Of a stretch of DNA of 64,000 nt, positions 1 to 64,000 are shown piece by piece; position 1 is the stretch's first letter; every line of letters starts with the position of its first letter. Under the pieces are notes generated by a model that made no database searches, was not told the DNA's origin, and saw only the letters and a program-made list of their open reading frames with translations. The DNA comes from Flavobacteriaceae bacterium (lineage in GTDB: Bacteria > Bacteroidota > Bacteroidia > Flavobacteriales > Flavobacteriaceae), in assembly GCA_030830005.1 (NCBI GenBank), contig JAURNV010000027.1, positions 18,401 through 82,400 of the forward strand. Direction: 5' to 3'. The translations under genes were made by a program, and so were the position numbers.

Positions 1-221
1 GGGAATGTGGTTTTTAGCTTTTGCAAAGGCACTTCCAAATCCCCATAAAAAAGAGCTTCAAAGCGAACCAACTCCACCGCTATTTTAGGTAATTCGCTTT
101 TCTTAGGCTTAGTAGTCGTAGTGCATCCACATAGCAAGAAACACACAACAAAAACCATCGCTTTTGCGTGCCAAAAAAATGACTTAATTTTACCGTTGAT
201 TCCCATTGCCTTAGCGGACAT
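1..221 (-). CDS. gldB: Gliding motility lipoprotein GldB (N-terminal part, cut by window edge)
   Basis: The reverse strand reads a lipoprotein signal: a hydrophobic stretch ending in the lipobox LLCGC near residues 29-33, then a charged linker and the segment VELVRFEALFY followed by a PLQKLKTTFP-like run. That order (lipobox, V-x-R-F-x-x-x-F/L-Y, L-x-x-L-K-x-x-x-P) fits the start of GldB, an envelope lipoprotein needed for gliding and type IX secretion in Flavobacteria. Only about 73 codons are visible; the C-terminus lies to the left. The start could be the ATG at 221 or the one at 206. A TATCTTTA element just upstream of 221 resembles a -7 box and would favour 206. The gene diverges from nadE with about 15 bp between them, a neighbourhood I associate with Flavobacteria. 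Confidence 0.72.
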   Translation of the reverse strand, partial: MSAKAMGINGKIKSFFWHAKAMVFVVCFLLCGCTTTTKPKKSELPKIAVELVRFEALFYGDLEVPLQKLKTTF

Positions 222-236
222 AAAGATACGAATGCT

Positions 237-1025
237 ATGAAAAAAAATGAAGTTATCAATTATATCTCCAATTGGTTGGCGTCTTATGCCAAAAAAAACA
301 ACATGGCAGGGTTTGTTGTAGGTGTTTCAGGCGGTATTGACTCTGCACTTACTTCTACCCTTTGCGCCAAAACAGGACTGCCTACATTATGCTTAGAAAT
401 GCCTATTAAACAGAAGCAAAATCAAGTTGATCGTGCTCAAGAACACCTTTCATGGCTGACACAACAGTTCCCTAATGTTACAGGAAAAACAGTTGTTTTA
501 GATACCGTATTTGATTCATTTTCGGAAGTTACGAGCGAAGAAGACACTAGTGATCCTGCTCTTTTAGCTCTTGCCAATAGTCGTTCTCGGTTGCGAATGG
601 TTACTTTATATTACTTTGCTAGTCGATACCGCTATTTGGTTGCAGGTACTGGAAATAAAGTAGAAGACTTTGGTGTTGGCTTTTACACAAAATACGGAGA
701 TGGAGGAGTTGATTTAAGTCCCATAGCTGATTTAATGAAGACCGAAGTTCGGGCTTTGGCGAAAGAATTAGGGATTTGTGATGCTATTCTAAATGCGCCT
801 CCTACGGACGGTCTTTGGGACGACGACAGGGATGACGAGCAACAGCTTGGCGCCACTTATGAGCAATTGGAGTGGGCTATGGAGCAACGTAATTTAGGTA
901 AAAATCAAGATGATTTTACGGGAGAAAACGCACAAATTATGGCTATATTTTTAAGCCATCACAAAGCCAATAAACATAAAATGAATCCTATTCCGGTTTG
1001 TGTAATTCCTCAAGAATTTATGTGA
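237..1025 (+). CDS. nadE: NH3-dependent NAD+ synthetase
   Basis: This 262-residue protein carries the ATP-pyrophosphatase P-loop SGGIDSA at residues 31-37 and the NAD synthetase signature GTGNKVEDFGVGF followed by KYGDGGVDLSPIADL. It amidates deamido-NAD+ to NAD+ in the cytoplasm using ATP and ammonia, the last step of NAD biosynthesis. No N-terminal nitrilase (glutaminase) domain is present, so it is the short ammonia-dependent form, and its length is normal for that group. It starts 15 bp from the divergent gldB start, so its promoter must lie inside gldB. A LuxR-type regulator follows 83 bp downstream on the same strand. Confidence 0.95.
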   Translation: MKKNEVINYISNWLASYAKKNNMAGFVVGVSGGIDSALTSTLCAKTGLPTLCLEMPIKQKQNQVDRAQEHLSWLTQQFPNVTGKTVVLDTVFDSFSEVTSEEDTSDPALLALANSRSRLRMVTLYYFASRYRYLVAGTGNKVEDFGVGFYTKYGDGGVDLSPIADLMKTEVRALAKELGICDAILNAPPTDGLWDDDRDDEQQLGATYEQLEWAMEQRNLGKNQDDFTGENAQIMAIFLSHHKANKHKMNPIPVCVIPQEFM

Positions 1026-1108
1026 AAATTGAGGAACTTATCATATAAAGTATAACTCTCACTCTTTTCATGTGCTTTTTTTATATTTTTATACTCAACA
1101 TATAAAAA

Positions 1109-1759
1109 ATGATTCGCGTTTTTGTAGCAGATGCTCACCCAATAATATACAAAGGAATTAAAGCCGTGTTTCGGAATTCTACCGAAATCAATATTGTAGG
1201 GAAAGGACTTCATTATCAAGAGCTAGTAGATTTCTTAGCTACAAAAAAAGCCAATATTGTCTTGTTGGAATTAGAGCTCCCCGGGTTTGAAGGAATCCAT
1301 CTTTTGAGAAATCTCAAAGACAAATACCAAAATGTACGTTTTTTGGTTTTCAGCACCCTCAAAGAAGATTTATATGCTGTCAGTACTCTTAAAGCTGGGG
1401 CATCGGGATATTTATCTAAAACCAATCCGTTAAGCCGGTTGCGAGAAGCCATTCTAAAAATTAGTACTGGAGGTGTATATATCACCAACGATTTAGCAGA
1501 AGTTATAGCATTCAATAAAACCAAATCGAATCAATATGCTAATATTGATCAACTTTCTAGACGCGAAATTCAAGTACTCCGTTTATTGGTTAACGGTCGG
1601 AAGAATATTGAAATTGCTGGTATATTAAGTATAAGTGACAAGACTGTCAGTACATATAGAAGAAGAGTCATGAAAAAGTTGAATGTAAAAAATATCATTG
1701 ATTTGGCGCGTCAAACTCAGGGCTTAGACTTAGATATGTATTTAAACGACCCTATTTAG
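1109..1759 (+). CDS. LuxR/NarL-family response regulator with an atypical receiver
   Basis: The 216-residue protein has an N-terminal receiver-like domain (about 1-120) and a C-terminal LuxR-type helix-turn-helix (about 150-205, LSRREIQVLRLLVNGRKNIEIAGILSISDKT in part). The receiver keeps one acidic residue at the N-terminus (D8), S82 and the conserved lysine K104 in GYLSK. The phospho-acceptor strand, however, reads VLLELELPG, so Glu54 replaces the usual Asp. Phosphorylation in the standard way is therefore unlikely; Glu may mimic the active state (inference). No sensor kinase lies nearby. The end overlaps the convergent dnaG by 18 bp. Target genes cannot be read from the sequence. Confidence 0.85.
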   Translation: MIRVFVADAHPIIYKGIKAVFRNSTEINIVGKGLHYQELVDFLATKKANIVLLELELPGFEGIHLLRNLKDKYQNVRFLVFSTLKEDLYAVSTLKAGASGYLSKTNPLSRLREAILKISTGGVYITNDLAEVIAFNKTKSNQYANIDQLSRREIQVLRLLVNGRKNIEIAGILSISDKTVSTYRRRVMKKLNVKNIIDLARQTQGLDLDMYLNDPI

Positions 1760-3694
1760 CCGTCCACTCAATATATTTTTGAGTTTGTGATATTGCACAA
1801 TTTCTTCCAATAATTCTGCGTGGTGTTCTTTATGATCTTGCTCTGTTTTTTCTTGAAGGGTAGAAACCTTTTCATCTATAAGCTGACAACGAAAGCGAAG
1901 CATAATTTCAAGTATCCACTGAGGCAGCGAAGCTGCTTTATTTAACACATAAATATTTTTTCTTTCCCAGTCATGTAGGGCATATTGCTCGTCATTAAGC
2001 AATAAAGAGGATACTTCTGAGGCTAAATCTGGTGGCAAAGTGGCTACAAATGCATCTATCTGCAGGACATCTTGCACATTTAGAGCGTTTAATATTTTAG
2101 GGTATAGCGATTTGAATGTATGAGTGGTAAAGGCTATTTCATCTTGTTGTAAATCCAAGTATATTTTTTCAAAAACCCGCGCTTTTACTTTAGAAGGAAT
2201 CATTTTCAAGTCTCCTGTTTTGGGGTCAGTTTCTAACATAGGTTCTTCAAAAAAAATCTCTTCATGACCATGCAACAATAAGATTTTAATAATATTTTTT
2301 TCGAGTTCAAAACGAGTGCTTGCTTGAGGCTTATCTGAATTTGGCACTACGGCCATAGGCTGACTACGCTGGGGTTGAGCAGAATACTTTGGTTTTTTTT
2401 GAGTTATTTGTGCTAATGTTGCAAAAAGCACTTCTTCACTAATATCCATAAGGGCTGCACATGAGCGAACATACACTTCTTGCTTAATTGGGTCAGGAAT
2501 TTTGGCAATGCTTTGAACCATTTCCCTAATAGTTTCGGACTTTTTTATGGGATCTTGAGCAGCCTCGTTGACCAATAAAGCAGCCTTAAAACGAATAAAA
2601 TCTTTCGCATTTGCTTCCAAAAAATGAACCAACTCATCTTGACTATGTGTTTTAGCAAAGCTATCCGGATCCTCTCCTTCAGTAAACGAACAAACTCGAA
2701 CATTCATTCCTGCCTCTAAAATCAAATCTATACCACGCAATGAAGCCCGTAAGCCCGCGGCATCACCATCAAATAAAACCGTAATATTTGGCGTAAGTCT
2801 GCGAATTAATCGAATTTGTTCAGGAGTCAATGCAGTTCCCGAAGAAGAAACCACATTTTTCACCCCTTTTTGATGAAACTGAATAACGTCAGTGTAACCC
2901 TCAACCAAAAAACAATTATCTGCTTTGGCGATACTTTGCTTGGCTTGGTAAAGACCATAAAGCACTTTGCTTTTATTGTAAATCTCGCTTTCGGGCGAGT
3001 TCATGTATTTGGCTGCTTTTTTATCTTGGTTAAGGATACGCCCTCCAAAGCCCAATACACGCCCCGACATACTGTGAATAGGAAACATAACCCTACCCTT
3101 AAAACGATCAAATTTTTTGTCCTCTTTTACTATGGTTAGACCAGTTTTTTCTAAAAATTCGAGCTTATAACCTGCCTTTATAGACGCATCTGTAAGAGCA
3201 CTCCAATCATCAGGTGAATATCCCAATTGAAAATCACGAACCGTTTGGTCCGTAAACCCACGCTCTCTAAAATAACTGAGCCCAATGGTTTTCCCTTGAA
3301 CCGTTTCCCAAAGCGTGTCTTGGAAATAGCTATTTGCAAACGAGCTAACCAAGTACATACTTTCTCGGGCATTGGCAGCGGCTTTTTGTTCGTCGTTTTG
3401 CTCAGTTTCTTCAATTTCAATATTGTATTTTTTGGCTAGATAACGGATAGCTTCAGGATATGAAATATGTTCGTGCTCCATTAAAAAAGCAACCACATTC
3501 CCTCCTTTTCCACTCGAAAAATCTTTCCAAATTTGTTTTACTGGTGACACCATGAAGCTTGGGGTACGCTCGTCAGTAAAAGGACTGAGCCCCTTAAAGT
3601 TAGAGCCTGATTTTTTGAGTTGAACAAAATCACCAATAACCTCCTCTAGTCGAGCGGTTTCAAATACGGCATCAATGGTGGATTTTTGAATCAC
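1742..3694 (-). CDS. dnaG: DNA primase DnaG lacking zinc ligands
   Basis: The primase synthesises RNA primers at the replication fork. The 650 residues show the N-terminal CHC2-type fold (about 1-100), the catalytic TOPRIM domain with EGYTD and later FDGDAAG, and a C-terminal helicase-binding part. In the zinc-finger region the usual Cys-His-Cys-Cys ligands are replaced: GLSPFT has S37 and T40, and WKDFSSGKGG has D58 and S61, while the surrounding scaffold (TPSF, GKGGN) is intact. I recall the same loss in other Flavobacteriaceae DnaG proteins, so it is probably a lineage trait rather than decay. The start codon is GTG at 3694. The gene is convergent with the response regulator. Confidence 0.93.
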   Translation of the reverse strand: MIQKSTIDAVFETARLEEVIGDFVQLKKSGSNFKGLSPFTDERTPSFMVSPVKQIWKDFSSGKGGNVVAFLMEHEHISYPEAIRYLAKKYNIEIEETEQNDEQKAAANARESMYLVSSFANSYFQDTLWETVQGKTIGLSYFRERGFTDQTVRDFQLGYSPDDWSALTDASIKAGYKLEFLEKTGLTIVKEDKKFDRFKGRVMFPIHSMSGRVLGFGGRILNQDKKAAKYMNSPESEIYNKSKVLYGLYQAKQSIAKADNCFLVEGYTDVIQFHQKGVKNVVSSSGTALTPEQIRLIRRLTPNITVLFDGDAAGLRASLRGIDLILEAGMNVRVCSFTEGEDPDSFAKTHSQDELVHFLEANAKDFIRFKAALLVNEAAQDPIKKSETIREMVQSIAKIPDPIKQEVYVRSCAALMDISEEVLFATLAQITQKKPKYSAQPQRSQPMAVVPNSDKPQASTRFELEKNIIKILLLHGHEEIFFEEPMLETDPKTGDLKMIPSKVKARVFEKIYLDLQQDEIAFTTHTFKSLYPKILNALNVQDVLQIDAFVATLPPDLASEVSSLLLNDEQYALHDWERKNIYVLNKAASLPQWILEIMLRFRCQLIDEKVSTLQEKTEQDHKEHHAELLEEIVQYHKLKNILSGRLNRVV

Positions 3695-3726
3695 AATTAA
3701 AAATAAGCCCTAAAATACGTATTTTG

Positions 3727-4704
3727 TTATTTCTTACGCTCTATAACATAACATACCATTTCTTCAAGGGAATCACGAAATGGGTTCTTTGAAAAGTTGT
3801 GTAATTGCTTTATCGCCATGTCTTTATAGGCATGCATTTGAGCTTCTGCATAGGCAAGTCCGCCATGCTCTTTCACATATGCAATTACTTGTCTTACACG
3901 TTTTTTGTCTTTATTGTAATGCCTAACCGATTCTAACAGCCACTTTTTGTCCTTATCGTCACAACTGTTTAATACATGAATCAGTGGAAGTGTCATCTTT
4001 TTTTCTCTGATATCAATCCCTAGAGGTTTTCCAATTTTCTTATCCCCATAGTCAAACAAATCATCTTTGATTTGAAATGCCATTCCTATATTTTCACCAA
4101 AAGAACGCATCTGCTCAGTGACCGTTTCTGAGGAATGTACTGAGGCAGCACCCAAAGCGCAACAACTCGCTATCAGTGTTGCTGTTTTTTGTCGGATGAT
4201 TTCTTTATAGACATCTTCATCAATATCTAAGCGACGGGTTTTTTCAATTTGCAAGAGCTCCCCTTGACTCATCTCACGTACTGCAACCGAAATAATCTCT
4301 AGTAAATCATAGTCTTTGTTATCTATACAAAGCAACAGGCCTTTTGATAGTAAATAGTCTCCAACCAAAACCGCAATTTTATTTTTCCAAAGGGCATTTA
4401 TAGAAAAAAAGCCGCGCCGCTGATAGCTTTCATCTACAACGTCGTCATGTACAAGTGTTGCTGTATGAATTAATTCTATTACCGACGCTGCACGGTAACT
4501 GCGCTCATTAACGCCATTTTCTTCGAGCATTTTTGCGACCAAAAAAACAAACATAGGACGCATTTGTTTCCCTTTTCGGTTTACGATATAATATGTAATT
4601 CGATTGAGTAAAGCTACATGTGACCGCATAGCTTCCGAGAACTTTTCTTCAAAAAGCTCCATTTCTTTAGCTATTGGTTGTTTGAGCAGCTCTACAATTT
4701 TCAT
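3727..4704 (-). CDS. Polyprenyl (octaprenyl-type) diphosphate synthase
   Basis: This trans-isoprenyl diphosphate synthase elongates allylic diphosphates with IPP, probably to make the menaquinone side chain. It shows the first aspartate-rich motif in LVHDDVVDESYQRRG and the second in KDDLFDYGD, with the GKQMRP substrate motif upstream. About 325 residues is normal for the family. I place the start at the ATG at 4704 (MKIVELLKQP). An in-frame ATG six codons upstream at 4722 overlaps a TATCTTTA sequence that looks like a -7 promoter box, so it is less likely to be translated. Chain length cannot be told from sequence alone. It lies 57 bp after rlmN on the same strand. Confidence 0.88.
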   Translation of the reverse strand: MKIVELLKQPIAKEMELFEEKFSEAMRSHVALLNRITYYIVNRKGKQMRPMFVFLVAKMLEENGVNERSYRAASVIELIHTATLVHDDVVDESYQRRGFFSINALWKNKIAVLVGDYLLSKGLLLCIDNKDYDLLEIISVAVREMSQGELLQIEKTRRLDIDEDVYKEIIRQKTATLIASCCALGAASVHSSETVTEQMRSFGENIGMAFQIKDDLFDYGDKKIGKPLGIDIREKKMTLPLIHVLNSCDDKDKKWLLESVRHYNKDKKRVRQVIAYVKEHGGLAYAEAQMHAYKDMAIKQLHNFSKNPFRDSLEEMVCYVIERKK

Positions 4705-4761
4705 TGGGGTATAAAGATACAACTTCGTGAGTTAGCAGAAACGAATGCCCTTATTTTTGAA

Positions 4762-5808
4762 TTATGATATTGACTTATTTGCCAGTTGTCCGCATGCTGC
4801 ATCAATATCTTTACCTCTTGAACGACGAATCGTGACAGGAATTTGATGTTTACTCAACTCCTCAACATATAGATCTATAGCGGCTGCATCAGCTTGTGCA
4901 AATTGATCGTTTCCTACAGGATTGTATTCAATTAAATTTACCTTAGAAGGTATGTGTTTACAAAAACGCACCAAGGCCATTGCTTCCTCATAGCTGTCAT
5001 TTATTCCCTTCCAAACTACATATTCATACGTTACACGCTCTTTTGTTCTTGCGTACCAATATGCAATAGCTTCTTGTAAAGCTGTTAGGGGAAAATTTTT
5101 AGTAAACGGCATGATAGAATTGCGGGTTTCTTCAATGGCGCTGTGGAGCGATACTGCTAACTTAAATTTGGGATACTCATCTGCCATTTTACAGATCATT
5201 TTAGGTATCCCTGATGTAGATACTGTAATACGCTTTGGTGACATTCCCATACCTTCAGGGCTTGTGATTTTAGAAATGGCTGAAATAACGTTGGGATAAT
5301 TCATCATGGGCTCTCCCATCCCCATAAAAACAATATTCGACAATGGGCGTTTAAAATACTCTAGGCTTTGGCGGTTTAAGGTTGCTACCTGATCGAAAAT
5401 TTCGTCAGGATTGAGATTTCGCATACGTTTAAGTTGAGCCGTAGCACAAAACGAACAATCCAAACTACAACCAACCTGACTAGACACACAAGCTGTACTG
5501 CGCGTCTTTGTTGGAATCAAGACCGACTCAACAATTTTACCGTCGTGGAGACGAACGGCATTTTTTAGGGTACCGTCGTTGCTTTGTTGCACTTGAGCAA
5601 TAGATGTATGATTTATTGTGAAATATTCGGCTAACAATTCCCGTTGGCTTATCGATAAGTTGGTCATTTGATCAAAGTCAATAGCGGCTTTTTGCCACAA
5701 CCACTCATACACTTGATTTCCACGAAAAGCTGGCAAATCATGTGTTACAAAAAAAGAACGTAGTTCCTCTTTAGTACATTGGCGGATATCTTTCCGAACC
5801 CCGCTCAT
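4762..5808 (-). CDS. rlmN: Dual-specificity 23S rRNA/tRNA A2503/A37 C2-methyltransferase
   Basis: RlmN is a radical-SAM enzyme that methylates C2 of A2503 in 23S rRNA and A37 in some tRNAs. The [4Fe-4S]-binding CxxxCxxC is seen as CSLDCSFC, preceded by CVSSQVG, and the motif MGMGEPMMNYPNV follows. The C-terminal DAACGQLA supplies the second reactive cysteine that forms the methyl-carrying intermediate. The 348-residue length is typical. The gene starts 6 bp after queA ends, so translation is probably coupled to it; both are RNA modification enzymes. Confidence 0.95.
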   Translation of the reverse strand: MSGVRKDIRQCTKEELRSFFVTHDLPAFRGNQVYEWLWQKAAIDFDQMTNLSISQRELLAEYFTINHTSIAQVQQSNDGTLKNAVRLHDGKIVESVLIPTKTRSTACVSSQVGCSLDCSFCATAQLKRMRNLNPDEIFDQVATLNRQSLEYFKRPLSNIVFMGMGEPMMNYPNVISAISKITSPEGMGMSPKRITVSTSGIPKMICKMADEYPKFKLAVSLHSAIEETRNSIMPFTKNFPLTALQEAIAYWYARTKERVTYEYVVWKGINDSYEEAMALVRFCKHIPSKVNLIEYNPVGNDQFAQADAAAIDLYVEELSKHQIPVTIRRSRGKDIDAACGQLANKSIS

Positions 5809-5814
5809 ACACTA

Positions 5815-6864
5815 TTATAAAATTAGCATCGCATCTCCATAAGAGTAAAAGCGATATTTTCTGCTAATAGCCTCATCATAAGCCCGTTTGATGAAATCGT
5901 GTCCTGCAAATGCAGAAACCATCATCAACAATGTTGATTTCGGCAAATGGAAATTTGTAACCATTGCGTCCCCGATTTTAAAATCGTAAGGAGGAAAAAT
6001 AAACTTGTGGGTCCAACCTTGATATGTATTGAGTGTGTTGCTAGAAGAAACTGAAGTTTCTAATGCTCGCATAGAAGTTGTCCCAATGGCACAAACACGA
6101 TTTCCTGTAGCTTTTGCTTTATTTACTAATGCAGCAGCACGCTCATCTATTGTTAGTTCTTCGGAGTCCATTTTATGTTTTGACAAATCCTCTACTTCTA
6201 CAGGATTAAAGGTTCCCAAGCCAACGTGAAGTGTGATTTCAGCTAAATCAACTCCTTGAATTTCTAATCGTTTTAATACATGCTTTGAGAAATGGAGGCC
6301 TGCAGTAGGTGCAGCAACAGCACCTTCATGTTTTGCATAAATAGTTTGGTAACGCTCACGATCAAATTTTTCTTCAGGACGTTTGATATATTTGGGTAGT
6401 GGTGTTTGTCCAAGCTCCTTGAGTTTAGTTCTAAACTCGTCATAGCTCCCGTCAAACAAAAAGCGTAAAGTTCTACCTCTTGATGTTGTGTTATCAATTA
6501 CTTCGGCAACCAATGTGTCATCATCACCAAAATAGAGTTTATTACCAATACGGATTTTTCTTGCGGGATCAACCAACACATCCCAAAGGCGCTGTTCCTT
6601 ATTTAACTCTCTAAGTAAAAAAACTTCAATTTTAGCTCCTGTTTTTTCTTTATTCCCCATTAAACGAGCAGGAAATACTTTAGTGTTGTTTAATACCATT
6701 ACATCGCCCTCATCAAAATAGTCAGTGATGTCCTTAAACAATTTATGCTCGATAGTTTGAGTCTCCCGGTGCAATACCATGAGTTTAGACTCATCTCTAT
6801 GTTCAGCTGGATGTTCGGCTAATAAATCTTTGGGGAGGTCAAAATTAAAGTGTGAGAGTTTCAT
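5815..6864 (-). CDS. queA: S-adenosylmethionine:tRNA ribosyltransferase-isomerase
   Basis: QueA transfers and rearranges the ribosyl group of SAM onto preQ1 in tRNA to give epoxyqueuosine. Hallmarks are the N-terminal [22 protein letters not shown] segment, [15 protein letters not shown], the APTAGLHFS motif and [18 protein letters not shown], ending in [13 protein letters not shown]. The 349-residue length fits. The SAM cofactor comes from the metK operon elsewhere in this window, but no direct regulatory link is visible. It is 61 bp downstream of aroA and 6 bp upstream of rlmN. Confidence 0.96.
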
Positions 6865-6925
6865 AAAATATAAGCAAGGCGCAAATATACTATCTCAGAA
6901 GGGGGCTTGTCAAGTGTTTGAGCAA

Positions 6926-8155
6926 TTATTTAGTTGTTTCAACACCAAATCCTAAATCTTGCAGATCCTTCCAAAAAGTAGGATATGATTTACTCACTAC
7001 TTCAGAGTCATTTATTTTAATAGGAACTAAAAGTCCAAGAGGGGCGAATGCCATTGCCATGCGATGATCATGATAAGTGTCAATTGCCACTTCTTGATGT
7101 ATAGGTTTTAGACGCGGCTTTAAATGCAGTGAATTATCTGTAATACGAATCTCTGCACCCAATTTAGTAAGCTCTGTATAAAGGGCTAATAAACGATCTG
7201 TTTCTTTAATTTTTAGTGTGTGTAGTCCTGTAAGATCACATGAAATACCCAAACCAAAGCAAGTCACAGCTATGGTTTGTGCAATGTCTGGCGACTTGAT
7301 TAAGTCCAACGAAATATGAGTTATATTCCCTTTTGATTTTGTTAACTTTAGGATATGGCCATCGAAAGTGGTTTGTACGCCCAAATGGGTATATATTTCA
7401 GCCAAAACACTATCGCCTTGAAGGCTATCTATCACATAGCTATTGATAGAAACTTTAGCATGTTTTGCCAATGCAACCATACTGAAATGATAAGACGCAG
7501 AACTCCAATCAGATTCTACAGTAATGGTTTTTGGCGAAATTTTTTCTTGTGGAAAAACACGAATCGTTTGCCCTGAAAATGCTGTTTTAACACCTACTTT
7601 TTGCAACAGCGAACATGTCATGTTTATGTATGGGATAGATGTAATTTCTCCTTTTAACTCTATCTCCAATCCATTGGGTAGTTTAGACGCAACCAACATC
7701 AATGAGGTGATGTATTGGCTACTCACATTGGCTGCCAATTCTACGTGATTTGTTTCAAGTCTTTTCCCAGAGATTCGAAGAGGTGGGTATCCATTATTTT
7801 TCACATAGCCAACCTCGGCGCCAATGGTGCGCAGCGCATCTACCAAAATTTTAATGGGGCGTTCTTGCATGCGTTTAGATCCCGTTAATTCCTTTTCTAC
7901 ACCTGGTTTGGTGGCAAAATAGGAAGTCAAAAAACGCATTGTTGTCCCTGCGTGACCAATATCAACAGTTACATCAGTTGATGACAACCCACGCTTCATG
8001 GCTTGAGTGTCATCCGAATTAGAAAGGTTTAAAAGTGTAATTTCAGGAAATAGGGCTTGTAAAATCAATAACCTATTGGATTCACTTTTTGAACCAGTAA
8101 TGGTACAACGACCCTGTAATTGTTGGGAAGTATGCGTAATACGCAGGGTGCTCAT
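6926..8155 (-). CDS. aroA: 3-phosphoshikimate 1-carboxyvinyltransferase (EPSP synthase)
   Basis: It catalyses the sixth step of the shikimate pathway, joining PEP to shikimate-3-phosphate. The 409-residue protein begins with the substrate-binding GSKSESNRLLIL (lysine and serine for phosphate contacts) and has GHAGTTMRFL where many enzymes show GNAGTAMR, then NVSSQYITSLML, SPDIAQTIA with a catalytic-site Asp, and the C-terminal DHRMAMAFAPLGL. The gene overlaps the mazG-like gene by 4 bp (ATGA), so it is translationally coupled to the aromatic amino acid cluster upstream. The GHAGTT variation sits in the glyphosate-contact loop, but drug sensitivity cannot be inferred. Confidence 0.94.
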   Translation of the reverse strand: MSTLRITHTSQQLQGRCTITGSKSESNRLLILQALFPEITLLNLSNSDDTQAMKRGLSSTDVTVDIGHAGTTMRFLTSYFATKPGVEKELTGSKRMQERPIKILVDALRTIGAEVGYVKNNGYPPLRISGKRLETNHVELAANVSSQYITSLMLVASKLPNGLEIELKGEITSIPYINMTCSLLQKVGVKTAFSGQTIRVFPQEKISPKTITVESDWSSASYHFSMVALAKHAKVSINSYVIDSLQGDSVLAEIYTHLGVQTTFDGHILKLTKSKGNITHISLDLIKSPDIAQTIAVTCFGLGISCDLTGLHTLKIKETDRLLALYTELTKLGAEIRITDNSLHLKPRLKPIHQEVAIDTYHDHRMAMAFAPLGLLVPIKINDSEVVSKSYPTFWKDLQDLGFGVETTK

Positions 8156-8481
8156 GAGCGGAGTTTTGGATTATTGTGATGGCGCTCGTGGTCACGCTTT
8201 GTTTTGTGGTTTAACTTTTGATTAAACGCCGCCTGCAAGTCAGTATTGGTTTGATTAGCCAAACACAAGAGGACAAAAAGTACATCGGCTAGCTCTTCGC
8301 CTAAATCTTTAGATTTATCACTCTCTTTTTCAGACTGTTCTCCATAACGGCGCGCAATAATTCGAGCAACTTCACCCACTTCTTCAGTAAGCTGTGCCAT
8401 ATTGGTAAGCTCATTGAAATAGCGCACCCCATGTTTGCCAATCCATTCATCAACTTGTTTTTGGGCATTTTGAATATTCAT
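8152..8481 (-). CDS. MazG-like nucleotide pyrophosphohydrolase
   Basis: This 109-residue all-alpha NTP-PPase has the metal-binding pattern of the family: LTEEVGEVARIIARRYGE (EExxE-like) followed by DLGEELADVLFVLLCLANQ (ExxD). Such small dimeric enzymes hydrolyse noncanonical or excess NTPs/dNTPs to NMPs and pyrophosphate. The substrate cannot be told here. It is embedded between dtd and aroA with 4-bp ATGA overlaps on both sides, so it is part of one tightly coupled transcript. Confidence 0.85.
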   Translation of the reverse strand: MNIQNAQKQVDEWIGKHGVRYFNELTNMAQLTEEVGEVARIIARRYGEQSEKESDKSKDLGEELADVLFVLLCLANQTNTDLQAAFNQKLNHKTKRDHERHHNNPKLRS

Positions 8482-8933
8482 AGGTCTTTATTTTTAGAGT
8501 CGATAATAATTGTTACAGGACCATCGTTTACTAAATCTACCTCCATAGCTGCGCCAAAAATACCGCACTGAACGGGTTTTCCCATTGCAAGAGTCGCTTT
8601 TTCTAAAAACAATTCATACAACGGTATCGCAATTTCATGTTTCGCTGCACTGCTATATGAGGGTCTATTTCCCTTTTTTGTTTGTGCAAAAAGTGTGAAC
8701 TGACTTACCACTAAAAGGTTGCCATTTAGTTCCAATAGACTTTTATTCATCATTCCTTGGTCATCGTTAAAAATACGCATATTAACAATTTTTTGAACGA
8801 GCCACAAAACATCTTTCTCTTCATCATTATGCGTAATTCCTAAGAGTACAACCAGCCCGTTTCCAATATTCCGAACATGGGTTTTGTTTGCAATTACTTG
8901 TGCTTTTGAAACGCGCTGAACTACTGCTCTCAT
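8478..8933 (-). CDS. dtd: D-aminoacyl-tRNA deacylase
   Basis: Dtd frees tRNAs mischarged with D-amino acids or glycine. The sequence from the ATG at 8933 begins MRAVVQRVSKAQV and contains SQFTLFAQTKKGNRPSYSSAA (active-site SQFTL strand) and NDGPVTIIID, the Gly-cisPro motif that reaches into the partner subunit. Length is about 151 residues, as expected. A TTG nine bases upstream is in frame, but the ATG overlapping the rsgA stop (ATGA) is the better start. The mazG-like gene follows with another 4-bp overlap. Confidence 0.95.
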   Translation of the reverse strand: MRAVVQRVSKAQVIANKTHVRNIGNGLVVLLGITHNDEEKDVLWLVQKIVNMRIFNDDQGMMNKSLLELNGNLLVVSQFTLFAQTKKGNRPSYSSAAKHEIAIPLYELFLEKATLAMGKPVQCGIFGAAMEVDLVNDGPVTIIIDSKNKDL

Positions 8934-9877
8934 ACCTCCCAAAAATCAGTTCTGTAATGCAAATCATCCCCCTCCAAAATTTGGGTGTAGCTTTTGTAGC
9001 GTGAAGCTGCTATTTTTCCTTGCTCTACAGCTACTTTGACTGCACACTTTGGTTCCTCCAAATGCAAACAGTTATTAAACTTACACTTTCCCTTGAGCGT
9101 AAAAAACTCACGGAAATAGTCTCCAATCTCTTCATTTTCCATGTTAACCACACCAAATCCACGAATTCCTGGTGTGTCAACAATACAAGCACCAAAATCT
9201 AGGTCATGCATTTCAGCAAAAGTGGTTGTGTGTTGCCCTTGTTGATGCATGGTGGAAATTTCAGAGGTTTTTATATTTAAACCTGGTGCTAACGTATTAA
9301 CAAGGGTTGATTTTCCAACACCACTATGCCCAGAGAGCATGCACGTTTTATTTGCCATATGCGTTTTGACCATGTCAATATTGAAACCTTTAAGCGCAGA
9401 AATTTCTATACAATCATATCCAATATCACTATAAATTTTACTGAGTTGGTTTAATTGCGCCTTTTCTTCTTCGTCATACGTATCTTCTTTATTGAAAAGC
9501 AAAATGGTTTCAATTTCATAAGCCGCAGCAGTTGCTAAAAAACGGTCAATAAAAGCTGTATGCGTTGGGGGATTATTGAGCGTAATCAACAAAAATGCAC
9601 AATCAATATTGGCGGCGATGATATGAATTTGCTTAGACAAATTCACAGATTTACGGACTATATAGTTTTTACGTTCGTGAATATGAGTAATGATGCCTTG
9701 TGTACCGTCTTGGGTATCTTTGAGCGTGGCATCTACCACATCACCAACGGCAACAGGGCTGGTACTCGTAAGCCCCTCAATACGAAACTTTCCTTTTATA
9801 CGACAAGGAATAAGCGCCCCTGTGGCATCTTTTACATGATACCAACTACCCGTCGATTTGTACACCACACCTGTCAT
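8930..9877 (-). CDS. rsgA: Ribosome small-subunit-dependent GTPase A
   Basis: RsgA checks late maturation of the 30S subunit. The 315-residue protein has an N-terminal OB fold (about 1-70) and a circularly permuted GTPase, in which the G4-like motif LLFNKED precedes the P-loop GHSGVGKSTLVN and the G3 motif DTPGIRGFG. A C-terminal zinc-binding knuckle follows (CKFNNCLHLEEPKCAV). The permuted order is diagnostic. It lies 34 bp downstream of the DAHP synthase gene and overlaps dtd by 4 bp, which puts a ribosome-assembly factor into the aromatic amino acid run. Confidence 0.95.
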   Translation of the reverse strand: MTGVVYKSTGSWYHVKDATGALIPCRIKGKFRIEGLTSTSPVAVGDVVDATLKDTQDGTQGIITHIHERKNYIVRKSVNLSKQIHIIAANIDCAFLLITLNNPPTHTAFIDRFLATAAAYEIETILLFNKEDTYDEEEKAQLNQLSKIYSDIGYDCIEISALKGFNIDMVKTHMANKTCMLSGHSGVGKSTLVNTLAPGLNIKTSEISTMHQQGQHTTTFAEMHDLDFGACIVDTPGIRGFGVVNMENEEIGDYFREFFTLKGKCKFNNCLHLEEPKCAVKVAVEQGKIAASRYKSYTQILEGDDLHYRTDFWEV

Positions 9878-9911
9878 GTTGCCAAATTAACGGATTTTTG
9901 GTTCATAAGCA

Positions 9912-10994
9912 TTAGCTGTTGATAATCTGCTCTTGGTGATTGATAGATTCCTGATGAATTGCTTTAAAAATACGAAGGATAAATTCTTCGCTTAGGCCTT
10001 TCTCATCACCATCCAAAATCATTTTGCCTAAAATCTCATTCCATCGTTTTGATTGCAATACCGCAACATTATGGTCTTTTTTTAGAGCACCTATTTCATT
10101 GGCAATTTTCATGCGCTTACTAAGGCTCTCGAGTAATCCGCTATCAATCACATCTATTTGCGTACGAAGTGTATTGAGTTTGTTTTTGTACTCTGCATCA
10201 TCATCCGTTTCCTTTCGGATTTTTAGGTCTTCCATCATCTTAACTAGCGTGTCAGGTGTAATTTGCTGTGCAGCATCACTCCAAGCATTATCTGGGTCCC
10301 AGTGAGTTTCTACCATTAGTCCATCAAAATTTAAATCCAACGCCGTTTGACAAATATCTTGAAGGATATCTCTACGTCCCGCAATGTGTGATGGGTCGCA
10401 AATAAGTGGTAAATCAGGAAAACGGTTTTGTAACTCAACTACTATTTGCCACTCAGGGTTATTGCGGTATTTTGTTTTTTCGTAGGTAGAAAACCCACGA
10501 TGAATAACTCCTAAATTTTTGATATTAGCCGTATACAAACGCTCTATTCCGCCAAGCCATAGGGATAAATCGGGGTTTACAGGGTTTTTTACCAATACAA
10601 TTTTATCAGTCCCTTCCAGAGCATCGGCAATTTCTTGTACAATAAACGGACTCACTGTGGAGCGTGCTCCAATCCATAAAATATCAATGTCGTGCTCAAG
10701 TGCGAGTTGTACATGCGCACGGTTTGCCACTTCGGTACTAGTAAGCAGTCCCGTTTCTTCTTTTACTTTTTGCAACCACTTTAGCCCAATAGCTCCTACT
10801 CCTTCAAAATTGCCGGGGCGTGTTCGGGGTTTCCATATTCCCGCACGGTATGCAGTTACATCGGTGTCTTTGAGTTCGTGTGCAATTCGTAGCACTTGTT
10901 CTTCTGTTTCAGCACTGCAGGGACCTGCAATTACGAGTGGATGGTTAAGCCCAAAATCATTGAGCCATTTACGCATTTTTGGATTGTTTTCCAT
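9912..10994 (-). CDS. Bifunctional DAHP synthase / chorismate mutase
   Basis: The N-terminal domain (about 1-265) is a class I-beta-like 3-deoxy-7-phosphoheptulonate synthase, the entry enzyme of the shikimate pathway. It shows VIAGPCSAETEEQ, AGIWKPRTRPGNFEGVG, LWIGARST, LVKNPVNPD and CDPSHIAGRRD. The C-terminal 95 residues are an AroQ-type chorismate mutase (LRTQIDVIDSGLLESLSKRM, then EIGALKKDHN). The fusion links the first step of the pathway with the first step of the Phe/Tyr branch, and the mutase part may give feedback control by prephenate (known for similar fusions, inferred here). It is 6 bp downstream of tyrA. Confidence 0.94.
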   Translation of the reverse strand: MENNPKMRKWLNDFGLNHPLVIAGPCSAETEEQVLRIAHELKDTDVTAYRAGIWKPRTRPGNFEGVGAIGLKWLQKVKEETGLLTSTEVANRAHVQLALEHDIDILWIGARSTVSPFIVQEIADALEGTDKIVLVKNPVNPDLSLWLGGIERLYTANIKNLGVIHRGFSTYEKTKYRNNPEWQIVVELQNRFPDLPLICDPSHIAGRRDILQDICQTALDLNFDGLMVETHWDPDNAWSDAAQQITPDTLVKMMEDLKIRKETDDDAEYKNKLNTLRTQIDVIDSGLLESLSKRMKIANEIGALKKDHNVAVLQSKRWNEILGKMILDGDEKGLSEEFILRIFKAIHQESINHQEQIINS

Positions 10995-11000
10995 GGGTTT

Positions 11001-11846
11001 TTATTTACGATCTAAAATTGTTCCTATTTTATTTATGTTTTTCATTTCGGTTAGCAAATCCTCAACAGCATTTGATTCTAACTTTTCTTTGAATGCGTTT
11101 AAGTTGGATATGTATTCATCCAGCGACTCCAAAACATTATGCTTGTTTTGCATAAAAATGGGCATCCACATTTCTGGTGAACTCTTGGCAAGACGAACTG
11201 TAGAGGCAAATCCACTGCCCGCCATATCAAAGATGTTTTGCTGGTCGGTTTCTTTTTCTAGAACTGTTTTTCCGAGCATAAATGAGGTGATGTGCGACAA
11301 GTGCGATACATAGGCAATATGCTTATCGTGTGCTAAGGAGGACATTTGACGAACCACCATGTTGAGTTTTTTAAGAAGCTTCTCTGCGCGGGGTAACAAA
11401 TCGGAGCGTGTTTGTTCTGCTTCACATAGTATGATCGTTTTTCCATCATACAGGTTTGGAATAGCAGCATCAGGACCTGAAAATTCGGTTCCCGCAATGG
11501 GGTGAGCCGCTAAAAACTGATTCCGTTTTGGATGATTTTTAACAGCTTCGCAAATAGCAGCTTTGGTTGAACCAAAATCAATTACCATTGTATTTTCTCC
11601 AACATTATCTAAAATTGTAGGTAAACTTGATGCAATTGCAGCAACAGGAATAGACACAAATACCCAATCGACATCGGTAAGTTGGTCTATTCTTCCCTTT
11701 TGATGAATCAGTCCAAGCTCCAAGGCGCGGTCCAATGTAGTTTCCTTTCTACTAATGCCTTGTATTACCGCTTCGGGGTAAATGCGCTGCAAATCTAACG
11801 AGAGTGACCCGTTCATCAATCCAATACCAACAAAACTGATTTTCAT
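11001..11846 (-). CDS. tyrA: Prephenate dehydrogenase
   Basis: TyrA oxidatively decarboxylates prephenate to 4-hydroxyphenylpyruvate for tyrosine synthesis. The Rossmann NAD(P) motif is VGIGLMNGSLSLDL near the N-terminus, followed by FVSIPVAA, DFGSTKAAI and the substrate motif AAHPIAGTEFSGP. An all-helical dimerisation domain fills the second half (HIAYVSHLSHI, MAGSGFASTVRLAKSSPEMW). Its length of 281 residues means no fused mutase or ACT domain. The gene overlaps the aminotransferase by 4 bp and precedes the DAHP synthase gene by 6 bp, within the operon behind the Phe/Tyr leader. Confidence 0.94.
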   Translation of the reverse strand: MKISFVGIGLMNGSLSLDLQRIYPEAVIQGISRKETTLDRALELGLIHQKGRIDQLTDVDWVFVSIPVAAIASSLPTILDNVGENTMVIDFGSTKAAICEAVKNHPKRNQFLAAHPIAGTEFSGPDAAIPNLYDGKTIILCEAEQTRSDLLPRAEKLLKKLNMVVRQMSSLAHDKHIAYVSHLSHITSFMLGKTVLEKETDQQNIFDMAGSGFASTVRLAKSSPEMWMPIFMQNKHNVLESLDEYISNLNAFKEKLESNAVEDLLTEMKNINKIGTILDRK

Positions 11847-12991
11847 AAAGTAATTCGATTTAATGCTTCTTTAATACGTTGTTCAGAGACACAAAGTGAA
11901 AAACGAATATAGCCCTCACCTGCCGAACCAAATATGGTTCCTGGTGCTATAAAAATATGCTGTTCGTGTAGCAGCATATCGATAAAGGTTTCACTGTCGG
12001 TGGCATCTGTCGGGAGTTTTGCCCATACAAACATCCCTGCCGTGTCTTTTTGGTAGTTGGTGTTGAGCGCGTCAGCAAGTTGCCATACCAACTTTCTACG
12101 TGTTGAATACACCTCATTCATCTGTGCAAACCAATCGGTACTTTCGTTTAGTGCTGCTATTGCCCCTTGTTGAATGCCAAAAAACATCCCCGAATCCATA
12201 TTACTTTTTACCTTTAGCACTTGGTTAATATGCTCGGCACTGCCGCAAACCATACCCACGCGCCAACCTGCCATGTTATATGCCTTACTTAGTGATTGAA
12301 ACTCCATTGCAACTTCTTTAGCTCCTTCAATGGAAAGAATACTCAGAGGCTGGTTATTCATAATATGTGCATATGGGTTGTCATTCACAAGAAGAATGTC
12401 ATGTTTTTTTGCAAACGAAATCAATTTCTCAAAAAAGGTCTTGGTCGCTTTTGCCCCTGTAGGCATATGAGGGTAATTCAGCCACATCAACTTTACATTT
12501 GACAAATCCTGTTTGGTAAGCTCCTCCAAATCGGGAAGCCAATTTCGTTCAATAGTAAGTTCATAGGGAATGGCTTGTGCGCCTACAAGTTCAGTAACCG
12601 AAGCATACGTTGGATATCCTGGATTAGGGATTAAAACCCCGTCACCTTTATTTAAAAATGCCATTGAAACATGCATAATTCCTTCTTTGGAACCCATTAA
12701 TGGGAGCGCCTCATTTGTTGGGTCAAGGGACACACCAAAAAAGTTTTGGTAGTATTCTGTCATGGCTTTGCGCAATTCAGGTGTTCCTTGATAACTTTGG
12801 TATTTGTGTGCGGTGATATGCGTTACGCTTTCAGTTAGCGCATTAACAACCGATTGCGGTGGTGCCAAATCGGGGCTACCAATACCCATATTGATGATAT
12901 CCTTACCCGCGGAAATGAGTCCACGCACCTCACGCAACTTCCTAGAAAAGTAATATTCTTGAACGGTATCGAGTCGATTTGCAGGTCTCAT
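11843..12991 (-). CDS. Class I/II PLP aminotransferase, likely aromatic amino acid transaminase
   Basis: The 382-residue protein is a fold-type I aminotransferase: NMGIGSPDL near residue 40, PNPGYPTY, LNYPHMPTG, VNDNPYAHI and the PLP-binding lysine in SLSKAYNMAGWRVG. The C-terminal arginine region FIRFSLCVSE is present as GYIRFSLCVSE. Placement between pheA and tyrA, with 4-bp overlaps on both sides, suggests that it transaminates phenylpyruvate and 4-hydroxyphenylpyruvate (or prephenate) to finish Phe and Tyr synthesis. That assignment rests on context; an aspartate or broad-range specificity is possible. Confidence 0.88.
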   Translation of the reverse strand: MRPANRLDTVQEYYFSRKLREVRGLISAGKDIINMGIGSPDLAPPQSVVNALTESVTHITAHKYQSYQGTPELRKAMTEYYQNFFGVSLDPTNEALPLMGSKEGIMHVSMAFLNKGDGVLIPNPGYPTYASVTELVGAQAIPYELTIERNWLPDLEELTKQDLSNVKLMWLNYPHMPTGAKATKTFFEKLISFAKKHDILLVNDNPYAHIMNNQPLSILSIEGAKEVAMEFQSLSKAYNMAGWRVGMVCGSAEHINQVLKVKSNMDSGMFFGIQQGAIAALNESTDWFAQMNEVYSTRRKLVWQLADALNTNYQKDTAGMFVWAKLPTDATDSETFIDMLLHEQHIFIAPGTIFGSAGEGYIRFSLCVSEQRIKEALNRITL

Positions 12992-13812
12992 TTAGCAAGT
13001 TTGTTTTTATAGGTCCCCAACACTTTTAAAGATTCGGTCATGATTTCTAACAGTTTTATGGCTTTGGTGTAAAACGCCACTTCATCAAAAGTAACATCCA
13101 CAAAAAAGGAATATTTCCAAGGCGTTTCCACTACCGGCATAGACTGAATTTTAGTTAGGTTGAGTTTACAGTCACTAAGTACGTTCAGCACTGCTGCCAA
13201 ACTGCCCCGCTTATGATCAAGGATAAATTTTAGCGATGCCTTGTCAATTCCATCGGAAGTTTCCGGAGATGTTTTTACTACCACAAAACGTGTCGTATTA
13301 TTAGAAATGCTGTGAATGTTAGGAGCAACAATATCCAATCCATATAATTCTGCTGCAGTTTTAGAAGCAATAGCACCAAAACCCCTGAGCTGTTTTTTGG
13401 CAATGCGCTGCGCTACTTCTGCCGTGTCGGCATCCTCAATGAGTTTAATATGAGGGTGGGTGACAAAAAAATCTTTACACTGTAATAGTGCCATTGGATG
13501 AGAAGCCACTTCAATTATTTCACTAATTTGAGTGTTTGGAAGTGCCATCAATTGATGCTCTATACAAATATATGCCTCAGCAACAATATGTAAGTTGTTT
13601 TTGTCAATTAGGGCATAGTTAGGAATAATGGAACCCGCAATGGAATTTTCGAGCGCCATAACGCCTATTGGCGCAATCCCTGCCGTAACAGCATCCACAA
13701 GGGCATCAAAGGACAGACATTCTTCTAATGAAGTGGCTGTGCCAAAGAGCTGGTCGGCTACCTCGTGATGGTAGGAACCCTTAATTCCTTGTATGGCTAT
13801 TTTTCCATTCAT
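12988..13812 (-). CDS. pheA: Prephenate dehydratase
   Basis: The enzyme converts prephenate to phenylpyruvate. The catalytic PDT domain (about 1-180) starts IAIQGIKGSYHHEVADQLFG, contains ALENSIAGSI and ends with NTTRFVVV, where the Thr-Arg-Phe motif is catalytic. A C-terminal ACT domain follows (LDHKRGSLAAVLNVL, then NLTKIQSMPV). The phenylalanine-binding ESRP motif of many ACT domains reads QSMP here, so allosteric control may differ. It is the first structural gene behind the leader-peptide attenuator and overlaps the next gene by 4 bp. Confidence 0.95.
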   Translation of the reverse strand: MNGKIAIQGIKGSYHHEVADQLFGTATSLEECLSFDALVDAVTAGIAPIGVMALENSIAGSIIPNYALIDKNNLHIVAEAYICIEHQLMALPNTQISEIIEVASHPMALLQCKDFFVTHPHIKLIEDADTAEVAQRIAKKQLRGFGAIASKTAAELYGLDIVAPNIHSISNNTTRFVVVKTSPETSDGIDKASLKFILDHKRGSLAAVLNVLSDCKLNLTKIQSMPVVETPWKYSFFVDVTFDEVAFYTKAIKLLEIMTESLKVLGTYKNKLAK

Positions 13813-13832
13813 ATATATCCCATTATGGGCAT

Positions 13833-13862
13833 AAAAAAACCCCGAACATTAGCTCAGGGTTT
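13833..13862 (-). terminator. Attenuator terminator upstream of pheA
   Basis: On the reverse strand AAACCCTGA pairs with TCGGGGTTT (9 bp including one G-U) around the 8-nt loop GCTAATGT, and a run of seven T follows at once. It lies only about 20 bp before the pheA start and 34 bp after the leader stop codon, so it would cut the transcript before pheA. The 5' arm (ACCCTG, 13855-13860) is also complementary to CAGGGT at 13890-13895, directly after the leader stop. With CTA/TAG pairing on either side of a 2-nt bulge this makes an alternative antiterminator helix. Confidence 0.9.
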
Positions 13863-13895
13863 ACAATTCGTTTATTAAACACATTACACACCCTG

Positions 13896-13949
13896 CTACT
13901 TTCCGTAATAGAAGTAGTAAAAAGGCGTATAAAACGTGTTGTTTTTCAT
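13896..13949 (-). CDS. Phe/Tyr-rich leader peptide of the pheA operon attenuator
   Basis: The short reading frame encodes MKNNTFYTPFYYFYYGK, 17 residues with three Phe and five Tyr, eight of them within residues 6-15. Such clustering just upstream of Phe/Tyr biosynthesis genes and an intrinsic terminator is the hallmark of ribosome-mediated transcription attenuation. When charged tRNA-Phe or tRNA-Tyr is scarce, the ribosome stalls in the early codons and leaves the antiterminator segment free. When it reaches the stop codon, it covers that segment and the terminator forms. The predicted transcription start lies only a few bases before the ATG, so the leader is close to leaderless. Confidence 0.9.
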   Translation of the reverse strand: MKNNTFYTPFYYFYYGK

Positions 13950-13956
13950 TTCAGGG

Positions 13957-13987
13957 CAAAAGTACACGCAAAATCGATATAAACAAA
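13957..13987 (-). promoter_or_regulatory. Promoter of the pheA leader (TTTG-N19-TActTTTG)
   Basis: The reverse strand has TTTG (13984-13987), 19 nt, then TACTTTTG (13957-13964), an exact match to the Bacteroidota primary sigma factor consensus TTTG / TAnnTTTG. Transcription would start near 13952, a few bases upstream of the leader ATG at 13949. Confidence 0.85.
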
Positions 13988-14036
13988 TTTTTTTTAAAAT
14001 TATGTGTGTTTGATGCGTTCCCATTTAAGAAAACTT

Positions 14037-14993
14037 CTAAAACACCGCACTTGCTACTTTATGAATATTGTCCGATTTACCCATAGAGTAGTAATGTAAA
14101 AAGGGAACACCTGCATCAATCAGCTCTTTACTTTGCGCTATACACCAATCAATACCCACTTGGCGCACTGCCTCTGGTGTTTTTGCTTTTAAAACTTCTT
14201 TAATGAGCGCTTCAGGCAAATCTACATGGAACCGATGCGGAATAAGATTGAGTTGTTTTTTGGTTGCCAACGGCTTTAGTCCAGGGATAATCGGTGCCTC
14301 AATACCGGCGGCACGACAATTTTCAACAAATGAAAAAAACTTGCTGTTATCAAAAAACATTTGAGTAACAATATAATCGGCACCGCCCTCAATTTTCTTT
14401 TTCAAAAAGTGTAAATCACTTTCCATGTTAGGGGCTTCCATGTGCTTTTCGGGATATCCAGCTACACCAATACAAAAATCTGTTTGCGCAGAGTTTTGCA
14501 GGTTTTCATCCAAATACACGCCGTTATTCATATCTGAAATTTGGTTTACCAAGTCCAAGGCATAGGCATTCCCTTTGGGCTCGGGCTTAAAATAGGTTTC
14601 AGACTTTACCGCATCACCACGAAGCGCAACTACATTGTCAATGCCCAAAAATCCCATATCAATAAGAAAGTTCTCGGTGTCTTCTTTATCAAAACCGCCA
14701 CAAAGTACGTGGGGTATGGCATCTACTTTATATTTGTTTTGAATGGCAGCACAGATGCCTACCGTGCCGGGGCGTTTGCGTACAATTCGCTTTTCTAGAA
14801 GCCCATTTTGAAGTTCTTTAAATTCGTATTCTTCACGGTGATAGGTGACGTCAATAAACGGCGGATTAAACTCCATCAAAGGATCAATATTGTCAAAAAT
14901 GGTTTGAATATTTTGCCCTTTTAATGGAGGTAAAATCTCAAACGAAAACAGTGTTTTTCCGGCTGCTTTTTGAATATGTTCGGTTACTTTCAT
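14037..14993 (-). CDS. metF: 5,10-methylenetetrahydrofolate reductase
   Basis: MetF makes 5-methyl-THF, the methyl donor for MetH. The 318-residue TIM-barrel protein shows FSFEILPPLKGQ (catalytic Glu region), FIDVTYHR, ALRGDAV for FAD binding, IGVAGYPEKHMEAPN and YIVTQMFFDN. Length and motifs are standard. It is the last gene of the methionine run, 35 bp downstream of the large metH subunit, so folate supply and homocysteine methylation are cotranscribed. Confidence 0.95.
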   Translation of the reverse strand: MKVTEHIQKAAGKTLFSFEILPPLKGQNIQTIFDNIDPLMEFNPPFIDVTYHREEYEFKELQNGLLEKRIVRKRPGTVGICAAIQNKYKVDAIPHVLCGGFDKEDTENFLIDMGFLGIDNVVALRGDAVKSETYFKPEPKGNAYALDLVNQISDMNNGVYLDENLQNSAQTDFCIGVAGYPEKHMEAPNMESDLHFLKKKIEGGADYIVTQMFFDNSKFFSFVENCRAAGIEAPIIPGLKPLATKKQLNLIPHRFHVDLPEALIKEVLKAKTPEAVRQVGIDWCIAQSKELIDAGVPFLHYYSMGKSDNIHKVASAVF

Positions 14994-15028
14994 GGTATTA
15001 AAATTATTTTTAACCTAGCGGCTTTCTT

Positions 15029-17698
15029 TTAATTATTGATATTAGGCTGAAGCCATTGTATTGCTTTTTCTTTAGTGATTCCTTTTCGTAATGCATAGTC
15101 TTGTACTTGATCTTCCGTGATTTTTCCCAGACCGAAATATTTTGCTTCGGGGTGAGCAAAATAATAGCCTGAAACCGATGCTGCTGGCCACATAGCCATG
15201 CTTTCAGTGAGCGTAACGCCAATACGGTTTTTTACTTGCAATAAGTCCCAAATGGTTTCTTTTTCTAAGTGATCTGGACATGCTGGATAACCTGGTGCCG
15301 GTCGAATACCACGATAACTTTCTTTAATTAGCTCTTCATTTGAAAGCGATTCATTAGGTTGATAACCCCAATAGTTTATACGCACTTGTTTGTGCAAGTA
15401 CTCTGCAAAGGCTTCCGCTAATCGATCGGCGAGTGCTTTAACCATAATGCTGCTGTAATCATCGTTTCGGGCTTCAAATTCTTTGGCAAGTTCAGCTGTC
15501 CCAAAGCCGGCACATACACAAAAACATCCCATATAATCTTGAATACCCATTTCGCTTGGCGCGATATAATCCGATAATGCCCTGTAGGGTTTGCCCTTGC
15601 TTTTTTGCAATTGTTGGCGCAATGTTCTGAACACAAATTGTTGATTATCGTGAGTAATTTCAATATCATCTTGAGCGTTACTGTTGGCCTTAAACAATCC
15701 AAATACTGCTTTGGCTTTAAGAAGCTTTCCGTCAATAATTTGCCGTAACATTAGTTGAGCATCTTCAAAAAGCTTAGTGGCTTCCTCTCCAACTACATCA
15801 TCAGATAAAATATCAGGATATTTGCCGTGCAAATCCCAAGATCGAAAAAAGGGTGTCCAGTCTATAAATTCGGTTAGTGACTTTAGGTCTTGCTCCAATT
15901 GAAATACACCTAATTTATTGGGTTTTACAGGAGGTGCTTTTTGAAAATCTACTAGAGCGCGTTGCTGCCGTGCTGTTGTTAAAGGGACATAGGTTTTGTG
16001 ATCGCTGCGTTGCTGAAACCTTTCACGAAAGTCATCGTAATCTTCTTTGATTTCGGCCTTGTATTTTTTATTTGTTTGAGGCTGTAATAAGTTCCCAACT
16101 ACGGTTACGGCTCGGGAAGCATCGTTAACATGTACAACGGTATGGTCATACTGAGGAGCAATTTTTACAGCTGTATGTGCGCGTGAAGTTGTTGCGCCGC
16201 CAATCAGTACTGGAATATCCTGTCCGGTCTTGTTTAATTCTTTTACCAAATACACCATCTCATCAAGAGAGGGAGTGATTAGTCCTGATAGTCCAATAGC
16301 ATCAACGCTTTCTTTTAGAGCGGTTTCGATAATGCGTTCGGGAGGAACCATCACGCCCAAATCAATAATTTCATAATTATTACACCCTAAAACAACACTC
16401 ACAATATTTTTGCCAATATCGTGCACGTCTCCCTTTACGGTTGCCATTAATATTTTTCCTGCAGCTTCAGGTTTTCCGGACTGCGCCGCTTCTATATAAG
16501 GTAATAAATAGGCAACAGCTTTTTTCATTACCCTAGCAGACTTTACCACCTGTGGGAGAAACATTTTTCCGCTTCCAAACAAATCGCCCACTACATTCAT
16601 CCCATTCATAAGATGCCCTTCAATTACTTTAATGGGGGCTTCGGCTGCTAATCGGGCTTCTTCTATATCTATTTCAACAAACTGATCTATACCTTTAACA
16701 AGTGCATAGGTAATGCGTTCTTGAAGTGGTAACTCACGCCATGAAAGATCGTTTTTGGTTTTGGTTTTGGTATCACCTTTCACACTCTCGGCAAAATCGA
16801 GAAGACGTTCTGTGGCATCATCCCTTCGGTTGAGTAATACATCTTCAACATGCTCCAACAAATCGCTAGGGATTTGATCATAAACTTCCAGCATTGTAGG
16901 ATTTACAATACCCATGGTCATACCATGCTGAATGCCGTGGTAAAGAAAAGCAGCATGCATGGCCTCTCGCACCGTATTGTTTCCACGGAAAGAAAAAGAT
17001 ACATTACTAACACCTCCGCTTACATGTGCATATGGCAGGTTTTCTCTTATCCATTTGGTGGCTTGAAAAAAATCAAGGGCGTTGGTTTTATGCTCATCCA
17101 TTCCAGTTGCTACAGGAAAAATGTTTGGATCGAAAATGATGTCTTGTGGCGGAAAACCTACTTGATTAACTAAAATTTCATAAGACCGTTTGCAGATTTC
17201 AATTCGGCGATTTAGTGTGTCTGCTTGGCCTTTCTCATCAAATGCCATAACGATAACTGCGGCTCCGTATCGCTTAACTTTTTTGGCTTGATGAATAAAC
17301 GCTTCTTCGCCCTCTTTAAGACTAATGGAGTTAACAACGCATTTGCCTTGGACAACCTGCAATCCAGCTTCAATAATTTCCCACTTTGAACTATCAATCA
17401 TTATGGGAATTCGAGCAATATCTGGCTCAGATTGAATAAGATTTAAAAATCGTTTCATTACTGCAACGCCATCAATCATGCCCTCGTCCATATTGACGTC
17501 CAAAATCTGGGCACCGCCTTCTACTTGATCACGAGCAATCTCCAAAGCAGTTTCAAAGTCGTTTTGTTCGATAAGACGCAAAAACTTGCGTGATCCCGTA
17601 ACATTAGTGCGTTCCCCCACATTAACAAAATTGGTGTCTGGACGTACAACCAAAGGTTCCAATCCAGCAAGCGTTAAATATGGTATTTGATTAGGCAT
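15029..17698 (-). CDS. metH: Cobalamin-dependent methionine synthase, folate/B12/activation part
   Basis: This 889-residue polypeptide has a pterin-binding domain (about 1-300: [27 protein letters not shown]), the B12 cap and B12-binding domain with the lower-ligand motif DVHDIGKN and later [13 protein letters not shown], and the SAM-dependent activation domain ([17 protein letters not shown]). It lacks the N-terminal homocysteine domain, which is encoded by the preceding gene with an 8-bp overlap. Together they reproduce the full MetH of E. coli as two chains. No MetE is seen in the window, so this pathway depends on cobalamin. Confidence 0.96.
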
Positions 17699-18692
17699 TT
17701 TTTAAAATAGATCTTGGTTGATGTTTAGCAGCAGCCTCTACTAGTAATGAAATGTGCCTTGGCGTAGTACCACAACACCCACCGATGATATTTATAAGTT
17801 GCTCAGAAAAATAGGGCGCTATAAGTGCACACATTTCTTCAGGAGTTTGGTCATAAGCGCCAAAGGCATTGGGTAAACCTGCGTTAGGGTGCGCAGAAAC
17901 AAATTCATGAGTGTGTAACCCAAGACGCTGGACATAAGGTTTTAGTTGATCAGCACCCAAAGCGCAATTAAAACCAACACTCAACAGATTGATATGTGAA
18001 ATAGAAATCAAAAACGCTTCAACAGTTTGTCCCGAAAGGGTACGCCCAGAAGCATCGGTAATCGTACCGCTTACCATAATTGGAATATCGAGTTGTAATT
18101 CCTCCTTTATTTCATCAATAGCAAAAAGGGCAGCTTTAGCATTTAGTGTATCAAAAATAGTTTCTACCAAAAGGATATCTACACCCCCCTCAATCAGCGC
18201 TAGCGTTTGTTCGCGATAGGCATCTTTTAATTCATTGAAAGTTATAGCTCTAAATCCGGGATCATTTACATCGGGCGACATGCTTGCCGTTTTATTGGTT
18301 GGCCCAATAGATCCTGCCACAAAACGTGGTTTGTCTGGATTTTTAGCAGTGTATTCGTCAGCTGCTTTTCGAGCAATTTTAGCAGCAGTAATATTGAGCT
18401 CCTTAACACAATCTTCCAAGGCATAATCTGCCATAGCGATGCTTGTGCTTGAGAAAGTATTTGTTTCGATTATATCTGCTCCCGCTTCCAAATACTTAAC
18501 ATGAACCTCATAAATGGCATCTGGCTGGGTTATAGAAAGCAGGTCGTTGTTCCCAACAAGTGGAACGGAATGGTTATCAAATCGATTTCCGCGAAAATCT
18601 TCTTCCTCAAAAGCATAGGCCTGTAACATAGTCCCCATAGCGCCATCAAGAACCAAAATACGTTCTGCTAAAAGAGCTTTTAACTTACTCAT
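17691..18692 (-). CDS. metH: Homocysteine S-methyltransferase subunit of split methionine synthase
   Basis: The 333-residue protein corresponds to the N-terminal domain of MetH. It shows [38 protein letters not shown], and the zinc-binding cysteines in [10 protein letters not shown] and [13 protein letters not shown]. The zinc activates homocysteine for methyl transfer. The stop overlaps the start of the larger subunit by 8 bp, so the two should be made in equal amounts. I recall this split arrangement in other Flavobacteriia. The gene starts 4 bp inside the upstream metZ-type gene. Confidence 0.94.
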
Positions 18693-19867
18693 AATACGGC
18701 ATCCAATGCAAATCTTAAATCGTTAATTATATCGTCTGTGTGTTCTAATCCTACAGAAATACGAATAAGGCCACCCGTGATATCCACCGCTAACCGGTCT
18801 TCCTCGCTTAATTTACTATGGGTAGAAAATGCAGGTTGGGTGACTATGGTTCGGGTATCTCCCAAATTGGAAGAGCGAGAACATAATTGCACCGCATCAA
18901 TGAATCGTTGTCCGCCTGCAAGTCCGCCTTTAACTTGAAAAGCAATTACATTACCACCTCGTTTCATTTGTCTTTTTGCAATTTCATATTGAGGGTGATC
19001 ATGGTGAAACGGATAGCGAACCTCTTCGACAGCATTGTGAGTGACAAGAAAGTCCACAACTTTTTCTGCATTATCACAGTGTTTATCCACACGTACGGCC
19101 AAAGTTTCTAGGCTTTTAGAAAGCGTCCATGCGTTAAAAGGCGAAATAGAAGGTCCAGTATTTCGGGCAAATAAATAAATTTCCCGAATCAAATCAGAAC
19201 GACCTACGGTAACGCCGCCCAATACTCTACCTTGTCCATCAATGAGTTTCGTGGCAGAATGAATAACCAAATCAGCACCAAAAGCAATGGGCTGTTGCAA
19301 ATAGGGAGTAGCAAAACAATTGTCAATTACTAATATAAGGTTGTGTTTTTTTGCCAGCACCCCAAGGCGTTCTAAATCCAAAACTTGAAGTCCAGGATTT
19401 GTTGGCGACTCGGCATAAATCATCTTGGTATTAGGGGTTATCAACCCTTCAAATTGATCCAAATCTGAAACGTCAAAATAAGAGGTTTGGATATTCCACT
19501 TTGGGAAATACTTTGTGAACAGTGTGTGTGTTGATCCAAATACGGCTCGTGCGGACAAAATATGATCTCCGCTATTCAATAAAGCCGCAAAGGTGCCAAA
19601 TACTGCTGCCATGCCAGTAGCAAAAGCATACCCGGCTTCAGCGCCTTCCATTTTACAAATTTTTTCTACAAATTCACTTGCATTTGGATTTGTAAACCGG
19701 CTATAAATATTCTTTTCCTTTTCTTCTGCGAAAGAGGCACGCATATCTTCGGCATCGTCAAAAACAAAACTTGAAGTAAGGTAAAGCGGTACACTATGCT
19801 CACTGTGCTGAGATCTTTCTATTTGGGTTCGAATGGCATTGGTTTCAAATTTTTTACTTTGGGACAT
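18689..19867 (-). CDS. metZ: O-succinyl/acetylhomoserine sulfhydrylase (MetZ type)
   Basis: A Cys/Met-metabolism PLP enzyme of 392 residues. It shows YSRFTNPNASEFVEKI, ATGMAAVFGT, PTNPGLQVLDLE, DNCFATPYLQQP and the PLP lysine in HSATKLIDGQGRVLGG. The SATK..DGQGRVLGG signature is typical of MetZ, which makes homocysteine directly from activated homoserine and sulfide. A second family member, MetY, lies upstream in the same operon, so the two may differ in acyl donor or serve cystathionine chemistry. It overlaps both neighbours (osmC-like gene by 14 bp, metH by 4 bp). Confidence 0.88.
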   Translation of the reverse strand: MSQSKKFETNAIRTQIERSQHSEHSVPLYLTSSFVFDDAEDMRASFAEEKEKNIYSRFTNPNASEFVEKICKMEGAEAGYAFATGMAAVFGTFAALLNSGDHILSARAVFGSTHTLFTKYFPKWNIQTSYFDVSDLDQFEGLITPNTKMIYAESPTNPGLQVLDLERLGVLAKKHNLILVIDNCFATPYLQQPIAFGADLVIHSATKLIDGQGRVLGGVTVGRSDLIREIYLFARNTGPSISPFNAWTLSKSLETLAVRVDKHCDNAEKVVDFLVTHNAVEEVRYPFHHDHPQYEIAKRQMKRGGNVIAFQVKGGLAGGQRFIDAVQLCSRSSNLGDTRTIVTQPAFSTHSKLSEEDRLAVDITGGLIRISVGLEHTDDIINDLRFALDAVL

Positions 19868-20279
19868 AAGGAGTATTATTTACAATTACAGAGAAGGTGA
19901 TTTCAGCAGTAGCTGCTAGAGTTAAGGAAACGGAACAATACTTGGTGAAAGACAAATGCGCCGCGCGATAAATTTTTTCAGGATTTACTTCGCCTGTCAC
20001 ATGTAGTGTAGCATGGATTTTGGTAAATAAAGACGGGGCAGCCTTGTCTTTTCGTGCTCCATCTACATCAATTTCTAATGAATCAAAAGTCACTTTTTGC
20101 TTATTTAAAATAGCGATGATATCAATACTAGAGCAACCTGCAACTGCCATAAGTAATAGTTCCATTGGACTAGCGCCTTGCGGTGTATCCCCAGTTTTGT
20201 TATCGATAGCAATTTGATGCCCTCGATCATTCTCAATTGTAGAAAAATATCCTGATTGGTTGGTTAACTTTATATTCAT
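19854..20279 (-). CDS. OsmC-family protein
   Basis: The 141-residue protein has the OsmC/YhfA pattern: GDTPQGASPMELLLMAVAGCSSID with the reactive cysteine (Cys after AVAG), a central beta stretch, and a helix region HLSFTKYCSVSLTLAATAEI with a second cysteine. OsmC relatives reduce organic hydroperoxides or act on thiol substrates through this cysteine pair. It overlaps metX by 4 bp and metZ by 14 bp, so it is bound into the methionine operon. A role with sulfur intermediates is likely, but its function is not established by the sequence. Confidence 0.85.
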   Translation of the reverse strand: MNIKLTNQSGYFSTIENDRGHQIAIDNKTGDTPQGASPMELLLMAVAGCSSIDIIAILNKQKVTFDSLEIDVDGARKDKAAPSLFTKIHATLHVTGEVNPEKIYRAAHLSFTKYCSVSLTLAATAEITFSVIVNNTPYVPK

Positions 20280-21253
20280 AGGGTTAGTATTTTGGTTGTA
20301 AATACTTCGCTGAGTAGTGCATTAAGTTGATCATGTTCAATGAGAAACGCATCATGTCCGTGAATGGAAGTAATGGTTTTAAAAAACATATTGGGTTTTA
20401 CGTTCATCAATCGGCGATAGGTTTCGCGGTTGTCTTCGTGTGTAAAAAACAAATCCGTATCGATGGAAACTAGGTAAATATTGCCTGCTATTTTAGCCAC
20501 TACCTTTTCAAAGGAATCGCGGTCTTGACAAATATCAACAGTTCCCAAGAGGTGATTCATGGTCTTGTAAGCACGCACATCAAAACGTGCTGCGAGTTTA
20601 TTGCCATGATGCATTAACCAAGTTTCAACATTATAACGCTTAAGCTGAGGGTGCGTAGAACGTCCAAAACGCGATTTAAACGACTGTGGTGTGCGGTAAC
20701 ACAACATGGCATGAATACGTGCATCTTCCAGTGGATTGTCCGAATTTTTTAGTAGTCGCTCCTGCAATAAAACATTAGCCAATATCCAATCCGACGACTG
20801 CCAATGACATGCTATTGGAATTACATTTTGAATAAAATTTGGATGAGAAACCGCCATTTCCCACGCTAATGCACCTCCAATTGAGCCTCCAATGGCAGCA
20901 TAAAGCTGTTTTACACCAAGCTCGCCTAAAACAACCTTAAATGCTTCCGACACGTCACGTAAAATCCAATCTTGATAATCAACTAAAAAATTGTCATCAT
21001 ATCCATTTCCAGGAAAGTTAAAAGCGATAACACTATATACTTCCGTATCGATCAACATCCTTGGTCCAATAATATCATTCCACCATCCTTCTTTGCCTGT
21101 AACATTAGAGTTACCTGTTAGTGAATGATTGACTAATACCACAGGTGCTTTATCTAACGGCTGCCCAAATACTTGGTAAGAAAGCGACAAAGAAATAACT
21201 TTACCGCTGCACAATTGAAAAGAAGGAAGTAAATGTTTTTGAAGTGACGACAT
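20276..21253 (-). CDS. metX: Homoserine O-acetyltransferase
   Basis: An alpha/beta-hydrolase-fold acyltransferase of 325 residues. It has VLVNHSLTGNSNV (oxyanion region), the nucleophile elbow IGGSIGGALAWEMA with Ser, CHWQSSDW, the acid Asp in SIDTDLFFT and the catalytic His in SIHGHDAFLIEH. It activates homoserine for sulfhydrylation by the metY and metZ products in the same operon. Acyl preference (acetyl or succinyl) cannot be fixed from the motifs alone. It is 23 bp downstream of metY and overlaps the osmC-like gene by 4 bp. Confidence 0.92.
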   Translation of the reverse strand: MSSLQKHLLPSFQLCSGKVISLSLSYQVFGQPLDKAPVVLVNHSLTGNSNVTGKEGWWNDIIGPRMLIDTEVYSVIAFNFPGNGYDDNFLVDYQDWILRDVSEAFKVVLGELGVKQLYAAIGGSIGGALAWEMAVSHPNFIQNVIPIACHWQSSDWILANVLLQERLLKNSDNPLEDARIHAMLCYRTPQSFKSRFGRSTHPQLKRYNVETWLMHHGNKLAARFDVRAYKTMNHLLGTVDICQDRDSFEKVVAKIAGNIYLVSIDTDLFFTHEDNRETYRRLMNVKPNMFFKTITSIHGHDAFLIEHDQLNALLSEVFTTKILTL

Positions 21254-21276
21254 ATTGCCAATAACCCTTTTAAATT

Positions 21277-22551
21277 TTATAACGTGTCAAATGCAGCTTG
21301 AAGGTCTGCCTTCAAATCATTAATATCCTCCAACCCAACAGATAAACGGATAAGATCGTTTGTTACTCCTGTATCTTCTTGTTGTTCAGGTGTAAGCTGC
21401 TGATGAGTAGTACTTGCGTTATGAATAATCAAGGATTTAGAATCTCCAAAGTTTGCAAGCAATGAGAAAATTTTGGTGTTATCCGCAATTTTCTTTGCCG
21501 CTTCAAATCCGCCTCTAGCACCAAATGTCACTACTCCGCTTTGTCCTTTAGAAAGGTATTCGTCAGAGAGTGCTTTATATTTACTGGATTCCAATCCAGG
21601 ATAATTTACCCACTCCACGGCGTCGTTTTCACTTAACCATTTTGCTAATTCGAGTGCATTTTGACTATGCTTTTGCATTCTTACCTCAAGAGTTTCAAGG
21701 CCTTGAATAATCTGGAAAGAGTTAAACGGACTTATGGAACCTCCTAAGTCACGTAGTCCTTCAATACGAACACGAGCAATATATGCTGCAGGACCAAGCG
21801 CTTCGTGATAATTGAGTCCATGATAGGATGGAGACGGAGAAGTAAATTCAGGAAACTTACCGCTAGACCAATCAAATGTTCCTGCATCAATAATCACACC
21901 CCCCATAGCTGTTCCATTACCGTTGATGTATTTAGTAAGCGAGTGAATTACAATGTTTGCTCCATGCTCAATAGGGTTTAATAGTGCAGGCGTAGCTACC
22001 GTATTATCTACCATAAAAGGAATTTTATGCTTTTTAGCAACTTCGGAAATTGATTTTAAGTCTAATACATCCAATTTTGGATTCCCTAATGATTCTGCAA
22101 AAATCAAACGGGTATTATCTTGTATCGCTTTATCAAAGTTTGATACATCGTTTGGATCAACAAATGTGGTTGTAATGCCAAATCGTGGCAACATAGACTT
22201 TAGCATATTGTAAGAACCTCCATACAAGCTATTTGATGAAACAATATGATCCCCTGCTTTTAAGAAAGTCAAAATTCCTGTTGATGCAGCTGCCGTTCCA
22301 GAGCAAGTTGCCACTGCAGCAATACCACCCTCAAGAGCAGCCATCCGCTGTTCTAACACATCAGTTGTTGGATTATTTAATCGGGTGTAGATATAGCCAG
22401 GCTCTGCAAGAGCAAATAAGTTGGCCGCATGCTCGGCGTTCTTAAAAACGTACGAGGTGGATTGGTACAACGGTACTGCTCGCGTTCCCTGTGTTTGGGT
22501 TACATCATGCCCAACATGAAGGGCATTGGTTGAAAATTTAGTATTACTCAT
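21277..22551 (-). CDS. metY: O-acetylhomoserine aminocarboxypropyltransferase (sulfhydrylase)
   Basis: The 424-residue PLP enzyme has TNALHVGHD at the N-terminus, YTRLNNPTTDVLEQRMAALEGG, NSLYGGSYNML, PLP lysine in IHSLTKYINGNGTAMGG, and the insertion HEALGPAAYIARVRIEGLRDLGG that marks the MetY subgroup. It forms homocysteine from O-acetylhomoserine and sulfide. It starts 4 bp after metK ends, and metX, which makes its substrate, follows. Confidence 0.94.
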   Translation of the reverse strand: MSNTKFSTNALHVGHDVTQTQGTRAVPLYQSTSYVFKNAEHAANLFALAEPGYIYTRLNNPTTDVLEQRMAALEGGIAAVATCSGTAAASTGILTFLKAGDHIVSSNSLYGGSYNMLKSMLPRFGITTTFVDPNDVSNFDKAIQDNTRLIFAESLGNPKLDVLDLKSISEVAKKHKIPFMVDNTVATPALLNPIEHGANIVIHSLTKYINGNGTAMGGVIIDAGTFDWSSGKFPEFTSPSPSYHGLNYHEALGPAAYIARVRIEGLRDLGGSISPFNSFQIIQGLETLEVRMQKHSQNALELAKWLSENDAVEWVNYPGLESSKYKALSDEYLSKGQSGVVTFGARGGFEAAKKIADNTKIFSLLANFGDSKSLIIHNASTTHQQLTPEQQEDTGVTNDLIRLSVGLEDINDLKADLQAAFDTL

Positions 22552-22555
22552 ATAA

Positions 22556-23809
22556 TTATGTTAAAAATTGATTTTTGAAAGTGGTTACTAAGTCGAGTTT
22601 TTCCCACGTGAATAATTCCACTGTACAGTCTATGCGACCGTTATAAGGTGACTCGAATGTCTTTGTTACAGTTTTGGGTACTCTACCCATATGCCCATAA
22701 GCTGCTGTCTCTAGATAAATAGGGTTTCTGAGCTTTAGTCGTTTTTCAATGCCGTATGGGGTTAAATCAACAAGGCTTGAAATGTTCTTAGCAATTTCAG
22801 AATCACTCATAAGGGTTTTAGCCGTTCCATAAGTATTGATGAAAATCGATGTTGGTGCAGCTACCCCAATGGCATAGCTCAACTGAACAAGAACCTCGCT
22901 ACAAACACCCGCCGCAACTAAGTTTTTAGCAATGTGACGTGCAGCATATGCTGCGCTTCTATCTACTTTAGATGGATCTTTCCCGCTAAATGCACCTCCG
23001 CCGTGAGCGCCTTTTCCCCCATATGTGTCTACAATTATTTTACGACCAGTAAGTCCAGTATCGCCATGAGGTCCTCCGATTACAAACTTTCCCGTTGGGT
23101 TGATATGGTAGGAGATGTCTTTTCCAAATAAGGCTTGTATTCCCTCTGGATAACTGGAAATTACTTTCGGCATCACTATATCGGTCAAATCTTTTCTGAT
23201 TTTGGCTAACATTGCCTCGTCTTCGTCAAACGCATCGTGTTGGGTAGAAATCACAATGGTGTCTACACGAATAGGATGATGGTCATCAGAATATTCTAAG
23301 GTTACCTGCGATTTTGCATCTGGTCTTAAATATGGAATTTGTGATTTCTCGCGTCTAAATTCGGAAAGTGTACGCATGATATTGTGGGCAATATCCAGCG
23401 CCAAAGGCATGTAGTTTTCGGTTTCATTATTGGCGTATCCAAACATAATACCTTGGTCTCCAGCCCCTTGCTGAGCGTCTTCTTCTCGTTCTACTCCCTG
23501 ATTGATGTCGGCAGATTGTTCGTGAATAAGTGAAATTACACCACACGAATCTCCCGAAAATTGGTAGGCATCCTCGGTATATCCAATTCGGTTAATGGTG
23601 TCTCGTGCTATAGACTGAAGGTCTAAATACGTTTTGCTTTTTACTTCTCCTGCAACAATTGCTTGACCTGTGGTCACTAAAGTTTCGCAGGCAACCTTAC
23701 TATTGGGGTCAAAGGCGATAAAATGATCTAATAGTGCATCGCTAATTTGATCTGAAACTTTATCTGGGTGTCCTTCACCTACTGATTCTGATGTGAAAAA
23801 ATATGACAT
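22556..23809 (-). CDS. metK: S-adenosylmethionine synthetase
   Basis: MetK makes SAM from methionine and ATP. The 417-residue protein shows [66 protein letters not shown] and the expected metal and K+ sites in these motifs. It is the first gene of the run, immediately behind a SAM-II riboswitch whose ligand is its own product. The start ATG sits 3 nt after a perfect 10-bp hairpin arm, which points to translational control. Confidence 0.97.
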
Positions 23810-23812
23810 ATA

Positions 23813-23859
23813 CTTGCTTTTTTGAAGAATTGAGACCGATTGTACTCATAAAAAGCAAG
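23813..23859 (-). promoter_or_regulatory. Hairpin abutting the metK start codon (expression platform candidate)
   Basis: CTTGCTTTTT (23850-23859) and AAAAAGCAAG (23813-23822) form a perfect 10-bp inverted repeat on the transcript, with a 27-nt loop. The 3' arm ends 3 nt before the metK ATG. The 5' arm begins where the SAM-II aptamer ends, so folding of the aptamer and of this helix could influence one another and gate translation. No U-run follows, so it is not a terminator. Confidence 0.65.
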
Positions 23860-23862
23860 CTG

Positions 23863-23912
23863 TTTTAGCAGTTTTTTTGAGAGGTTGCAATCAGTCAAAT
23901 CCTTCCTCTGGT
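23863..23912 (-). ncRNA. SAM-II riboswitch
   Basis: The reverse strand matches the SAM-II layout. A P1 stem AGAGG (23905-23909) pairs with CCTCT (23880-23884). Inside it GATTTGACTGATTGCAA resembles the conserved GATTTAACC..ATTGCAA core. Downstream an A-rich linker leads to GCTAAAA (23863-23869), the conserved 3' element that forms the pseudoknot and contacts SAM. It lies directly after a good promoter and about 55 nt upstream of metK. SAM-II elements are known in alphaproteobacteria and Bacteroidota; the assignment here is from sequence recall and not a covariance search. Confidence 0.88.
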
Positions 23913-23916
23913 GGCA

Positions 23917-23946
23917 CAAATATACAACCTCCTCAAAAAAATACAA
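23917..23946 (-). promoter_or_regulatory. Promoter of the metK operon (TTG-N19-TATATTTG)
   Basis: The reverse strand has TTG (23944-23946), 19 nt, then TATATTTG (23917-23924), a strong Bacteroidota promoter. The transcript would begin near 23912, right at the start of the SAM-II aptamer, so almost no RNA precedes the sensor. Confidence 0.82.
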
Positions 23947-23953
23947 TACTTTC

Positions 23954-24940
23954 TTAACGGAAACTGAAAGAAACACCCGCATTTAGGGTGTTAAACTCCT
24001 GAAGAGTATAGTTGGCAAAGATTTTTAAGAATAATAGGTTGGCTCTAAGCCCAATCAATGCATGAGTTCCCGTATACGTGTTTTCAGATTTTAGTGGGTC
24101 TTTAAGGGATCTAGTAGTCATGTCGGCTAAGGAAATTTCATAATTCCCTAACATTTGCATGCTAGCATCTCCTTTGCCATAGCCAAAACCACCCACAACG
24201 CTAATTATTGGAAAGTCTAATGAGGCCAAGGCTTGGATTAAAAATGTATCAACATCATAAGTGATTTTTTGGTTTGAATTGGTACTACTCAATTGGTAAT
24301 CAATATTCATTTTGGAATATGCTGCAATGGCTGATACATTTAAAGGGAGTTTATCTAGTAAGCCCAAATATTGCATCAAGTTATGCTTTAGTGCAACACC
24401 CGTAAGTCCAAATTCAGCACCTTGATTTTCAATTTTTGGAATGTATCTAATAATAATGTCTGTATCAAAAAATAATCCCACTCCCGCTTGTATGTATGGC
24501 GTAGGTAACGAATTCATAACCAAATCATCTTCAATACCCCCCGGTAAAGTAATTGATTGAGTAATTGAAGTTCCTGGAAGAGTATAAGTAAATTCGGTTC
24601 CCACATCTTTACCAAATATTGTGCTGGAAGAATTAGAACTTGGAAGAAGTTGTTTAAGTCCCAAACTATTAGGATTAAAGGACTTTGCTCCATCAGAAAC
24701 ACTGGGAGAAACTGCTCCAAAGGTAAGGTCAAAACCGAATTTCTTGTGCGTCTTTGCTGATGATGCCCATCCGCTATTAAGGCTGTATGTAAGCGATTGG
24801 CCCAAGGGTGCAACATAGGCGTCTACCAGAAGTTGAGCGTCTTCTGTTGTGGCTGCTAAGACGCTATCGAGGTTGTCGAAAAGTTGTGCGGAAGAGAAAA
24901 AGGTTGATAAAAAAGCGAAAAATAAAATAAGGCGTTTCAT
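23954..24940 (-). CDS. Predicted outer-membrane beta-barrel protein (DUF6588-like)
   Basis: A 328-residue protein with a signal peptide (MKRLILFFAFLSTFFSSAQ) and a mature part rich in alternating hydrophobic and polar stretches that ends in an aromatic, ALIGLRANLLFLKIFANYTLQEFNTLNAGVSFSFR-like beta-strand pattern (final residue Arg after Phe). This resembles the DUF6588 family common in Flavobacteriia. The function is unknown; a barrel in the outer membrane is inferred. A TATATTTG box at 24966-24973 precedes it. It ends just beyond the metK promoter and is transcribed in the same direction, so read-through into the metK operon is possible. Confidence 0.75.
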   Translation of the reverse strand: MKRLILFFAFLSTFFSSAQLFDNLDSVLAATTEDAQLLVDAYVAPLGQSLTYSLNSGWASSAKTHKKFGFDLTFGAVSPSVSDGAKSFNPNSLGLKQLLPSSNSSSTIFGKDVGTEFTYTLPGTSITQSITLPGGIEDDLVMNSLPTPYIQAGVGLFFDTDIIIRYIPKIENQGAEFGLTGVALKHNLMQYLGLLDKLPLNVSAIAAYSKMNIDYQLSSTNSNQKITYDVDTFLIQALASLDFPIISVVGGFGYGKGDASMQMLGNYEISLADMTTRSLKDPLKSENTYTGTHALIGLRANLLFLKIFANYTLQEFNTLNAGVSFSFR

Positions 24941-25073
24941 AATAAGAGGTTTAAGTTTAATGATTCAAATATATAACAAAGGGAAGCTTATTCTTTACAA
25001 AGAGTGAGATTAGAACCAATTTATATGAATTTCTTTTTGGAAAGATACTTATATTGTGGCTTAATTTTTTAGT

Positions 25074-25694
25074 ATGCATATAGCCATAGCGGGAAACATA
25101 GGAGCCGGAAAAACATCGCTAACCGAGTTGTTACATAAACATTATAACTGGGAAGCCCTATATGAAGATGTTGTTAAAAATCCATACTTAGACGACTTTT
25201 ATGCAGAAATGGAACGTTGGTCATTTAATCTTCAGATTTATTTTCTAAACAGTAGGTTTCGACAGCTATTAGAAATCCAAAAGAACGGCAACAATGTTGT
25301 TCAAGATCGCTCCATATATGAAGACGCACACATATTTGCGCCCAACTTACATGCTATGGGACTTATGACGCACCGTGATTTTAGCAACTATACAGCAGTC
25401 TTTGAATTGATGGAATCTTTAGTCAAAGGCCCGGATTTGATGATTTACCTAAGAAGTTCTATATCAAACTTGGTATCGCAAATTCATAAACGCGGTAGAG
25501 AGTATGAAAACTCTATAAGCATTGAATATTTGAGTAGGCTCAACGAACGTTACGAAGCCTGGGTACACAATTATGACAAAGGAAAGCTACTTATTATTGA
25601 TGTAGATGAGCTTAACTTTGTTGACATCAAAGAAGACCTTGGCGTTGTAATTGAAAAAATTGATGCCGAGCTAAGCGGACTTTTCGCAAGTTAA
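25074..25694 (+). CDS. Deoxynucleoside kinase (dGK/dAK/dCK family)
   Basis: The 206-residue protein starts with the P-loop GNIGAGKTSL and has EDVVKNPYLDDFYAEMERWSFNLQIYFLNSR, the DRS motif (QDRSIYEDAHIF) and a lid with arginines (HKRGREYENSI). This is the deoxynucleoside kinase fold that salvages deoxynucleosides using ATP. Substrate choice (dA, dG or dC) is not clear from the motifs. The stop overlaps the convergent pyrophosphatase gene by 4 bp. Confidence 0.9.
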   Translation: MHIAIAGNIGAGKTSLTELLHKHYNWEALYEDVVKNPYLDDFYAEMERWSFNLQIYFLNSRFRQLLEIQKNGNNVVQDRSIYEDAHIFAPNLHAMGLMTHRDFSNYTAVFELMESLVKGPDLMIYLRSSISNLVSQIHKRGREYENSISIEYLSRLNERYEAWVHNYDKGKLLIIDVDELNFVDIKEDLGVVIEKIDAELSGLFAS

Positions 25695-28021
25695 AGTGCT
25701 TTTTCAGCGTTTTGTAAAGCTGCTTTAACTTCTGCTTCGCTTCCTTCAAAAACCTTTACTTTCTCTATTTCTTTACCTTCTTTCAATGATATAACGGTTA
25801 GGGTACCTTTTGCCACACCCTCATCTGTACGTTCTATACGTACATCAACCTGTAAGACCTCTTCTGCGCCATGCCCTTCACCCAAAAGTGGCGCTAGGAC
25901 AAGACCAATCAAACATGTCAGTTTAATAAGAATATTCATGGATGGCCCTGAAGTATCTTTAAATGGATCTCCAACGGTATCACCAGTAACGGCAGCTTTA
26001 TGTGCATCGCTTCCTTTATAAACCATTTCACCATCTATTTCTACACCAGCCTCAAAAGACTTTTTAGCGTTGTCCCAAGCACCGCCAGCGTTGTTTTGAA
26101 AAATTGCCCACATAACACCCGAAACACAAACTCCAGCCATATATCCGCCAAGGGGTTCTGCTCCGAATAATAAACCTATAATAATTGGAGTAATAATGGT
26201 AATAAGTCCAGGTATTAGCATTTCTTTTAGGGCAGCTTTGGTAGAAATATCCACACATTTAGCATACTCGGGTTTTCCTTTTCCTTCAAGAATTCCTGGG
26301 ATTTCTTTAAATTGTCGACGTACCTCATAAACCATTTCCATAGCAGCTTTTCCAACAGACTGCATGGCAAGGGCAGAAAACACAACCGGAATCATTCCGC
26401 CCACAAAAAGCATCGCAAGAACGTCTGCTTTAAAAATATTTATTCCATCAATACCCGTAAAAGTTACATAGGCAGCAAAAAGGGCGAGTGCGGTTAGCGC
26501 CGCAGAAGCAATAGCAAATCCTTTGCCAACCGCCGCAGTAGTATTCCCTACAGAATCTAAAATATCGGTACGCTCACGGACCTCTGGGTCAAGTTCACTC
26601 ATTTCGGCTACCCCCCCAGCATTATCAGCAATAGGACCAAAAGCATCAATTGCCAACTGCATTGCCGTTGTAGCCATCATGGCAGATGCGGCAAGGGCAA
26701 CCCCATAAAATCCTGCCAAAGTATACGAAGCAAAAATTGCAGCAGCAAAAAGGATTACAGATAAAAATGTAGATTTCATTCCAACAGCCAGACCAGCAAT
26801 AATATTTGTTGCAGCTCCTGTAGAACTATTTTGGACGATATCCATGACGGGCTTTTTGCCTAAAGAGGTGTAATATGCCGTTACCATAGAAATAAGAGCG
26901 CCTACGGCAAGGCCAATACAAGCTGCCCAAAACACATTAATGGAAGGAACTAAAATGACCCCTTCACCAAAAAAATCCATATTTATAGTTTTTGGAAGCA
27001 TGCAATCAATGAAGAACCAACTTGCACCAAGAGTAAGTAAAATGGCAACCCAGTTACCTGTGTCAAGAGCTCTTTGAACTTGAACCTCTTTAGCATCGTT
27101 ATTTTTTATACGAACAAAAAGTGTTCCAACTATAGATGCTACAACACCAAAACCAGCAATTACTAGTGGAAGTAAAATAGGTCCCATCCCATTAAAATCT
27201 GTTAACACTGTACCTGCATCTGAAATATCTTTAATAACATAGTTTCCAAGTACCATAGCGGCAAGTACTGTTGCCACATAAGATCCGAACAAATCAGCAC
27301 CCATACCAGCTACATCACCTACATTATCTCCAACATTATCAGCAATCGTTGCAGGATTTCGAGGGTCATCTTCAGGGATACCCGCCTCTACTTTACCTAC
27401 CAAATCAGCGCCTACATCGGCGGCTTTTGTATAAATTCCTCCACCTACTCTTGCAAAAAGCGCAATAGACTCAGCACCCAGAGAAAACCCAGCTAAGGTT
27501 TCAAGAACCAAAGTCATTTGTGTGTAAAAATCTCCGCTTTCGCCGATAAATTTTCCAATAAAAAACAAAAACAATAAGCTCAAGCCTAAAACGGCTAGCC
27601 CTGCTACTCCAAGCCCCATTACCGTGCCTCCACCAAAAGAAACTTTTAATGCGTTTGGCAAACTTGTTTTTGCAGCTTCTGCAGTCCTTGCATTAGCGTC
27701 TGTGGCAATGCGCATACCTATATTGCCTGCAAAAGCACTAAAAATGGCTCCTAAAATAAACGCAGGCACAATCATCCAGTGGGTAGTGTCAACAAGAGTT
27801 GAAACAAAGTACAAGGCAATTGATGCGCCCAATACAAAGAAAAATAAAAGGCGATATTCAGCACTCAAAAAGGCTAGTGCACCCTCTTTGATAGCACTTG
27901 AAATTTCTTGCATTTTGGATCCACCAGCAGATTGTTTGCGAACCCATTGGGCTTTAACAAGCATTACTAATAAGCCGATTACAGCTAAGACAACTGGAAC
28001 ATAAAAAATAAATGAACTCAT
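25691..28021 (-). CDS. hppA: Membrane-bound ion-translocating pyrophosphatase with C-terminal tail
   Basis: The 776-residue polytopic protein hydrolyses PPi and pumps H+ or Na+. It shows the substrate loops [35 protein letters not shown] in part, [17 protein letters not shown] and, near the C-terminus, [22 protein letters not shown]. The motif [10 protein letters not shown] has Ala where K+-independent enzymes carry Lys, so K+ stimulation is predicted. After the last membrane helix there is a hydrophilic tail of about 60 residues ([16 protein letters not shown] onward), which is unusual for the family. Na+ versus H+ specificity is not decided here. Confidence 0.93.
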
Positions 28022-28040
28022 ATTTAAAGAAATGATTGGT

Positions 28041-29015
28041 TTAGTTTAAAACTTTTTTTACAGCACGAATTACATCTTCATGATTGGGAAGCCATTCTTG
28101 AAGCAGCACTGGAGAATACGGTGCAGGAGTATCTGCTGTATTGATTTTTTGAATAGGAGCATCCAAGTAATCAAATATTTGATTTTGAACTTGATACGTA
28201 ATTTCAGTCGAGATATTTCCAAAAGGCCATGACTCTTCTAAAATAACCAAACGATTCGTTTTTTTCACCGACTCAATAATGGTATTGATATCTAATGGAC
28301 GAATGGTTCTTAAGTCAATAAGCTCGCATGAAATATTTTCTTTTGACAATGCCTCAGCGGCTTTTTGTGCTTCTTTAAAAATTTTACCGAAAGACACCAA
28401 AGTAACATCAGTGCCTTGTTGTTTAATGTCAGCAACTCCAATAGGAAGAACATACTCGCCTTCTGGAACTTCTCCTTTATCACCATACATTTGCTCAGAC
28501 TCCATAAAAATTACAGGGTCATTGTCCCGAATTGCGGCTTTTAATAGTCCCTTTGCATCGTATGGGTTAGAGGGAACTATAACCTTGAGGCCTGGGCAAT
28601 TGGCGTACCAACTTTCAAATGCTTGAGAATGAGTTGCCGCAAGTTGACCTGCTGAAGCTGTAGGTCCTCGAAAAACTATTGGACAAGGAAATTGACCTCC
28701 TGACATTTGACGGATTTTTGCGGCATTATTTATGATTTGATCAATACCAACAAGGGCAAAGTTAAAGGTCATAAATTCGATGATTGGTCGATTTCCAGTC
28801 ATAGTTGAGCCTACACCTATTCCAGCAAATCCAAGTTCAGAAATTGGTGTGTCGATAACACGTTTTTCGCCAAACTCATCCAACATACCTTTTGAGGCTT
28901 TGTAAGCTCCGTTGTATTCGGCAACTTCCTCACCCATAAGATAGATACTTTCATCTCGGCGCATTTCCTCAGTCATGGCCTCACAAATAGCTTCTCTGAA
29001 TTGAATGGTTCTCAT
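28041..29015 (-). CDS. Pyruvate dehydrogenase E1 component, beta subunit
   Basis: From the ATG at 29015 the protein begins MRTIQFREAICEAMTEEMRRDESIYLMGEEVAEYNGAYK. It contains RVIDTPISELGFAGIGVGSTMTG, GPTASAGQLAATHSQ and VIFMESEQMYGDKGEVP, the transketolase-like pyrimidine-binding and C-terminal domains of E1 beta. It acts with an E1 alpha subunit to decarboxylate pyruvate with thiamine diphosphate and pass acetyl groups to E2. An in-frame extension of 40 codons upstream lacks family similarity and crosses the divergent promoter region, so I reject it. E1 alpha and E2 are not in this window. Confidence 0.93.
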   Translation of the reverse strand: MRTIQFREAICEAMTEEMRRDESIYLMGEEVAEYNGAYKASKGMLDEFGEKRVIDTPISELGFAGIGVGSTMTGNRPIIEFMTFNFALVGIDQIINNAAKIRQMSGGQFPCPIVFRGPTASAGQLAATHSQAFESWYANCPGLKVIVPSNPYDAKGLLKAAIRDNDPVIFMESEQMYGDKGEVPEGEYVLPIGVADIKQQGTDVTLVSFGKIFKEAQKAAEALSKENISCELIDLRTIRPLDINTIIESVKKTNRLVILEESWPFGNISTEITYQVQNQIFDYLDAPIQKINTADTPAPYSPVLLQEWLPNHEDVIRAVKKVLN

Positions 29016-29108
29016 AGCTGGTTTAAGTGGCGCAAAAGTAGCAATAAAATGACCAATCACAAAAGAGTTTGTTTTATTATGCGTGCATAATAAATTTAAT
29101 CTTTTTTG

Positions 29109-29116
29109 TACATTTG
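29109..29116 (+). promoter_or_regulatory. -7 box of etfB (TAcaTTTG)
   Basis: TACATTTG matches TAnnTTTG exactly and lies 17 bp upstream of the etfB ATG. No clear TTTG -33 element is seen at the right distance, so it is a partial match. Confidence 0.55.
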
Positions 29117-29133
29117 TAAAAAATCCAACTCTC

Positions 29134-29880
29134 ATGAATATTTTAGTGTGTATTAGTCATGTTCCAGACACTACATCCAAAATAAATTTTAAAGACAATC
29201 AAACGGTGTTTGATACTACTGGTGTTCAATATATTTTAAACCCAAACGATGAATTTGGGCTTACTAGAGCTATTTGGTTTAAAGAAAAACAAGGGGCTCA
29301 TGTTCACGTAATTCACGTGGGCACTTCAGAAGCTGACCCAACCCTAAGAAAATGTTTGGCAATTGGTGCAGACAAGGCCTTTCGGATCGACACTCGCGCT
29401 GTAGATGGTACTTCTGTGGCTGGTGAGCTCGCTACATTTGTAAAAAACAACCCCTATGATCTGATTATTGCAGGGAGAGAATCCATAGATTACAACGGTG
29501 CCATGGTGCCAGGGATGTTGGCAGCATTGTTGGACATCCCTTTTGTACCCAATTGTGTTGGATTAGAAGTAAATGGAAACCAAGCTATAGCTGAACGTGA
29601 AATTGATGGTGGAAGAGAAAAACTCAAAGGAAACCTTCCCATGGTTATAGGTGGACAAAAAGGGCTAGTTGAAGAATCTGATCTTCGCATACCCAATATG
29701 CGGGGAATCATGCAAGCACGACAGAAGCCTTTTGAATTAGTGCCTGCACAGCAAATTACTGCTGCCACTAATGATATTACATTTGAAAAGCCGCTGCCTA
29801 AACAAGATGTAAAGCTGGTACCCGCAGAAGACCTAGATCAACTTATAGAGTTGCTCCACAAAGAAGCTAACGTAATCTAA
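29134..29880 (+). CDS. etfB: Electron transfer flavoprotein, beta subunit
   Basis: The protein from ATG 29134 begins MNILVCISHVPDTTSKI and has ILNPNDEFGLTRAIW, ADKAFRID and AGRESIDYNGAMVPGMLAALLDIPFV, the adenine/AMP-binding beta-subunit pattern. ETF carries electrons from acyl-CoA dehydrogenases and other flavoproteins to the quinone pool. The in-frame upstream ATG at 29083 would place the promoter box inside the gene. etfA follows after 11 bp, so the heterodimer is made from one transcript. Confidence 0.94.
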   Translation: MNILVCISHVPDTTSKINFKDNQTVFDTTGVQYILNPNDEFGLTRAIWFKEKQGAHVHVIHVGTSEADPTLRKCLAIGADKAFRIDTRAVDGTSVAGELATFVKNNPYDLIIAGRESIDYNGAMVPGMLAALLDIPFVPNCVGLEVNGNQAIAEREIDGGREKLKGNLPMVIGGQKGLVEESDLRIPNMRGIMQARQKPFELVPAQQITAATNDITFEKPLPKQDVKLVPAEDLDQLIELLHKEANVI

Positions 29881-29891
29881 TTTATTTTATC

Positions 29892-30848
29892 ATGTCTGTA
29901 TTTGTTATTGCCGAGTCAGAAAACAAAACACTAAAGCGTAACGCTGGCGAAGTTTCATCATATGCTGTTGCCTTAGCCTCAAAATTAGGAGTTAATTGCA
30001 CTGCCATTTCGTTTAATGCTGATAATGCTGATGTCTTAGGGCAATTTGGCGTTACCCAGGCGATTAATATCAAGAACGCACCCCTACATTTCGACGCAAA
30101 CTACTATGCATCAGCCATTGTGAAGCATGTACAAAGCTTAAATGCTACTCACATCGTGTTGGGAAGTAGTGCTGACGCCAAGTTTTTGGCCCCTATACTT
30201 GCGGCAAAACTTGGGGCTGCTTATGTGCCAAATGTTGTTGCCTTACCTACAAATTACGACCCGTTAACAGTTAAACATACTGCCTTTACAAATAAAGCTT
30301 TTGCCTTCACTCAACTCAATAGTGAGTGTAACATTATTGGCGTTGGGAATAATGCGTATGGAAATATTGAAAGTCCCGTAGCATGTAGCGTAGAAAATGT
30401 TGAAATTTCAAATTTAGTGTCAAATCTAGAGCAAGTTTCTATTGAAAAAATTAGTGGAAAAGCTACTATTGCTGATGCAGATGTGGTGGTTTCAGGTGGA
30501 AGAGGGCTAAAAGGTCCCGAAAACTGGCATTTGGTAGAGAATCTTGCCGAAGTTTTGGGAGCTGCTACGGCCTGCTCAAAACCCGTTTCTGACATGGGTT
30601 GGCGTTCACACGATGAGCACGTTGGACAAACAGGAAAACCTGTCTCTACTAACCTGTACATTGCCATAGGCATTTCTGGGGCTATTCAACATTTGGCGGG
30701 GGTAAACGCTTCGAAAATAAAAGTGGTTATCAACAATGACCCCGAGGCTCCCTTTTTTAAAGCAGCTGACTACGGTGTGGTAGGAGACGCGTTTGAAGTT
30801 GTGCCTGTACTAACAGAAAAATTAAAAGCATTTAAGGCACAAAGGTAG
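29892..30848 (+). CDS. etfA: Electron transfer flavoprotein, alpha subunit
   Basis: The 318-residue partner of etfB. The N-terminal domain (SVFVIAESENKTLKRNAGEVSSYA) leads to the C-terminal FAD-binding domain: VVSGGRGLKGPENWHLVENLAEVLGAATACSKPVSD in part, then VGQTGKPVSTNLYIAIGISGAIQHLAGV and INNDPEAPFFKAADYGVVGD. These motifs are diagnostic for FAD binding in ETF alpha. It lies 11 bp after etfB and 37 bp before the bifunctional nuclease gene. Confidence 0.96.
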   Translation: MSVFVIAESENKTLKRNAGEVSSYAVALASKLGVNCTAISFNADNADVLGQFGVTQAINIKNAPLHFDANYYASAIVKHVQSLNATHIVLGSSADAKFLAPILAAKLGAAYVPNVVALPTNYDPLTVKHTAFTNKAFAFTQLNSECNIIGVGNNAYGNIESPVACSVENVEISNLVSNLEQVSIEKISGKATIADADVVVSGGRGLKGPENWHLVENLAEVLGAATACSKPVSDMGWRSHDEHVGQTGKPVSTNLYIAIGISGAIQHLAGVNASKIKVVINNDPEAPFFKAADYGVVGDAFEVVPVLTEKLKAFKAQR

Positions 30849-30885
30849 TTGCTGAATTTTGTACTTTTAGATTTTTAATAGAACC

Positions 30886-31479
30886 ATGAGTCTTGTTCAA
30901 CTTCGTGTAAACCGAATTTCTTACAGTAAAAACCAAAGTGGTGCATACGCTATGATTTTAGATGAAGTGGACGGAAAACGAAAACTACCTGTTGTTATTG
31001 GTGAGTTTGAAGCACAGTCCATTGCGGTTGTCTTAGACAAGGAAATCAAACCACATCGCCCCTTTACTCATGATTTATTTAAAAATTTTGCGTACCGTTT
31101 TGATATTGCTATTAAGCGGGTTATTATCACCAAACTTGTTGATGGCGTCTTCTATTCAAGTTTGATTTGTGAACGTGATAAAATAGAAGAAATTATAGAT
31201 TCTCGTACTTCAGATGCTATTTCCCTTGCCCTAAGATTTAAGGCACCCATTTACACTCACGAATCTGTTTTAGAAAAAGCGGGGATTATAATTGATCAAG
31301 ATGAAAATCCTTCTAAAAGAATCGCTGTGGATGAACTGTCTGATGATGAAAATTATACAAATTTATCCGTTGAAGAATTAGAAAAGGCTATAAAAAAAGC
31401 AGTCAAAAAAGAAGACTATGAAATGGCTGCTCGCCTTAGAGATGAAATTTCTAAACGCACAGATAATGCTGACCAATAA
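30886..31479 (+). CDS. Bifunctional nuclease-family protein (DUF151) with UVR motif
   Basis: The 197-residue protein has a DUF151 bifunctional nuclease domain (about 1-130: LPVVIGEFEAQSIAV, RPFTHDLFKNF, SRTSDAISLALRFKAPIYTHESVLEKAGI) and a short C-terminal UvrB/UvrC-type motif (LEKAIKKAVKKEDYEMAARLRDEI, about 165-195). DUF151 proteins have reported nuclease activity and unclear cellular roles. The combination is, as I recall, common in Bacteroidota. It follows the etf genes and precedes thyA on the same strand. Confidence 0.88.
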   Translation: MSLVQLRVNRISYSKNQSGAYAMILDEVDGKRKLPVVIGEFEAQSIAVVLDKEIKPHRPFTHDLFKNFAYRFDIAIKRVIITKLVDGVFYSSLICERDKIEEIIDSRTSDAISLALRFKAPIYTHESVLEKAGIIIDQDENPSKRIAVDELSDDENYTNLSVEELEKAIKKAVKKEDYEMAARLRDEISKRTDNADQ

Positions 31480-31541
31480 GGTTTTAAAATCTTCTCAAAT
31501 CGTTGAAAAACTTTTAAAAAACTATCTTCATAGTTGTGCGA

Positions 31542-31549
31542 TATTTTTG
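31542..31549 (+). promoter_or_regulatory. -7 box of thyA (TAttTTTG)
   Basis: TATTTTTG matches TAnnTTTG and lies 30 bp upstream of the thyA ATG in an otherwise empty 100-bp spacer. A good -33 element is not seen. Confidence 0.5.
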
Positions 31550-31579
31550 ATATAGATTTTATTTTTACAAAAACAACTC

Positions 31580-32404
31580 ATGCAACAATATTTAGATTTG
31601 GTACGACGAGCCTTAAATGAAGGCGCAGTCAAAGGAGACCGAACAGGAACAGGAACTCGAAGTGTATTTGGGCATCAAATGCGCTTTAATTTAGCAGAAG
31701 GTTTCCCTCTTGTTACTACCAAAAAAATACATCTCAAATCGGTAATTCACGAGTTGTTGTGGTTTATAAAAGGAGACACCAACATTGACTATTTGACCGA
31801 AAACGGAGTGCGAATTTGGAACGAATGGGCTGACGAAAACGGAAACTTAGGACCAGTGTACGGACACCAATGGCGCAACTGGAATAGTGATGGTTATGAT
31901 CAACTTGCTATGGTTGTTGATTCCTTAAAAACCAACCCCAATAGTCGTCGTATGTTAATTTCTGCTTGGAACCCAAGTGTATTGCCCGACACTTCTAAAT
32001 CTTTTAGCGAGAATGTCGCCAACGGCAAAGCCGCACTTCCGCCCTGTCATGCCTTTTTTCAGTTTTATGTTGCTGACGGTAAATTATCCTGCCAGCTTTA
32101 TCAACGCAGTGCGGATATTTTTTTGGGTGTCCCTTTTAATATTGCTTCTTATGCCTTGCTTACCGAAATGATGGCACAAGTGTGTGGTTATAAGGCAGGT
32201 GAATTTATACACACATTGGGTGATGCACACATTTACACCAATCATATGGAGCAAGTTGAACTTCAACTTAGCCGAGATACAAGACCCCTACCCACGCTAA
32301 AACTCAACCCAGACGTTAACGATTTATTTGCGTTTCGATATGAGGATATAGAAATTCTTAATTATGATCCTCACCCTAGTATTAAAGGGGCTGTTGCGGT
32401 CTAA
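31580..32404 (+). CDS. thyA: Thymidylate synthase
   Basis: ThyA methylates dUMP to dTMP with methylene-THF. The 274-residue enzyme shows [44 protein letters not shown], the catalytic cysteine in [34 protein letters not shown] and GDAHIYTNH. The dihydrofolate it produces is the substrate of the DHFR encoded 10 bp downstream, so the two make a functional pair. Confidence 0.98.
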
Positions 32405-32414
32405 ATCTTACCTT

Positions 32415-33317
32415 ATGTTTTTTAAAAAAAAGCCACAAACCACCATCAATCCCCAACAAGTTGCTCTTGTTGAGCACGCCCAACAACGTATTTCACAAAA
32501 ACGAGGTTTTAATACGCACTTACTCATTTCATTGTTTTTACTTTTTTTTGCACTTGTGCTTAATTTTGCTTTTGGGTACAAAGCAGATTTTAGACCTTTC
32601 AATTCCGATTGGTCTATTGCTTTAGCTGCACTTTTAGGCCTATTCTTAGTCGTTCATTTTCTTAAGGTATACGTATTCCACTCCTTTATGGGTAAAGCTT
32701 GGGAGACTAAGCAAATGGACTTTTTACTAGATAAACAAGCTGTAAAAGTTGAAAAGCTGAAACGAAATCTTGACAAAGAAGCTGCCTTAAAAGCAAGTGC
32801 AGAATGGGAGCGTGAAAAACAACAAAAAAACATTACCATTATTGCTGCGGTTGCAGAAAATAATGCCCTTGGCAAAGACAATAAGCTCATTTGGCACCTC
32901 TCAGACGACCTCAAACATTTTAAAAATCTTACCAAAGGACATCATGTAATTATGGGAAGAAAAACGTTTGAGTCAATGCCAAGAGCACTCCCAAATCGTA
33001 CTAATATTGTAATCTCTCGAAACCCAAGCTATAGTGCTGAAAACACACATGTTGTGAAGTCGTTAGAGGCTGCGCTGGCTTTTGCTCAAGAAGACGACCG
33101 TCCCTTTATCATTGGCGGTGGAGAAATATATCGCCAAGCCCTAACATATGCCGACTGTATAGAGCTCACTAGAGTGCATGATCATTTTGATGCAGATACT
33201 TTTTTCCCTGAAATAGATCCTGCTGTTTGGAGAGAGGTTTGGCGCGAAAACCACGATAAGGACGAAAATCACGCACACGCATTTTCATTTATTAGATACG
33301 AAAAAATAGACTCATGA
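32415..33317 (+). CDS. folA: 2TM domain-dihydrofolate reductase fusion
   Basis: From ATG 32415 the first about 125 residues look like the small 2TM domain: a basic start, two hydrophobic helices (HLLISLFLLFFALVLNFAF and IALAALLGLFLVVHFLKVYVF) and the GKAWETKQ motif, then a charged helix. Dihydrofolate reductase follows from about residue 137 (ITIIAAVAENNALGKDNKLIWHL, then MGRKTFESMP, NIVISR, FIIGGGEIY and ELTRVHDHF). The fusion would tether DHFR to the inner membrane with the enzyme in the cytoplasm. I remember the two parts as separate neighbouring genes in some relatives. The stop overlaps fabD by 4 bp. Confidence 0.9.
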   Translation: MFFKKKPQTTINPQQVALVEHAQQRISQKRGFNTHLLISLFLLFFALVLNFAFGYKADFRPFNSDWSIALAALLGLFLVVHFLKVYVFHSFMGKAWETKQMDFLLDKQAVKVEKLKRNLDKEAALKASAEWEREKQQKNITIIAAVAENNALGKDNKLIWHLSDDLKHFKNLTKGHHVIMGRKTFESMPRALPNRTNIVISRNPSYSAENTHVVKSLEAALAFAQEDDRPFIIGGGEIYRQALTYADCIELTRVHDHFDADTFFPEIDPAVWREVWRENHDKDENHAHAFSFIRYEKIDS

Positions 33318-34195
33318 ATGTAGCCATGTTTCCCGGACAAGGAGCCCAATTTGTAGGTATGGGTAAAGACTTGTATGACACAAAAACACTTGCGCAAGAG
33401 CGCTTCAATGCTGCCAACGGAATTTTAGGCTTTGCAATTACGGACATAATGTTTGAAGGCAATGCCGAAGCTTTAAAAGAAACCCGAGTAACCCAACCCG
33501 CCATTTTTTTGCATTCGGTTATTTCCTATGAAGTGGCTCAAAAAACAACACCCAATATGGCAGCTGGACATTCTTTGGGTGAATTTTCAGCACTTACTGC
33601 AATTGGGGCGTTATCGTTTGAAGATGGTTTACGTTTGGTTTCAAAGCGTGCACAAGCTATGCAAGCCGCCTGTGAAGTTGCTAAAGGCACTATGGCAGCT
33701 GTGCTTGCATTAGACGATGCTGTAGTTGAAGATGTATGTAGAAACATTGAAGGAATTGTAGTTGCAGCTAATTACAACTGCCCGGGACAATTGGTTATTT
33801 CAGGGGCATACACAGCTGTGGAAAGCGCCTGTGAAATTCTTAAAGAAAAAGGGGCTAAGCGCGCCCTACTCCTTCCCGTTGGTGGAGCCTTTCACTCCCC
33901 GCTTATGGAACCCGCCCGAGAAGAACTTGCAAAAGCTATTTTAGAAACTACCATTCACGCACCTAGTTGTCCTATTTATCAAAATGTTACCGCTAAGTCT
34001 ACTCAAGATCCATCAGTCATTAAAGAAAATTTGATTGCACAACTTACTGGTCCCGTAAAATGGACGCAAAGTATTCAGCAGATGTGCCAAGACGGCGCAA
34101 CGCTATTCACTGAATACGGTCCGGGAAAAGTTTTACAAGGATTGGTACGTAAAATTGATAGTGCGGCTGAAGTGCAATCCGCGCAAATGGACTAA
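33314..34195 (+). CDS. fabD: Malonyl-CoA:ACP transacylase
   Basis: FabD loads malonyl groups onto acyl carrier protein for fatty acid synthesis. The 293-residue protein has FPGQGAQFVGMG, the nucleophile motif GHSLGEFSAL, the arginine-bearing region KRAQAMQAAC and the catalytic histidine in GGAFHSPLM, then GPGKVLQGLVRKI. The start overlaps the DHFR gene stop (ATGA). It ends 4 bp into the convergent DegT aminotransferase gene. Confidence 0.96.
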   Translation: MNVAMFPGQGAQFVGMGKDLYDTKTLAQERFNAANGILGFAITDIMFEGNAEALKETRVTQPAIFLHSVISYEVAQKTTPNMAAGHSLGEFSALTAIGALSFEDGLRLVSKRAQAMQAACEVAKGTMAAVLALDDAVVEDVCRNIEGIVVAANYNCPGQLVISGAYTAVESACEILKEKGAKRALLLPVGGAFHSPLMEPAREELAKAILETTIHAPSCPIYQNVTAKSTQDPSVIKENLIAQLTGPVKWTQSIQQMCQDGATLFTEYGPGKVLQGLVRKIDSAAEVQSAQMD

Positions 34196-35322
34196 CCTAA
34201 AAACGTCAATAACGTTTTGCATATGTATTGAATTTGTTCTTCATCCAGTTCACTGTGCATAGGCAACGAAATTACCTCTTTGATTAGCTGATTTGTGACC
34301 GAAAAATCTGCTTCGCTATACCTAGTATCCGTGTACGCTTTTTGCAAGTGCAATGGAATAGGATAGTACACCCCACACGGAATATCTAATCCTTGAAAAT
34401 GTGCCACAACTGCATCTCGATCGGTATCAATCAAACGTAAGGTGTACTGATGATAAACATGAGAATCGCAGTCGCCTGAGGTAACAGGAGTTATAATTTT
34501 TGGATGATTTTCTAAAAGTTGCGTGTAGCGAATAGCCGCCCACTTTCGGCGTTCGTTGTAAAAGTCGAGGAGCTTTAGTTTTTCGTTTAGCACTACCGCC
34601 TGCAAGCTATCTAATCTGGAGTTTACACCCACCACATCATGATGATAACGTTTGTACATGCCGTGATTTACCACACCTCGTATAATATGTGCCAGGTCAT
34701 CATCATTAGTAAAAATAGCACCCCCATCGCCGTAGCAGCCCAAATTTTTAGAAGGAAAAAAAGAAGTTGAACCCACATGACCTATTCCACCTGTTTTGAT
34801 TTTAACCCCCTCTTTGCCTGTATAATTCGCACCTATTCCCTGAGCATTATCTTCAATTACATAGAGGTTGTGCCTATGCGCAATATCCATAATGCGTTCC
34901 ATATCGGCGACTTGCCCAAAAAGGTGCACCGGAACAATGGCTTTGGTATTGGAGGTAATCGCGTTTTCAATAGCATCAGGATCAATATTGAAGGTGTCGG
35001 GTAATACATCTACCAAAACGGGCGTAAGCCCCAAGAGTGCAATAACCTCAACGGTAGCTGCAAAAGTAAAATCCGCGGTAATGACCTCGTCTCCGGGTTT
35101 CAAACCCAATCCCATCATGGCTATTTGTAGGGCATCGGTGCCATTAGCACATGGAATTACGTGTTTTACACCAAGGTATTCTTCAAGATTGGTTTGAAAT
35201 GTTTTGACGGCAGGACCGTTTATAAACTGAGTAGAAGAAAGTACTTCTTGCATACCAGCATCTACTTGTGGCTTAATGAACTGATACTGGGTCTGCAAAT
35301 CGACCATTTGGATTTTTCGCAT
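34192..35322 (-). CDS. DegT/DnrJ/EryC1-family sugar aminotransferase
   Basis: A fold-type I PLP enzyme that acts on nucleotide-linked keto-sugars. From ATG 35322 it starts MRKIQMVDLQTQYQFIKPQVD, and has CANGTDALQIAMMGLGLKPGDEVI, PVHLFGQVADM, EDNAQGIGA, the PLP lysine in FFPSKNLGCYGDGGAI, and NSRLDSLQA. A role in making an amino sugar for LPS or a surface polysaccharide is likely; the adjacent, divergent waaA gene fits that. Twelve codons upstream in frame are not supported by family similarity. The exact sugar is unknown. Confidence 0.9.
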   Translation of the reverse strand: MRKIQMVDLQTQYQFIKPQVDAGMQEVLSSTQFINGPAVKTFQTNLEEYLGVKHVIPCANGTDALQIAMMGLGLKPGDEVITADFTFAATVEVIALLGLTPVLVDVLPDTFNIDPDAIENAITSNTKAIVPVHLFGQVADMERIMDIAHRHNLYVIEDNAQGIGANYTGKEGVKIKTGGIGHVGSTSFFPSKNLGCYGDGGAIFTNDDDLAHIIRGVVNHGMYKRYHHDVVGVNSRLDSLQAVVLNEKLKLLDFYNERRKWAAIRYTQLLENHPKIITPVTSGDCDSHVYHQYTLRLIDTDRDAVVAHFQGLDIPCGVYYPIPLHLQKAYTDTRYSEADFSVTNQLIKEVISLPMHSELDEEQIQYICKTLLTFLG

Positions 35323-35378
35323 CGCAATTTTTTGGTGCAGCAAATTTACAAAAAACAATTACCTCTTTTCGAATTAAG

Positions 35379-35386
35379 TATCTTTG
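35379..35386 (+). promoter_or_regulatory. -7 box of waaA (TATCTTTG)
   Basis: TATCTTTG matches TAnnTTTG and lies only 4 bp before the waaA ATG. Transcription would start at or within a base or two of the ATG, implying a leaderless mRNA. No TTTG is visible at -33. Confidence 0.55.
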
Positions 35387-35390
35387 AAGC

Positions 35391-36614
35391 ATGTTAAAAT
35401 CCTATTCGCTTTTGGTTTCAACGGCAAAGACCTTGGCTCCATTTTTGGCAACATCCAAAAAAGGAAATGCTTTTGTTTGTGGCCGAAAAGAGATATGGAA
35501 TCAACTGGCAACTATCCCAAAAACCGCCAAAGTGATATGGATGCACTGCGCCTCTTTGGGTGAATACGAACAAGGGCTTCCCGTTTTGAAAGGACTAAAA
35601 ACAGCCCATCCCGACTATTTTTATCTTTTAACCTTTTTTTCCCCTTCAGGATATGAGGTGCGAAAAAACCAGGGAGTTGCTGATTTGGTTACTTATGTGC
35701 CGTGGGACACCCCATCGGATGTTAAACGCTTTATAGCCATAGCAAAACCCTCGCTAGCGCTATTTGTCAAATATGAGTTTTGGCCAAATCTTATTAGTGA
35801 AATACATCGGAAACAGATTCCCATTTTTTTGGTTTCGGGCTTATTCCGAAAGAATCAACTCTTTTTTAAGCCATGGGGGGGCAGATACCGAAAATTACTC
35901 AATGGATTTAAGCATTTGTTTGTGCAAAATGAGCAATCATTAGCGCTTCTAAAAGAAATAGGGATTGAACAAGCAAGTGTTTCGGGTGATACCCGTTTTG
36001 ATCGTGTGGGAACGGCAAAAGACCCTCTGCCGTTTATTGAAGCATTTTGCAATGGGCGTAACTGCATAGTTGCTGGCAGTACGTGGCCTGAAGATGAAAA
36101 CGTACTTTTGGATGCCTTGGCGCAAACACCCTCCGATTGGTGTTGGCTAATTGCCCCGCACGAAATGCACGAAGATAAACTCACTCAATTAATGCAAAAA
36201 TTACCCCAAGGAAGTATGCGCTACACGCAAAGAAACGAATCGGAATTTAGCAGTTGTCCTGTGTTGGTTCTTGATACAGTAGGGTTACTTAGCCAATGTT
36301 ATGCCTATGGCCACATTGCCTATGTGGGTGGCGGTATGGGCACTTCGGGATTGCACAACATTCTAGAACCTGCCGCTGAAGGCATGCCCATACTTATTGG
36401 AAAAAATTACAGCAAATTTCCTGAAGCCAAAGCCCTAATTGATTTGGGCGGGGTTGTTTCCATTTCCTCAGTTGAGGAATGTCACCATTCCCTATTTGAA
36501 CTTATTCAAAATAAAACCTTGCGACACAAAAAAGGAGACACTAACCGTACCTATGTAACCCAAAATCAAGGGGCTACCCAACATTCCCTTACCCTTTTAG
36601 AACATTACTTATGA
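35391..36614 (+). CDS. waaA: 3-deoxy-D-manno-octulosonic acid (Kdo) transferase
   Basis: WaaA attaches Kdo to lipid A precursor at the inner membrane. The 407-residue GT30-type protein shows WMHCASLGEYEQGLPVLKGL, FFSPSGYEVRKN, YVPWDTPSDVKRF, LFVKYEFWPNLI, VSGDTRFDRV, VAGSTWPEDENVLL and the donor-binding GGGMGTSGLHNILEPAAEGMPI. All are expected. A short unknown gene follows with a 4-bp ATGA overlap. It diverges from the DegT aminotransferase, another probable surface-glycan gene. Confidence 0.95.
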   Translation: MLKSYSLLVSTAKTLAPFLATSKKGNAFVCGRKEIWNQLATIPKTAKVIWMHCASLGEYEQGLPVLKGLKTAHPDYFYLLTFFSPSGYEVRKNQGVADLVTYVPWDTPSDVKRFIAIAKPSLALFVKYEFWPNLISEIHRKQIPIFLVSGLFRKNQLFFKPWGGRYRKLLNGFKHLFVQNEQSLALLKEIGIEQASVSGDTRFDRVGTAKDPLPFIEAFCNGRNCIVAGSTWPEDENVLLDALAQTPSDWCWLIAPHEMHEDKLTQLMQKLPQGSMRYTQRNESEFSSCPVLVLDTVGLLSQCYAYGHIAYVGGGMGTSGLHNILEPAAEGMPILIGKNYSKFPEAKALIDLGGVVSISSVEECHHSLFELIQNKTLRHKKGDTNRTYVTQNQGATQHSLTLLEHYL

Positions 36615-36805
36615 TTTGTATCCCCGTTGAAATTCCAGAAGAACTCTGCGCCATAGACGATGAGTTAAAAGCGATTTACCACAGTAAGGACAGTGTCTGC
36701 ATTTGGGTGTTTAAAACCCGAAAAGATCGCAACCACTTTATGGAAAATACCATCGGTATGAGCAAAGAAGCACGTGTGGAGTATTATGCAAAGTATTTTG
36801 GGTAA
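36611..36805 (+). CDS. Small protein of unknown function
   Basis: A 64-residue frame with an ATG that overlaps the waaA stop (ATGA), so it is probably translated by coupling. The sequence is mildly acidic at the start (IPEELCAIDDELKAIY) and basic in the middle (FKTRKDRNHFMEN), with two cysteines, and has no signal peptide or membrane segment. I do not recognise a family. The tight overlap and the absence of rare features suggest a real gene. Confidence 0.6.
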   Translation: MICIPVEIPEELCAIDDELKAIYHSKDSVCIWVFKTRKDRNHFMENTIGMSKEARVEYYAKYFG

Positions 36806-37021
36806 GGTTAACTCATTATATACACATCATAACCCTTTTGTAGTTACTACTATGAAGTCAATATAAGCTGATAAAAGGATTGGCATTTGCGCGAATACTT
36901 TTTTAAGCGATAATAATAAAGCCTTATTTTCTTCATAATTCAAAAATTTAATGAGACTGATTCTTCACAAAAATACAATAAATTTACAATTTGTTTACAT
37001 TTAGTTAACATTTGAGTGTCA

Positions 37022-37055
37022 CATAAAATAAAACCCCAACATTAGTTGAGGTTTT
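37022..37055 (-). terminator. Intrinsic terminator of tRNA-Leu
   Basis: On the reverse strand AAAACCTCAAC (37045-37055) pairs with GTTGGGGTTTT (37030-37040), 11 bp with one G-T pair, around the loop TAAT, followed by a T-rich tail. It begins 1-2 bases after the tRNA. Confidence 0.9.
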
Positions 37056-37056
37056 G

Positions 37057-37138
37057 TGCGGGTGAAGGGACTCGAACCCCCAAGCCGTGAAGCACTAGAT
37101 CCTAAGTCTAGCGTGTCTACCAATTTCACCACACCCGC
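37057..37138 (-). tRNA. tRNA-Leu (anticodon UAG)
   Basis: An 82-nt class II tRNA. The acceptor arms are GCGGGTG at 37132-37138 and CACCCGC near the 3' end with discriminator A at 37057. The anticodon stem CTAGA/TCTAG encloses the loop CTTAGGA, giving anticodon TAG for CUA codons. A long variable arm (around TGCTTCACGGCTT) and the T-arm GGGGGTTCGAGTCCC... are present. CCA is not encoded. A terminator follows and a TATATTTG promoter box precedes it. Confidence 0.97.
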
Positions 37139-37148
37139 ATGTGGAGCG

Positions 37149-37156
37149 CAAATATA
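37149..37156 (-). promoter_or_regulatory. -7 box of tRNA-Leu (TATATTTG)
   Basis: TATATTTG on the reverse strand lies 10 bp upstream of the mature tRNA 5' end. It is the same box as that before tRNA-Phe at 52875. No TTTG at the expected -33 distance. Confidence 0.6.
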
Positions 37157-37184
37157 AGGATGTTTCCCAAATTTGATGACTCCT

Positions 37185-37214
37185 TTTGTCAAGAACAACA
37201 ATTTTATACCTTCG
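37185..37214 (+). promoter_or_regulatory. Probable promoter of the M20 peptidase gene
   Basis: TTTG (37185-37188), 18 nt, then TACCTTCG (37207-37214), one mismatch from TAnnTTTG. It is 15 bp upstream of the ATG at 37230 and divergent from the tRNA-Leu promoter. Confidence 0.5.
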
Positions 37215-37229
37215 TGTAAAATTCAACCC

Positions 37230-38627
37230 ATGAACACTATTAAAAATTACATCCAATCGCATCAACAACGCTTCTTGGAGGAACTGTTTGCCCTTATACG
37301 AATTCCTTCTATTAGTGCCGATTCGGCTTATGCATCACATATGCAACAAGCTGCTCAGACTGTTGCCGATGCACTCTCGGTTGCAGGATGCACCCATACC
37401 GAATTATGTCCCACCAAAGGCTACCCCATTGTATATGGGGAGAAAATTGTTGATCCTAAATTGCCAACCGTTTTGGTTTATGGGCATTATGATGTACAAC
37501 CCCCTGACCCTTTAGACCTTTGGGAAACACCGCCGTTTGAACCCGAAATTCGCAAAACCGACCTCCACCCCGAGGGTGCTATTTTTGCACGCGGTGCCTG
37601 TGACGATAAGGGGCAAATGTTTATGCACATAAAAGCCCTAGAAGTCATGGAACGAAATGGCGGTTTGCCCTGTAATATTAAGTTTATGATAGAAGGCGAG
37701 GAAGAAGTGGGCAGCGATAACCTTGGAGACTTTGTTCGTGCCAATACCGAAAAACTAAAAAACGATGTGATTCTAATTTCAGATACTGGTATGCTGGCAA
37801 ATGACATTCCCTCAATAACAACTGGACTGCGAGGACTGAGCTATGTAGAAGTAGAAGTTACGGGACCTAATCGGGACTTGCATTCAGGTTTATACGGAGG
37901 AGCCGTTGCGAATCCGATTAATATTCTATCACAAATGATTGCTGCGCTTCATGTTAAAAATAATCATGTCACTATTCCCGGTTTTTACGATAATGTAGAA
38001 GTAGTAAGTGATGCTCATCGTGCTGAAATGAACACTGTTCCGTTTTCTTTGGACGAATACAAAAAAGCCTTAGATATTGCTGACATTCACGGAGAAATGG
38101 GGTATACTACGCTGGAACGAAAATCCATTCGTCCTACACTAGACGTAAACGGTATTTGGGGAGGATATACCGGCGAAGGCGCCAAAACCGTTATCCCAAG
38201 TAAGGCATATGCCAAAATTTCCATGCGGTTGGTGCCAAATCAAAAATCAAGAGAGATTACAGCATTATTTACCAAACACTTTACAGCTCTGGCTCCCAAA
38301 AGTGTTGCTGTGAAAGTAACACCACACCACGGAGGCGAAGGTTATGTGATGCATCCTAATGGGCTGGAATTTCAAGCTGCAAGTAAAGCTTATCTGGAAA
38401 CCTTTGGAAAAGCTCCACTTGCTTTTCGAGACGGCGGAAGTATTCCAATTGTGGCTCTTTTTGAAGAAACACTTCAAAGTAAAACCGTTTTAATGGGATT
38501 TGGATTAGATAGCGACGCCATACACTCGCCAAATGAGCATTTTGGGGTTTTCAATTTTTTAAAAGGAATCGAAACCATTCCTCATTTTTTCCATCACTTT
38601 ACAGTGATGTATCAAGAAAATCGATAA
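37230..38627 (+). CDS. M20-family metallopeptidase (dipeptidase)
   Basis: From ATG 37230 the 465-residue protein is a zinc aminoacylase/dipeptidase. VLVYGHYDVQPPDPLDLW holds the first metal His and Asp, ARGACDDKGQMFMHI the bridging Asp, MIEGEEEVGS the catalytic Glu pair, and ISDTGML the next ligand. A lid domain with DLHSGLYGGAVANP follows, and the last ligand His is in IHSPNEHFGV. No signal peptide is seen, so it acts in the cytoplasm on peptides. Its end overlaps the convergent hemW by 29 bp. Confidence 0.92.
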   Translation: MNTIKNYIQSHQQRFLEELFALIRIPSISADSAYASHMQQAAQTVADALSVAGCTHTELCPTKGYPIVYGEKIVDPKLPTVLVYGHYDVQPPDPLDLWETPPFEPEIRKTDLHPEGAIFARGACDDKGQMFMHIKALEVMERNGGLPCNIKFMIEGEEEVGSDNLGDFVRANTEKLKNDVILISDTGMLANDIPSITTGLRGLSYVEVEVTGPNRDLHSGLYGGAVANPINILSQMIAALHVKNNHVTIPGFYDNVEVVSDAHRAEMNTVPFSLDEYKKALDIADIHGEMGYTTLERKSIRPTLDVNGIWGGYTGEGAKTVIPSKAYAKISMRLVPNQKSREITALFTKHFTALAPKSVAVKVTPHHGGEGYVMHPNGLEFQAASKAYLETFGKAPLAFRDGGSIPIVALFEETLQSKTVLMGFGLDSDAIHSPNEHFGVFNFLKGIETIPHFFHHFTVMYQENR

Positions 38628-39741
38628 GAAATAATTCAGCGGCAATGCCGTCAGCTAAGAACATACCTTTGGGAGTGGTTTTTAAGCATTCTTCTTCTAT
38701 AGATAATAATCCCTCGTTTACATAACGTTGGGCTTGTGTTTCTAAATACCGGCGATACCTAATGCCTAACCCTTGTTCCATTTGAGGTAACGATACGCCC
38801 CAAGACGCACGCAGCCCTATCATAATCGCTTCATTGAATTTATCCACAACACTCAATTTTTCAATCGTTTGCGGCAATTGTTTTTCGTTAATTCTTTTCA
38901 TGTACTGAGCGTTGTTGCTTACATTCCAATAGCGGCTATTCCCATTATACCCATGCGCCGATGGACCAATACCCAAATAGGACTTTCCCTTCCAATACGC
39001 GGTGTTATTTTTTGAATGATAGCCTGGTTTTCCAAAACTGGATAACTCATAATGTTCATAACCAGAGGTAATTAATATATTCCTTAAATGTAAAAATTGC
39101 TCCTCCACATCCTGCTCATCCAACAAAGAAACTACCCCCTTTTTTACAAAATGTTCTAAGGCTGTTTTGGGCTCTAGTGTCAAAGCATAAGAAGAAATAT
39201 GCGACACATCTAAAGAGAGTGCCGTAGTTAGATTTTGTTGCCAATCAACAAAAGTGGTATGCGGTGTGCCGTAGAGTAAATCAATAGAGATATTATTAAA
39301 AACCTCCTTTGCCCACAAAACCGCTTGGATAGCTTGTTTACTATTATGAGCGCGATTCATAAGCACTAATTCCTTATCACTAAACGACTGAATACCAATA
39401 GACAATCGATTAACTCCAAGATTATATATTGCCTTTATATAGTTTTTAGACAAGTCATCAGGATTGACTTCAAAAGTAATTTCAGGGGTTTGAATTACAT
39501 CAAAACACGAAGTAACTTGTTTAATAAGTACTTCTACTTGAATGGCGCTAAGAATTGAAGGGGTCCCCCCGCCAAAATAAATGGTTTCTATAGGGAGCTT
39601 CACTTCATGCTTACGAAGTTCTATTTCCTTTTTTAGTGCCAACACCATTGCATCAGCATAATTTGCTGAAGTTGAAAAATGGAAATTACAGTAGTGACAT
39701 GCTTTTCTGCAAAAAGGAACATGAATGTAAATCCCTGACAT
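38599..39741 (-). CDS. hemW: Radical SAM heme chaperone HemW
   Basis: The 380-residue protein begins MSGIYIHVPFCRKACHYCNF with the [4Fe-4S] CxxxCxxC motif directly at the N-terminus, followed by TIYFGGGTPSIL, EVNPDDLS, RLSIGIQSF and the SAM region IDLLYGTPHTT. HemW was formerly annotated as oxygen-independent coproporphyrinogen oxidase; lack of the extra N-terminal segment of HemN supports HemW, which delivers heme to respiratory proteins. It ends 3 bp from ruvC and overlaps the M20 peptidase gene tail to tail. Confidence 0.92.
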   Translation of the reverse strand: MSGIYIHVPFCRKACHYCNFHFSTSANYADAMVLALKKEIELRKHEVKLPIETIYFGGGTPSILSAIQVEVLIKQVTSCFDVIQTPEITFEVNPDDLSKNYIKAIYNLGVNRLSIGIQSFSDKELVLMNRAHNSKQAIQAVLWAKEVFNNISIDLLYGTPHTTFVDWQQNLTTALSLDVSHISSYALTLEPKTALEHFVKKGVVSLLDEQDVEEQFLHLRNILITSGYEHYELSSFGKPGYHSKNNTAYWKGKSYLGIGPSAHGYNGNSRYWNVSNNAQYMKRINEKQLPQTIEKLSVVDKFNEAIMIGLRASWGVSLPQMEQGLGIRYRRYLETQAQRYVNEGLLSIEEECLKTTPKGMFLADGIAAELFLIDFLDTSL

Positions 39742-39743
39742 AC

Positions 39744-40298
39744 TTATTTTTTAATCCGGTGTGCTTCTTGTTGCACAAAGGCACTCCATCCAGAATAACC
39801 TTTTTCAGTTTGTTGTTCGGGGTTAAAAGTATGACACACGGCAGCAGCTAATCCGTCAGTGGCATCAAGATTCTTGGGTAACGGGGGAAGTTGTTGCACC
39901 ATTTGTTGTAACATTTTGGCGACCTGCTCTTTTGAAGCATTTCCATTTCCTGTAATTGCCATTTTAATTTTTCGCGGGGAGTATTCATATATTTTTAGGT
40001 CATGAGCAATTCCTGCAGCGATTGCAACCCCTTGCGCCCGACCTAACTTTAACATTGATTGTACGTTTTTTCCAAAAAAGGGAGCTTCAAGAGCCATTTC
40101 AACAGGCTGGTAGGTTTTAATTAGTTCTGATGTTCGTGCATAAATGTGTCCTAAACGTACATAATGGCTATCGTACTTACTAAGTTTTAATTCATTGAGT
40201 TGAAGGCAGGTGAGTTTCTGCCCCTCTACATGAATTACTCCAAACCCCATAATGGTTGTTCCAGGGTCTACGCCTAAAATAATTCTTGATTCGGTCAT
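39744..40298 (-). CDS. ruvC: Holliday junction resolvase RuvC
   Basis: The 184-residue nuclease cuts Holliday junctions after RuvAB migration. The acidic catalytic residues are in GVDPGTTIMGFGV (Asp), LEAPFFGKN (Glu) and DATDGLAAAVCH (Asp pair), in the correct order for the RNase H fold. Its catalytic positions are intact, unlike those of the RuvC-like domain of the Cas9 encoded nearby. It lies 2 bp upstream of hemW. Confidence 0.96.
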   Translation of the reverse strand: MTESRIILGVDPGTTIMGFGVIHVEGQKLTCLQLNELKLSKYDSHYVRLGHIYARTSELIKTYQPVEMALEAPFFGKNVQSMLKLGRAQGVAIAAGIAHDLKIYEYSPRKIKMAITGNGNASKEQVAKMLQQMVQQLPPLPKNLDATDGLAAAVCHTFNPEQQTEKGYSGWSAFVQQEAHRIKK

Positions 40299-40320
40299 AT
40301 GTAAAAATAGGAATTAAACA

Positions 40321-40767
40321 CTACTTAGAAACATATATCGGTAAGGTCCAAGATACCTCTACTGGGATTTCTAGATTTGTCTTGAATGCAGGTTGAAACC
40401 TAGGTAATGAAGCAACGACATCCTCAACAGCAGAAAAAACTATTGGAGAAATGGTATTCTTGTTAATATTAGAATATCCAATAATAGAAAGCTGCCCAAT
40501 AGTATCAACTTTTAATGTGATAAAGAGAGTATCCATAATCGCTATTCCAGATAGACTCTTTTTGTCAAATTTCTGATCCAATTGGTGTTGCAATATTTCA
40601 GAAAAACAGTGTAAATTTTCTTTAGTGTCTTCTTTAGGGCAATCCGGAAACATCGGAGGCTCATCAAATGGCGTCCAATTTATGTTGGGAGGCTTCGGTT
40701 TAGTCGAAGGCTGTACGCAACTCAAAAACAAAGATAACGTCACAAAAAGAAGCCCAACATATTTCAT
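40321..40767 (-). CDS. Putative lipoprotein with TonB-C-like domain
   Basis: The 148-residue protein has a lipoprotein signal (VTLSLFLSC) with a cysteine at about residue 17 and a proline-rich linker. The C-terminal stretch DTLFITLKVDTIGQLSIIGYS...LPRFQPAFKTNLEIPVEVSWTLPIYV resembles the TonB C-terminal fold seen in many small Bacteroidota lipoproteins. It is likely periplasmic or in the outer membrane inner leaflet. No specific role can be given. It sits 22 bp from ruvC and diverges from the DUF456 gene. Confidence 0.7.
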   Translation of the reverse strand: MKYVGLLFVTLSLFLSCVQPSTKPKPPNINWTPFDEPPMFPDCPKEDTKENLHCFSEILQHQLDQKFDKKSLSGIAIMDTLFITLKVDTIGQLSIIGYSNINKNTISPIVFSAVEDVVASLPRFQPAFKTNLEIPVEVSWTLPIYVSK

Positions 40768-40835
40768 TCTATAAAAGTAAAAAAATAAAAAGGTGTTATC
40801 CGTTTGGCACTTAAATAATTTGTAGTTTCGAAACT

Positions 40836-41327
40836 ATGGATATTGTTTTGTTATGCCTTGGAGTATTGCTAATTATGGTTGGACTTGCAGGAAGTTTTCT
40901 TCCGGTAATTCCTGGTCCTTTGACAAGTTGGTTCGGGTTGTTGACATTGCATTACACAACTAAAGTTGAACAAGATTGGAATTTTCTTGGTTGGACACTT
41001 GCAGTAGCCTTAATAATTATGCTACTCGATTACCTAATCCCCATTTGGGGAACAAAAGCATTTGGAGGCACAAAAGCTGGAGCTGTTGGTTCAACAATTG
41101 GATTGGTAGTCGGTATATTCTTTCCGCCTTTTGGTATTATTCTTGGTCCATTTATTGGTGCTTATGTAGGTGAACTAAGTAAAAATGCTAATCAAAAGAT
41201 AGCATTCAAAGCGGCTGTTGGCTCATTTTTAGGGTTTCTTTCTGGAGTAGCTTTAAAATTAATTGTATCACTGCTATATATGATATTTTTTGTTTCGTCA
41301 GCTTGGAAAGGGTTTCAATTTTTTTAA
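40836..41327 (+). CDS. DUF456 family membrane protein
   Basis: The 163-residue protein is almost wholly hydrophobic with glycine-rich segments: LGVLLIMVGLAGSFLPVIPGPLTSWFGLL, WTLAVALIIMLLDYLIPIWGTKAFGGTKAGAVGSTIG in parts, GIFFPPFGIILGPFIGAYVGEL and a final helix. This is the DUF456 pattern (repeated GxxxG, PGP motif), a family of unknown function in the inner membrane. It is convergent with the Cas9 gene, with the repeat-like sequences lying between them. Confidence 0.85.
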   Translation: MDIVLLCLGVLLIMVGLAGSFLPVIPGPLTSWFGLLTLHYTTKVEQDWNFLGWTLAVALIIMLLDYLIPIWGTKAFGGTKAGAVGSTIGLVVGIFFPPFGIILGPFIGAYVGELSKNANQKIAFKAAVGSFLGFLSGVALKLIVSLLYMIFFVSSAWKGFQFF

Positions 41328-41362
41328 AAGAACCAGAGGCAAAAAGGAAGTGTGTACACTTT

Positions 41363-41426
41363 TCAAATCACAATACTATACTTATTAAAATACGTGTACT
41401 GAAGTTGTTTTGTATCAAATCACAAT
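41363..41426 (-). repeat. Two CRISPR-repeat-like sequences downstream of cas9
   Basis: The 12-nt sequence ATTGTGATTTGA occurs twice on the cas9 strand, at 41415-41426 and 41363-41374, start-to-start distance 52 nt. Its first 8 nt (ATTGTGAT) are the exact complement of ATCACAAT in the tracrRNA-like gene (44876-44883). After a TT/TT internal loop a further GAT pairs with ATC at 44871-44873 for the first copy. In type II systems the 5' end of the repeat pairs in just this way. Beyond 12-13 nt the copies diverge, so a conventional 36- or 47-nt repeat is not seen. They may be remnants of an array or a mini guide locus. Confidence 0.6.
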
Positions 41427-41465
41427 AAATTTTAACTAAACAAAACAATAATAACAGTGTCTTCC

Positions 41466-44400
41466 TTAATGCATCTCTGGAGCTTTTAATTGTTTATAAA
41501 ACGGCCTAATATTCCCTAGTAAATCTATAGTGATTTTAAAGGGGTTATGTGTAAGCCAACCCGTCTTTTTGTCGCCAAAGTTCAATATACGGATGTAATT
41601 TGGGTAGGTTTGATTATATGAATCTAAGTCATAAACCTGTCTAAACTCGTAATATTTACTTGAAATCCGTTGCACTTTATATACATTTTCCCATAAACTA
41701 TCGCCTTGGGCCAAGCGTTGGTAAATTTCTTTTTGACTTAACCCTAAAATAAAACAATCATTACTGTGAAGTGTAGTCACAACCATTCGTCCGTCGTCGG
41801 GAAGTTGATAAAGCGGCTCTTTATTCCTCACACGCCTTACTGCCTCCCAAAAAGAAACAATATTCTCTTGATATACATTATCTAGAGATTGATATATCAT
41901 TACATGATGATTATTACGAGGGTTCACATACTTGTTTTGTTCAGGTGTTAATTGTACCGCATTACTCACATTTTCTCGAATGCGCACCTTTCTAACAGGC
42001 ACTTTATCTCCTCGTTTGTTTGGTAAAAAAATAGTGGTTTCCCAGCCGTACTCTGTTTGCTTAGATAGTGCATTTTTTGGAATCTTACCATTTATAAATC
42101 CTCCACATAAATCTATTTGATCGTAAATCAATTCCCGAATGCTTTGATCAACAACTTTACTTACTTGCTTTGCCGTTGTTAGTGAATTGATAGGTTTTTT
42201 AATGTGAAATGAATCTGCTTTTCCTGCACCTAAATGTTTTCCGTAAAAACTGTCTTTATGCAATTTTCCTCTTGGAGAAGGGCTAAAAACCATAGCCTTA
42301 GAATTTTGAGGAATTTTTCTAAGAACGGTATGGTTTGTGTCAATTGAAACTGAAATACTACTGTACGCATCAAGAGCATCACGAGTAAATTGTTTCCAAG
42401 GAGATGGAAAAACTTCTCTGTATGGTATGGGCTCATATCTGTTCCAATGCCTTAATTCATCTAGATATTTAGGCTCGTTCATTGCCGTTACCAACGCAAT
42501 GAGAGCTGATTCTCTAACATCTAAATGCCTTGGTTTAACCATAAAGGATTTGGGCGAACTAATACCCCATTTTCGGCGCAAACTACTGATAGAATTTCCC
42601 CTTGCAGCAATAACATTAGGGCTAACGCGGCTTAAAAAATTTTTTACTTTAAGAGCAATGTGGTGTTGGTCATTAAACTCTTGTCCAATACTGTCTTTAG
42701 CATATGTTGTCAACACAAAATGCCTGAACTTTTGGTAGGGCGCATGCTTAGCCGAACCCTTTAACAATTGTTCTAATACACGTGTTTTTACTCCTTCCCA
42801 AACCCCAGATGGTTGTTTACTAAAATATTCAAATGGGGTGACATTCAAAATATTCTCTTTAAAGTAGCTCATACACAAGGCCTTATTCCTGTCTGAATCA
42901 TTAAAAAATCTATTCCAAGGTTGTATGTAAACTATGGAGACTTGATCTGTGTAAAGCTGCTCATATGGAATAGGGTCACCCGTATATGGACACATTTTAT
43001 TCCACTCTAACCATAATTTGTATTTAATCAAATTGCTATGAGTAGGATTTTGACCGGCATCAACAACAGCATCATGAATTTGGGGCAGCTCTTGTCTACG
43101 TACTTTTTTTGAGATGTATAAGGATTTTCGCTGTTTCGCATTTACCTTAACCTCGTTTGAAAGCACAAAATTTATATTATCTATTATGCCGTATTCGGAG
43201 ATTAGTTTATTGACCAACTTACGAAGTTCAAAAATGGGTTTTTGAGCTACTGGTTTAAAAATGCGCAGTATATCCTGGTCTTCTGCTGGACTTGAGGGCA
43301 GTAAATCTTGCTTATCTGCATGCTGATGGATTAAATAGAGTTTTTTTGGGTTAAGCTTAACACTAAATGCGTCAAAAAAATGTGATAACCAAAGTGCCCC
43401 ATGGATTTTATCCTCCTCTATGGATGCTTCTATGAAATATATAATTGCTGATTTTTTTTCATCATCTATGTTGTCCCAGCATTTTTCACCTAAAGCGTTT
43501 TTTACACCTCCTAAAATGATTGCGTTTTTTGTGTCAATTCCGTCTCTAAGGAATTTCAAAATCAATCGTGCAGCTTTCATGCTTATTTTAGAAAATCCTG
43601 GCTTAAGCTTAAACACGGCTAAAGCTTTGGCTTTATCAATTGTCAATCCCCATTTACTTCTCAATCTTTCAACCAATTTCTCGTTGTCGGTATAGAAGTG
43701 TAAATCATGCCAAAGTTCATGCTGTTCTTTGTCAGAAAATTGCAAAAATTTTGTTCCAAATGCTGTTTTACGAGCCAAATGAGTAATTGTATGAGCTAAA
43801 AATATTTTTTCTCCGTCTTCATAATTAAATGCTTCAAAATCGTCTATTTCTAATGCGACTCTTACTTTTTTTAAACAAAAAACTTGAAAAGTGAGTAGCT
43901 ATCTTAATCGCTTGCTTTCGTTGGTGGTGATTAAGTGGTTCGCCATATAATTTAATGGAGTCAACCCAACAATAGATATTAAACCATTCATTAAGAGGAT
44001 GGCTCTGCCACATTGTTTTTTTCCCTTTTTCAAATTCACAAGAGGTTGCGCTATTCCCTTGTTTTCTATATTGCGCAGGGCGTTGAGAATACAAAATTCC
44101 TTTGTTACTCTCTTTTCCTAATAATGATTTTCTAAAGTCTTTGTCAAGAAATTCGTGATGGTGTTGCTGTTGCTTTAGTATAGCATCCAACTCATTTAGG
44201 TACATGCTGCGGCTTAGGTACCGATTTCGTATACGCGCTTCATTGTAGGAGTAGGGAGCACAATGAGTTGGTAATAGCGAATTTAAATATTCTCCTAAAT
44301 ACTGATTTTTTAAAAAATGTTTGGTGTCGTTAATGCCTCGACGATTTGCTAAAGGAAGTCCATTTAGTAAAATATTGGCATTTGTAGAATCAATACCATT

Positions 44401-44844
44401 CATTATTTTACCTCTACGCTGAGCAAAATGATACAACACTCTACCTAGCTCTAGCCTTGATAATTTCTCGTGAATTCCAATAGCACGTAACTCATATGGA
44501 TTTAAGGCCATCCATTGGTTCATTTTAATAGAAAGGGTTTTATGCTTATTGTCTTTGCTCCATTTAGAAAGCTCTTTAAGTGTAAGTGGGCATAACTTGT
44601 TTGATGCTAAAAAAGAGAGTGTGTTTTGCTTTCTAAAATTCTTACGCATTTGAAGCTTCCTCACATTTCTAACTTGGGTTCGAAGAGTTGCATTAGAAGT
44701 TTCACGCTCTCCCTCACCCAAATAATTTAAAAAAGAGGAAAAAACTCGCGTACCCATAGCGACAATACGAGGATTGGTAGAATATCTTACAAGCGACCAT
44801 CCTATCGATTCTGTTCCAACATATATGCCTAACGTTTGTTTCAC
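41466..44844 (-). CDS. cas9: Type II-C Cas9 with all nuclease catalytic residues substituted; one frameshift
   Basis: Two consecutive frames (44844-43834 and about 43872-41466) join into one protein of about 1,125 residues when one base of an A7 run is ignored. Order: RuvC-I strand LGIYVGTESIGW; bridge helix with RTQVRNVRKLQMRKN; recognition lobe with LNPYELRAIGIHEKLSRLELGRVLYHFAQRRG; RuvC-II; HNH (LWLEWNKMCPYTGDPI); RuvC-III; a PAM-interacting C-terminus ending NPFKITIDLLGNI. Substitutions: RuvC-I Asp to Y8. In the second frame (numbered from its TTG at 43778), RuvC-II Glu to V205, HNH Asp-His to V283-Y284, RuvC-III His-His to E423-S424 and Asp to I427. HNH Asn (RNKALC) remains. The start is GTG at 44844, right after an in-frame TAA. 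No cas1, cas2 or csn2 is nearby. Confidence 0.93.
43866..43872 (-). other. Frameshift site in cas9 (A7 run)
   Basis: The coding strand reads TTT followed by seven A then GTAAG. With six A the reading frame continues from FLF-K-K directly into VRVALEIDDFEAFNY and the rest of Cas9. With seven it stops 10 codons later at 43834. The downstream frame has no ATG near its beginning (first possible start is a TTG at 43778), so two separate genes are unlikely. It could be a real indel, a sequencing error, transcriptional slippage or a phase-variable tract. Confidence 0.85.
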
Positions 44845-44866
44845 TTAAAATTTTTTTTTATATTTG
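44835..44866 (+). promoter_or_regulatory. Promoter of the tracrRNA-like gene (TTTG-N20-TATATTTG)
   Basis: TTTG at 44835-44838, 20 nt, then TATATTTG at 44859-44866: an exact Bacteroidota promoter on the plus strand. The -33 element lies inside codons 2-4 of cas9 and drives transcription away from it. The predicted start near 44870 coincides with the beginning of the anti-repeat-like sequence. Confidence 0.8.
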
Positions 44867-44869
44867 TGA

Positions 44870-44941
44870 CATCTTATCACAATAAGGCTAATGCCGTGGA
44901 CAACATGTCCAGCGTCCCGCTTAGGTGGAACATTTTTTTTT
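44870..44941 (+). ncRNA. Predicted short tracrRNA
   Basis: The sequence begins with an anti-repeat (ATC, TT, ATCACAAT at 44871-44883) complementary to the repeat-like copies downstream of cas9. It continues AAGG and a nexus-like hairpin GGC-TAAT-GCC (in AATAAGGCTAATGCC), a second hairpin TGGAC-AACAT-GTCCA and a small AGCG/CGCT stem, and ends in a run of nine T (44933-44941). The order anti-repeat, AATAAGG, nexus, stem-loops, U-run is that of type II-C tracrRNAs (compare the CACAATAAGG-like junction in other tracrRNAs). Predicted length is about 72 nt, which is short, and the anti-repeat is minimal. Confidence 0.75.
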
Positions 44942-45277
44942 GCTTCACTTTGATTTTAATTAAAGGGGAAGCCGAGTAGATTCTCGACTTGACCCCTTAT
45001 AATGTAGCATAACAATCAAAGCAAAAAATGTCGGTTCATCTGCTACGAAAGAACCTATATTCGGGCAAAAAAGGTAGTGGGCACAACTGCTCTTTTCAAA
45101 TTGGTTGTCTAAATACGATTCCCACTTGTAGCAAATATGCATGTGCTGTTAGCTAAGCGCGCTAACAACTATCAAAATGACATTCAAATAAGTTGAAGTA
45201 ACCCCGTGAGGAGTTGAATTTTAAAAAAAGTATAGTTTTTGAGTTGTACTATAAATCTTACTATTTATAGTACTTCA
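44942..45277. other. Non-coding spacer between tracrRNA and ppiD with several inverted repeats
   Basis: No convincing gene; a 60-codon frame on the reverse strand (45142-44960) has no recognisable features. I see: an imperfect inverted repeat between 44930-44955 and AATCAAAGCAAAAAATGT (45014-45031); between its arms a hairpin AAGGGG..CCCCTT (44963-44998) with inner AAGCCGAG/CTCGACTT; AGTGGG (about 45075) against CCCACT (about 45120); and TGTTAGC/GCTAACA (45147-45167). It might hold a structured RNA, a relic of an inserted element, or the cas9 leader and promoter region. Confidence 0.5.
45246..45273 (-). repeat. Perfect 11-bp palindrome after the ppiD stop
   Basis: GTACTATAAAT (45246-45256) and ATTTATAGTAC (45263-45273) flank a 6-nt loop, only 4 bp beyond the ppiD stop codon. 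The stem is AT-rich and has no immediate U-run on either strand, so it may be a 3'-end stabilising hairpin or a protein-binding palindrome and not an ordinary terminator. Confidence 0.6.
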
Positions 45278-47386
45278 CTAATAATATTGCGGCCTGTTAT
45301 CAATAATCTCGTATGAATCTTTTACTGCATCGGCTACGCGGGTTTCTACATTAAGTCTCAATGTATTTGCAATTGAAGATTTATAACCCGCATAATTTGT
45401 AAGTTCTTGGGCTTTATTTAAAGCTTTTAGCTGAACTACATAAACACCTGATTCACCAACAATTGGTTTAGAAATATCATTTAAACGCATACCAAATACA
45501 GCGCCAACAACTCCGGGCTCTTTAGCAGCCCCTGCAAGCATGGTAGTAAAACGATTAACTGCATTTGAAGTGCTTACCGAAACATCAAATTGCTTTGCTA
45601 AGTCCTCAAGGGTTGTGTAATTGCCTAATTGTTTTAACAAAAGTGCTTTTTTCTTTTCCTTTAATACTTTTAATGATACATCCCCTTCCACTTCTTCAGG
45701 ACTTGGTGTTCCTGCGTTATTAAGTTTTGCAATTTGGACAATGATATATCCTCCAGAGGACAACGAGAATCGCTTAACATCCAATGCTTTTCTATCTTCT
45801 TCAAACGCCCATCGGACCACTTGACGTTGGTTGCCAATTGCTGGAAGAGACTCATCTAAAACTTTTACATCATTTATAGTCTTAAGACCATAACCTTTTA
45901 ATGTTGCTAACTCTTTAAAATCTGTCTGATTTACATCAAGTTCAAATTGAGTTGCTTCTGTAAACACTTGATTACTGGTGCGTTCGGAAGGAATTAGTTT
46001 TTTTGCAACTGTAGCTAACTTCACTACATCTTTTTTGTCTTGAACCTCAATTACATGAAACCCAAATTCAGTTTCAACAACGCCTAAGGCTCCAATACGA
46101 TTGTTAAATACAAAATTGCTAAAAGGAGCAACCATGTCTTCACTTGTAAATTCAGGTAATTCACCTCCATTAGAAGCGGATGGTCCGTCAGAATTTGTGC
46201 GTGCCAGTTGCGTGAAATCTCCTCCTCGTTTTACAGAGGACAATAATTTTGATGCTTCTCTTTTTGCTTCTGCCTTGGTGCGTGTCACTGTTTCTGAAGC
46301 TCTAGCCGCACCCTTATAAGCGACTAAAATATGGCGCGCTTTTGCTTTCCCCCCATTTTTACGGCTTACCAGTCGTGATATTTTACTGTACCCTTGATCT
46401 TCGTATGGTCCAAACACCTCGCCCACTGGAAGGTTAAAAAGCGTATTTGCGTAATTGCTAGAAAGTTCGCTTTTTGTCAAAAAAGCATCTTGATATTGTA
46501 CGTCAGAGTACTCGTTGATAAATGATGCTATTGCATTTTCTGTGACTGTTGCTAATGAAGGAAAAACTTCTTCTTGTTTGGAAACTTCGTTAAATGCGCG
46601 GCGTTCAACTAACAACTCCCGTAATTCATTTTGAATCACAATCTTATCCTCGGGCGTAGGGATTTCAGAAAACATTACATAGCGTAAATCTCTTGAGGCA
46701 ACACGTTCGTAGTTATCAGCATTTTCTTTAATATAGGATGCAATATCTTTGGAAGTAACCTGTGCAAGGCTGTCAGAAATAATATCATAAGGAATACGAA
46801 CATAGTCTAAATCAGCAAGGTTGTTTTGCAATTCATAATTTTGTTTTGCTTCAAAATTAGTCACATTTAGGCCTACATTGACCATGTCTTGATATTGCTT
46901 TAACCTAATATTGTCCTTAATAGAAGACTCCTGAGCTTTCCACTGTTCAAAACCTTGTGGGTTATTTTGTCTTAAATCTAAGATGAAATCAGCAAAGAGT
47001 TCTGTATCAAAAGAGCCGTCTTGTCCCTGAAATTGGGGGTCATTGGAAAAATTTGGGTCAGCTTTTAAAAATTGCTCGATGTGATTTTTGCCAACATATA
47101 ATCCTAGGGCGTCAAAAGTTTGTTTAAAAGCCTTTGCATTTGTAGATTGATCATAGGCAAATGCTACAGCTTGCATTGTGGACATGCGATAATTGCGTTC
47201 AACAAATTCTACCTGACGGCTAAATTCATCAATGTCAATTTCTTCTTCACCCACAACAATTACGGGATCTTGACTTGCCGATGAACTTGCATCAAAAACT
47301 CCAGTGAATACAAACGCCAATAGCGCCATTCCAATAATAAATATTAAAAAAATAGAACGCTCTCTGATTTTACCTAAAATAGCCAT
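45278..47386 (-). CDS. PpiD/SurA-type periplasmic peptidyl-prolyl isomerase
   Basis: The 702-residue protein has a single N-terminal membrane anchor (SIFLIFIIGMALLAFVFTGVF), a large SurA_N-like chaperone region, and a parvulin domain at about 340-460 (KARHILVAYKGA, GGDFTQLARTNSDGPSASNGGEL, FGFHVIEVQDK), then a second, degenerate parvulin-like part. It resembles PpiD, a membrane-bound chaperone that helps outer-membrane proteins fold after translocation. It is the last gene of an envelope cluster that runs from coaX down to here, which fits a role in envelope biogenesis. Confidence 0.9.
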   Translation of the reverse strand: MAILGKIRERSIFLIFIIGMALLAFVFTGVFDASSSASQDPVIVVGEEEIDIDEFSRQVEFVERNYRMSTMQAVAFAYDQSTNAKAFKQTFDALGLYVGKNHIEQFLKADPNFSNDPQFQGQDGSFDTELFADFILDLRQNNPQGFEQWKAQESSIKDNIRLKQYQDMVNVGLNVTNFEAKQNYELQNNLADLDYVRIPYDIISDSLAQVTSKDIASYIKENADNYERVASRDLRYVMFSEIPTPEDKIVIQNELRELLVERRAFNEVSKQEEVFPSLATVTENAIASFINEYSDVQYQDAFLTKSELSSNYANTLFNLPVGEVFGPYEDQGYSKISRLVSRKNGGKAKARHILVAYKGAARASETVTRTKAEAKREASKLLSSVKRGGDFTQLARTNSDGPSASNGGELPEFTSEDMVAPFSNFVFNNRIGALGVVETEFGFHVIEVQDKKDVVKLATVAKKLIPSERTSNQVFTEATQFELDVNQTDFKELATLKGYGLKTINDVKVLDESLPAIGNQRQVVRWAFEEDRKALDVKRFSLSSGGYIIVQIAKLNNAGTPSPEEVEGDVSLKVLKEKKKALLLKQLGNYTTLEDLAKQFDVSVSTSNAVNRFTTMLAGAAKEPGVVGAVFGMRLNDISKPIVGESGVYVVQLKALNKAQELTNYAGYKSSIANTLRLNVETRVADAVKDSYEIIDNRPQYY

Positions 47387-47442
47387 GGTTTATAAATTTA
47401 GACTGCTTGCGAAAATACAATTAAAAAGAAGAATTTAAAATG

Positions 47443-48705
47443 CTAATTAACATACACTCGAACTAAATCAACTTTAGTGTTTGAAACCTCTAACATTTCG
47501 AAGGTATACCCCTCTACAGTAAGCTGTTCTCCCACTGAGGGAATTTCAGCAGCATGATGCACAATAAGACCTCCCAAAGTTTCATATGATTCTGAATGAA
47601 GTAAGTTTAACCCATAGTTTGCGTTGATTTCATCAATTTCTAGGCGAGCGGAAAAGGTAAAAGAGCCATCATCATTTAGGATTGAAATGTTAGTTACTGT
47701 GTCGTGTTCGTCCTCAATTTCCCCAAATAACTCCTCTATAATATCTTCCAAGGTTAGCATTCCTGCAGTTCCTCCATATTCATCTAATACAACTGCAATA
47801 CTTCTTCTTTTTTTTACTAATAAATTGAAAACGTCTTGAATACGCATGGTAACCGGGACCCATTCTACTGCTTTAATAATTGGGTGTAAAGCCTTGGGCC
47901 TTTTAAACATATCAAAGGCATGGACATAGCCAATGATATTATCCATGCTTTGAGCGTAAATTAAAATTTTAGATAGCCCCGTGGAAGAAAACGTATTTAA
48001 GACTTTAGGTAGTTTTTCATAACGGTCCACGGCAATAATTTCGGCACGCGGCACCATTACTTCACGTGCCTTAAGATTTGTAAATGACAAGGCGTTATGA
48101 AAAAGTTGAATTTCGGCGTCACGTTCACTTTCATCGCCTGTTTCAATATGTTCTAAAATAAAATCTCCCAATTCAATTTTACTAAATGAAATAGAATCCT
48201 CTTGTTTTGGAACCTTAAAAAACCGATGTAATAAACTATCTGAAAAACGAAGTACTACCCAACTGATAGGCTTCATAATTTGATAAAAAAGAAATGCTGG
48301 TAGCGCAAAAAAACTCAAAAAGCGATTCGCATAGATTTGAAAAAAAACCTTTGGAAGGAACTCGGCAGTTACTAGAATAACGGCAGTAGAAATTAGGGTT
48401 TGATAAAGAATAATTTGAAGTGGCAGCGATGAATATGTAACATAATCTGGAAAAAGTTGACGTACAATAAGTTCTCCAGCAAAAATTCCATAGACAACAA
48501 GAGCTATGTTATTCCCTACAAGCATAGAAACAATAAATCGTGAGGGGCTTTTGGTTATGGTTCTCAACAACTTACCAAACCCTTTTTTTTGAGATTTTTG
48601 AATTTCTAATCTGATTTTATTTGAAGAAACAAAAGCGATCTCCATACCAGAAAAAAAGGCAGATAAGAGTAAACTGACAACTAAAACCGTAATCTCAATA
48701 GGCAT
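47443..48705 (-). CDS. CNNM/CorC-type transporter-associated CBS domain protein (hemolysin family)
   Basis: The 420-residue protein has a DUF21/CNNM transmembrane domain (about 1-190: VLVVSLLLSAFFSGMEIAFVSSNKIRLE and three further helices), a CBS pair (AREVMVPRAEIIAVD, RRSIAVVLDEYGGTAGMLTLEDIIEELFGEI), and a CorC_HlyC C-terminal domain (about 335-420). Relatives take part in Mg2+/Co2+ homeostasis. GldE of gliding bacteria has the same layout, but the genes I expect beside gldE (ssb, mutY, gldD) are not here, so I do not call it GldE. Confidence 0.85.
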   Translation of the reverse strand: MPIEITVLVVSLLLSAFFSGMEIAFVSSNKIRLEIQKSQKKGFGKLLRTITKSPSRFIVSMLVGNNIALVVYGIFAGELIVRQLFPDYVTYSSLPLQIILYQTLISTAVILVTAEFLPKVFFQIYANRFLSFFALPAFLFYQIMKPISWVVLRFSDSLLHRFFKVPKQEDSISFSKIELGDFILEHIETGDESERDAEIQLFHNALSFTNLKAREVMVPRAEIIAVDRYEKLPKVLNTFSSTGLSKILIYAQSMDNIIGYVHAFDMFKRPKALHPIIKAVEWVPVTMRIQDVFNLLVKKRRSIAVVLDEYGGTAGMLTLEDIIEELFGEIEDEHDTVTNISILNDDGSFTFSARLEIDEINANYGLNLLHSESYETLGGLIVHHAAEIPSVGEQLTVEGYTFEMLEVSNTKVDLVRVYVN

Positions 48706-48710
48706 GACAA

Positions 48711-48905
48711 TTAAGACTCCTTACGTTTTTCAAGTTTTTTACGGTATCTTCTTCGAATAAAAAACATCAAAAAGGCAATTGCTGCTATGGCAAAATCAAC
48801 TCCTGTCCGAGCGTCCTCTGTACCATAATAGTACACAACTCGATATAAAAATAACCCTCCAAAAAGGAGGTAAATAATTTCAGATATTCTGTAAAATTTA
48901 ATCAT
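48711..48905 (-). CDS. Small two-helix membrane protein
   Basis: A 64-residue protein with two hydrophobic segments (EIIYLLFGGLFLYRVVYYYG and VDFAIAAIAFLMFFI) and a strongly basic C-terminus (RRRYRKKLEKRKES), so both ends are probably cytoplasmic. The start overlaps the lptC stop by 4 bp, and the CNNM gene begins 5 bp after it. The function is unknown; its placement in the envelope cluster is the only clue. Confidence 0.75.
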   Translation of the reverse strand: MIKFYRISEIIYLLFGGLFLYRVVYYYGTEDARTGVDFAIAAIAFLMFFIRRRYRKKLEKRKES

Positions 48906-49456
48906 AATTCTTCTTCTACGGCAACACTACCAACTAGTGGACCAGTGGTTATTTTATTAAAAGATCTGCTTGCGTCTAATACGGATGCGGCAATATCGTA
49001 ATCTTTGCTTTTAAAGGTAAAGTTTTCTTCCGTAAAAACCCACTCTCTATCCACATCCCAATACAATTGACTTGTAAACAAATTCGCACTATCTGGTGTG
49101 TTAATGTGAACATTCCCACGTAAATCAACAAGGTTTGTGCGGTTATAAATAATTCCGTAATCGGCCTTTACATAAGTTTCATCAGCATTTTTGTCAAAAA
49201 AAACGACTTCTACTCCTAGGGGAAATTCTGAATAGGGAAATGGTTGGTTTGTAAAGTCAATGTTTTTTGGTGCAGTTAATATAGCAACTGTCCGTGCAGA
49301 ATCGGTATACACTACCCTTATGGTATCCGCCTCACCTACAGGAAGTGCATCAAATTTACTTAGTTGTTTTACTTGCTCAAAATTATTTTTGCACGACGCA
49401 AAACTAAGCGCCAACAAAAACATTACAAGAATTTTAAATTTATAAAAACGGTGCAT
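48902..49456 (-). CDS. lptC: LPS export protein LptC (lipoprotein-like)
   Basis: From ATG 49456 the protein begins MHRFYKFKILVMFLLALSFASC, a lipoprotein-like signal, followed by a beta-rich LptC domain (EVVFFDKNADETYVKADYGIIYNRTNLVDLRGNVHI, in parts, and TSQLYWDVDREWVFTEENFTF). LptC links the inner-membrane LptBFG transporter to LptA in the LPS bridge. An earlier in-frame ATG at 49486 would overlap the TPR gene and precede the signal peptide with an unlikely extension. It begins 1 bp after the TPR gene. Confidence 0.87.
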   Translation of the reverse strand: MHRFYKFKILVMFLLALSFASCKNNFEQVKQLSKFDALPVGEADTIRVVYTDSARTVAILTAPKNIDFTNQPFPYSEFPLGVEVVFFDKNADETYVKADYGIIYNRTNLVDLRGNVHINTPDSANLFTSQLYWDVDREWVFTEENFTFKSKDYDIAASVLDASRSFNKITTGPLVGSVAVEEEL

Positions 49457-49457
49457 A

Positions 49458-50834
49458 CTACAACTGTGGCACAGTAATACTATCATTTATCCAGCATGAA
49501 AAACGAACTTTTTGACCTGCATTCCCTTCAGTAAAAATATCTGTTTTTGATGGGGCTCTGCCTTCGTAGCTTTCAGCTAACTTAAGTGCCGTTTTCTTAA
49601 CCCCAGAGTCTACAGCGGCAGCGCGTCGCGCCATTTTTGCTGCTAACCAATATACTGCCCGTTTTTCAAATTGCGTTGAGCCACAGTCGTTTGCACTAGA
49701 AGCGTACATGCTGGCAATAAGCATATAAGCCTTACCCATGGAAGGTTGATTTTTGAGGGCTCTGTTGGCATAAGACCTCGCTTTACTCAAAAGACCTCTG
49801 GTCTTAAACTTAACGGCAATTTTATACAATATTGTGGCTTTGCGATATTGATCAGTTTCAAGTGTCAAAGATTCTTCATAATAAGCCAATGCAGATTGGC
49901 TGTCACCTGCTTTATCTTTCAACAAGCCCAAATAATACGCGGAATTTGCGGAAGGGTTTATCGCATGTAACGCCTCTACCAGTTCTACAAAGAGTGGATC
50001 ATCAGAACATTCTTTGGCATCCATTCTGCTTGCAGCTCGATTTAGCCAAACACTGTCGGACTTATTTTCTTCAAAGTTTTTTCGATATAGAGGAATTAAA
50101 TTTTCACAGCTTGATTCCTTTGAAATTATAGCATCCAAATTTCCGGCATAAGTCGAAAAAGCCAAAACATTGGTTTGGTAAACCCGTTTGTTTCTTTGCT
50201 CCCTAGAAGTTAAGGGCTGACCTGAATCTTCCTTGTTTAAGACAACATCAAGTTTTTTTGCCAAATTGGTTTGTTCCAACTCAAATTTTTCTGAGATATC
50301 TTCATACTTATTAAACAATTCCTCAGTACTCAAATTACCTTCCTTGTATAAATTGAAAGCCGTTTTAAAAAACGTATAAAGATTTTTTGGGCTGGTAAAG
50401 CTGTTAGGGTCTTGGCTAAACGCTTTATTAAAAATATCAAACGCCTGTTGTGTAGTGCCCAAATTATTATCGACTATAGCCTGAGCTTTAGAAGACAGAA
50501 TTTTTCCTACTTCACTTTCGCCCCTTTTTGTCGTGGGGAAATACGTAATCCAATCGTCATAAAGTGCAAGAAGCTCTTGCTGATAAGTTGCTTTATCAGC
50601 AGTTGCATTTTCAATTTTATGTTCCAAAATACGTTCGCCATATTTAAAAGTAGCTACGTTTAATTCAGGACATAGCTCAAGCACTTCTTTCCAAGGCTGA
50701 TAAGCCGAGTCGTAGTTTTTGACTTTGGCAAATTCAGCAAAAATGGACAAGTTTGCAGGGCATGAGCTTTTATCAGCTTGAGTAAAAGCTAAAGTGCTCA
50801 TAGCGAACATCAAAAAAAGTAAGTTGTTTCTCAT
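49458..50834 (-). CDS. Periplasmic TPR-repeat protein
   Basis: The 458-residue protein has a signal peptide (MRNNLLFLMFAMSTLAFTQA) and helical repeats of the tetratricopeptide type, clearest at about 300-390 (SAYYLGLLKDKAGDSQSALAYYEESLTLE, YRKATILYKIAVKFKTRGLLSKARSYANRAL). It should act as a protein-binding scaffold in the periplasm. It lies between a beta-barrel gene and lptC with gaps of 6 and 1 bp, and the whole cluster looks dedicated to outer-membrane building. No enzymatic motif is seen. Confidence 0.85.
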   Translation of the reverse strand: MRNNLLFLMFAMSTLAFTQADKSSCPANLSIFAEFAKVKNYDSAYQPWKEVLELCPELNVATFKYGERILEHKIENATADKATYQQELLALYDDWITYFPTTKRGESEVGKILSSKAQAIVDNNLGTTQQAFDIFNKAFSQDPNSFTSPKNLYTFFKTAFNLYKEGNLSTEELFNKYEDISEKFELEQTNLAKKLDVVLNKEDSGQPLTSREQRNKRVYQTNVLAFSTYAGNLDAIISKESSCENLIPLYRKNFEENKSDSVWLNRAASRMDAKECSDDPLFVELVEALHAINPSANSAYYLGLLKDKAGDSQSALAYYEESLTLETDQYRKATILYKIAVKFKTRGLLSKARSYANRALKNQPSMGKAYMLIASMYASSANDCGSTQFEKRAVYWLAAKMARRAAAVDSGVKKTALKLAESYEGRAPSKTDIFTEGNAGQKVRFSCWINDSITVPQL

Positions 50835-50840
50835 AACTAA

Positions 50841-52085
50841 TTAATCATATTTTCTTTTGATAAACCAAACATCAGAAAGTGAAAATCCTAACATAATGTT
50901 TGTGTAATTTTCTTTAACTAAACCTGAATCAAGTGTTCCTAATTGACCTATTTCTACACCAATATTAACTTTTGACAACCCGCTTAGTGGTAAGCCTATC
51001 CCAAAGGTTATGCCAAAGTCTTTAATATCTTGCTTTTTAAGGATAAGGCCTGTATGCTCAAATCTAGTTCCTAACCTATAAACAATTCGATTAAAAAAGT
51101 TTGTAAAGGAGTCGTATTTAGGAATATAAAAACCTCCCAAAGAAAATCTTGAATTGGCTACATATTCTACATCAGGATTAGATTCTAAAGGATACGTTAC
51201 GCCTTGATTTGTATTAACATAAGTTGCTCCGACAAACCACTTTTGGGGTTTACCAAAACTTATTCCAATCGTGGTTTCAGCAGCAATGTTATTAGATGTG
51301 TTTGCTAGAGCTTTTAAATCAATATCTTGTTGTGTGCCTATACTTCCTGAGGAGGTTAGGGTTGAAAGTGTTCTAGTGTTTGAGCTTTTCAATGCACTGC
51401 TTGGGGTATACGTTGCAGATAATTGCACCTCGTAATCCGAAAAAATACTTTTGTTGTAATGCGCACCAAATGTATAATGAGCACCACTAAGCTCAGATCG
51501 AGTAAACAATTGCGAGTTTAGCTGGACATTAGAGACAGACTGTAAAATTGTTTTTTCTGTAAAACCAAAATTATAATTTGCGCTAAAACCTAAACTTAGT
51601 CCATCTACAGGCATAAATCCAATTCCAAAAAAAGTACTGTTCACACCACCCGTGCCGGAAAATGCACTTTGTTGCTCCAAGCCATTAAGGTTATCCGATA
51701 CTATAATTCGATAACCTACAGAAGATTTTGGTCTTAACCCAAAACTAAAGGCAAAATACTTTGTGGGTACGCTAAGAGCTAAATACCTTAAGGAAGCAAC
51801 GCTGGTTGATTCAAAAGATTGTTGCGCTTGTTGTTTTGAAGCCCTGTAATCTGCACCTACTCTATACTGAATAAACTTTAACTTCGCTAGTGTGGCTGGA
51901 TTGTCTAAACTAAATTGGGTGCTGTCTGCATAGGCTGTTACACCCCCAATAGAATTGTTTTCAACTGTTCGACTTACAATTGGTTGTCCAACTCCGTAAT
52001 AAGAATAGGGCGAAAGCGTTGTGTTTTGCGCATATATACTTGCTGAAAAACAAGCAAGTAAGAGGATAAGGTAATTAATTTTCAT
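50841..52085 (-). CDS. Outer-membrane beta-barrel protein (OMPP1/FadL-like)
   Basis: The 414-residue protein has a signal peptide (MKINYLILLLACFSASIYAQ) followed by TTLSPYSYYGVGQ and SIGGVTAYADSTQFSLDNPATLAKLKF, reminiscent of FadL/PorV-like barrels whose N-terminus reads NPA.L. The rest shows alternating amphipathic strands ending in a KVNIGVEIGQLG-to-SLSDVWFIKRKYD segment. It may form an outer-membrane channel. Its 11-bp overlap with coaX and its place upstream of TPR and lptC genes suggest a conserved envelope operon. Substrate unknown. Confidence 0.78.
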   Translation of the reverse strand: MKINYLILLLACFSASIYAQNTTLSPYSYYGVGQPIVSRTVENNSIGGVTAYADSTQFSLDNPATLAKLKFIQYRVGADYRASKQQAQQSFESTSVASLRYLALSVPTKYFAFSFGLRPKSSVGYRIIVSDNLNGLEQQSAFSGTGGVNSTFFGIGFMPVDGLSLGFSANYNFGFTEKTILQSVSNVQLNSQLFTRSELSGAHYTFGAHYNKSIFSDYEVQLSATYTPSSALKSSNTRTLSTLTSSGSIGTQQDIDLKALANTSNNIAAETTIGISFGKPQKWFVGATYVNTNQGVTYPLESNPDVEYVANSRFSLGGFYIPKYDSFTNFFNRIVYRLGTRFEHTGLILKKQDIKDFGITFGIGLPLSGLSKVNIGVEIGQLGTLDSGLVKENYTNIMLGFSLSDVWFIKRKYD

Positions 52086-52818
52086 GTAATGAATTAAACA
52101 TCAGTAGGCGGTGTAAACCTTTTAAGATTAAATCAGCGTCAGCAAATATGGTATTTTTTATTTTTTTAATCAAAAAATCTGCGTCTCCGCCTGTTAAAAT
52201 TATGGTAAAAGTGCCATAAACATCTGAAAAAGCATCTATTTGTGCTTGAATATCAGCCACAATACCCAATTCAACTCCTGATTGCATACTTCCTTTGGTA
52301 CTCGTACCTACTAAAGGGGGCAAATCTTTTGGCTCCAACAAAGGCAGCTTTTCAGTAAACAAATGCATGGCTTTGTATCTCATTGCTCTTCCGGGAGAAA
52401 TAGCACCTCCATGATGATGCCCATCGGCAGATATAAAATCATACGTTATGCAGCTACCTGCATCAATAATAAAAATCGGAGATTCTGGATGGGTATGTAA
52501 TACTCCTGCAAGTGCTGCCCTTCGGTCAACACCCAAACTTTCAATAGTGTCGTAAGCCGATGTAAAGGGGTATTTTGTGGATTCGTTTATATGATGAATT
52601 TCACAAGATTTGGGCAACTTAGACAACAAATGCTTTGAGGTTAATCCCACTGCACCAATAAGAACCTTTGTAAATGGATGAGATTTGTGGAATGCATACC
52701 ATTGATCCTCAGACCAATCGTTACAAATTCCAGAGTGCACTAATTCTTGATTTTCAAAATACCCGTATTTGATTCGTGTATTGCCTACATCTAGCACCAA
52801 ATGTTTTGCTTTGCTCAT
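52075..52818 (-). CDS. coaX: Type III pantothenate kinase
   Basis: CoaX phosphorylates pantothenate in the first step of CoA synthesis. The 247-residue ASKHA-fold protein has LVLDVGNTRIKYG (phosphate 1 with Asp), SLGVDRRAALAG, FIIDAGSCITYDFI and GAISPGRAMRYKAMHLFTEKLP, then LTGGDADFL for nucleotide binding. No type I or II enzyme is seen. It heads the minus-strand envelope cluster, overlapping the barrel gene by 11 bp, and diverges from tRNA-Phe. Confidence 0.95.
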   Translation of the reverse strand: MSKAKHLVLDVGNTRIKYGYFENQELVHSGICNDWSEDQWYAFHKSHPFTKVLIGAVGLTSKHLLSKLPKSCEIHHINESTKYPFTSAYDTIESLGVDRRAALAGVLHTHPESPIFIIDAGSCITYDFISADGHHHGGAISPGRAMRYKAMHLFTEKLPLLEPKDLPPLVGTSTKGSMQSGVELGIVADIQAQIDAFSDVYGTFTIILTGGDADFLIKKIKNTIFADADLILKGLHRLLMFNSLHEN

Positions 52819-52852
52819 TGTTGGCTAATGTAGAAGTTTTTTTTCAAGCTAC

Positions 52853-52882
52853 TTGCCATTTTTAGGAAAGGAAGTATATTTG
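52853..52882 (+). promoter_or_regulatory. Promoter of tRNA-Phe (TTG-N19-TATATTTG)
   Basis: TTG (52853-52855), 19 nt, TATATTTG (52875-52882), ending 16 bp before the mature tRNA 5' end. It matches the Bacteroidota consensus. Confidence 0.75.
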
Positions 52883-52898
52883 TGCCTCACTTTTGAAG

Positions 52899-52971
52899 GG
52901 TACCTTAGCTCAGTTGGTAGAGCAAAGGACTGAAAATCCTTGTGTCCCTGGTTCGATTCCTGGAGGTACCA
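52899..52971 (+). tRNA. tRNA-Phe (anticodon GAA)
   Basis: A 73-nt cloverleaf: acceptor GGTACCT (52899-52905) pairs with AGGTACC (52964-52970), discriminator A at 52971. The D-arm is GCTCAGTTGGTAGAGC, the anticodon stem AAGGA/TCCTT encloses CTGAAAA (anticodon GAA), and the T-arm is CCTGGTTCGATTCCTGG. CCA is not encoded. It is one of the two tRNAs whose charging the pheA leader would sense. Confidence 0.98.
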
Positions 52972-52975
52972 CCCT

Positions 52976-53004
52976 AACCCTTCGCATTAGCGAAGGGTTT
53001 TTTT
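52976..53004 (+). terminator. Intrinsic terminator of tRNA-Phe
   Basis: AACCCTTCGC (52976-52985) and GCGAAGGGTT (52990-52999) form a perfect 10-bp stem with loop ATTA, followed by a T-run. It starts 5 bp after the tRNA. Confidence 0.93.
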
Positions 53005-53122
53005 ATGTTATTTTTAACGTCTTTGATGCTAACACAATGTTGTTCTCATAAATTTTAAAAACCCCTTTCAAGACACTATATTTGCCGCAGCAAATTTGCT
53101 ATTATCCTTAAAAAGTGTCTTT

Positions 53123-54637
53123 ATGTCTTTTGACTGGACCGACATCCTCATACCAATAGCTATTTTTTTAATGGTTATTTATGCGTTATGTTTGATTCTA
53201 ATCTTTTTCTACGCCTTAAGTCAACTAAGCTTATTGTTCAATTACATTAGGCAGAAAAACAATATCAATCAAGACTTAGTTTATGATTTAAATGATTCAA
53301 ATGAGGTACCCCTTGTTACAATTCAATTGCCTATTTATAACGAATTATATGTAGTTGAGCGACTACTTGACTTTGTTTCTAAAATCGAGTATCCGAAAAA
53401 CAAATTAGAGATTCAAGTATTGGATGACTCAACTGATGAGTCTTTAGCGATAACAGCAAAAAAAATCAAAGAATTATGTGACCTTGGCCATGATATAGTT
53501 CATGTATGTAGAAAAACTCGCGAAGGCTATAAAGCCGGTGCGTTAAAAGAGGGGTTAAAAACTGCCAAGGGAGCGTTTATTGCCATTTTCGACGCAGACT
53601 TTACCCCAAAAGAAGATTGGCTCTTAAAAACCATTCCCTTTTTCAAAAACAATAAAATTGGTGTTGTTCAAACTCGATGGGGTCATATTAACAGAGATTT
53701 CTCTGTGTTAACCAAAGTACAATCCTTTGCATTAGACATGCACTTCACCCTCGAACAAGTAGGGCGCAACTATGGCGGACACTTTATGAACTTTAATGGC
53801 ACTGCAGGGGTTTGGAGAAAAACTTGTATTGAAGATGCAGGAAATTGGGAAGGCGACACTCTCACTGAAGATTTAGACCTTAGTTATCGTGCTCAACTGC
53901 GTGGATGGAAGTTTAAATACTTAGAGGATGTTGAAACCCCAGCAGAATTACCCGTTGTTATGAGTGCAGTACGGTCACAACAGTTTAGATGGAACAAAGG
54001 AGGAGCAGAAAATTTTAAAAAAATGATTTCCAAGATATTTAATACACCAAACTTGGGGCTAAAAACTCGACTTCACGCCACGATGCATTTGCTAAACAGC
54101 AGTATGTTTTTAACCGTTCTTGCTGTAGCCGTTTTAAGTATACCCATGCTCTATATTAAAAATGAATTAGGGTATTTTAATGGGTTTTTTAATATCACTA
54201 GCCTCTTTATCATTAGCACCATAATCTTCTTTATTTGTTATTGGTTTACATACAAACGTATTCACGGTGGTGGGTTTGGCAATTTTATTGAATTCAGTAA
54301 AAGCTTTGTTACTTTTTATACAATTGCTATGGGCTTTTCTTTACATAATTCTGTTGCAGTTTTAGAAGGTCATCGTGGTAAACGAAGTGAATTTGTACGA
54401 ACACCAAAATTCAATATTGCACGATTTAAAGACAACATCAAGAAAAACATATACCTCCAAAAAAACATCTCAAAACACACCGTTTTAGAGGGGCTTTTGA
54501 CGCTCTATTTTCTCTTTGGAATGTTAAGTGCTTTTTTCGTTGGAACAAACGGTGACTTCGGATTATTCCCCTTCCACTTGTTACTTTTCTTAGGGTTTGG
54601 ATTTATGGCTTACAGCTCGGTTAAGGAAAACGCTTAG
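53123..54637 (+). CDS. Membrane glycosyltransferase family 2 (cellulose synthase-like)
   Basis: From ATG 53123 the 504-residue processive-type GT2 enzyme has an N-terminal helix, then VTIQLPIYNELYVVERL, VLDDSTDES (first Asp of the GT-A fold), IFDADFTP (DxD-like), TEDLDLSYRAQLRGW (the acceptor-site TED) and QQFRWNKGG (the QxxRW motif). Four or more membrane helices fill the C-terminal third. Such enzymes make glycolipids or extend a polysaccharide across the inner membrane. A TTG nine codons upstream is less likely as the start. A TATATTTG box is at 53077-53084. Confidence 0.9.
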   Translation: MSFDWTDILIPIAIFLMVIYALCLILIFFYALSQLSLLFNYIRQKNNINQDLVYDLNDSNEVPLVTIQLPIYNELYVVERLLDFVSKIEYPKNKLEIQVLDDSTDESLAITAKKIKELCDLGHDIVHVCRKTREGYKAGALKEGLKTAKGAFIAIFDADFTPKEDWLLKTIPFFKNNKIGVVQTRWGHINRDFSVLTKVQSFALDMHFTLEQVGRNYGGHFMNFNGTAGVWRKTCIEDAGNWEGDTLTEDLDLSYRAQLRGWKFKYLEDVETPAELPVVMSAVRSQQFRWNKGGAENFKKMISKIFNTPNLGLKTRLHATMHLLNSSMFLTVLAVAVLSIPMLYIKNELGYFNGFFNITSLFIISTIIFFICYWFTYKRIHGGGFGNFIEFSKSFVTFYTIAMGFSLHNSVAVLEGHRGKRSEFVRTPKFNIARFKDNIKKNIYLQKNISKHTVLEGLLTLYFLFGMLSAFFVGTNGDFGLFPFHLLLFLGFGFMAYSSVKENA

Positions 54638-54638
54638 C

Positions 54639-55376
54639 TTATAGCATTTTTAATGTGTCCACTTCACTTTTAGTCAAATGTCTCCAGTGTCCACGAGGCA
54701 AATCCTTCTTAGTTAGGCCTGCAAACATCACTCGATCAAGAGAAATTACTTCATACCCCAAATGTTCAAAAATACGTCGTACGATTCGGTTACGCCCTGA
54801 ATGTAATGAAATACCAACTTCCCGTTTTGAAGCGCCCTGAACATGGCTTACCTCATCAGCTTTTATAACACCATCTTCCAAAGAAATACCACTTTTAATC
54901 TTTTGTAAGTGTTGTCCACTAACCACTTTGTCGAGCACAACATGATACAATTTTTTTATACCTGAACTAGGATGTGTGAGTTTTTTTGCTAATTCGCCAT
55001 CATTGGTAAAAAAAAGCAACCCTGTTGTAGGGCGGTCTAATCGCCCTACAGGAACAATCCTAGATTTGGTAGCATTTGCAATCAATTCCATTACCGTTCG
55101 CCGGGCTTTTTCGTCTCGTGTGGTAGTAATAAATCCTTTGGGTTTATTTAGCAAAACATAGGCTAATTTTTCGGCTTGTAATCGCTGTCCGTCAAAGTGA
55201 ACTATATCTGTAGGCTTAACCTTGTAGCCCAATTCAGTCATTATTTTATCATTGACTTTAACAGAGCCCAACTGAATATGCATATCCGCCTCGCGTCGTG
55301 AACAAATTCCAGCGTGAGCTATAAATTTATTCAGTCTGATTCCGTCGTTAGATTTCGGGTTAGGTCGCTTTTTCAT
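54639..55376 (-). CDS. RluB/RsuA-family rRNA pseudouridine synthase
   Basis: From ATG 55376 the protein has a basic N-terminus, an S4 RNA-binding domain (IRLNKFIAHAGICSRREADMHIQLGSVKVN), and the catalytic domain with VGRLDRPTTGLLFFTNDGELAKKL, where the Asp is the nucleophile, then KKLYHVVLD and HSGRNRIVRRIFEHLGYEV. This is the RsuA/RluB/RluE group that modifies a uridine in rRNA. Position specificity is not decided by motif. The stop lies 1 bp past the convergent glycosyltransferase gene. Confidence 0.92.
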   Translation of the reverse strand: MKKRPNPKSNDGIRLNKFIAHAGICSRREADMHIQLGSVKVNDKIMTELGYKVKPTDIVHFDGQRLQAEKLAYVLLNKPKGFITTTRDEKARRTVMELIANATKSRIVPVGRLDRPTTGLLFFTNDGELAKKLTHPSSGIKKLYHVVLDKVVSGQHLQKIKSGISLEDGVIKADEVSHVQGASKREVGISLHSGRNRIVRRIFEHLGYEVISLDRVMFAGLTKKDLPRGHWRHLTKSEVDTLKML

Positions 55377-55393
55377 AGTTGTCAATAAGACTA

Positions 55394-55401
55394 CAAAGGT
55401 A
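55394..55401 (-). promoter_or_regulatory. -7 box upstream of the pseudouridine synthase (TACCTTTG)
   Basis: TACCTTTG on the reverse strand matches TAnnTTTG and lies 17 bp before the ATG at 55376. It is only 7 bp outside the stop of the UbiA gene, so the synthase may have its own promoter. Confidence 0.55.
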
Positions 55402-55407
55402 AGAAGC

Positions 55408-56295
55408 CTAAACGGTTAGCCGAAGCAGTGGTAAGCTTATTATTCCTAAAAAAATAATAAGACGAACCGATTGCAACAGCAGTCCCATGTGGTAGCTGGA
55501 TGAAATTCGCCATAGGAAATAGGGAAAAACAAAAAGAAACCCAAAAGCGAAAACATAATAAAATTCCATGGCGTTGAGGGTAAAAAAAGTGTTGAGCAAT
55601 ACAATGACCAAAAGGGCAAAAAAGACTAAAATAGTAATTAGCTTTTTGGTTTTACGCTCGCCCCAAACCACCGGAAATGTACGATAGTTTTGCGCCATAT
55701 CCCCTTTAATATTATATAAATCTTTGATAAACTCTCGAATACTAATAAGTGTGTATAAATAGGCAGCGTGGGTAAATATTTCAAGCGAAAAATTGTTGTA
55801 GTAAACTGTAATAGCAAAAAATGGTATAACGGTAAGTAGTGTACTTGTAAGTGTGCCAAACCATAAATCGCGCTTTAATAACGAAGAATACAAAAACATA
55901 GCTACCATATAGGCAGTAAAAAACACTACTGCTCTAAACGACACATAACTTGCCACCAATAATGATAAGACCGAACACGCAAAGTACATTCCAAGTTTTG
56001 TTTTAGCAGAAATATGGCGTTCAAGTAGTGTTTTTTCAGGACGATTGATAAGATCTTTTTCTTCGTCAAAAAATGCGTTGAAGATATAACCCCCAGAAAC
56101 GCTAAATCCAGTAGCGAGCACAATAAGCCAAAGATTGAGATCAAACAAAGTTACAGCAATATCGCCTGAAGAAAATATAAAAACCGCTGTTAAGATTTGT
56201 GCTGTCATCAACACCGAAACATTTATCCCCCGCACCAAAGAAAACAACCCAATTGCCTTTAAAAACAATCGTTTTGGGGGCAAATGAGACTTCAT
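55408..56295 (-). CDS. UbiA-family prenyltransferase
   Basis: The 295-residue polytopic protein carries both aspartate-rich motifs: NAFFDEEKDLINRPEKT (NxxxDxxxD-like) and KDLYNIKGDMAQNYRTFPVVWG (DxxxD-like), separated by membrane helices. UbiA enzymes attach a prenyl diphosphate to an aromatic or glycerol-phosphate acceptor. The gene follows mevalonate kinase by 1 bp, so it shares a transcript with isoprenoid precursor synthesis. The acceptor is not clear; a (geranylgeranyl)glyceryl phosphate-type or quinone-type role are both possible. Confidence 0.87.
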   Translation of the reverse strand: MKSHLPPKRLFLKAIGLFSLVRGINVSVLMTAQILTAVFIFSSGDIAVTLFDLNLWLIVLATGFSVSGGYIFNAFFDEEKDLINRPEKTLLERHISAKTKLGMYFACSVLSLLVASYVSFRAVVFFTAYMVAMFLYSSLLKRDLWFGTLTSTLLTVIPFFAITVYYNNFSLEIFTHAAYLYTLISIREFIKDLYNIKGDMAQNYRTFPVVWGERKTKKLITILVFFALLVIVLLNTFFTLNAMEFYYVFAFGFLFVFPYFLWRISSSYHMGLLLQSVRLIIFLGIISLPLLRLTV

Positions 56296-56296
56296 G

Positions 56297-57226
56297 TTAA
56301 AAGGTATAAACGACCTCGAGTTTGTGGCCAGTAAGTAATGCTTTAGCTTTGGGTAAATCCGAAGTAAACCCTAGAATATAGCCACCGCCACCTGAGCCGC
56401 AAAGTTTAAGGTAATAGGCATTGGAGTCTAATCCTTTTTTCCACAATGCTAGAAATGGTTTAGGAATCATCGGCGTAAAATGACGCAATACTACCGAAGA
56501 GAGTTTTTTTACATCTTCAAAAAGGGCCGGTGTGTTTTTGGTTAAAAAATGCTCAATACAGCGATCCGAAATAGTAATAAACTCATCTTTCATCATTTTT
56601 CGAAAAGCCGGAGCTTCCAAATTATCCATAAAAATAGAAACCATTGGAGCCGTTTCACTTGTCATTCCACTATCGAGTAAAAATACTGCTGCTTTACCAT
56701 GCTGTGATTGTGAAGGAATTCCAGTAGGCTCTATATCTGATTTAGAATGAATTAATATGGGTAAACTCAAAAAACTGTTTAGTGGGTCTAACCCAGAAGA
56801 CTTTCCGTGAAAAAAAGACTCCATTGCTGAAAAAATCGACTTAAGTTTTGTCAATTTCGTGCGAGTGAGGTTTTCAAGTACAGTTATTTTTTCCAAGGCA
56901 TATCGGTCATAAATAGCTGCCACAAGAGCGCCACTACTTCCTACGCCATATCCTTGTGGAATACTGCTATCAAAATACATCCCGCTATTTAGATCAGTTG
57001 CTAGTCGTTCTAAATCAAAATGTACCAACTGAGTGTCTAGAACTGAAAGATGTTTAGCAAATTCACGAAGTTTAGTGTTCGAGTCAATCGCTTCTTTGGA
57101 TGATGTATTATCCATCCGCAAAGCTCCTTTGTAAAAGTTGTAGGGAATAGAAAGACCTTTGGAGTCTTTGATAATTCCATACTCTCCAAAGAGTAAAATT
57201 TTTGCGTAAAACAATGGTCCTTTCAC
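56297..57226 (-). CDS. Mevalonate kinase (GHMP kinase family)
   Basis: The 309-residue protein begins KGPLFYAKILLFGEYGIIKDS (substrate motif near the N-terminus) and has the GHMP phosphate-binding loop PQGYGVGSSGALVAAIY at about residues 92-108 and the C-terminal KLCGSGGGGYILGF. The start is GTG at 57226. Neighbouring mvaD supports a role in the mevalonate route to IPP, and I call it mevalonate kinase; phosphomevalonate kinase is the alternative. It is 10 bp after mvaD, then UbiA follows after 1 bp. Confidence 0.86.
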   Translation of the reverse strand: MKGPLFYAKILLFGEYGIIKDSKGLSIPYNFYKGALRMDNTSSKEAIDSNTKLREFAKHLSVLDTQLVHFDLERLATDLNSGMYFDSSIPQGYGVGSSGALVAAIYDRYALEKITVLENLTRTKLTKLKSIFSAMESFFHGKSSGLDPLNSFLSLPILIHSKSDIEPTGIPSQSQHGKAAVFLLDSGMTSETAPMVSIFMDNLEAPAFRKMMKDEFITISDRCIEHFLTKNTPALFEDVKKLSSVVLRHFTPMIPKPFLALWKKGLDSNAYYLKLCGSGGGGYILGFTSDLPKAKALLTGHKLEVVYTF

Positions 57227-57236
57227 AATAGCAAAC

Positions 57237-58310
57237 TTAGTATTTTTTTATTCCCGCACCAACGGTATCGTGCACACATTGGCGGTTTTCACAATATTGA
57301 AGCAATTCAGCGTCAATAAATTGTTTTGTTTGGGAAGCTACTTCATTGGGATATAGGACATGAACATTTGCTCCAGCATCTAAAGTAAAACACACCGAAG
57401 TGCCGGTTTCTTTTCGAAACGCCCAAATTTTTTGAATCACACTGAGCGTGTTTGGATGCATCAGTATAAAATAGGGGTCAGAGGTCATCATCATCGCATG
57501 TAATTGAAGGGCTTCTTTTTCTACAATAGAGATAAATCCATCAACATTACCTTGTTGTAAAATGGGTAGCAATTGGGCTAAATGTGCATCTGCCTGTACA
57601 AAACGTTGCTCAGCATAGGGATGGTTATACATGAGTTTATGCCCCAAGGTACTACTTACCTGTTTTTGTCCCTTATCAATGAGTAAAATAGTGTCGTGAT
57701 AACTAGCAAAAATAGGATGTGAATTAGTGACGGGTACTGCTAACAAATCTGATCCGTTTTTTACTAAAGGATGTACTCCCCATGCCATTAAAGGCCCTTG
57801 AACACTGCGGCACGCACTTCCTGATCCCAATCGTGCCAAAAAAGAAGTTTTAGCTAGTTTTTCCTCTTCAGAAAAAGAGGTGAAATTCGATTCAAAATCC
57901 ACCAAACAAGCAGCCAATGCTGCCATAGAAGATGCTGAAGATGCAATACCGCTACTGTGAGGAAAGGTGTTTTGAGACTTGATTGTTAATTTATAGTGTG
58001 CTAAAAAAGATTGGTAGGGCAAAATACGTTCAAAAAAAGTTTCGAGTTTTGTCCGAAAACTCAATACTTCTTTTCCTTCAAAGATTAATGAAAACTGTAC
58101 TTTTTTATTTGGCTTTTCCAAAGGAGAAAAAACAACCTCTGTTTGGGTTTTTGCCCTTGAAAGAGTAAAACTGAGGGAAGCATTTTTGGGAAGCTGAGGT
58201 TCCGATTTCCCCCAATATTTTACAAGTGCAATGTTGCTAGGAGCCTCCCAGCGCGAAGTAAATTCCTGAAGGTTTTTTGGTGCTTTTTTAGCTATAAAGC
58301 GCTCTTCCAT
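57237..58310 (-). CDS. mvaD: Diphosphomevalonate decarboxylase
   Basis: The 357-residue GHMP-fold enzyme has SNIALVKYWGKSEPQLPKNASLSFTL (the ALVKYWGK motif), the loop FPHSSGIASSASSMAALAAC for ATP, and LGSGSACRSVQGPLMAWG, then CFTLDAGANVHVLYP with the conserved Asp. It decarboxylates mevalonate diphosphate to IPP. Use of the mevalonate route is typical for Flavobacteriia. It is the first gene of the isoprenoid run (mvaD - mevalonate kinase - UbiA). Confidence 0.94.
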   Translation of the reverse strand: MEERFIAKKAPKNLQEFTSRWEAPSNIALVKYWGKSEPQLPKNASLSFTLSRAKTQTEVVFSPLEKPNKKVQFSLIFEGKEVLSFRTKLETFFERILPYQSFLAHYKLTIKSQNTFPHSSGIASSASSMAALAACLVDFESNFTSFSEEEKLAKTSFLARLGSGSACRSVQGPLMAWGVHPLVKNGSDLLAVPVTNSHPIFASYHDTILLIDKGQKQVSSTLGHKLMYNHPYAEQRFVQADAHLAQLLPILQQGNVDGFISIVEKEALQLHAMMMTSDPYFILMHPNTLSVIQKIWAFRKETGTSVCFTLDAGANVHVLYPNEVASQTKQFIDAELLQYCENRQCVHDTVGAGIKKY

Positions 58311-58316
58311 ATCTTA

Positions 58317-58324
58317 CAAAGATA
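58317..58324 (-). promoter_or_regulatory. -7 box of mvaD (TATCTTTG)
   Basis: TATCTTTG on the reverse strand ends 6 bp before the mvaD ATG, so the mRNA would have almost no 5' UTR, as for waaA. No clear -33 element. Confidence 0.55.
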
Positions 58325-58410
58325 CGTATGAAACCACATTATTGTGTTGTACTAATTGGAAATTATACTGTTTTTATTAATTTTGTAGCACTTACTTTAA
58401 ACAAAATATC

Positions 58411-58827
58411 ATGTTCTCTAAATCTATTGTTTGGCCTACATTAACCGTGTTCTTGTTTTTCTTTATTACTCCCTATTTTTTTTATTGGGCAAGTGAAGCA
58501 TGTTTTCAAGAGTATGTTCTTATCGATATCAGCCGCCCTGATGAAGAGCTAAAGCTTGGTCTACTTGCTCTAGGGGTATTTCTAATGTCCTTTGCTTTTG
58601 TCCATCTTTTTAAGAAGTGGTGTTCTGGCGAATTTTCAAACAAAAGCGGATTTATTTTTGGCCTTTGGATAGCCCTTTTTTATAATGTGTCTATGGGTTT
58701 CATTCGCTATGCTACAACAGAAACTGTTGAGGCTCCTTTTTACATTTTAGACGCAATATTTTGGGCTGCCATGTATGCTGTTGGAGGAGTTCTTGTAGCT
58801 ACGGTTTCTAGAATAACAACGAAATAA
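58411..58827 (+). CDS. Small integral membrane protein of unknown function
   Basis: The 138-residue protein has four hydrophobic segments (PTLTVFLFFFITPYFFYWA, LGLLALGVFLMSFAFVHLF, GFIFGLWIALFYNVSMGFI, ILDAIFWAAMYAVGGVLVATV) with short charged loops. No family recognised. It stands alone between the divergent mvaD operon and the bidirectional terminator at 58836. A real gene by its length, its own terminator and its coding composition. Confidence 0.72.
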   Translation: MFSKSIVWPTLTVFLFFFITPYFFYWASEACFQEYVLIDISRPDEELKLGLLALGVFLMSFAFVHLFKKWCSGEFSNKSGFIFGLWIALFYNVSMGFIRYATTETVEAPFYILDAIFWAAMYAVGGVLVATVSRITTK

Positions 58828-58835
58828 ATAGTTAT

Positions 58836-58864
58836 AAAAAAACCCCGCTGAGAGCGGGGTTTTT
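58836..58864. terminator. Bidirectional intrinsic terminator
   Basis: AACCCCGCT (58841-58849) and AGCGGGGTT (58853-58861) pair around GAG, with an A-run on the left and a T-run on the right. It lies between the ends of the membrane protein gene (plus) and the GH97 gene (minus) and can serve both. Confidence 0.93.
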
Positions 58865-58878
58865 ACTGTTCTACCAAA

Positions 58879-60999
<2,121 letters not shown>

Positions 61000-62343
61000 T
61001 TAATTTGTAACCAATATATATTCCCAAGGGGCTAACGAAAGATCTGAAATAGAACGTTGCCCATCGCCAAAAACATCAGAAAAGGTACCTTCTACATTAA
61101 GCTGAAAAGTCTGTGGTAGTGAAGAACAATTTCCTATAAAAAACAGGCTGTCGTTTGCTTTATATCTCGAAAAAGCCAATACGTTTTCATTTTTTGTTTC
61201 TAGTATTGCTATGGAAGCGGGGTGCTTCCCAACATCTAATGCAGTGGTGCGTTTTTTTAAAGCATTCAACGTTTTGTAAAAGTTCATAAACGGAGACTCT
61301 TTTTTAGGAATAAAATCCTTTTCAAAAAACGCCAATCTTTTATCCAGACCATACTCTTGCCCCGAATAAATTAGTGGCACACCCGGCATCGCATAAGTTA
61401 ATGCTGCCATTAGCTCACGCGCCTCACCCATACGTTCTGTAACTGTACCTTGCCAAGAATTTTCATCATGATTTGAAGTAAAGTTCATAACCGCATGTTC
61501 GGAACTGTAGTTTTCTTGGACTTCTAAAAGATGTTTTTCTAAATCATTTGCGTTCATTTTTCCTTGTGCTACCTGATTTAGTTTGTGATGTCCAGACCAA
61601 TCATACGACATATGAAACAACTCGATTAGTGGATAACCTCCTTTGTGATTGCCATCGGACTCTGCCAACATCACCACGGGTTTAATTGCATTTAGCCTTG
61701 CAATGGCTTTTTCCCAAAACGGAATAGAGATGTTATAGGCAGCATCGCAACGATACCCATCAATGCCTACCTCCTCAACCCAATAAGCCATGTCATCTTC
61801 TAACGCTTGGAGCATTTCGGTATTGTCAAAATTCAGTCCTGCCACATCTGTCCAGTCAGGATTTGGAGGAATTATATTTCCGTCATCATTTTTTATATAC
61901 CACTCTGGATGTGCTGAAATCCATGGGTGATCCCATGCTGTGTGTCCAGCAACCCAATCCAACATAACAAACATGCCTAATTTGTGCGCTTCGTCTACCA
62001 ATTGCTGAAAATCTTCAAGGGTACCAAATTCAGGGTTTACACCCCTATAGTCACTAATAGAATAATAACTTCCTAAAGTTCCTTTACGATTCTTTTTTCC
62101 AATTGGATGAATGGGCATAAACCACAAAATATCTACACCCAAATCTTTAAGTTGTGGCAAATAGGATTGAAGCGCTTTGAAGGTACCTTCTTCAGTAAAT
62201 TGACGTACGTTAACTTCATAAATGACAGCATCAGAAAGAGCCTCGTTTGTAAAGACATCAGGATTGTTCGTAGGGGGAGTTGAATTGCATGAGATAAAAA
62301 ACAATCCAAAAACAAAAGTAAAAGTGAAAAATAGGAATCGCAT
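61000..62343 (-). CDS. GH13 alpha-amylase-family lipoprotein
   Basis: From ATG 62343 (an in-frame ATG 33 codons upstream overlaps the previous gene) the protein begins MRFLFFTFTFVFGLFFISC, a lipoprotein signal. GH13 regions follow: MLDWVAGHTAWDHPW (region I, here with AGHT where many have VNH), GIDGYRCDAAYNI with the nucleophile Asp, MLAESDGN with the acid Glu, and FTSNHDENSW with the third Asp. It should act on alpha-1,4-glucans at the periplasmic face of the outer membrane or at the cell surface. It starts 1 bp after the upstream GH13 gene ends. Confidence 0.92.
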   Translation of the reverse strand: MRFLFFTFTFVFGLFFISCNSTPPTNNPDVFTNEALSDAVIYEVNVRQFTEEGTFKALQSYLPQLKDLGVDILWFMPIHPIGKKNRKGTLGSYYSISDYRGVNPEFGTLEDFQQLVDEAHKLGMFVMLDWVAGHTAWDHPWISAHPEWYIKNDDGNIIPPNPDWTDVAGLNFDNTEMLQALEDDMAYWVEEVGIDGYRCDAAYNISIPFWEKAIARLNAIKPVVMLAESDGNHKGGYPLIELFHMSYDWSGHHKLNQVAQGKMNANDLEKHLLEVQENYSSEHAVMNFTSNHDENSWQGTVTERMGEARELMAALTYAMPGVPLIYSGQEYGLDKRLAFFEKDFIPKKESPFMNFYKTLNALKKRTTALDVGKHPASIAILETKNENVLAFSRYKANDSLFFIGNCSSLPQTFQLNVEGTFSDVFGDGQRSISDLSLAPWEYILVTN

Positions 62344-62344
62344 A

Positions 62345-64000
62345 TTAAGGAGTTTCGAATGAAATGAGTTTAATGGATTTTGCAGGTAGTTGTAAGGATG
62401 TGATAAACGATATATTTTCGCCACTAAACACGTCTTGACCACTTTTTACATTGCCCATACGCTGTACAAATCGCTCCAAATCGAGTGCTTGGGGTTCTTT
62501 GTTCGCGTTAAGAATTACCATAACCGTTTTGTTGTCATCATATCTGAAGTAGGTATATACTTCGTTTTTGGGACTGTAATGCATCGTCTTGCCATGATGG
62601 ATTACAGGCTCGTTTTTTCGCCAATTAAAGAGTTTGGCAGTAAAGTCATAATAGGCGTTTTCAACTTCAGTTCTACCCTCTGCAGAAAATGCAGTACGTA
62701 TATCATCATGCCAACCGCCGGGAAAGTCTTTTCGAAGGTCTGCGTCTCCATTATCTTTCAGTCCACGCATGCCTATTTCAGTACCGTAATAGGTTTGAGG
62801 TACGCCACGTACCGTCGCCATTAGTGTAGTTACTATCTTGTAATCTCCAAAATCGGGAAGAATTTCATTGATGCGCGTGGTATCGTGATTTTCTAAAAAC
62901 ACCATTAGGTCATTTGGGTTGGCATACAAAAAATCATTTTGAAAAACCTTATAGATTTTATTCATTTTTTGATCCCACCAGGGGGTTTTATCTGTATACG
63001 CTTTGTGCACAGCACCATAAAGCGCAAAATCTTTAACGTGGGTAACATGAGAATTAAACCCACTCATGGCAGCAATAGGACTATCTTTTTGCCAGTAAGA
63101 AAGATGTACGGGGTTCATCACCCAACTTTCGGCAACAATACTAAAAGCTGGATATTCATCCATGATTGCTTTACTCCACTGCGTAACTTCTTTAGTGCTG
63201 TTGTATGGGTAGGTATCTACGCGAAACCCTGACAAATCAGCGTATTCAATCCACCAAATGGCATTTTGAGTTAAGTATTTCAGCAATTGTGGTTGCTTTT
63301 GGTTAAGGTCTGGCATAGATGGCACAAACCATCCATCAACCATTTCATTTTTATCAACATCGGCGGCATAGGGGTCAGTAAAAATCTCTTTAACATGACT
63401 TGACTGAGTATAGGAATCCCACTGGTTAATCCAGTCTTTAGAAGGTAAATCTTTTATCATGTAATGTTCCAAACTCCAATGGTTAACTACATAGTCCATA
63501 ATAAGCTTCATGTTACGCTTACGCATTTCTATAGCCAATTTCCTATAGATTTCGTTTGTGCCAAAACGCTTGTCAATTTGGTAAACATCACTAGCAGCAT
63601 ACATATGGTACGAGCCTTTTGGGTCGTTGTCTTCAACAACTGGGGTGTTCCAAATCGCAGTTACGCCCAAGCTTTCTATATAGTCTAAATGGTCAATGAT
63701 GCCTTGCAAATCACCTCCATGCCTACCCCAAGGGTCTTGCCTGTTAGGTTGTTCGTATAAATCGGGATGTGCGTCGTTTGAAGGATCGCCATTAGCAAAG
63801 CGGTCGGGCATAATCAGATAAATAAAATCTGAGCTGTCGTATCCATTACGATCAGCAGAACCTTCTCGACGAGAATTTAGCGTGTAGGAAACGGAAATCG
63901 AATCTTTTCGTTTATGTTTTAATTTTAATTGATAGGTTCCTGCGTTTGTGTCTTTTACATCAAGATATATAAAGAGATAGTTTTTACTCTCGAGCCGAAC
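62345..64000 (-). CDS. GH13 alpha-amylase / neopullulanase-like, 5' end beyond the window
   Basis: The frame stays open to the window edge, so the N-terminus lies outside. The visible 552 codons start in a beta-rich N-domain (YLDVKDTNAGTYQLKLKH) typical of cyclomaltodextrinase/neopullulanase, then YLIMPDRFANGDPSND, the barrel with LIMDYVVNHW (region I), SGFRVDTYPYN (nucleophile Asp), IVAESWVMN (acid Glu) and FLENHDTTRI (third Asp), and a C-terminal beta domain. It resembles SusA of starch-utilisation loci. Together with the GH13 lipoprotein and GH97 this forms the distal part of a sus-like operon; the SusC/SusD pair, if present, would lie to the right. Confidence 0.92.
   Translation of the reverse strand, partial: VRLESKNYLFIYLDVKDTNAGTYQLKLKHKRKDSISVSYTLNSRREGSADRNGYDSSDFIYLIMPDRFANGDPSNDAHPDLYEQPNRQDPWGRHGGDLQGIIDHLDYIESLGVTAIWNTPVVEDNDPKGSYHMYAASDVYQIDKRFGTNEIYRKLAIEMRKRNMKLIMDYVVNHWSLEHYMIKDLPSKDWINQWDSYTQSSHVKEIFTDPYAADVDKNEMVDGWFVPSMPDLNQKQPQLLKYLTQNAIWWIEYADLSGFRVDTYPYNSTKEVTQWSKAIMDEYPAFSIVAESWVMNPVHLSYWQKDSPIAAMSGFNSHVTHVKDFALYGAVHKAYTDKTPWWDQKMNKIYKVFQNDFLYANPNDLMVFLENHDTTRINEILPDFGDYKIVTTLMATVRGVPQTYYGTEIGMRGLKDNGDADLRKDFPGGWHDDIRTAFSAEGRTEVENAYYDFTAKLFNWRKNEPVIHHGKTMHYSPKNEVYTYFRYDDNKTVMVILNANKEPQALDLERFVQRMGNVKSGQDVFSGENISFITSLQLPAKSIKLISFETP

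Follow-up and report, generated by a model that had tools for sequence, protein, structure and literature searches.

A Flavobacteriaceae Cas9 family with residues of both nuclease centres replaced, probably retained as an RNA-guided regulator

The window, a 64,000-nucleotide stretch of contig JAURNV010000027.1 from a Flavobacteriaceae bacterium (assembly GCA_030830005.1), carries a cas9 gene whose nuclease residues have been exchanged, which raises the question of whether such a gene is decaying or is kept for something other than cutting. Comparison with its relatives demonstrated a single clade at one shared chromosomal site, under purifying selection, with catalytic residues lost, cas1 absent and tracrRNA-like sequence conserved. 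In our judgement these loci probably represent an ancient, vertically inherited Flavobacteriaceae Cas9 family in which residues of both nuclease centres have been replaced and which serves as an RNA-guided DNA-binding regulator, not as a nuclease.

The window gene is type II-C-like and is split into two frames, both matching the cas_Csn1/Cas9 profile above its cut-off of 100 bits (Table 1), which places the product in the Cas9 family. The 5′ frame is out of frame at its own 3′ end, past the A7 run, and the true frame of the 3′ part extends upstream to that run, so that a single +1 frameshift separates the two; read past it, the protein has 1,125 aa. The species is not fixed for the frameshift: the allele P0011 is intact, has 1,125 aa and differs at three residues, the GTG start codon read as Val not counted. 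The preliminary description, which had recognized a near-intact Cas9 with one indel and with every nuclease residue it could place changed, is thus borne out. In an alignment with active relatives, all seven RuvC and HNH active-site residues are replaced, the window reading YVVYKSI where active enzymes (RuvC D/E/H/D, HNH acid/H/N) read DEEHNHD: D10 to Tyr8 (TAT), E762 to Val560 (GTG), the HNH acid to Val638, H840 to Tyr639, N863 to Lys662, H983 to Ser779 and D986 to Ile782, the column labels following SpCas9 numbering. The Val-Tyr pair in the HNH domain was correctly read from the outset, although the Asp-His pair assumed to be ancestral was not, since near active relatives have Glu-His (IEHI) at this position; Val638 can consequently not be read as a plain one-base change of an Asp codon. 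An AlphaFold model of P0011 (pLDDT 80, pTM 0.61) has Nme1Cas9-sgRNA as its best structural match (TM 0.62/0.66), so the predicted structure of the intact allele is that of a Cas9 fold.

The replacements extend well beyond the window. Among sequences longer than 1,000 aa (135 active, 47 dead), 386 columns are at least 98% uniform in the active proteins, and the dead ones keep a mean of 61% of these residues and only 0–19% at the seven catalytic columns, by which "dead" was itself defined. The HNH domain is the best-kept domain, with 57% identity between dead proteins, followed among the large parts by the C-terminal WED/PI part (54%), and the HNH core has acquired new conserved residues, namely Val in 40/47, Tyr in 43/46 and Lys in 33/47 dead sequences. 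The RuvC catalytic positions vary widely across the clade, and some members retain lone catalytic residues (D10 in 3/46, H840 in 2/46 and D986 in 5/47). Because the same positions are lost throughout the dead clade, chance is excluded for the losses in the window. For the same reason, the argument that the altered codons each lie one base from the catalytic ones carries no weight.

In a FastTree phylogeny, a single change with a support of 100 separates the 34 dead sequences, as one clade, from the 35 active ones. All readable copies in the window's own genus are also dead, a search of 17 genomes of that genus gave no active copy, and the best 120 matches in the protein database include 25 clusters of the window's own group, 24 of them full length. 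The site was compared across 36 loci that are dead, empty or reduced to a remnant, with a few genomes represented twice. A convergent DUF456 gene adjoins it in 35 of them, the remaining one, L068, being truncated by a contig end, and is beside none of the 13 active loci compared; from one set of 80 loci, 28 dead and 13 active ones entered this synteny test. Within the window's subclade, the upstream neighbour is a SurA/PpiD-like peptidyl-prolyl isomerase gene. The family is apparently ancient.

Overall, the dead nuclease is kept under purifying selection, as would be expected of a TldR-like dead regulator (dN/dS, tree and column analysis). For cas9 pairs with dS <2, dN/dS was 0.142 (L087/L090), 0.090 and 0.107 (L082/L085) and 0.109 (L107/L122), and for the C-terminal remnant of L129 it was 0.059 and 0.068 (dS <2); pairs of higher dS gave 0.07–0.17. 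These values resemble those of neighbouring genes (0.02–0.21, against 0.06–0.14 for unsaturated dead cas9 pairs). Selection for binding without cutting, one of the two explanations first offered for this gene, is supported, with a putative regulatory role as its best-supported form. The other, very recent loss, is contradicted by the dead state of the genus copies, their membership of one clade at one syntenic place and the unsaturated dN/dS of 0.06–0.14.

The gene also breaks more often than active cas9. Stops or frameshifts are found in 7 of 20 full-span dead loci, including the window and L109, which has several, the other 13 being intact; among active loci in the tree, 1 of 22 is broken. 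This count is exclusive of five contig-cut dead loci (L112, L119, L121, L123 and L124), of which L121 and L124 are broken as well and L112 contains Ns. In addition, nothing but a C-terminal remnant persists in several lineages, and at one site the gene is missing altogether. A plain pseudogene or a very recently lost CRISPR-Cas9 system could account for the frameshift in the window, for the broken loci and for the remnants and empty site. By contrast, the single clade, the unsaturated dN/dS of 0.06–0.14, the 13 intact loci, the intact allele of the window protein and RNA elements that are invariant over large divergence all argue against it; this explanation is very unlikely and is already contradicted for the family.

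The genomes and loci were also examined for cas1 and for arrays, respectively. No cas1 was found in the window's whole assembly (88% complete), in agreement with the preliminary description, and none of the 29 genomes holding a dead copy or a remnant yielded cas1, against 3/3 active controls, so that its absence, like the substitutions, is shared among the genomes examined. A simple k-mer finder detected no CRISPR array in the fetched dead loci L015–L022, L050, L060, L061 and L064–L069; its lone two-unit call, in L014 at a contig end, is by eye tRNA sequence. Applied to 11 fetched loci that carry other cas9s, L062 with unread residues among them, the same finder called arrays in nine.

Four features were found beyond those first described: a predicted tracrRNA, guide-like units, shared synteny and the family itself. 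The predicted tracrRNA is divergent from cas9, and by sequence and predicted pairing it would be a tracrRNA with an anti-repeat; its predicted promoter, TTTG-N20-TATATTTG, is of the Bacteroidota −33/−7 type, and a similar arrangement is seen by eye in L098. The tracrRNA-like element is kept in 20/20 dead loci examined by alignment, shows compensatory changes at 4 of 14 pairs and closely resembles that beside active cas9. An Rfam scan of positions 40000–47000 gave no match above the gathering score.

Table 1. Features of the dead cas9 locus, in positions of the window
Feature	Position	Strand	Remarks
Convergent DUF456 gene	40836..41327	+	Syntenic landmark of dead loci; PF04306, 133 bits
Whole predicted guide-RNA element	41341..41465	-	Directly 3′ of the cas9 stop; closed by GGAAG/CTTCC, T-run end
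Guide unit B	41360..41395	-	Guide-like 41375-41395 (ends AAGTATAGT), then truncated repeat 41360-41374
Guide unit A	41407..41446	-	Guide-like 41427-41446 (ends AGTTAAAATTT), then truncated repeat 41407-41426 (ATTGTGATTTGATAC...)
Dead cas9, 3′ frame	41466..43778	-	From REC to the C-terminus; residues of HNH and RuvC-II/III exchanged; TIGR01865, 211 bits
A7 run with +1 frameshift	43866..43872	- (T7 on + strand)	Relatives' consensus reads FKKVR
Dead cas9, 5′ frame	43834..44844	-	RuvC-I, bridge helix, start of REC; TIGR01865, 137 bits; GTG start codon
Predicted tracrRNA promoter	44835..44866	+	By eye; overlaps cas9 start
Predicted tracrRNA	44868..44941	+	Anti-repeat 44871-44887, nexus, hairpin, terminator hairpin, T-run
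SurA/PpiD-like peptidyl-prolyl isomerase gene	45278..47386	-	Synteny comparison

Just after cas9, the dead loci carry a truncated repeat, or two of them, with a fixed guide-like sequence in front of each; the repeat orientation is taken from the arrays of active relatives. In 9/9 genomes of the genus, guide unit A contains 34 and guide unit B 22 consecutive invariant columns; in the sister subclade, 28 consecutive columns (12 guide and 16 repeat nt) are invariant in 14/14 loci, and its single unit is likely homologous to guide unit B. Predicted repeat/anti-repeat duplexes for 25 repeat units from 17 loci range from −11.8 to −21.8 kcal/mol, and no more than 4 of 300 shuffles reach so low a value. 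Judging from sequence, the tracrRNA would pair with the truncated repeats of the one or two units that follow the gene directly, and the 5′ parts of these units would be hard-wired guides, in which the PAM-proximal 9–13 nt are conserved across species. The dead Cas9 may load these guides and open, but not cut, the DNA at a single fixed chromosomal site or a small number of them; transcription at the bound sites might then be altered, as with TldR proteins and short-guide Cas9 repressors. A predicted helper RNA and fixed, conserved guides beside a dead Cas9 would thus likely make it a gene switch, not a DNA cutter.

Genome k-mer searches for targets gave guide seeds near background, with no exact match of at least 10 nt common to the family. 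A 13-mer of guide A in nine genomes matched itself everywhere, plus one further place each in G014 and G015, the latter in apparent coding sequence. The G014 site matches over 15 nt and lies immediately 5′ of a porin gene that neighbours an Amt-like gene; it is not claimed as a target because no other locus examined encodes the porin, the loci at the exact 11-mer matches in G000 and G011 included. The guide A 11-mer and guide B 10-mer were at background level in five genomes, where, the locus aside, no site occurred in more than two genomes. Matches to the cas9/tracrRNA promoter that might indicate self-targeting span only 7–9 nt in some members and are not conserved, and this candidate was rejected.

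The 10-mer of the sister-subclade guide was searched in 14 genomes, and inspection covered 20 of 22 listed sites in G412, G418 and G421, two being the locus itself. One orthologous pair beyond the locus was found among these 20, preceding a small membrane-protein gene, and was rejected, as by eye it is not conserved in other genomes with the gene. In G420 there were 54 copies of this 10-mer against 10 of a control; 19 usable places of 20 (one being the locus) showed a mixed coding and intergenic motif. In G415 and G423, a 12-mer searched in 13 genomes hit intergenic sequence beside aroB at orthologous positions; on inspection, the match was also present in G422 (shorter) and G424 (one mismatch), and by eye it was seen in these four only of 30 loci (one empty, one a distant paralogue). 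A predicted small-RNA gene at this place is antisense to the guide over 11–19 nt in the four genomes, and we regard it as a lead to a possible target.

How the locus acts might nevertheless be read in other ways. If the dead Cas9 defended the cell by binding invader DNA without cutting, with guides from its own units or from distant arrays, its descent from an immune Cas9 and the retained tracrRNA-like element would be as expected; this defensive role, also raised in the preliminary description, fits worse than gene regulation because the guides near the repeat are fixed across species, and with cas1 in none of the 29 genomes and no array in the fetched dead loci we consider it improbable. It is somewhat less improbable, although still unlikely, that the ribonucleoprotein acts on RNA, its guide units pairing with a small RNA or mRNA and the protein being an RNA-binding riboregulator or sponge. 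The predicted antisense small-RNA gene beside aroB in four genomes would suit this, as would a II-C scaRNA with post-transcriptional operon regulation reported in PMC13431127, yet it is the domains of a DNA binder that are kept, the WED/PI part and HNH being the best-kept large parts.

The downstream element might instead be a small RNA or 3′ UTR with a function of its own, unrelated to guiding Cas9. It does sit in the cas9 3′ region and persists in the remnants L129, L020 and L159, which have lost most of cas9, but it holds the start of the CRISPR repeat of active relatives, is predicted to pair with the tracrRNA and, in the decayed remnant L022, carries a mutated version of one of the two repeats, which leaves this explanation with little probability. 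Enzymes with unusual active-site residues exist, but for continued DNA cutting through relocated or alternative residues we found no supporting observation; all seven positions are changed in the window and the RuvC ones vary widely in the clade, making it extremely improbable. Regulation of genes remains the function to which the tracrRNA-like element, the fixed guide-like units and the absence of cas1 and, in the fetched dead loci, of arrays point best, as we infer.

Several known systems resemble this family in part. Laboratory dCas9, a standard tool, is made by mutating two residues, and Cas12m and nuclease-dead Cas12f with sigma factors provide natural RNA-guided binding without cleavage, although from the type V lineage and not from Cas9. 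Active Flavobacteriaceae type II-C Cas9 proteins (~35–37% identity to P0011) are alike in fold, domain order and length, and share a similar tracrRNA, the first half of the repeat and repeats downstream of cas9; by contrast, the dead family has lost the catalytic residues and cas1, shows no array in the fetched loci and has a repeat of ~16 nt instead of 36, fixed guides and a fixed chromosomal site. The Cas9 of tracr-L and scaRNA systems is catalytically active and immune, whereas the dead family is without cutting residues and cas1. In those systems, of Streptococcus pyogenes (tracr-L) and Francisella (scaRNA), Cas9 binds host DNA uncut for repression, with an 11-nt match in the case of tracr-L (PMC8616872). 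Phage-encoded II-C2 Cas9, as described in the 2025 classification (PMC12669027), is likewise a natural Cas9 with a lost nuclease centre, its RuvC inactivated and its HNH apparently active; it is phage-borne with one dead centre, whereas here both centres are dead at a fixed chromosomal site. Among the matches listed from open-licence PubMed Central (preprints excluded), none described a natural Cas9 in which both centres are dead.

A further parallel is TldR, domesticated TnpB-like repressors with a dead nuclease domain, no apparent loss of guide RNA or DNA binding, and guides that still act when as short as 6 nt, according to PMC13418256. TldR belongs to the TnpB/Cas12 lineage and has its own kind of guide RNA, whereas the window protein is by profile and fold a Cas9, not a TnpB/Cas12 homologue, and the dead family combines two dead nuclease centres with a predicted tracrRNA/crRNA pair. 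The best reading is a dCas9 regulator that has been domesticated and hard-wired and that corresponds, on the Cas9 side, to TldR. We give an even chance to a fuller account, in which the clade would have made a hard-wired RNA-guided transcription factor out of a CRISPR-Cas9 locus, rebuilding HNH as a conserved non-catalytic part, cutting the repeat to its tracrRNA-binding half and freezing one or two guides to host chromosomal sites, that of one subclade being the small-RNA gene beside aroB, antisense to the guide. If a natural, long-lived dCas9 family is indeed represented here, evolution would have reached the dCas9 design from Cas9 itself, as it reached TldR from TnpB, and would have yielded a natural small (~1,125 aa) dCas9 already adapted to bind without cutting. 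The domestication of CRISPR effectors as transcription factors would thereby become directly testable for type II.

The window's Cas9 gene is read in two frames, both matching the Cas9 profile TIGR01865 and separated by a single +1 shift within an A7 run, in keeping with the preliminary description of a near-intact gene with one indel. Among Pfam profiles, HNH_4 is found and RuvC_III falls slightly below its cut-off; by profile and by fold, the protein family is Cas9. One Cas9 locus lies above cut-off in the window assembly (1.55 Mb, 42 contigs, 88% complete), with one other match far under it, and cas1, previously described as missing beside the gene, was not found anywhere in this assembly. 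Since the protein database holds an intact, near-identical allele (P0011; 1,125 aa, three residue differences), the frameshift is not fixed, and it reflects either variation between strains or an error of assembly.

Active relatives carry D-E-E-H-N-H-D at the seven catalytic positions, as do 115 of 142 aligned database proteins, the remaining 27 being P0001-P0027. The window protein instead has Y-V-V-Y-K-S-I, which upholds the earlier statement that its nuclease residues are all changed. Among 47 sequences >1,000 aa, classed as dead because they lack the active pattern, the HNH acid and N863 (SpCas9 numbering) are lost throughout, and few sequences retain D10 (3/46), H840 (2/46), D986 (5/47), H983 (9/47) or E762 (8/47). 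Replacements in RuvC are diverse (His, Phe, Ser, Thr, Tyr and Arg at D10), whereas those in HNH are themselves conserved (Val in 40/47, Tyr in 43/46, Lys in 33/47). This difference in the alignment points to relaxation in RuvC and a new conserved state in HNH, a pattern that is not decay. HNH is also the domain most strongly preserved within the dead clade (57% vs. 48% overall).

The homolog search proposed earlier shows that dead copies recur in the genus and beyond. The window's 3' frame is matched in 10 of 17 genomes of the genus, the window's included, and not in the other seven, all incomplete assemblies. Within the genus there are four intact full-length copies (G011, G013, G014, and G016), three C-terminal remnants (G001, G008, and G015), a frameshifted copy (G010) and one incomplete because of contig ends and Ns (G007). 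In the family sample, 85 of 397 genomes have a match, many being weak matches to long Cas9s. The best 120 protein matches include at least 25 clusters belonging to the window's group (57-99% identity; 24 of 25 full length) and two more distant dead Cas9s, P0026 and P0027. Scanning named genomes yielded 80 loci, including 28 dead copies or remnants, with record titles of Flavobacteriaceae, Flavobacteriales, Bacteroidota or Bacteroidetes, and Candidatus Arcticimaribacter for L124.

FastTree analysis of 69 sequences (1,143 columns kept, the seven catalytic columns left in) placed all 34 dead ones to one side of a branch with local SH-like support of 100; L110 forms a long branch. The synteny comparison covered 36 loci with a dead copy, a remnant or an empty site and 13 active cas9 loci. 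A convergent DUF456 gene adjoins the site in 35 of the 36, the other (L068) being cut by a contig end, and in none of the 13 active ones. Past DUF456, the usual order is a lipoprotein gene, ruvC, hemW, and a peptidase gene. The upstream neighbor is a SurA/PpiD gene in the window's subclade and, in the sister subclade, a small ORF resembling LuxR-type HTH proteins (above Pfam cut-off in one of four tested). This conserved, weakly LuxR/GerE-like ORF of ~130 aa, located immediately upstream of the dead cas9 and its predicted tracrRNA, is a possible regulatory partner; beyond it lies a divergent ECF-like sigma factor gene.

The dN/dS comparison suggested in the preliminary description gave 0.06-0.14 for dead cas9 pairs with dS <2 (0.07-0.17 for more saturated pairs), close to the values of neighboring genes. 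The gene is interrupted in seven of the 20 dead loci that span its full length (in L109, by several stops), and further losses are evident as remnants. Together, these observations indicate that dead cas9 is retained over the long term, yet is dispensable in some lineages. Remnants of several genomes keep the C-terminal part of cas9; L022 is the most decayed, with one repeat mutated, and an empty site occurs in one genome (L069).

Arrays of GTTGTGGTTTGATTAAAGATTAG... lie downstream of active cas9 genes, on the cas9 strand. At the same place, dead loci have only the first 12-16 nt of the active repeat, as a single copy in 14 sister-subclade loci and as two copies in 15 from the window's subclade. 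The 14 sister-subclade loci show no variation over the 12 nt preceding the repeat or over 16 repeat nt, while most surroundings are not conserved, and nine genomes of the window's genus share invariant blocks of 34 and 22 columns. Pairing of 25 repeat units with their respective anti-repeats gave -11.8 to -21.8 kcal/mol, and no more than 4 of 300 shuffles of a repeat paired as well. In type II systems, the guide is the RNA 5' of the repeat; the conserved sequences 5' of the truncated repeats are thus read as predicted hard-wired guides.

A tracrRNA-like sequence, divergent from cas9 and with a promoter-like TTTG-N20-TATATTTG arrangement, can be aligned across all 20 of the dead loci studied; for L089, the piece used in the alignment lacks the anti-repeat, which the locus itself has. 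Within the dead-locus alignment, 4 of its 14 base pairs carry compensatory changes, and the sequence much resembles the element adjoining active cas9 (6 of 7 active loci examined).

Coordinates of features in the window and in fetched loci
Feature	Location	Coordinates or loci	Remark
Cas9 gene	window	44844-41466 (-)	two frames
Predicted guide unit A	window	41407-41446 (-)	
Predicted guide unit B	window	41360-41395 (-)	
tracrRNA-like element	window	44868-44941 (+)	
LuxR/GerE-like ORF	sister subclade	L098 6469-6906; L103 6438-6929; L106 6501-6893; L109 4237-4653	also in others
C-terminal cas9 remnants	several genomes	L022 8500-8960; L020; L129; L159; L066; L067; L069 (empty site)	
Predicted small-RNA gene, hairpin antisense to guide	upstream of aroB	L298; L299; L300; L301	four genomes
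Guide A match	G014	L080 1350-1660	
TAAATATAGT 10-mer	G420	L248-L266	
Second Cas9 start	G429	L268 3243-5105	

Exact guide seeds occur near background frequency except in G420, and exact seed searches found no target site common to the whole family. The best lead is an 18-nt match (TTCATAAATAAATATAGT) in G423, flanked on one side by a proline dehydrogenase gene and on the other by aroB. The orthologous place beside aroB matches over 15 nt in G415 and 11 nt in G422, and G424 has an 18/19 match upstream of aroB; no such site was seen in the remaining aroB regions examined. A TATATTTG- or TATGTTTG-like box, a hairpin and a terminator suggest that the opposite strand at this place encodes a small RNA, which would be antisense to the guide.

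In G420, the 10-mer TAAATATAGT, often within ATTAATAAATATAGTAARCA, is about five times commoner than its reversed control (54 vs. 10), with a smaller excess in its near relatives G414 (13 vs. 9) and G416 (23 vs. 9). In G014, a guide A match of 15 nt, extending to 19 nt when the initial bases of the repeat are counted, immediately precedes a porin gene, whose neighbor encodes an Amt-like ammonium transporter.

Two assemblies with dead copies contain further Cas9 sequences. That of G429, which has a dead copy and lacks cas1, includes a second Cas9 start, canonical in appearance and with LGLDLGTTSIGW. In G414, besides its own dead copy, contig C45 (L267) carries a Cas9 with a changed RuvC-I motif adjoining a PpiD-like gene; this contig may be foreign to the bin.

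Among the open-licence papers listed, we found no description of a natural Cas9 dead in both centers; a 2025 classification describes one phage II-C2 Cas9 in which RuvC is dead and HNH apparently live (PMC12669027). Unlike type II immune systems, the dead Cas9 family lacks cas1 as well as the nuclease residues. Its mode of action would resemble that of TldR, although it is not a member of that family. Guides of 6 nt are enough for TldR (PMC13418256) and 11 nt for tracr-L (PMC8616872), so by analogy the 9-13 nt conserved in the present family could be long enough. Based on the dead centers, selection, synteny, missing cas1, and conserved RNA sequences, we predict that this family is an RNA-guided, non-cutting DNA-binding regulator: dead Cas9 would load the guide, bind DNA, and thereby change transcription.
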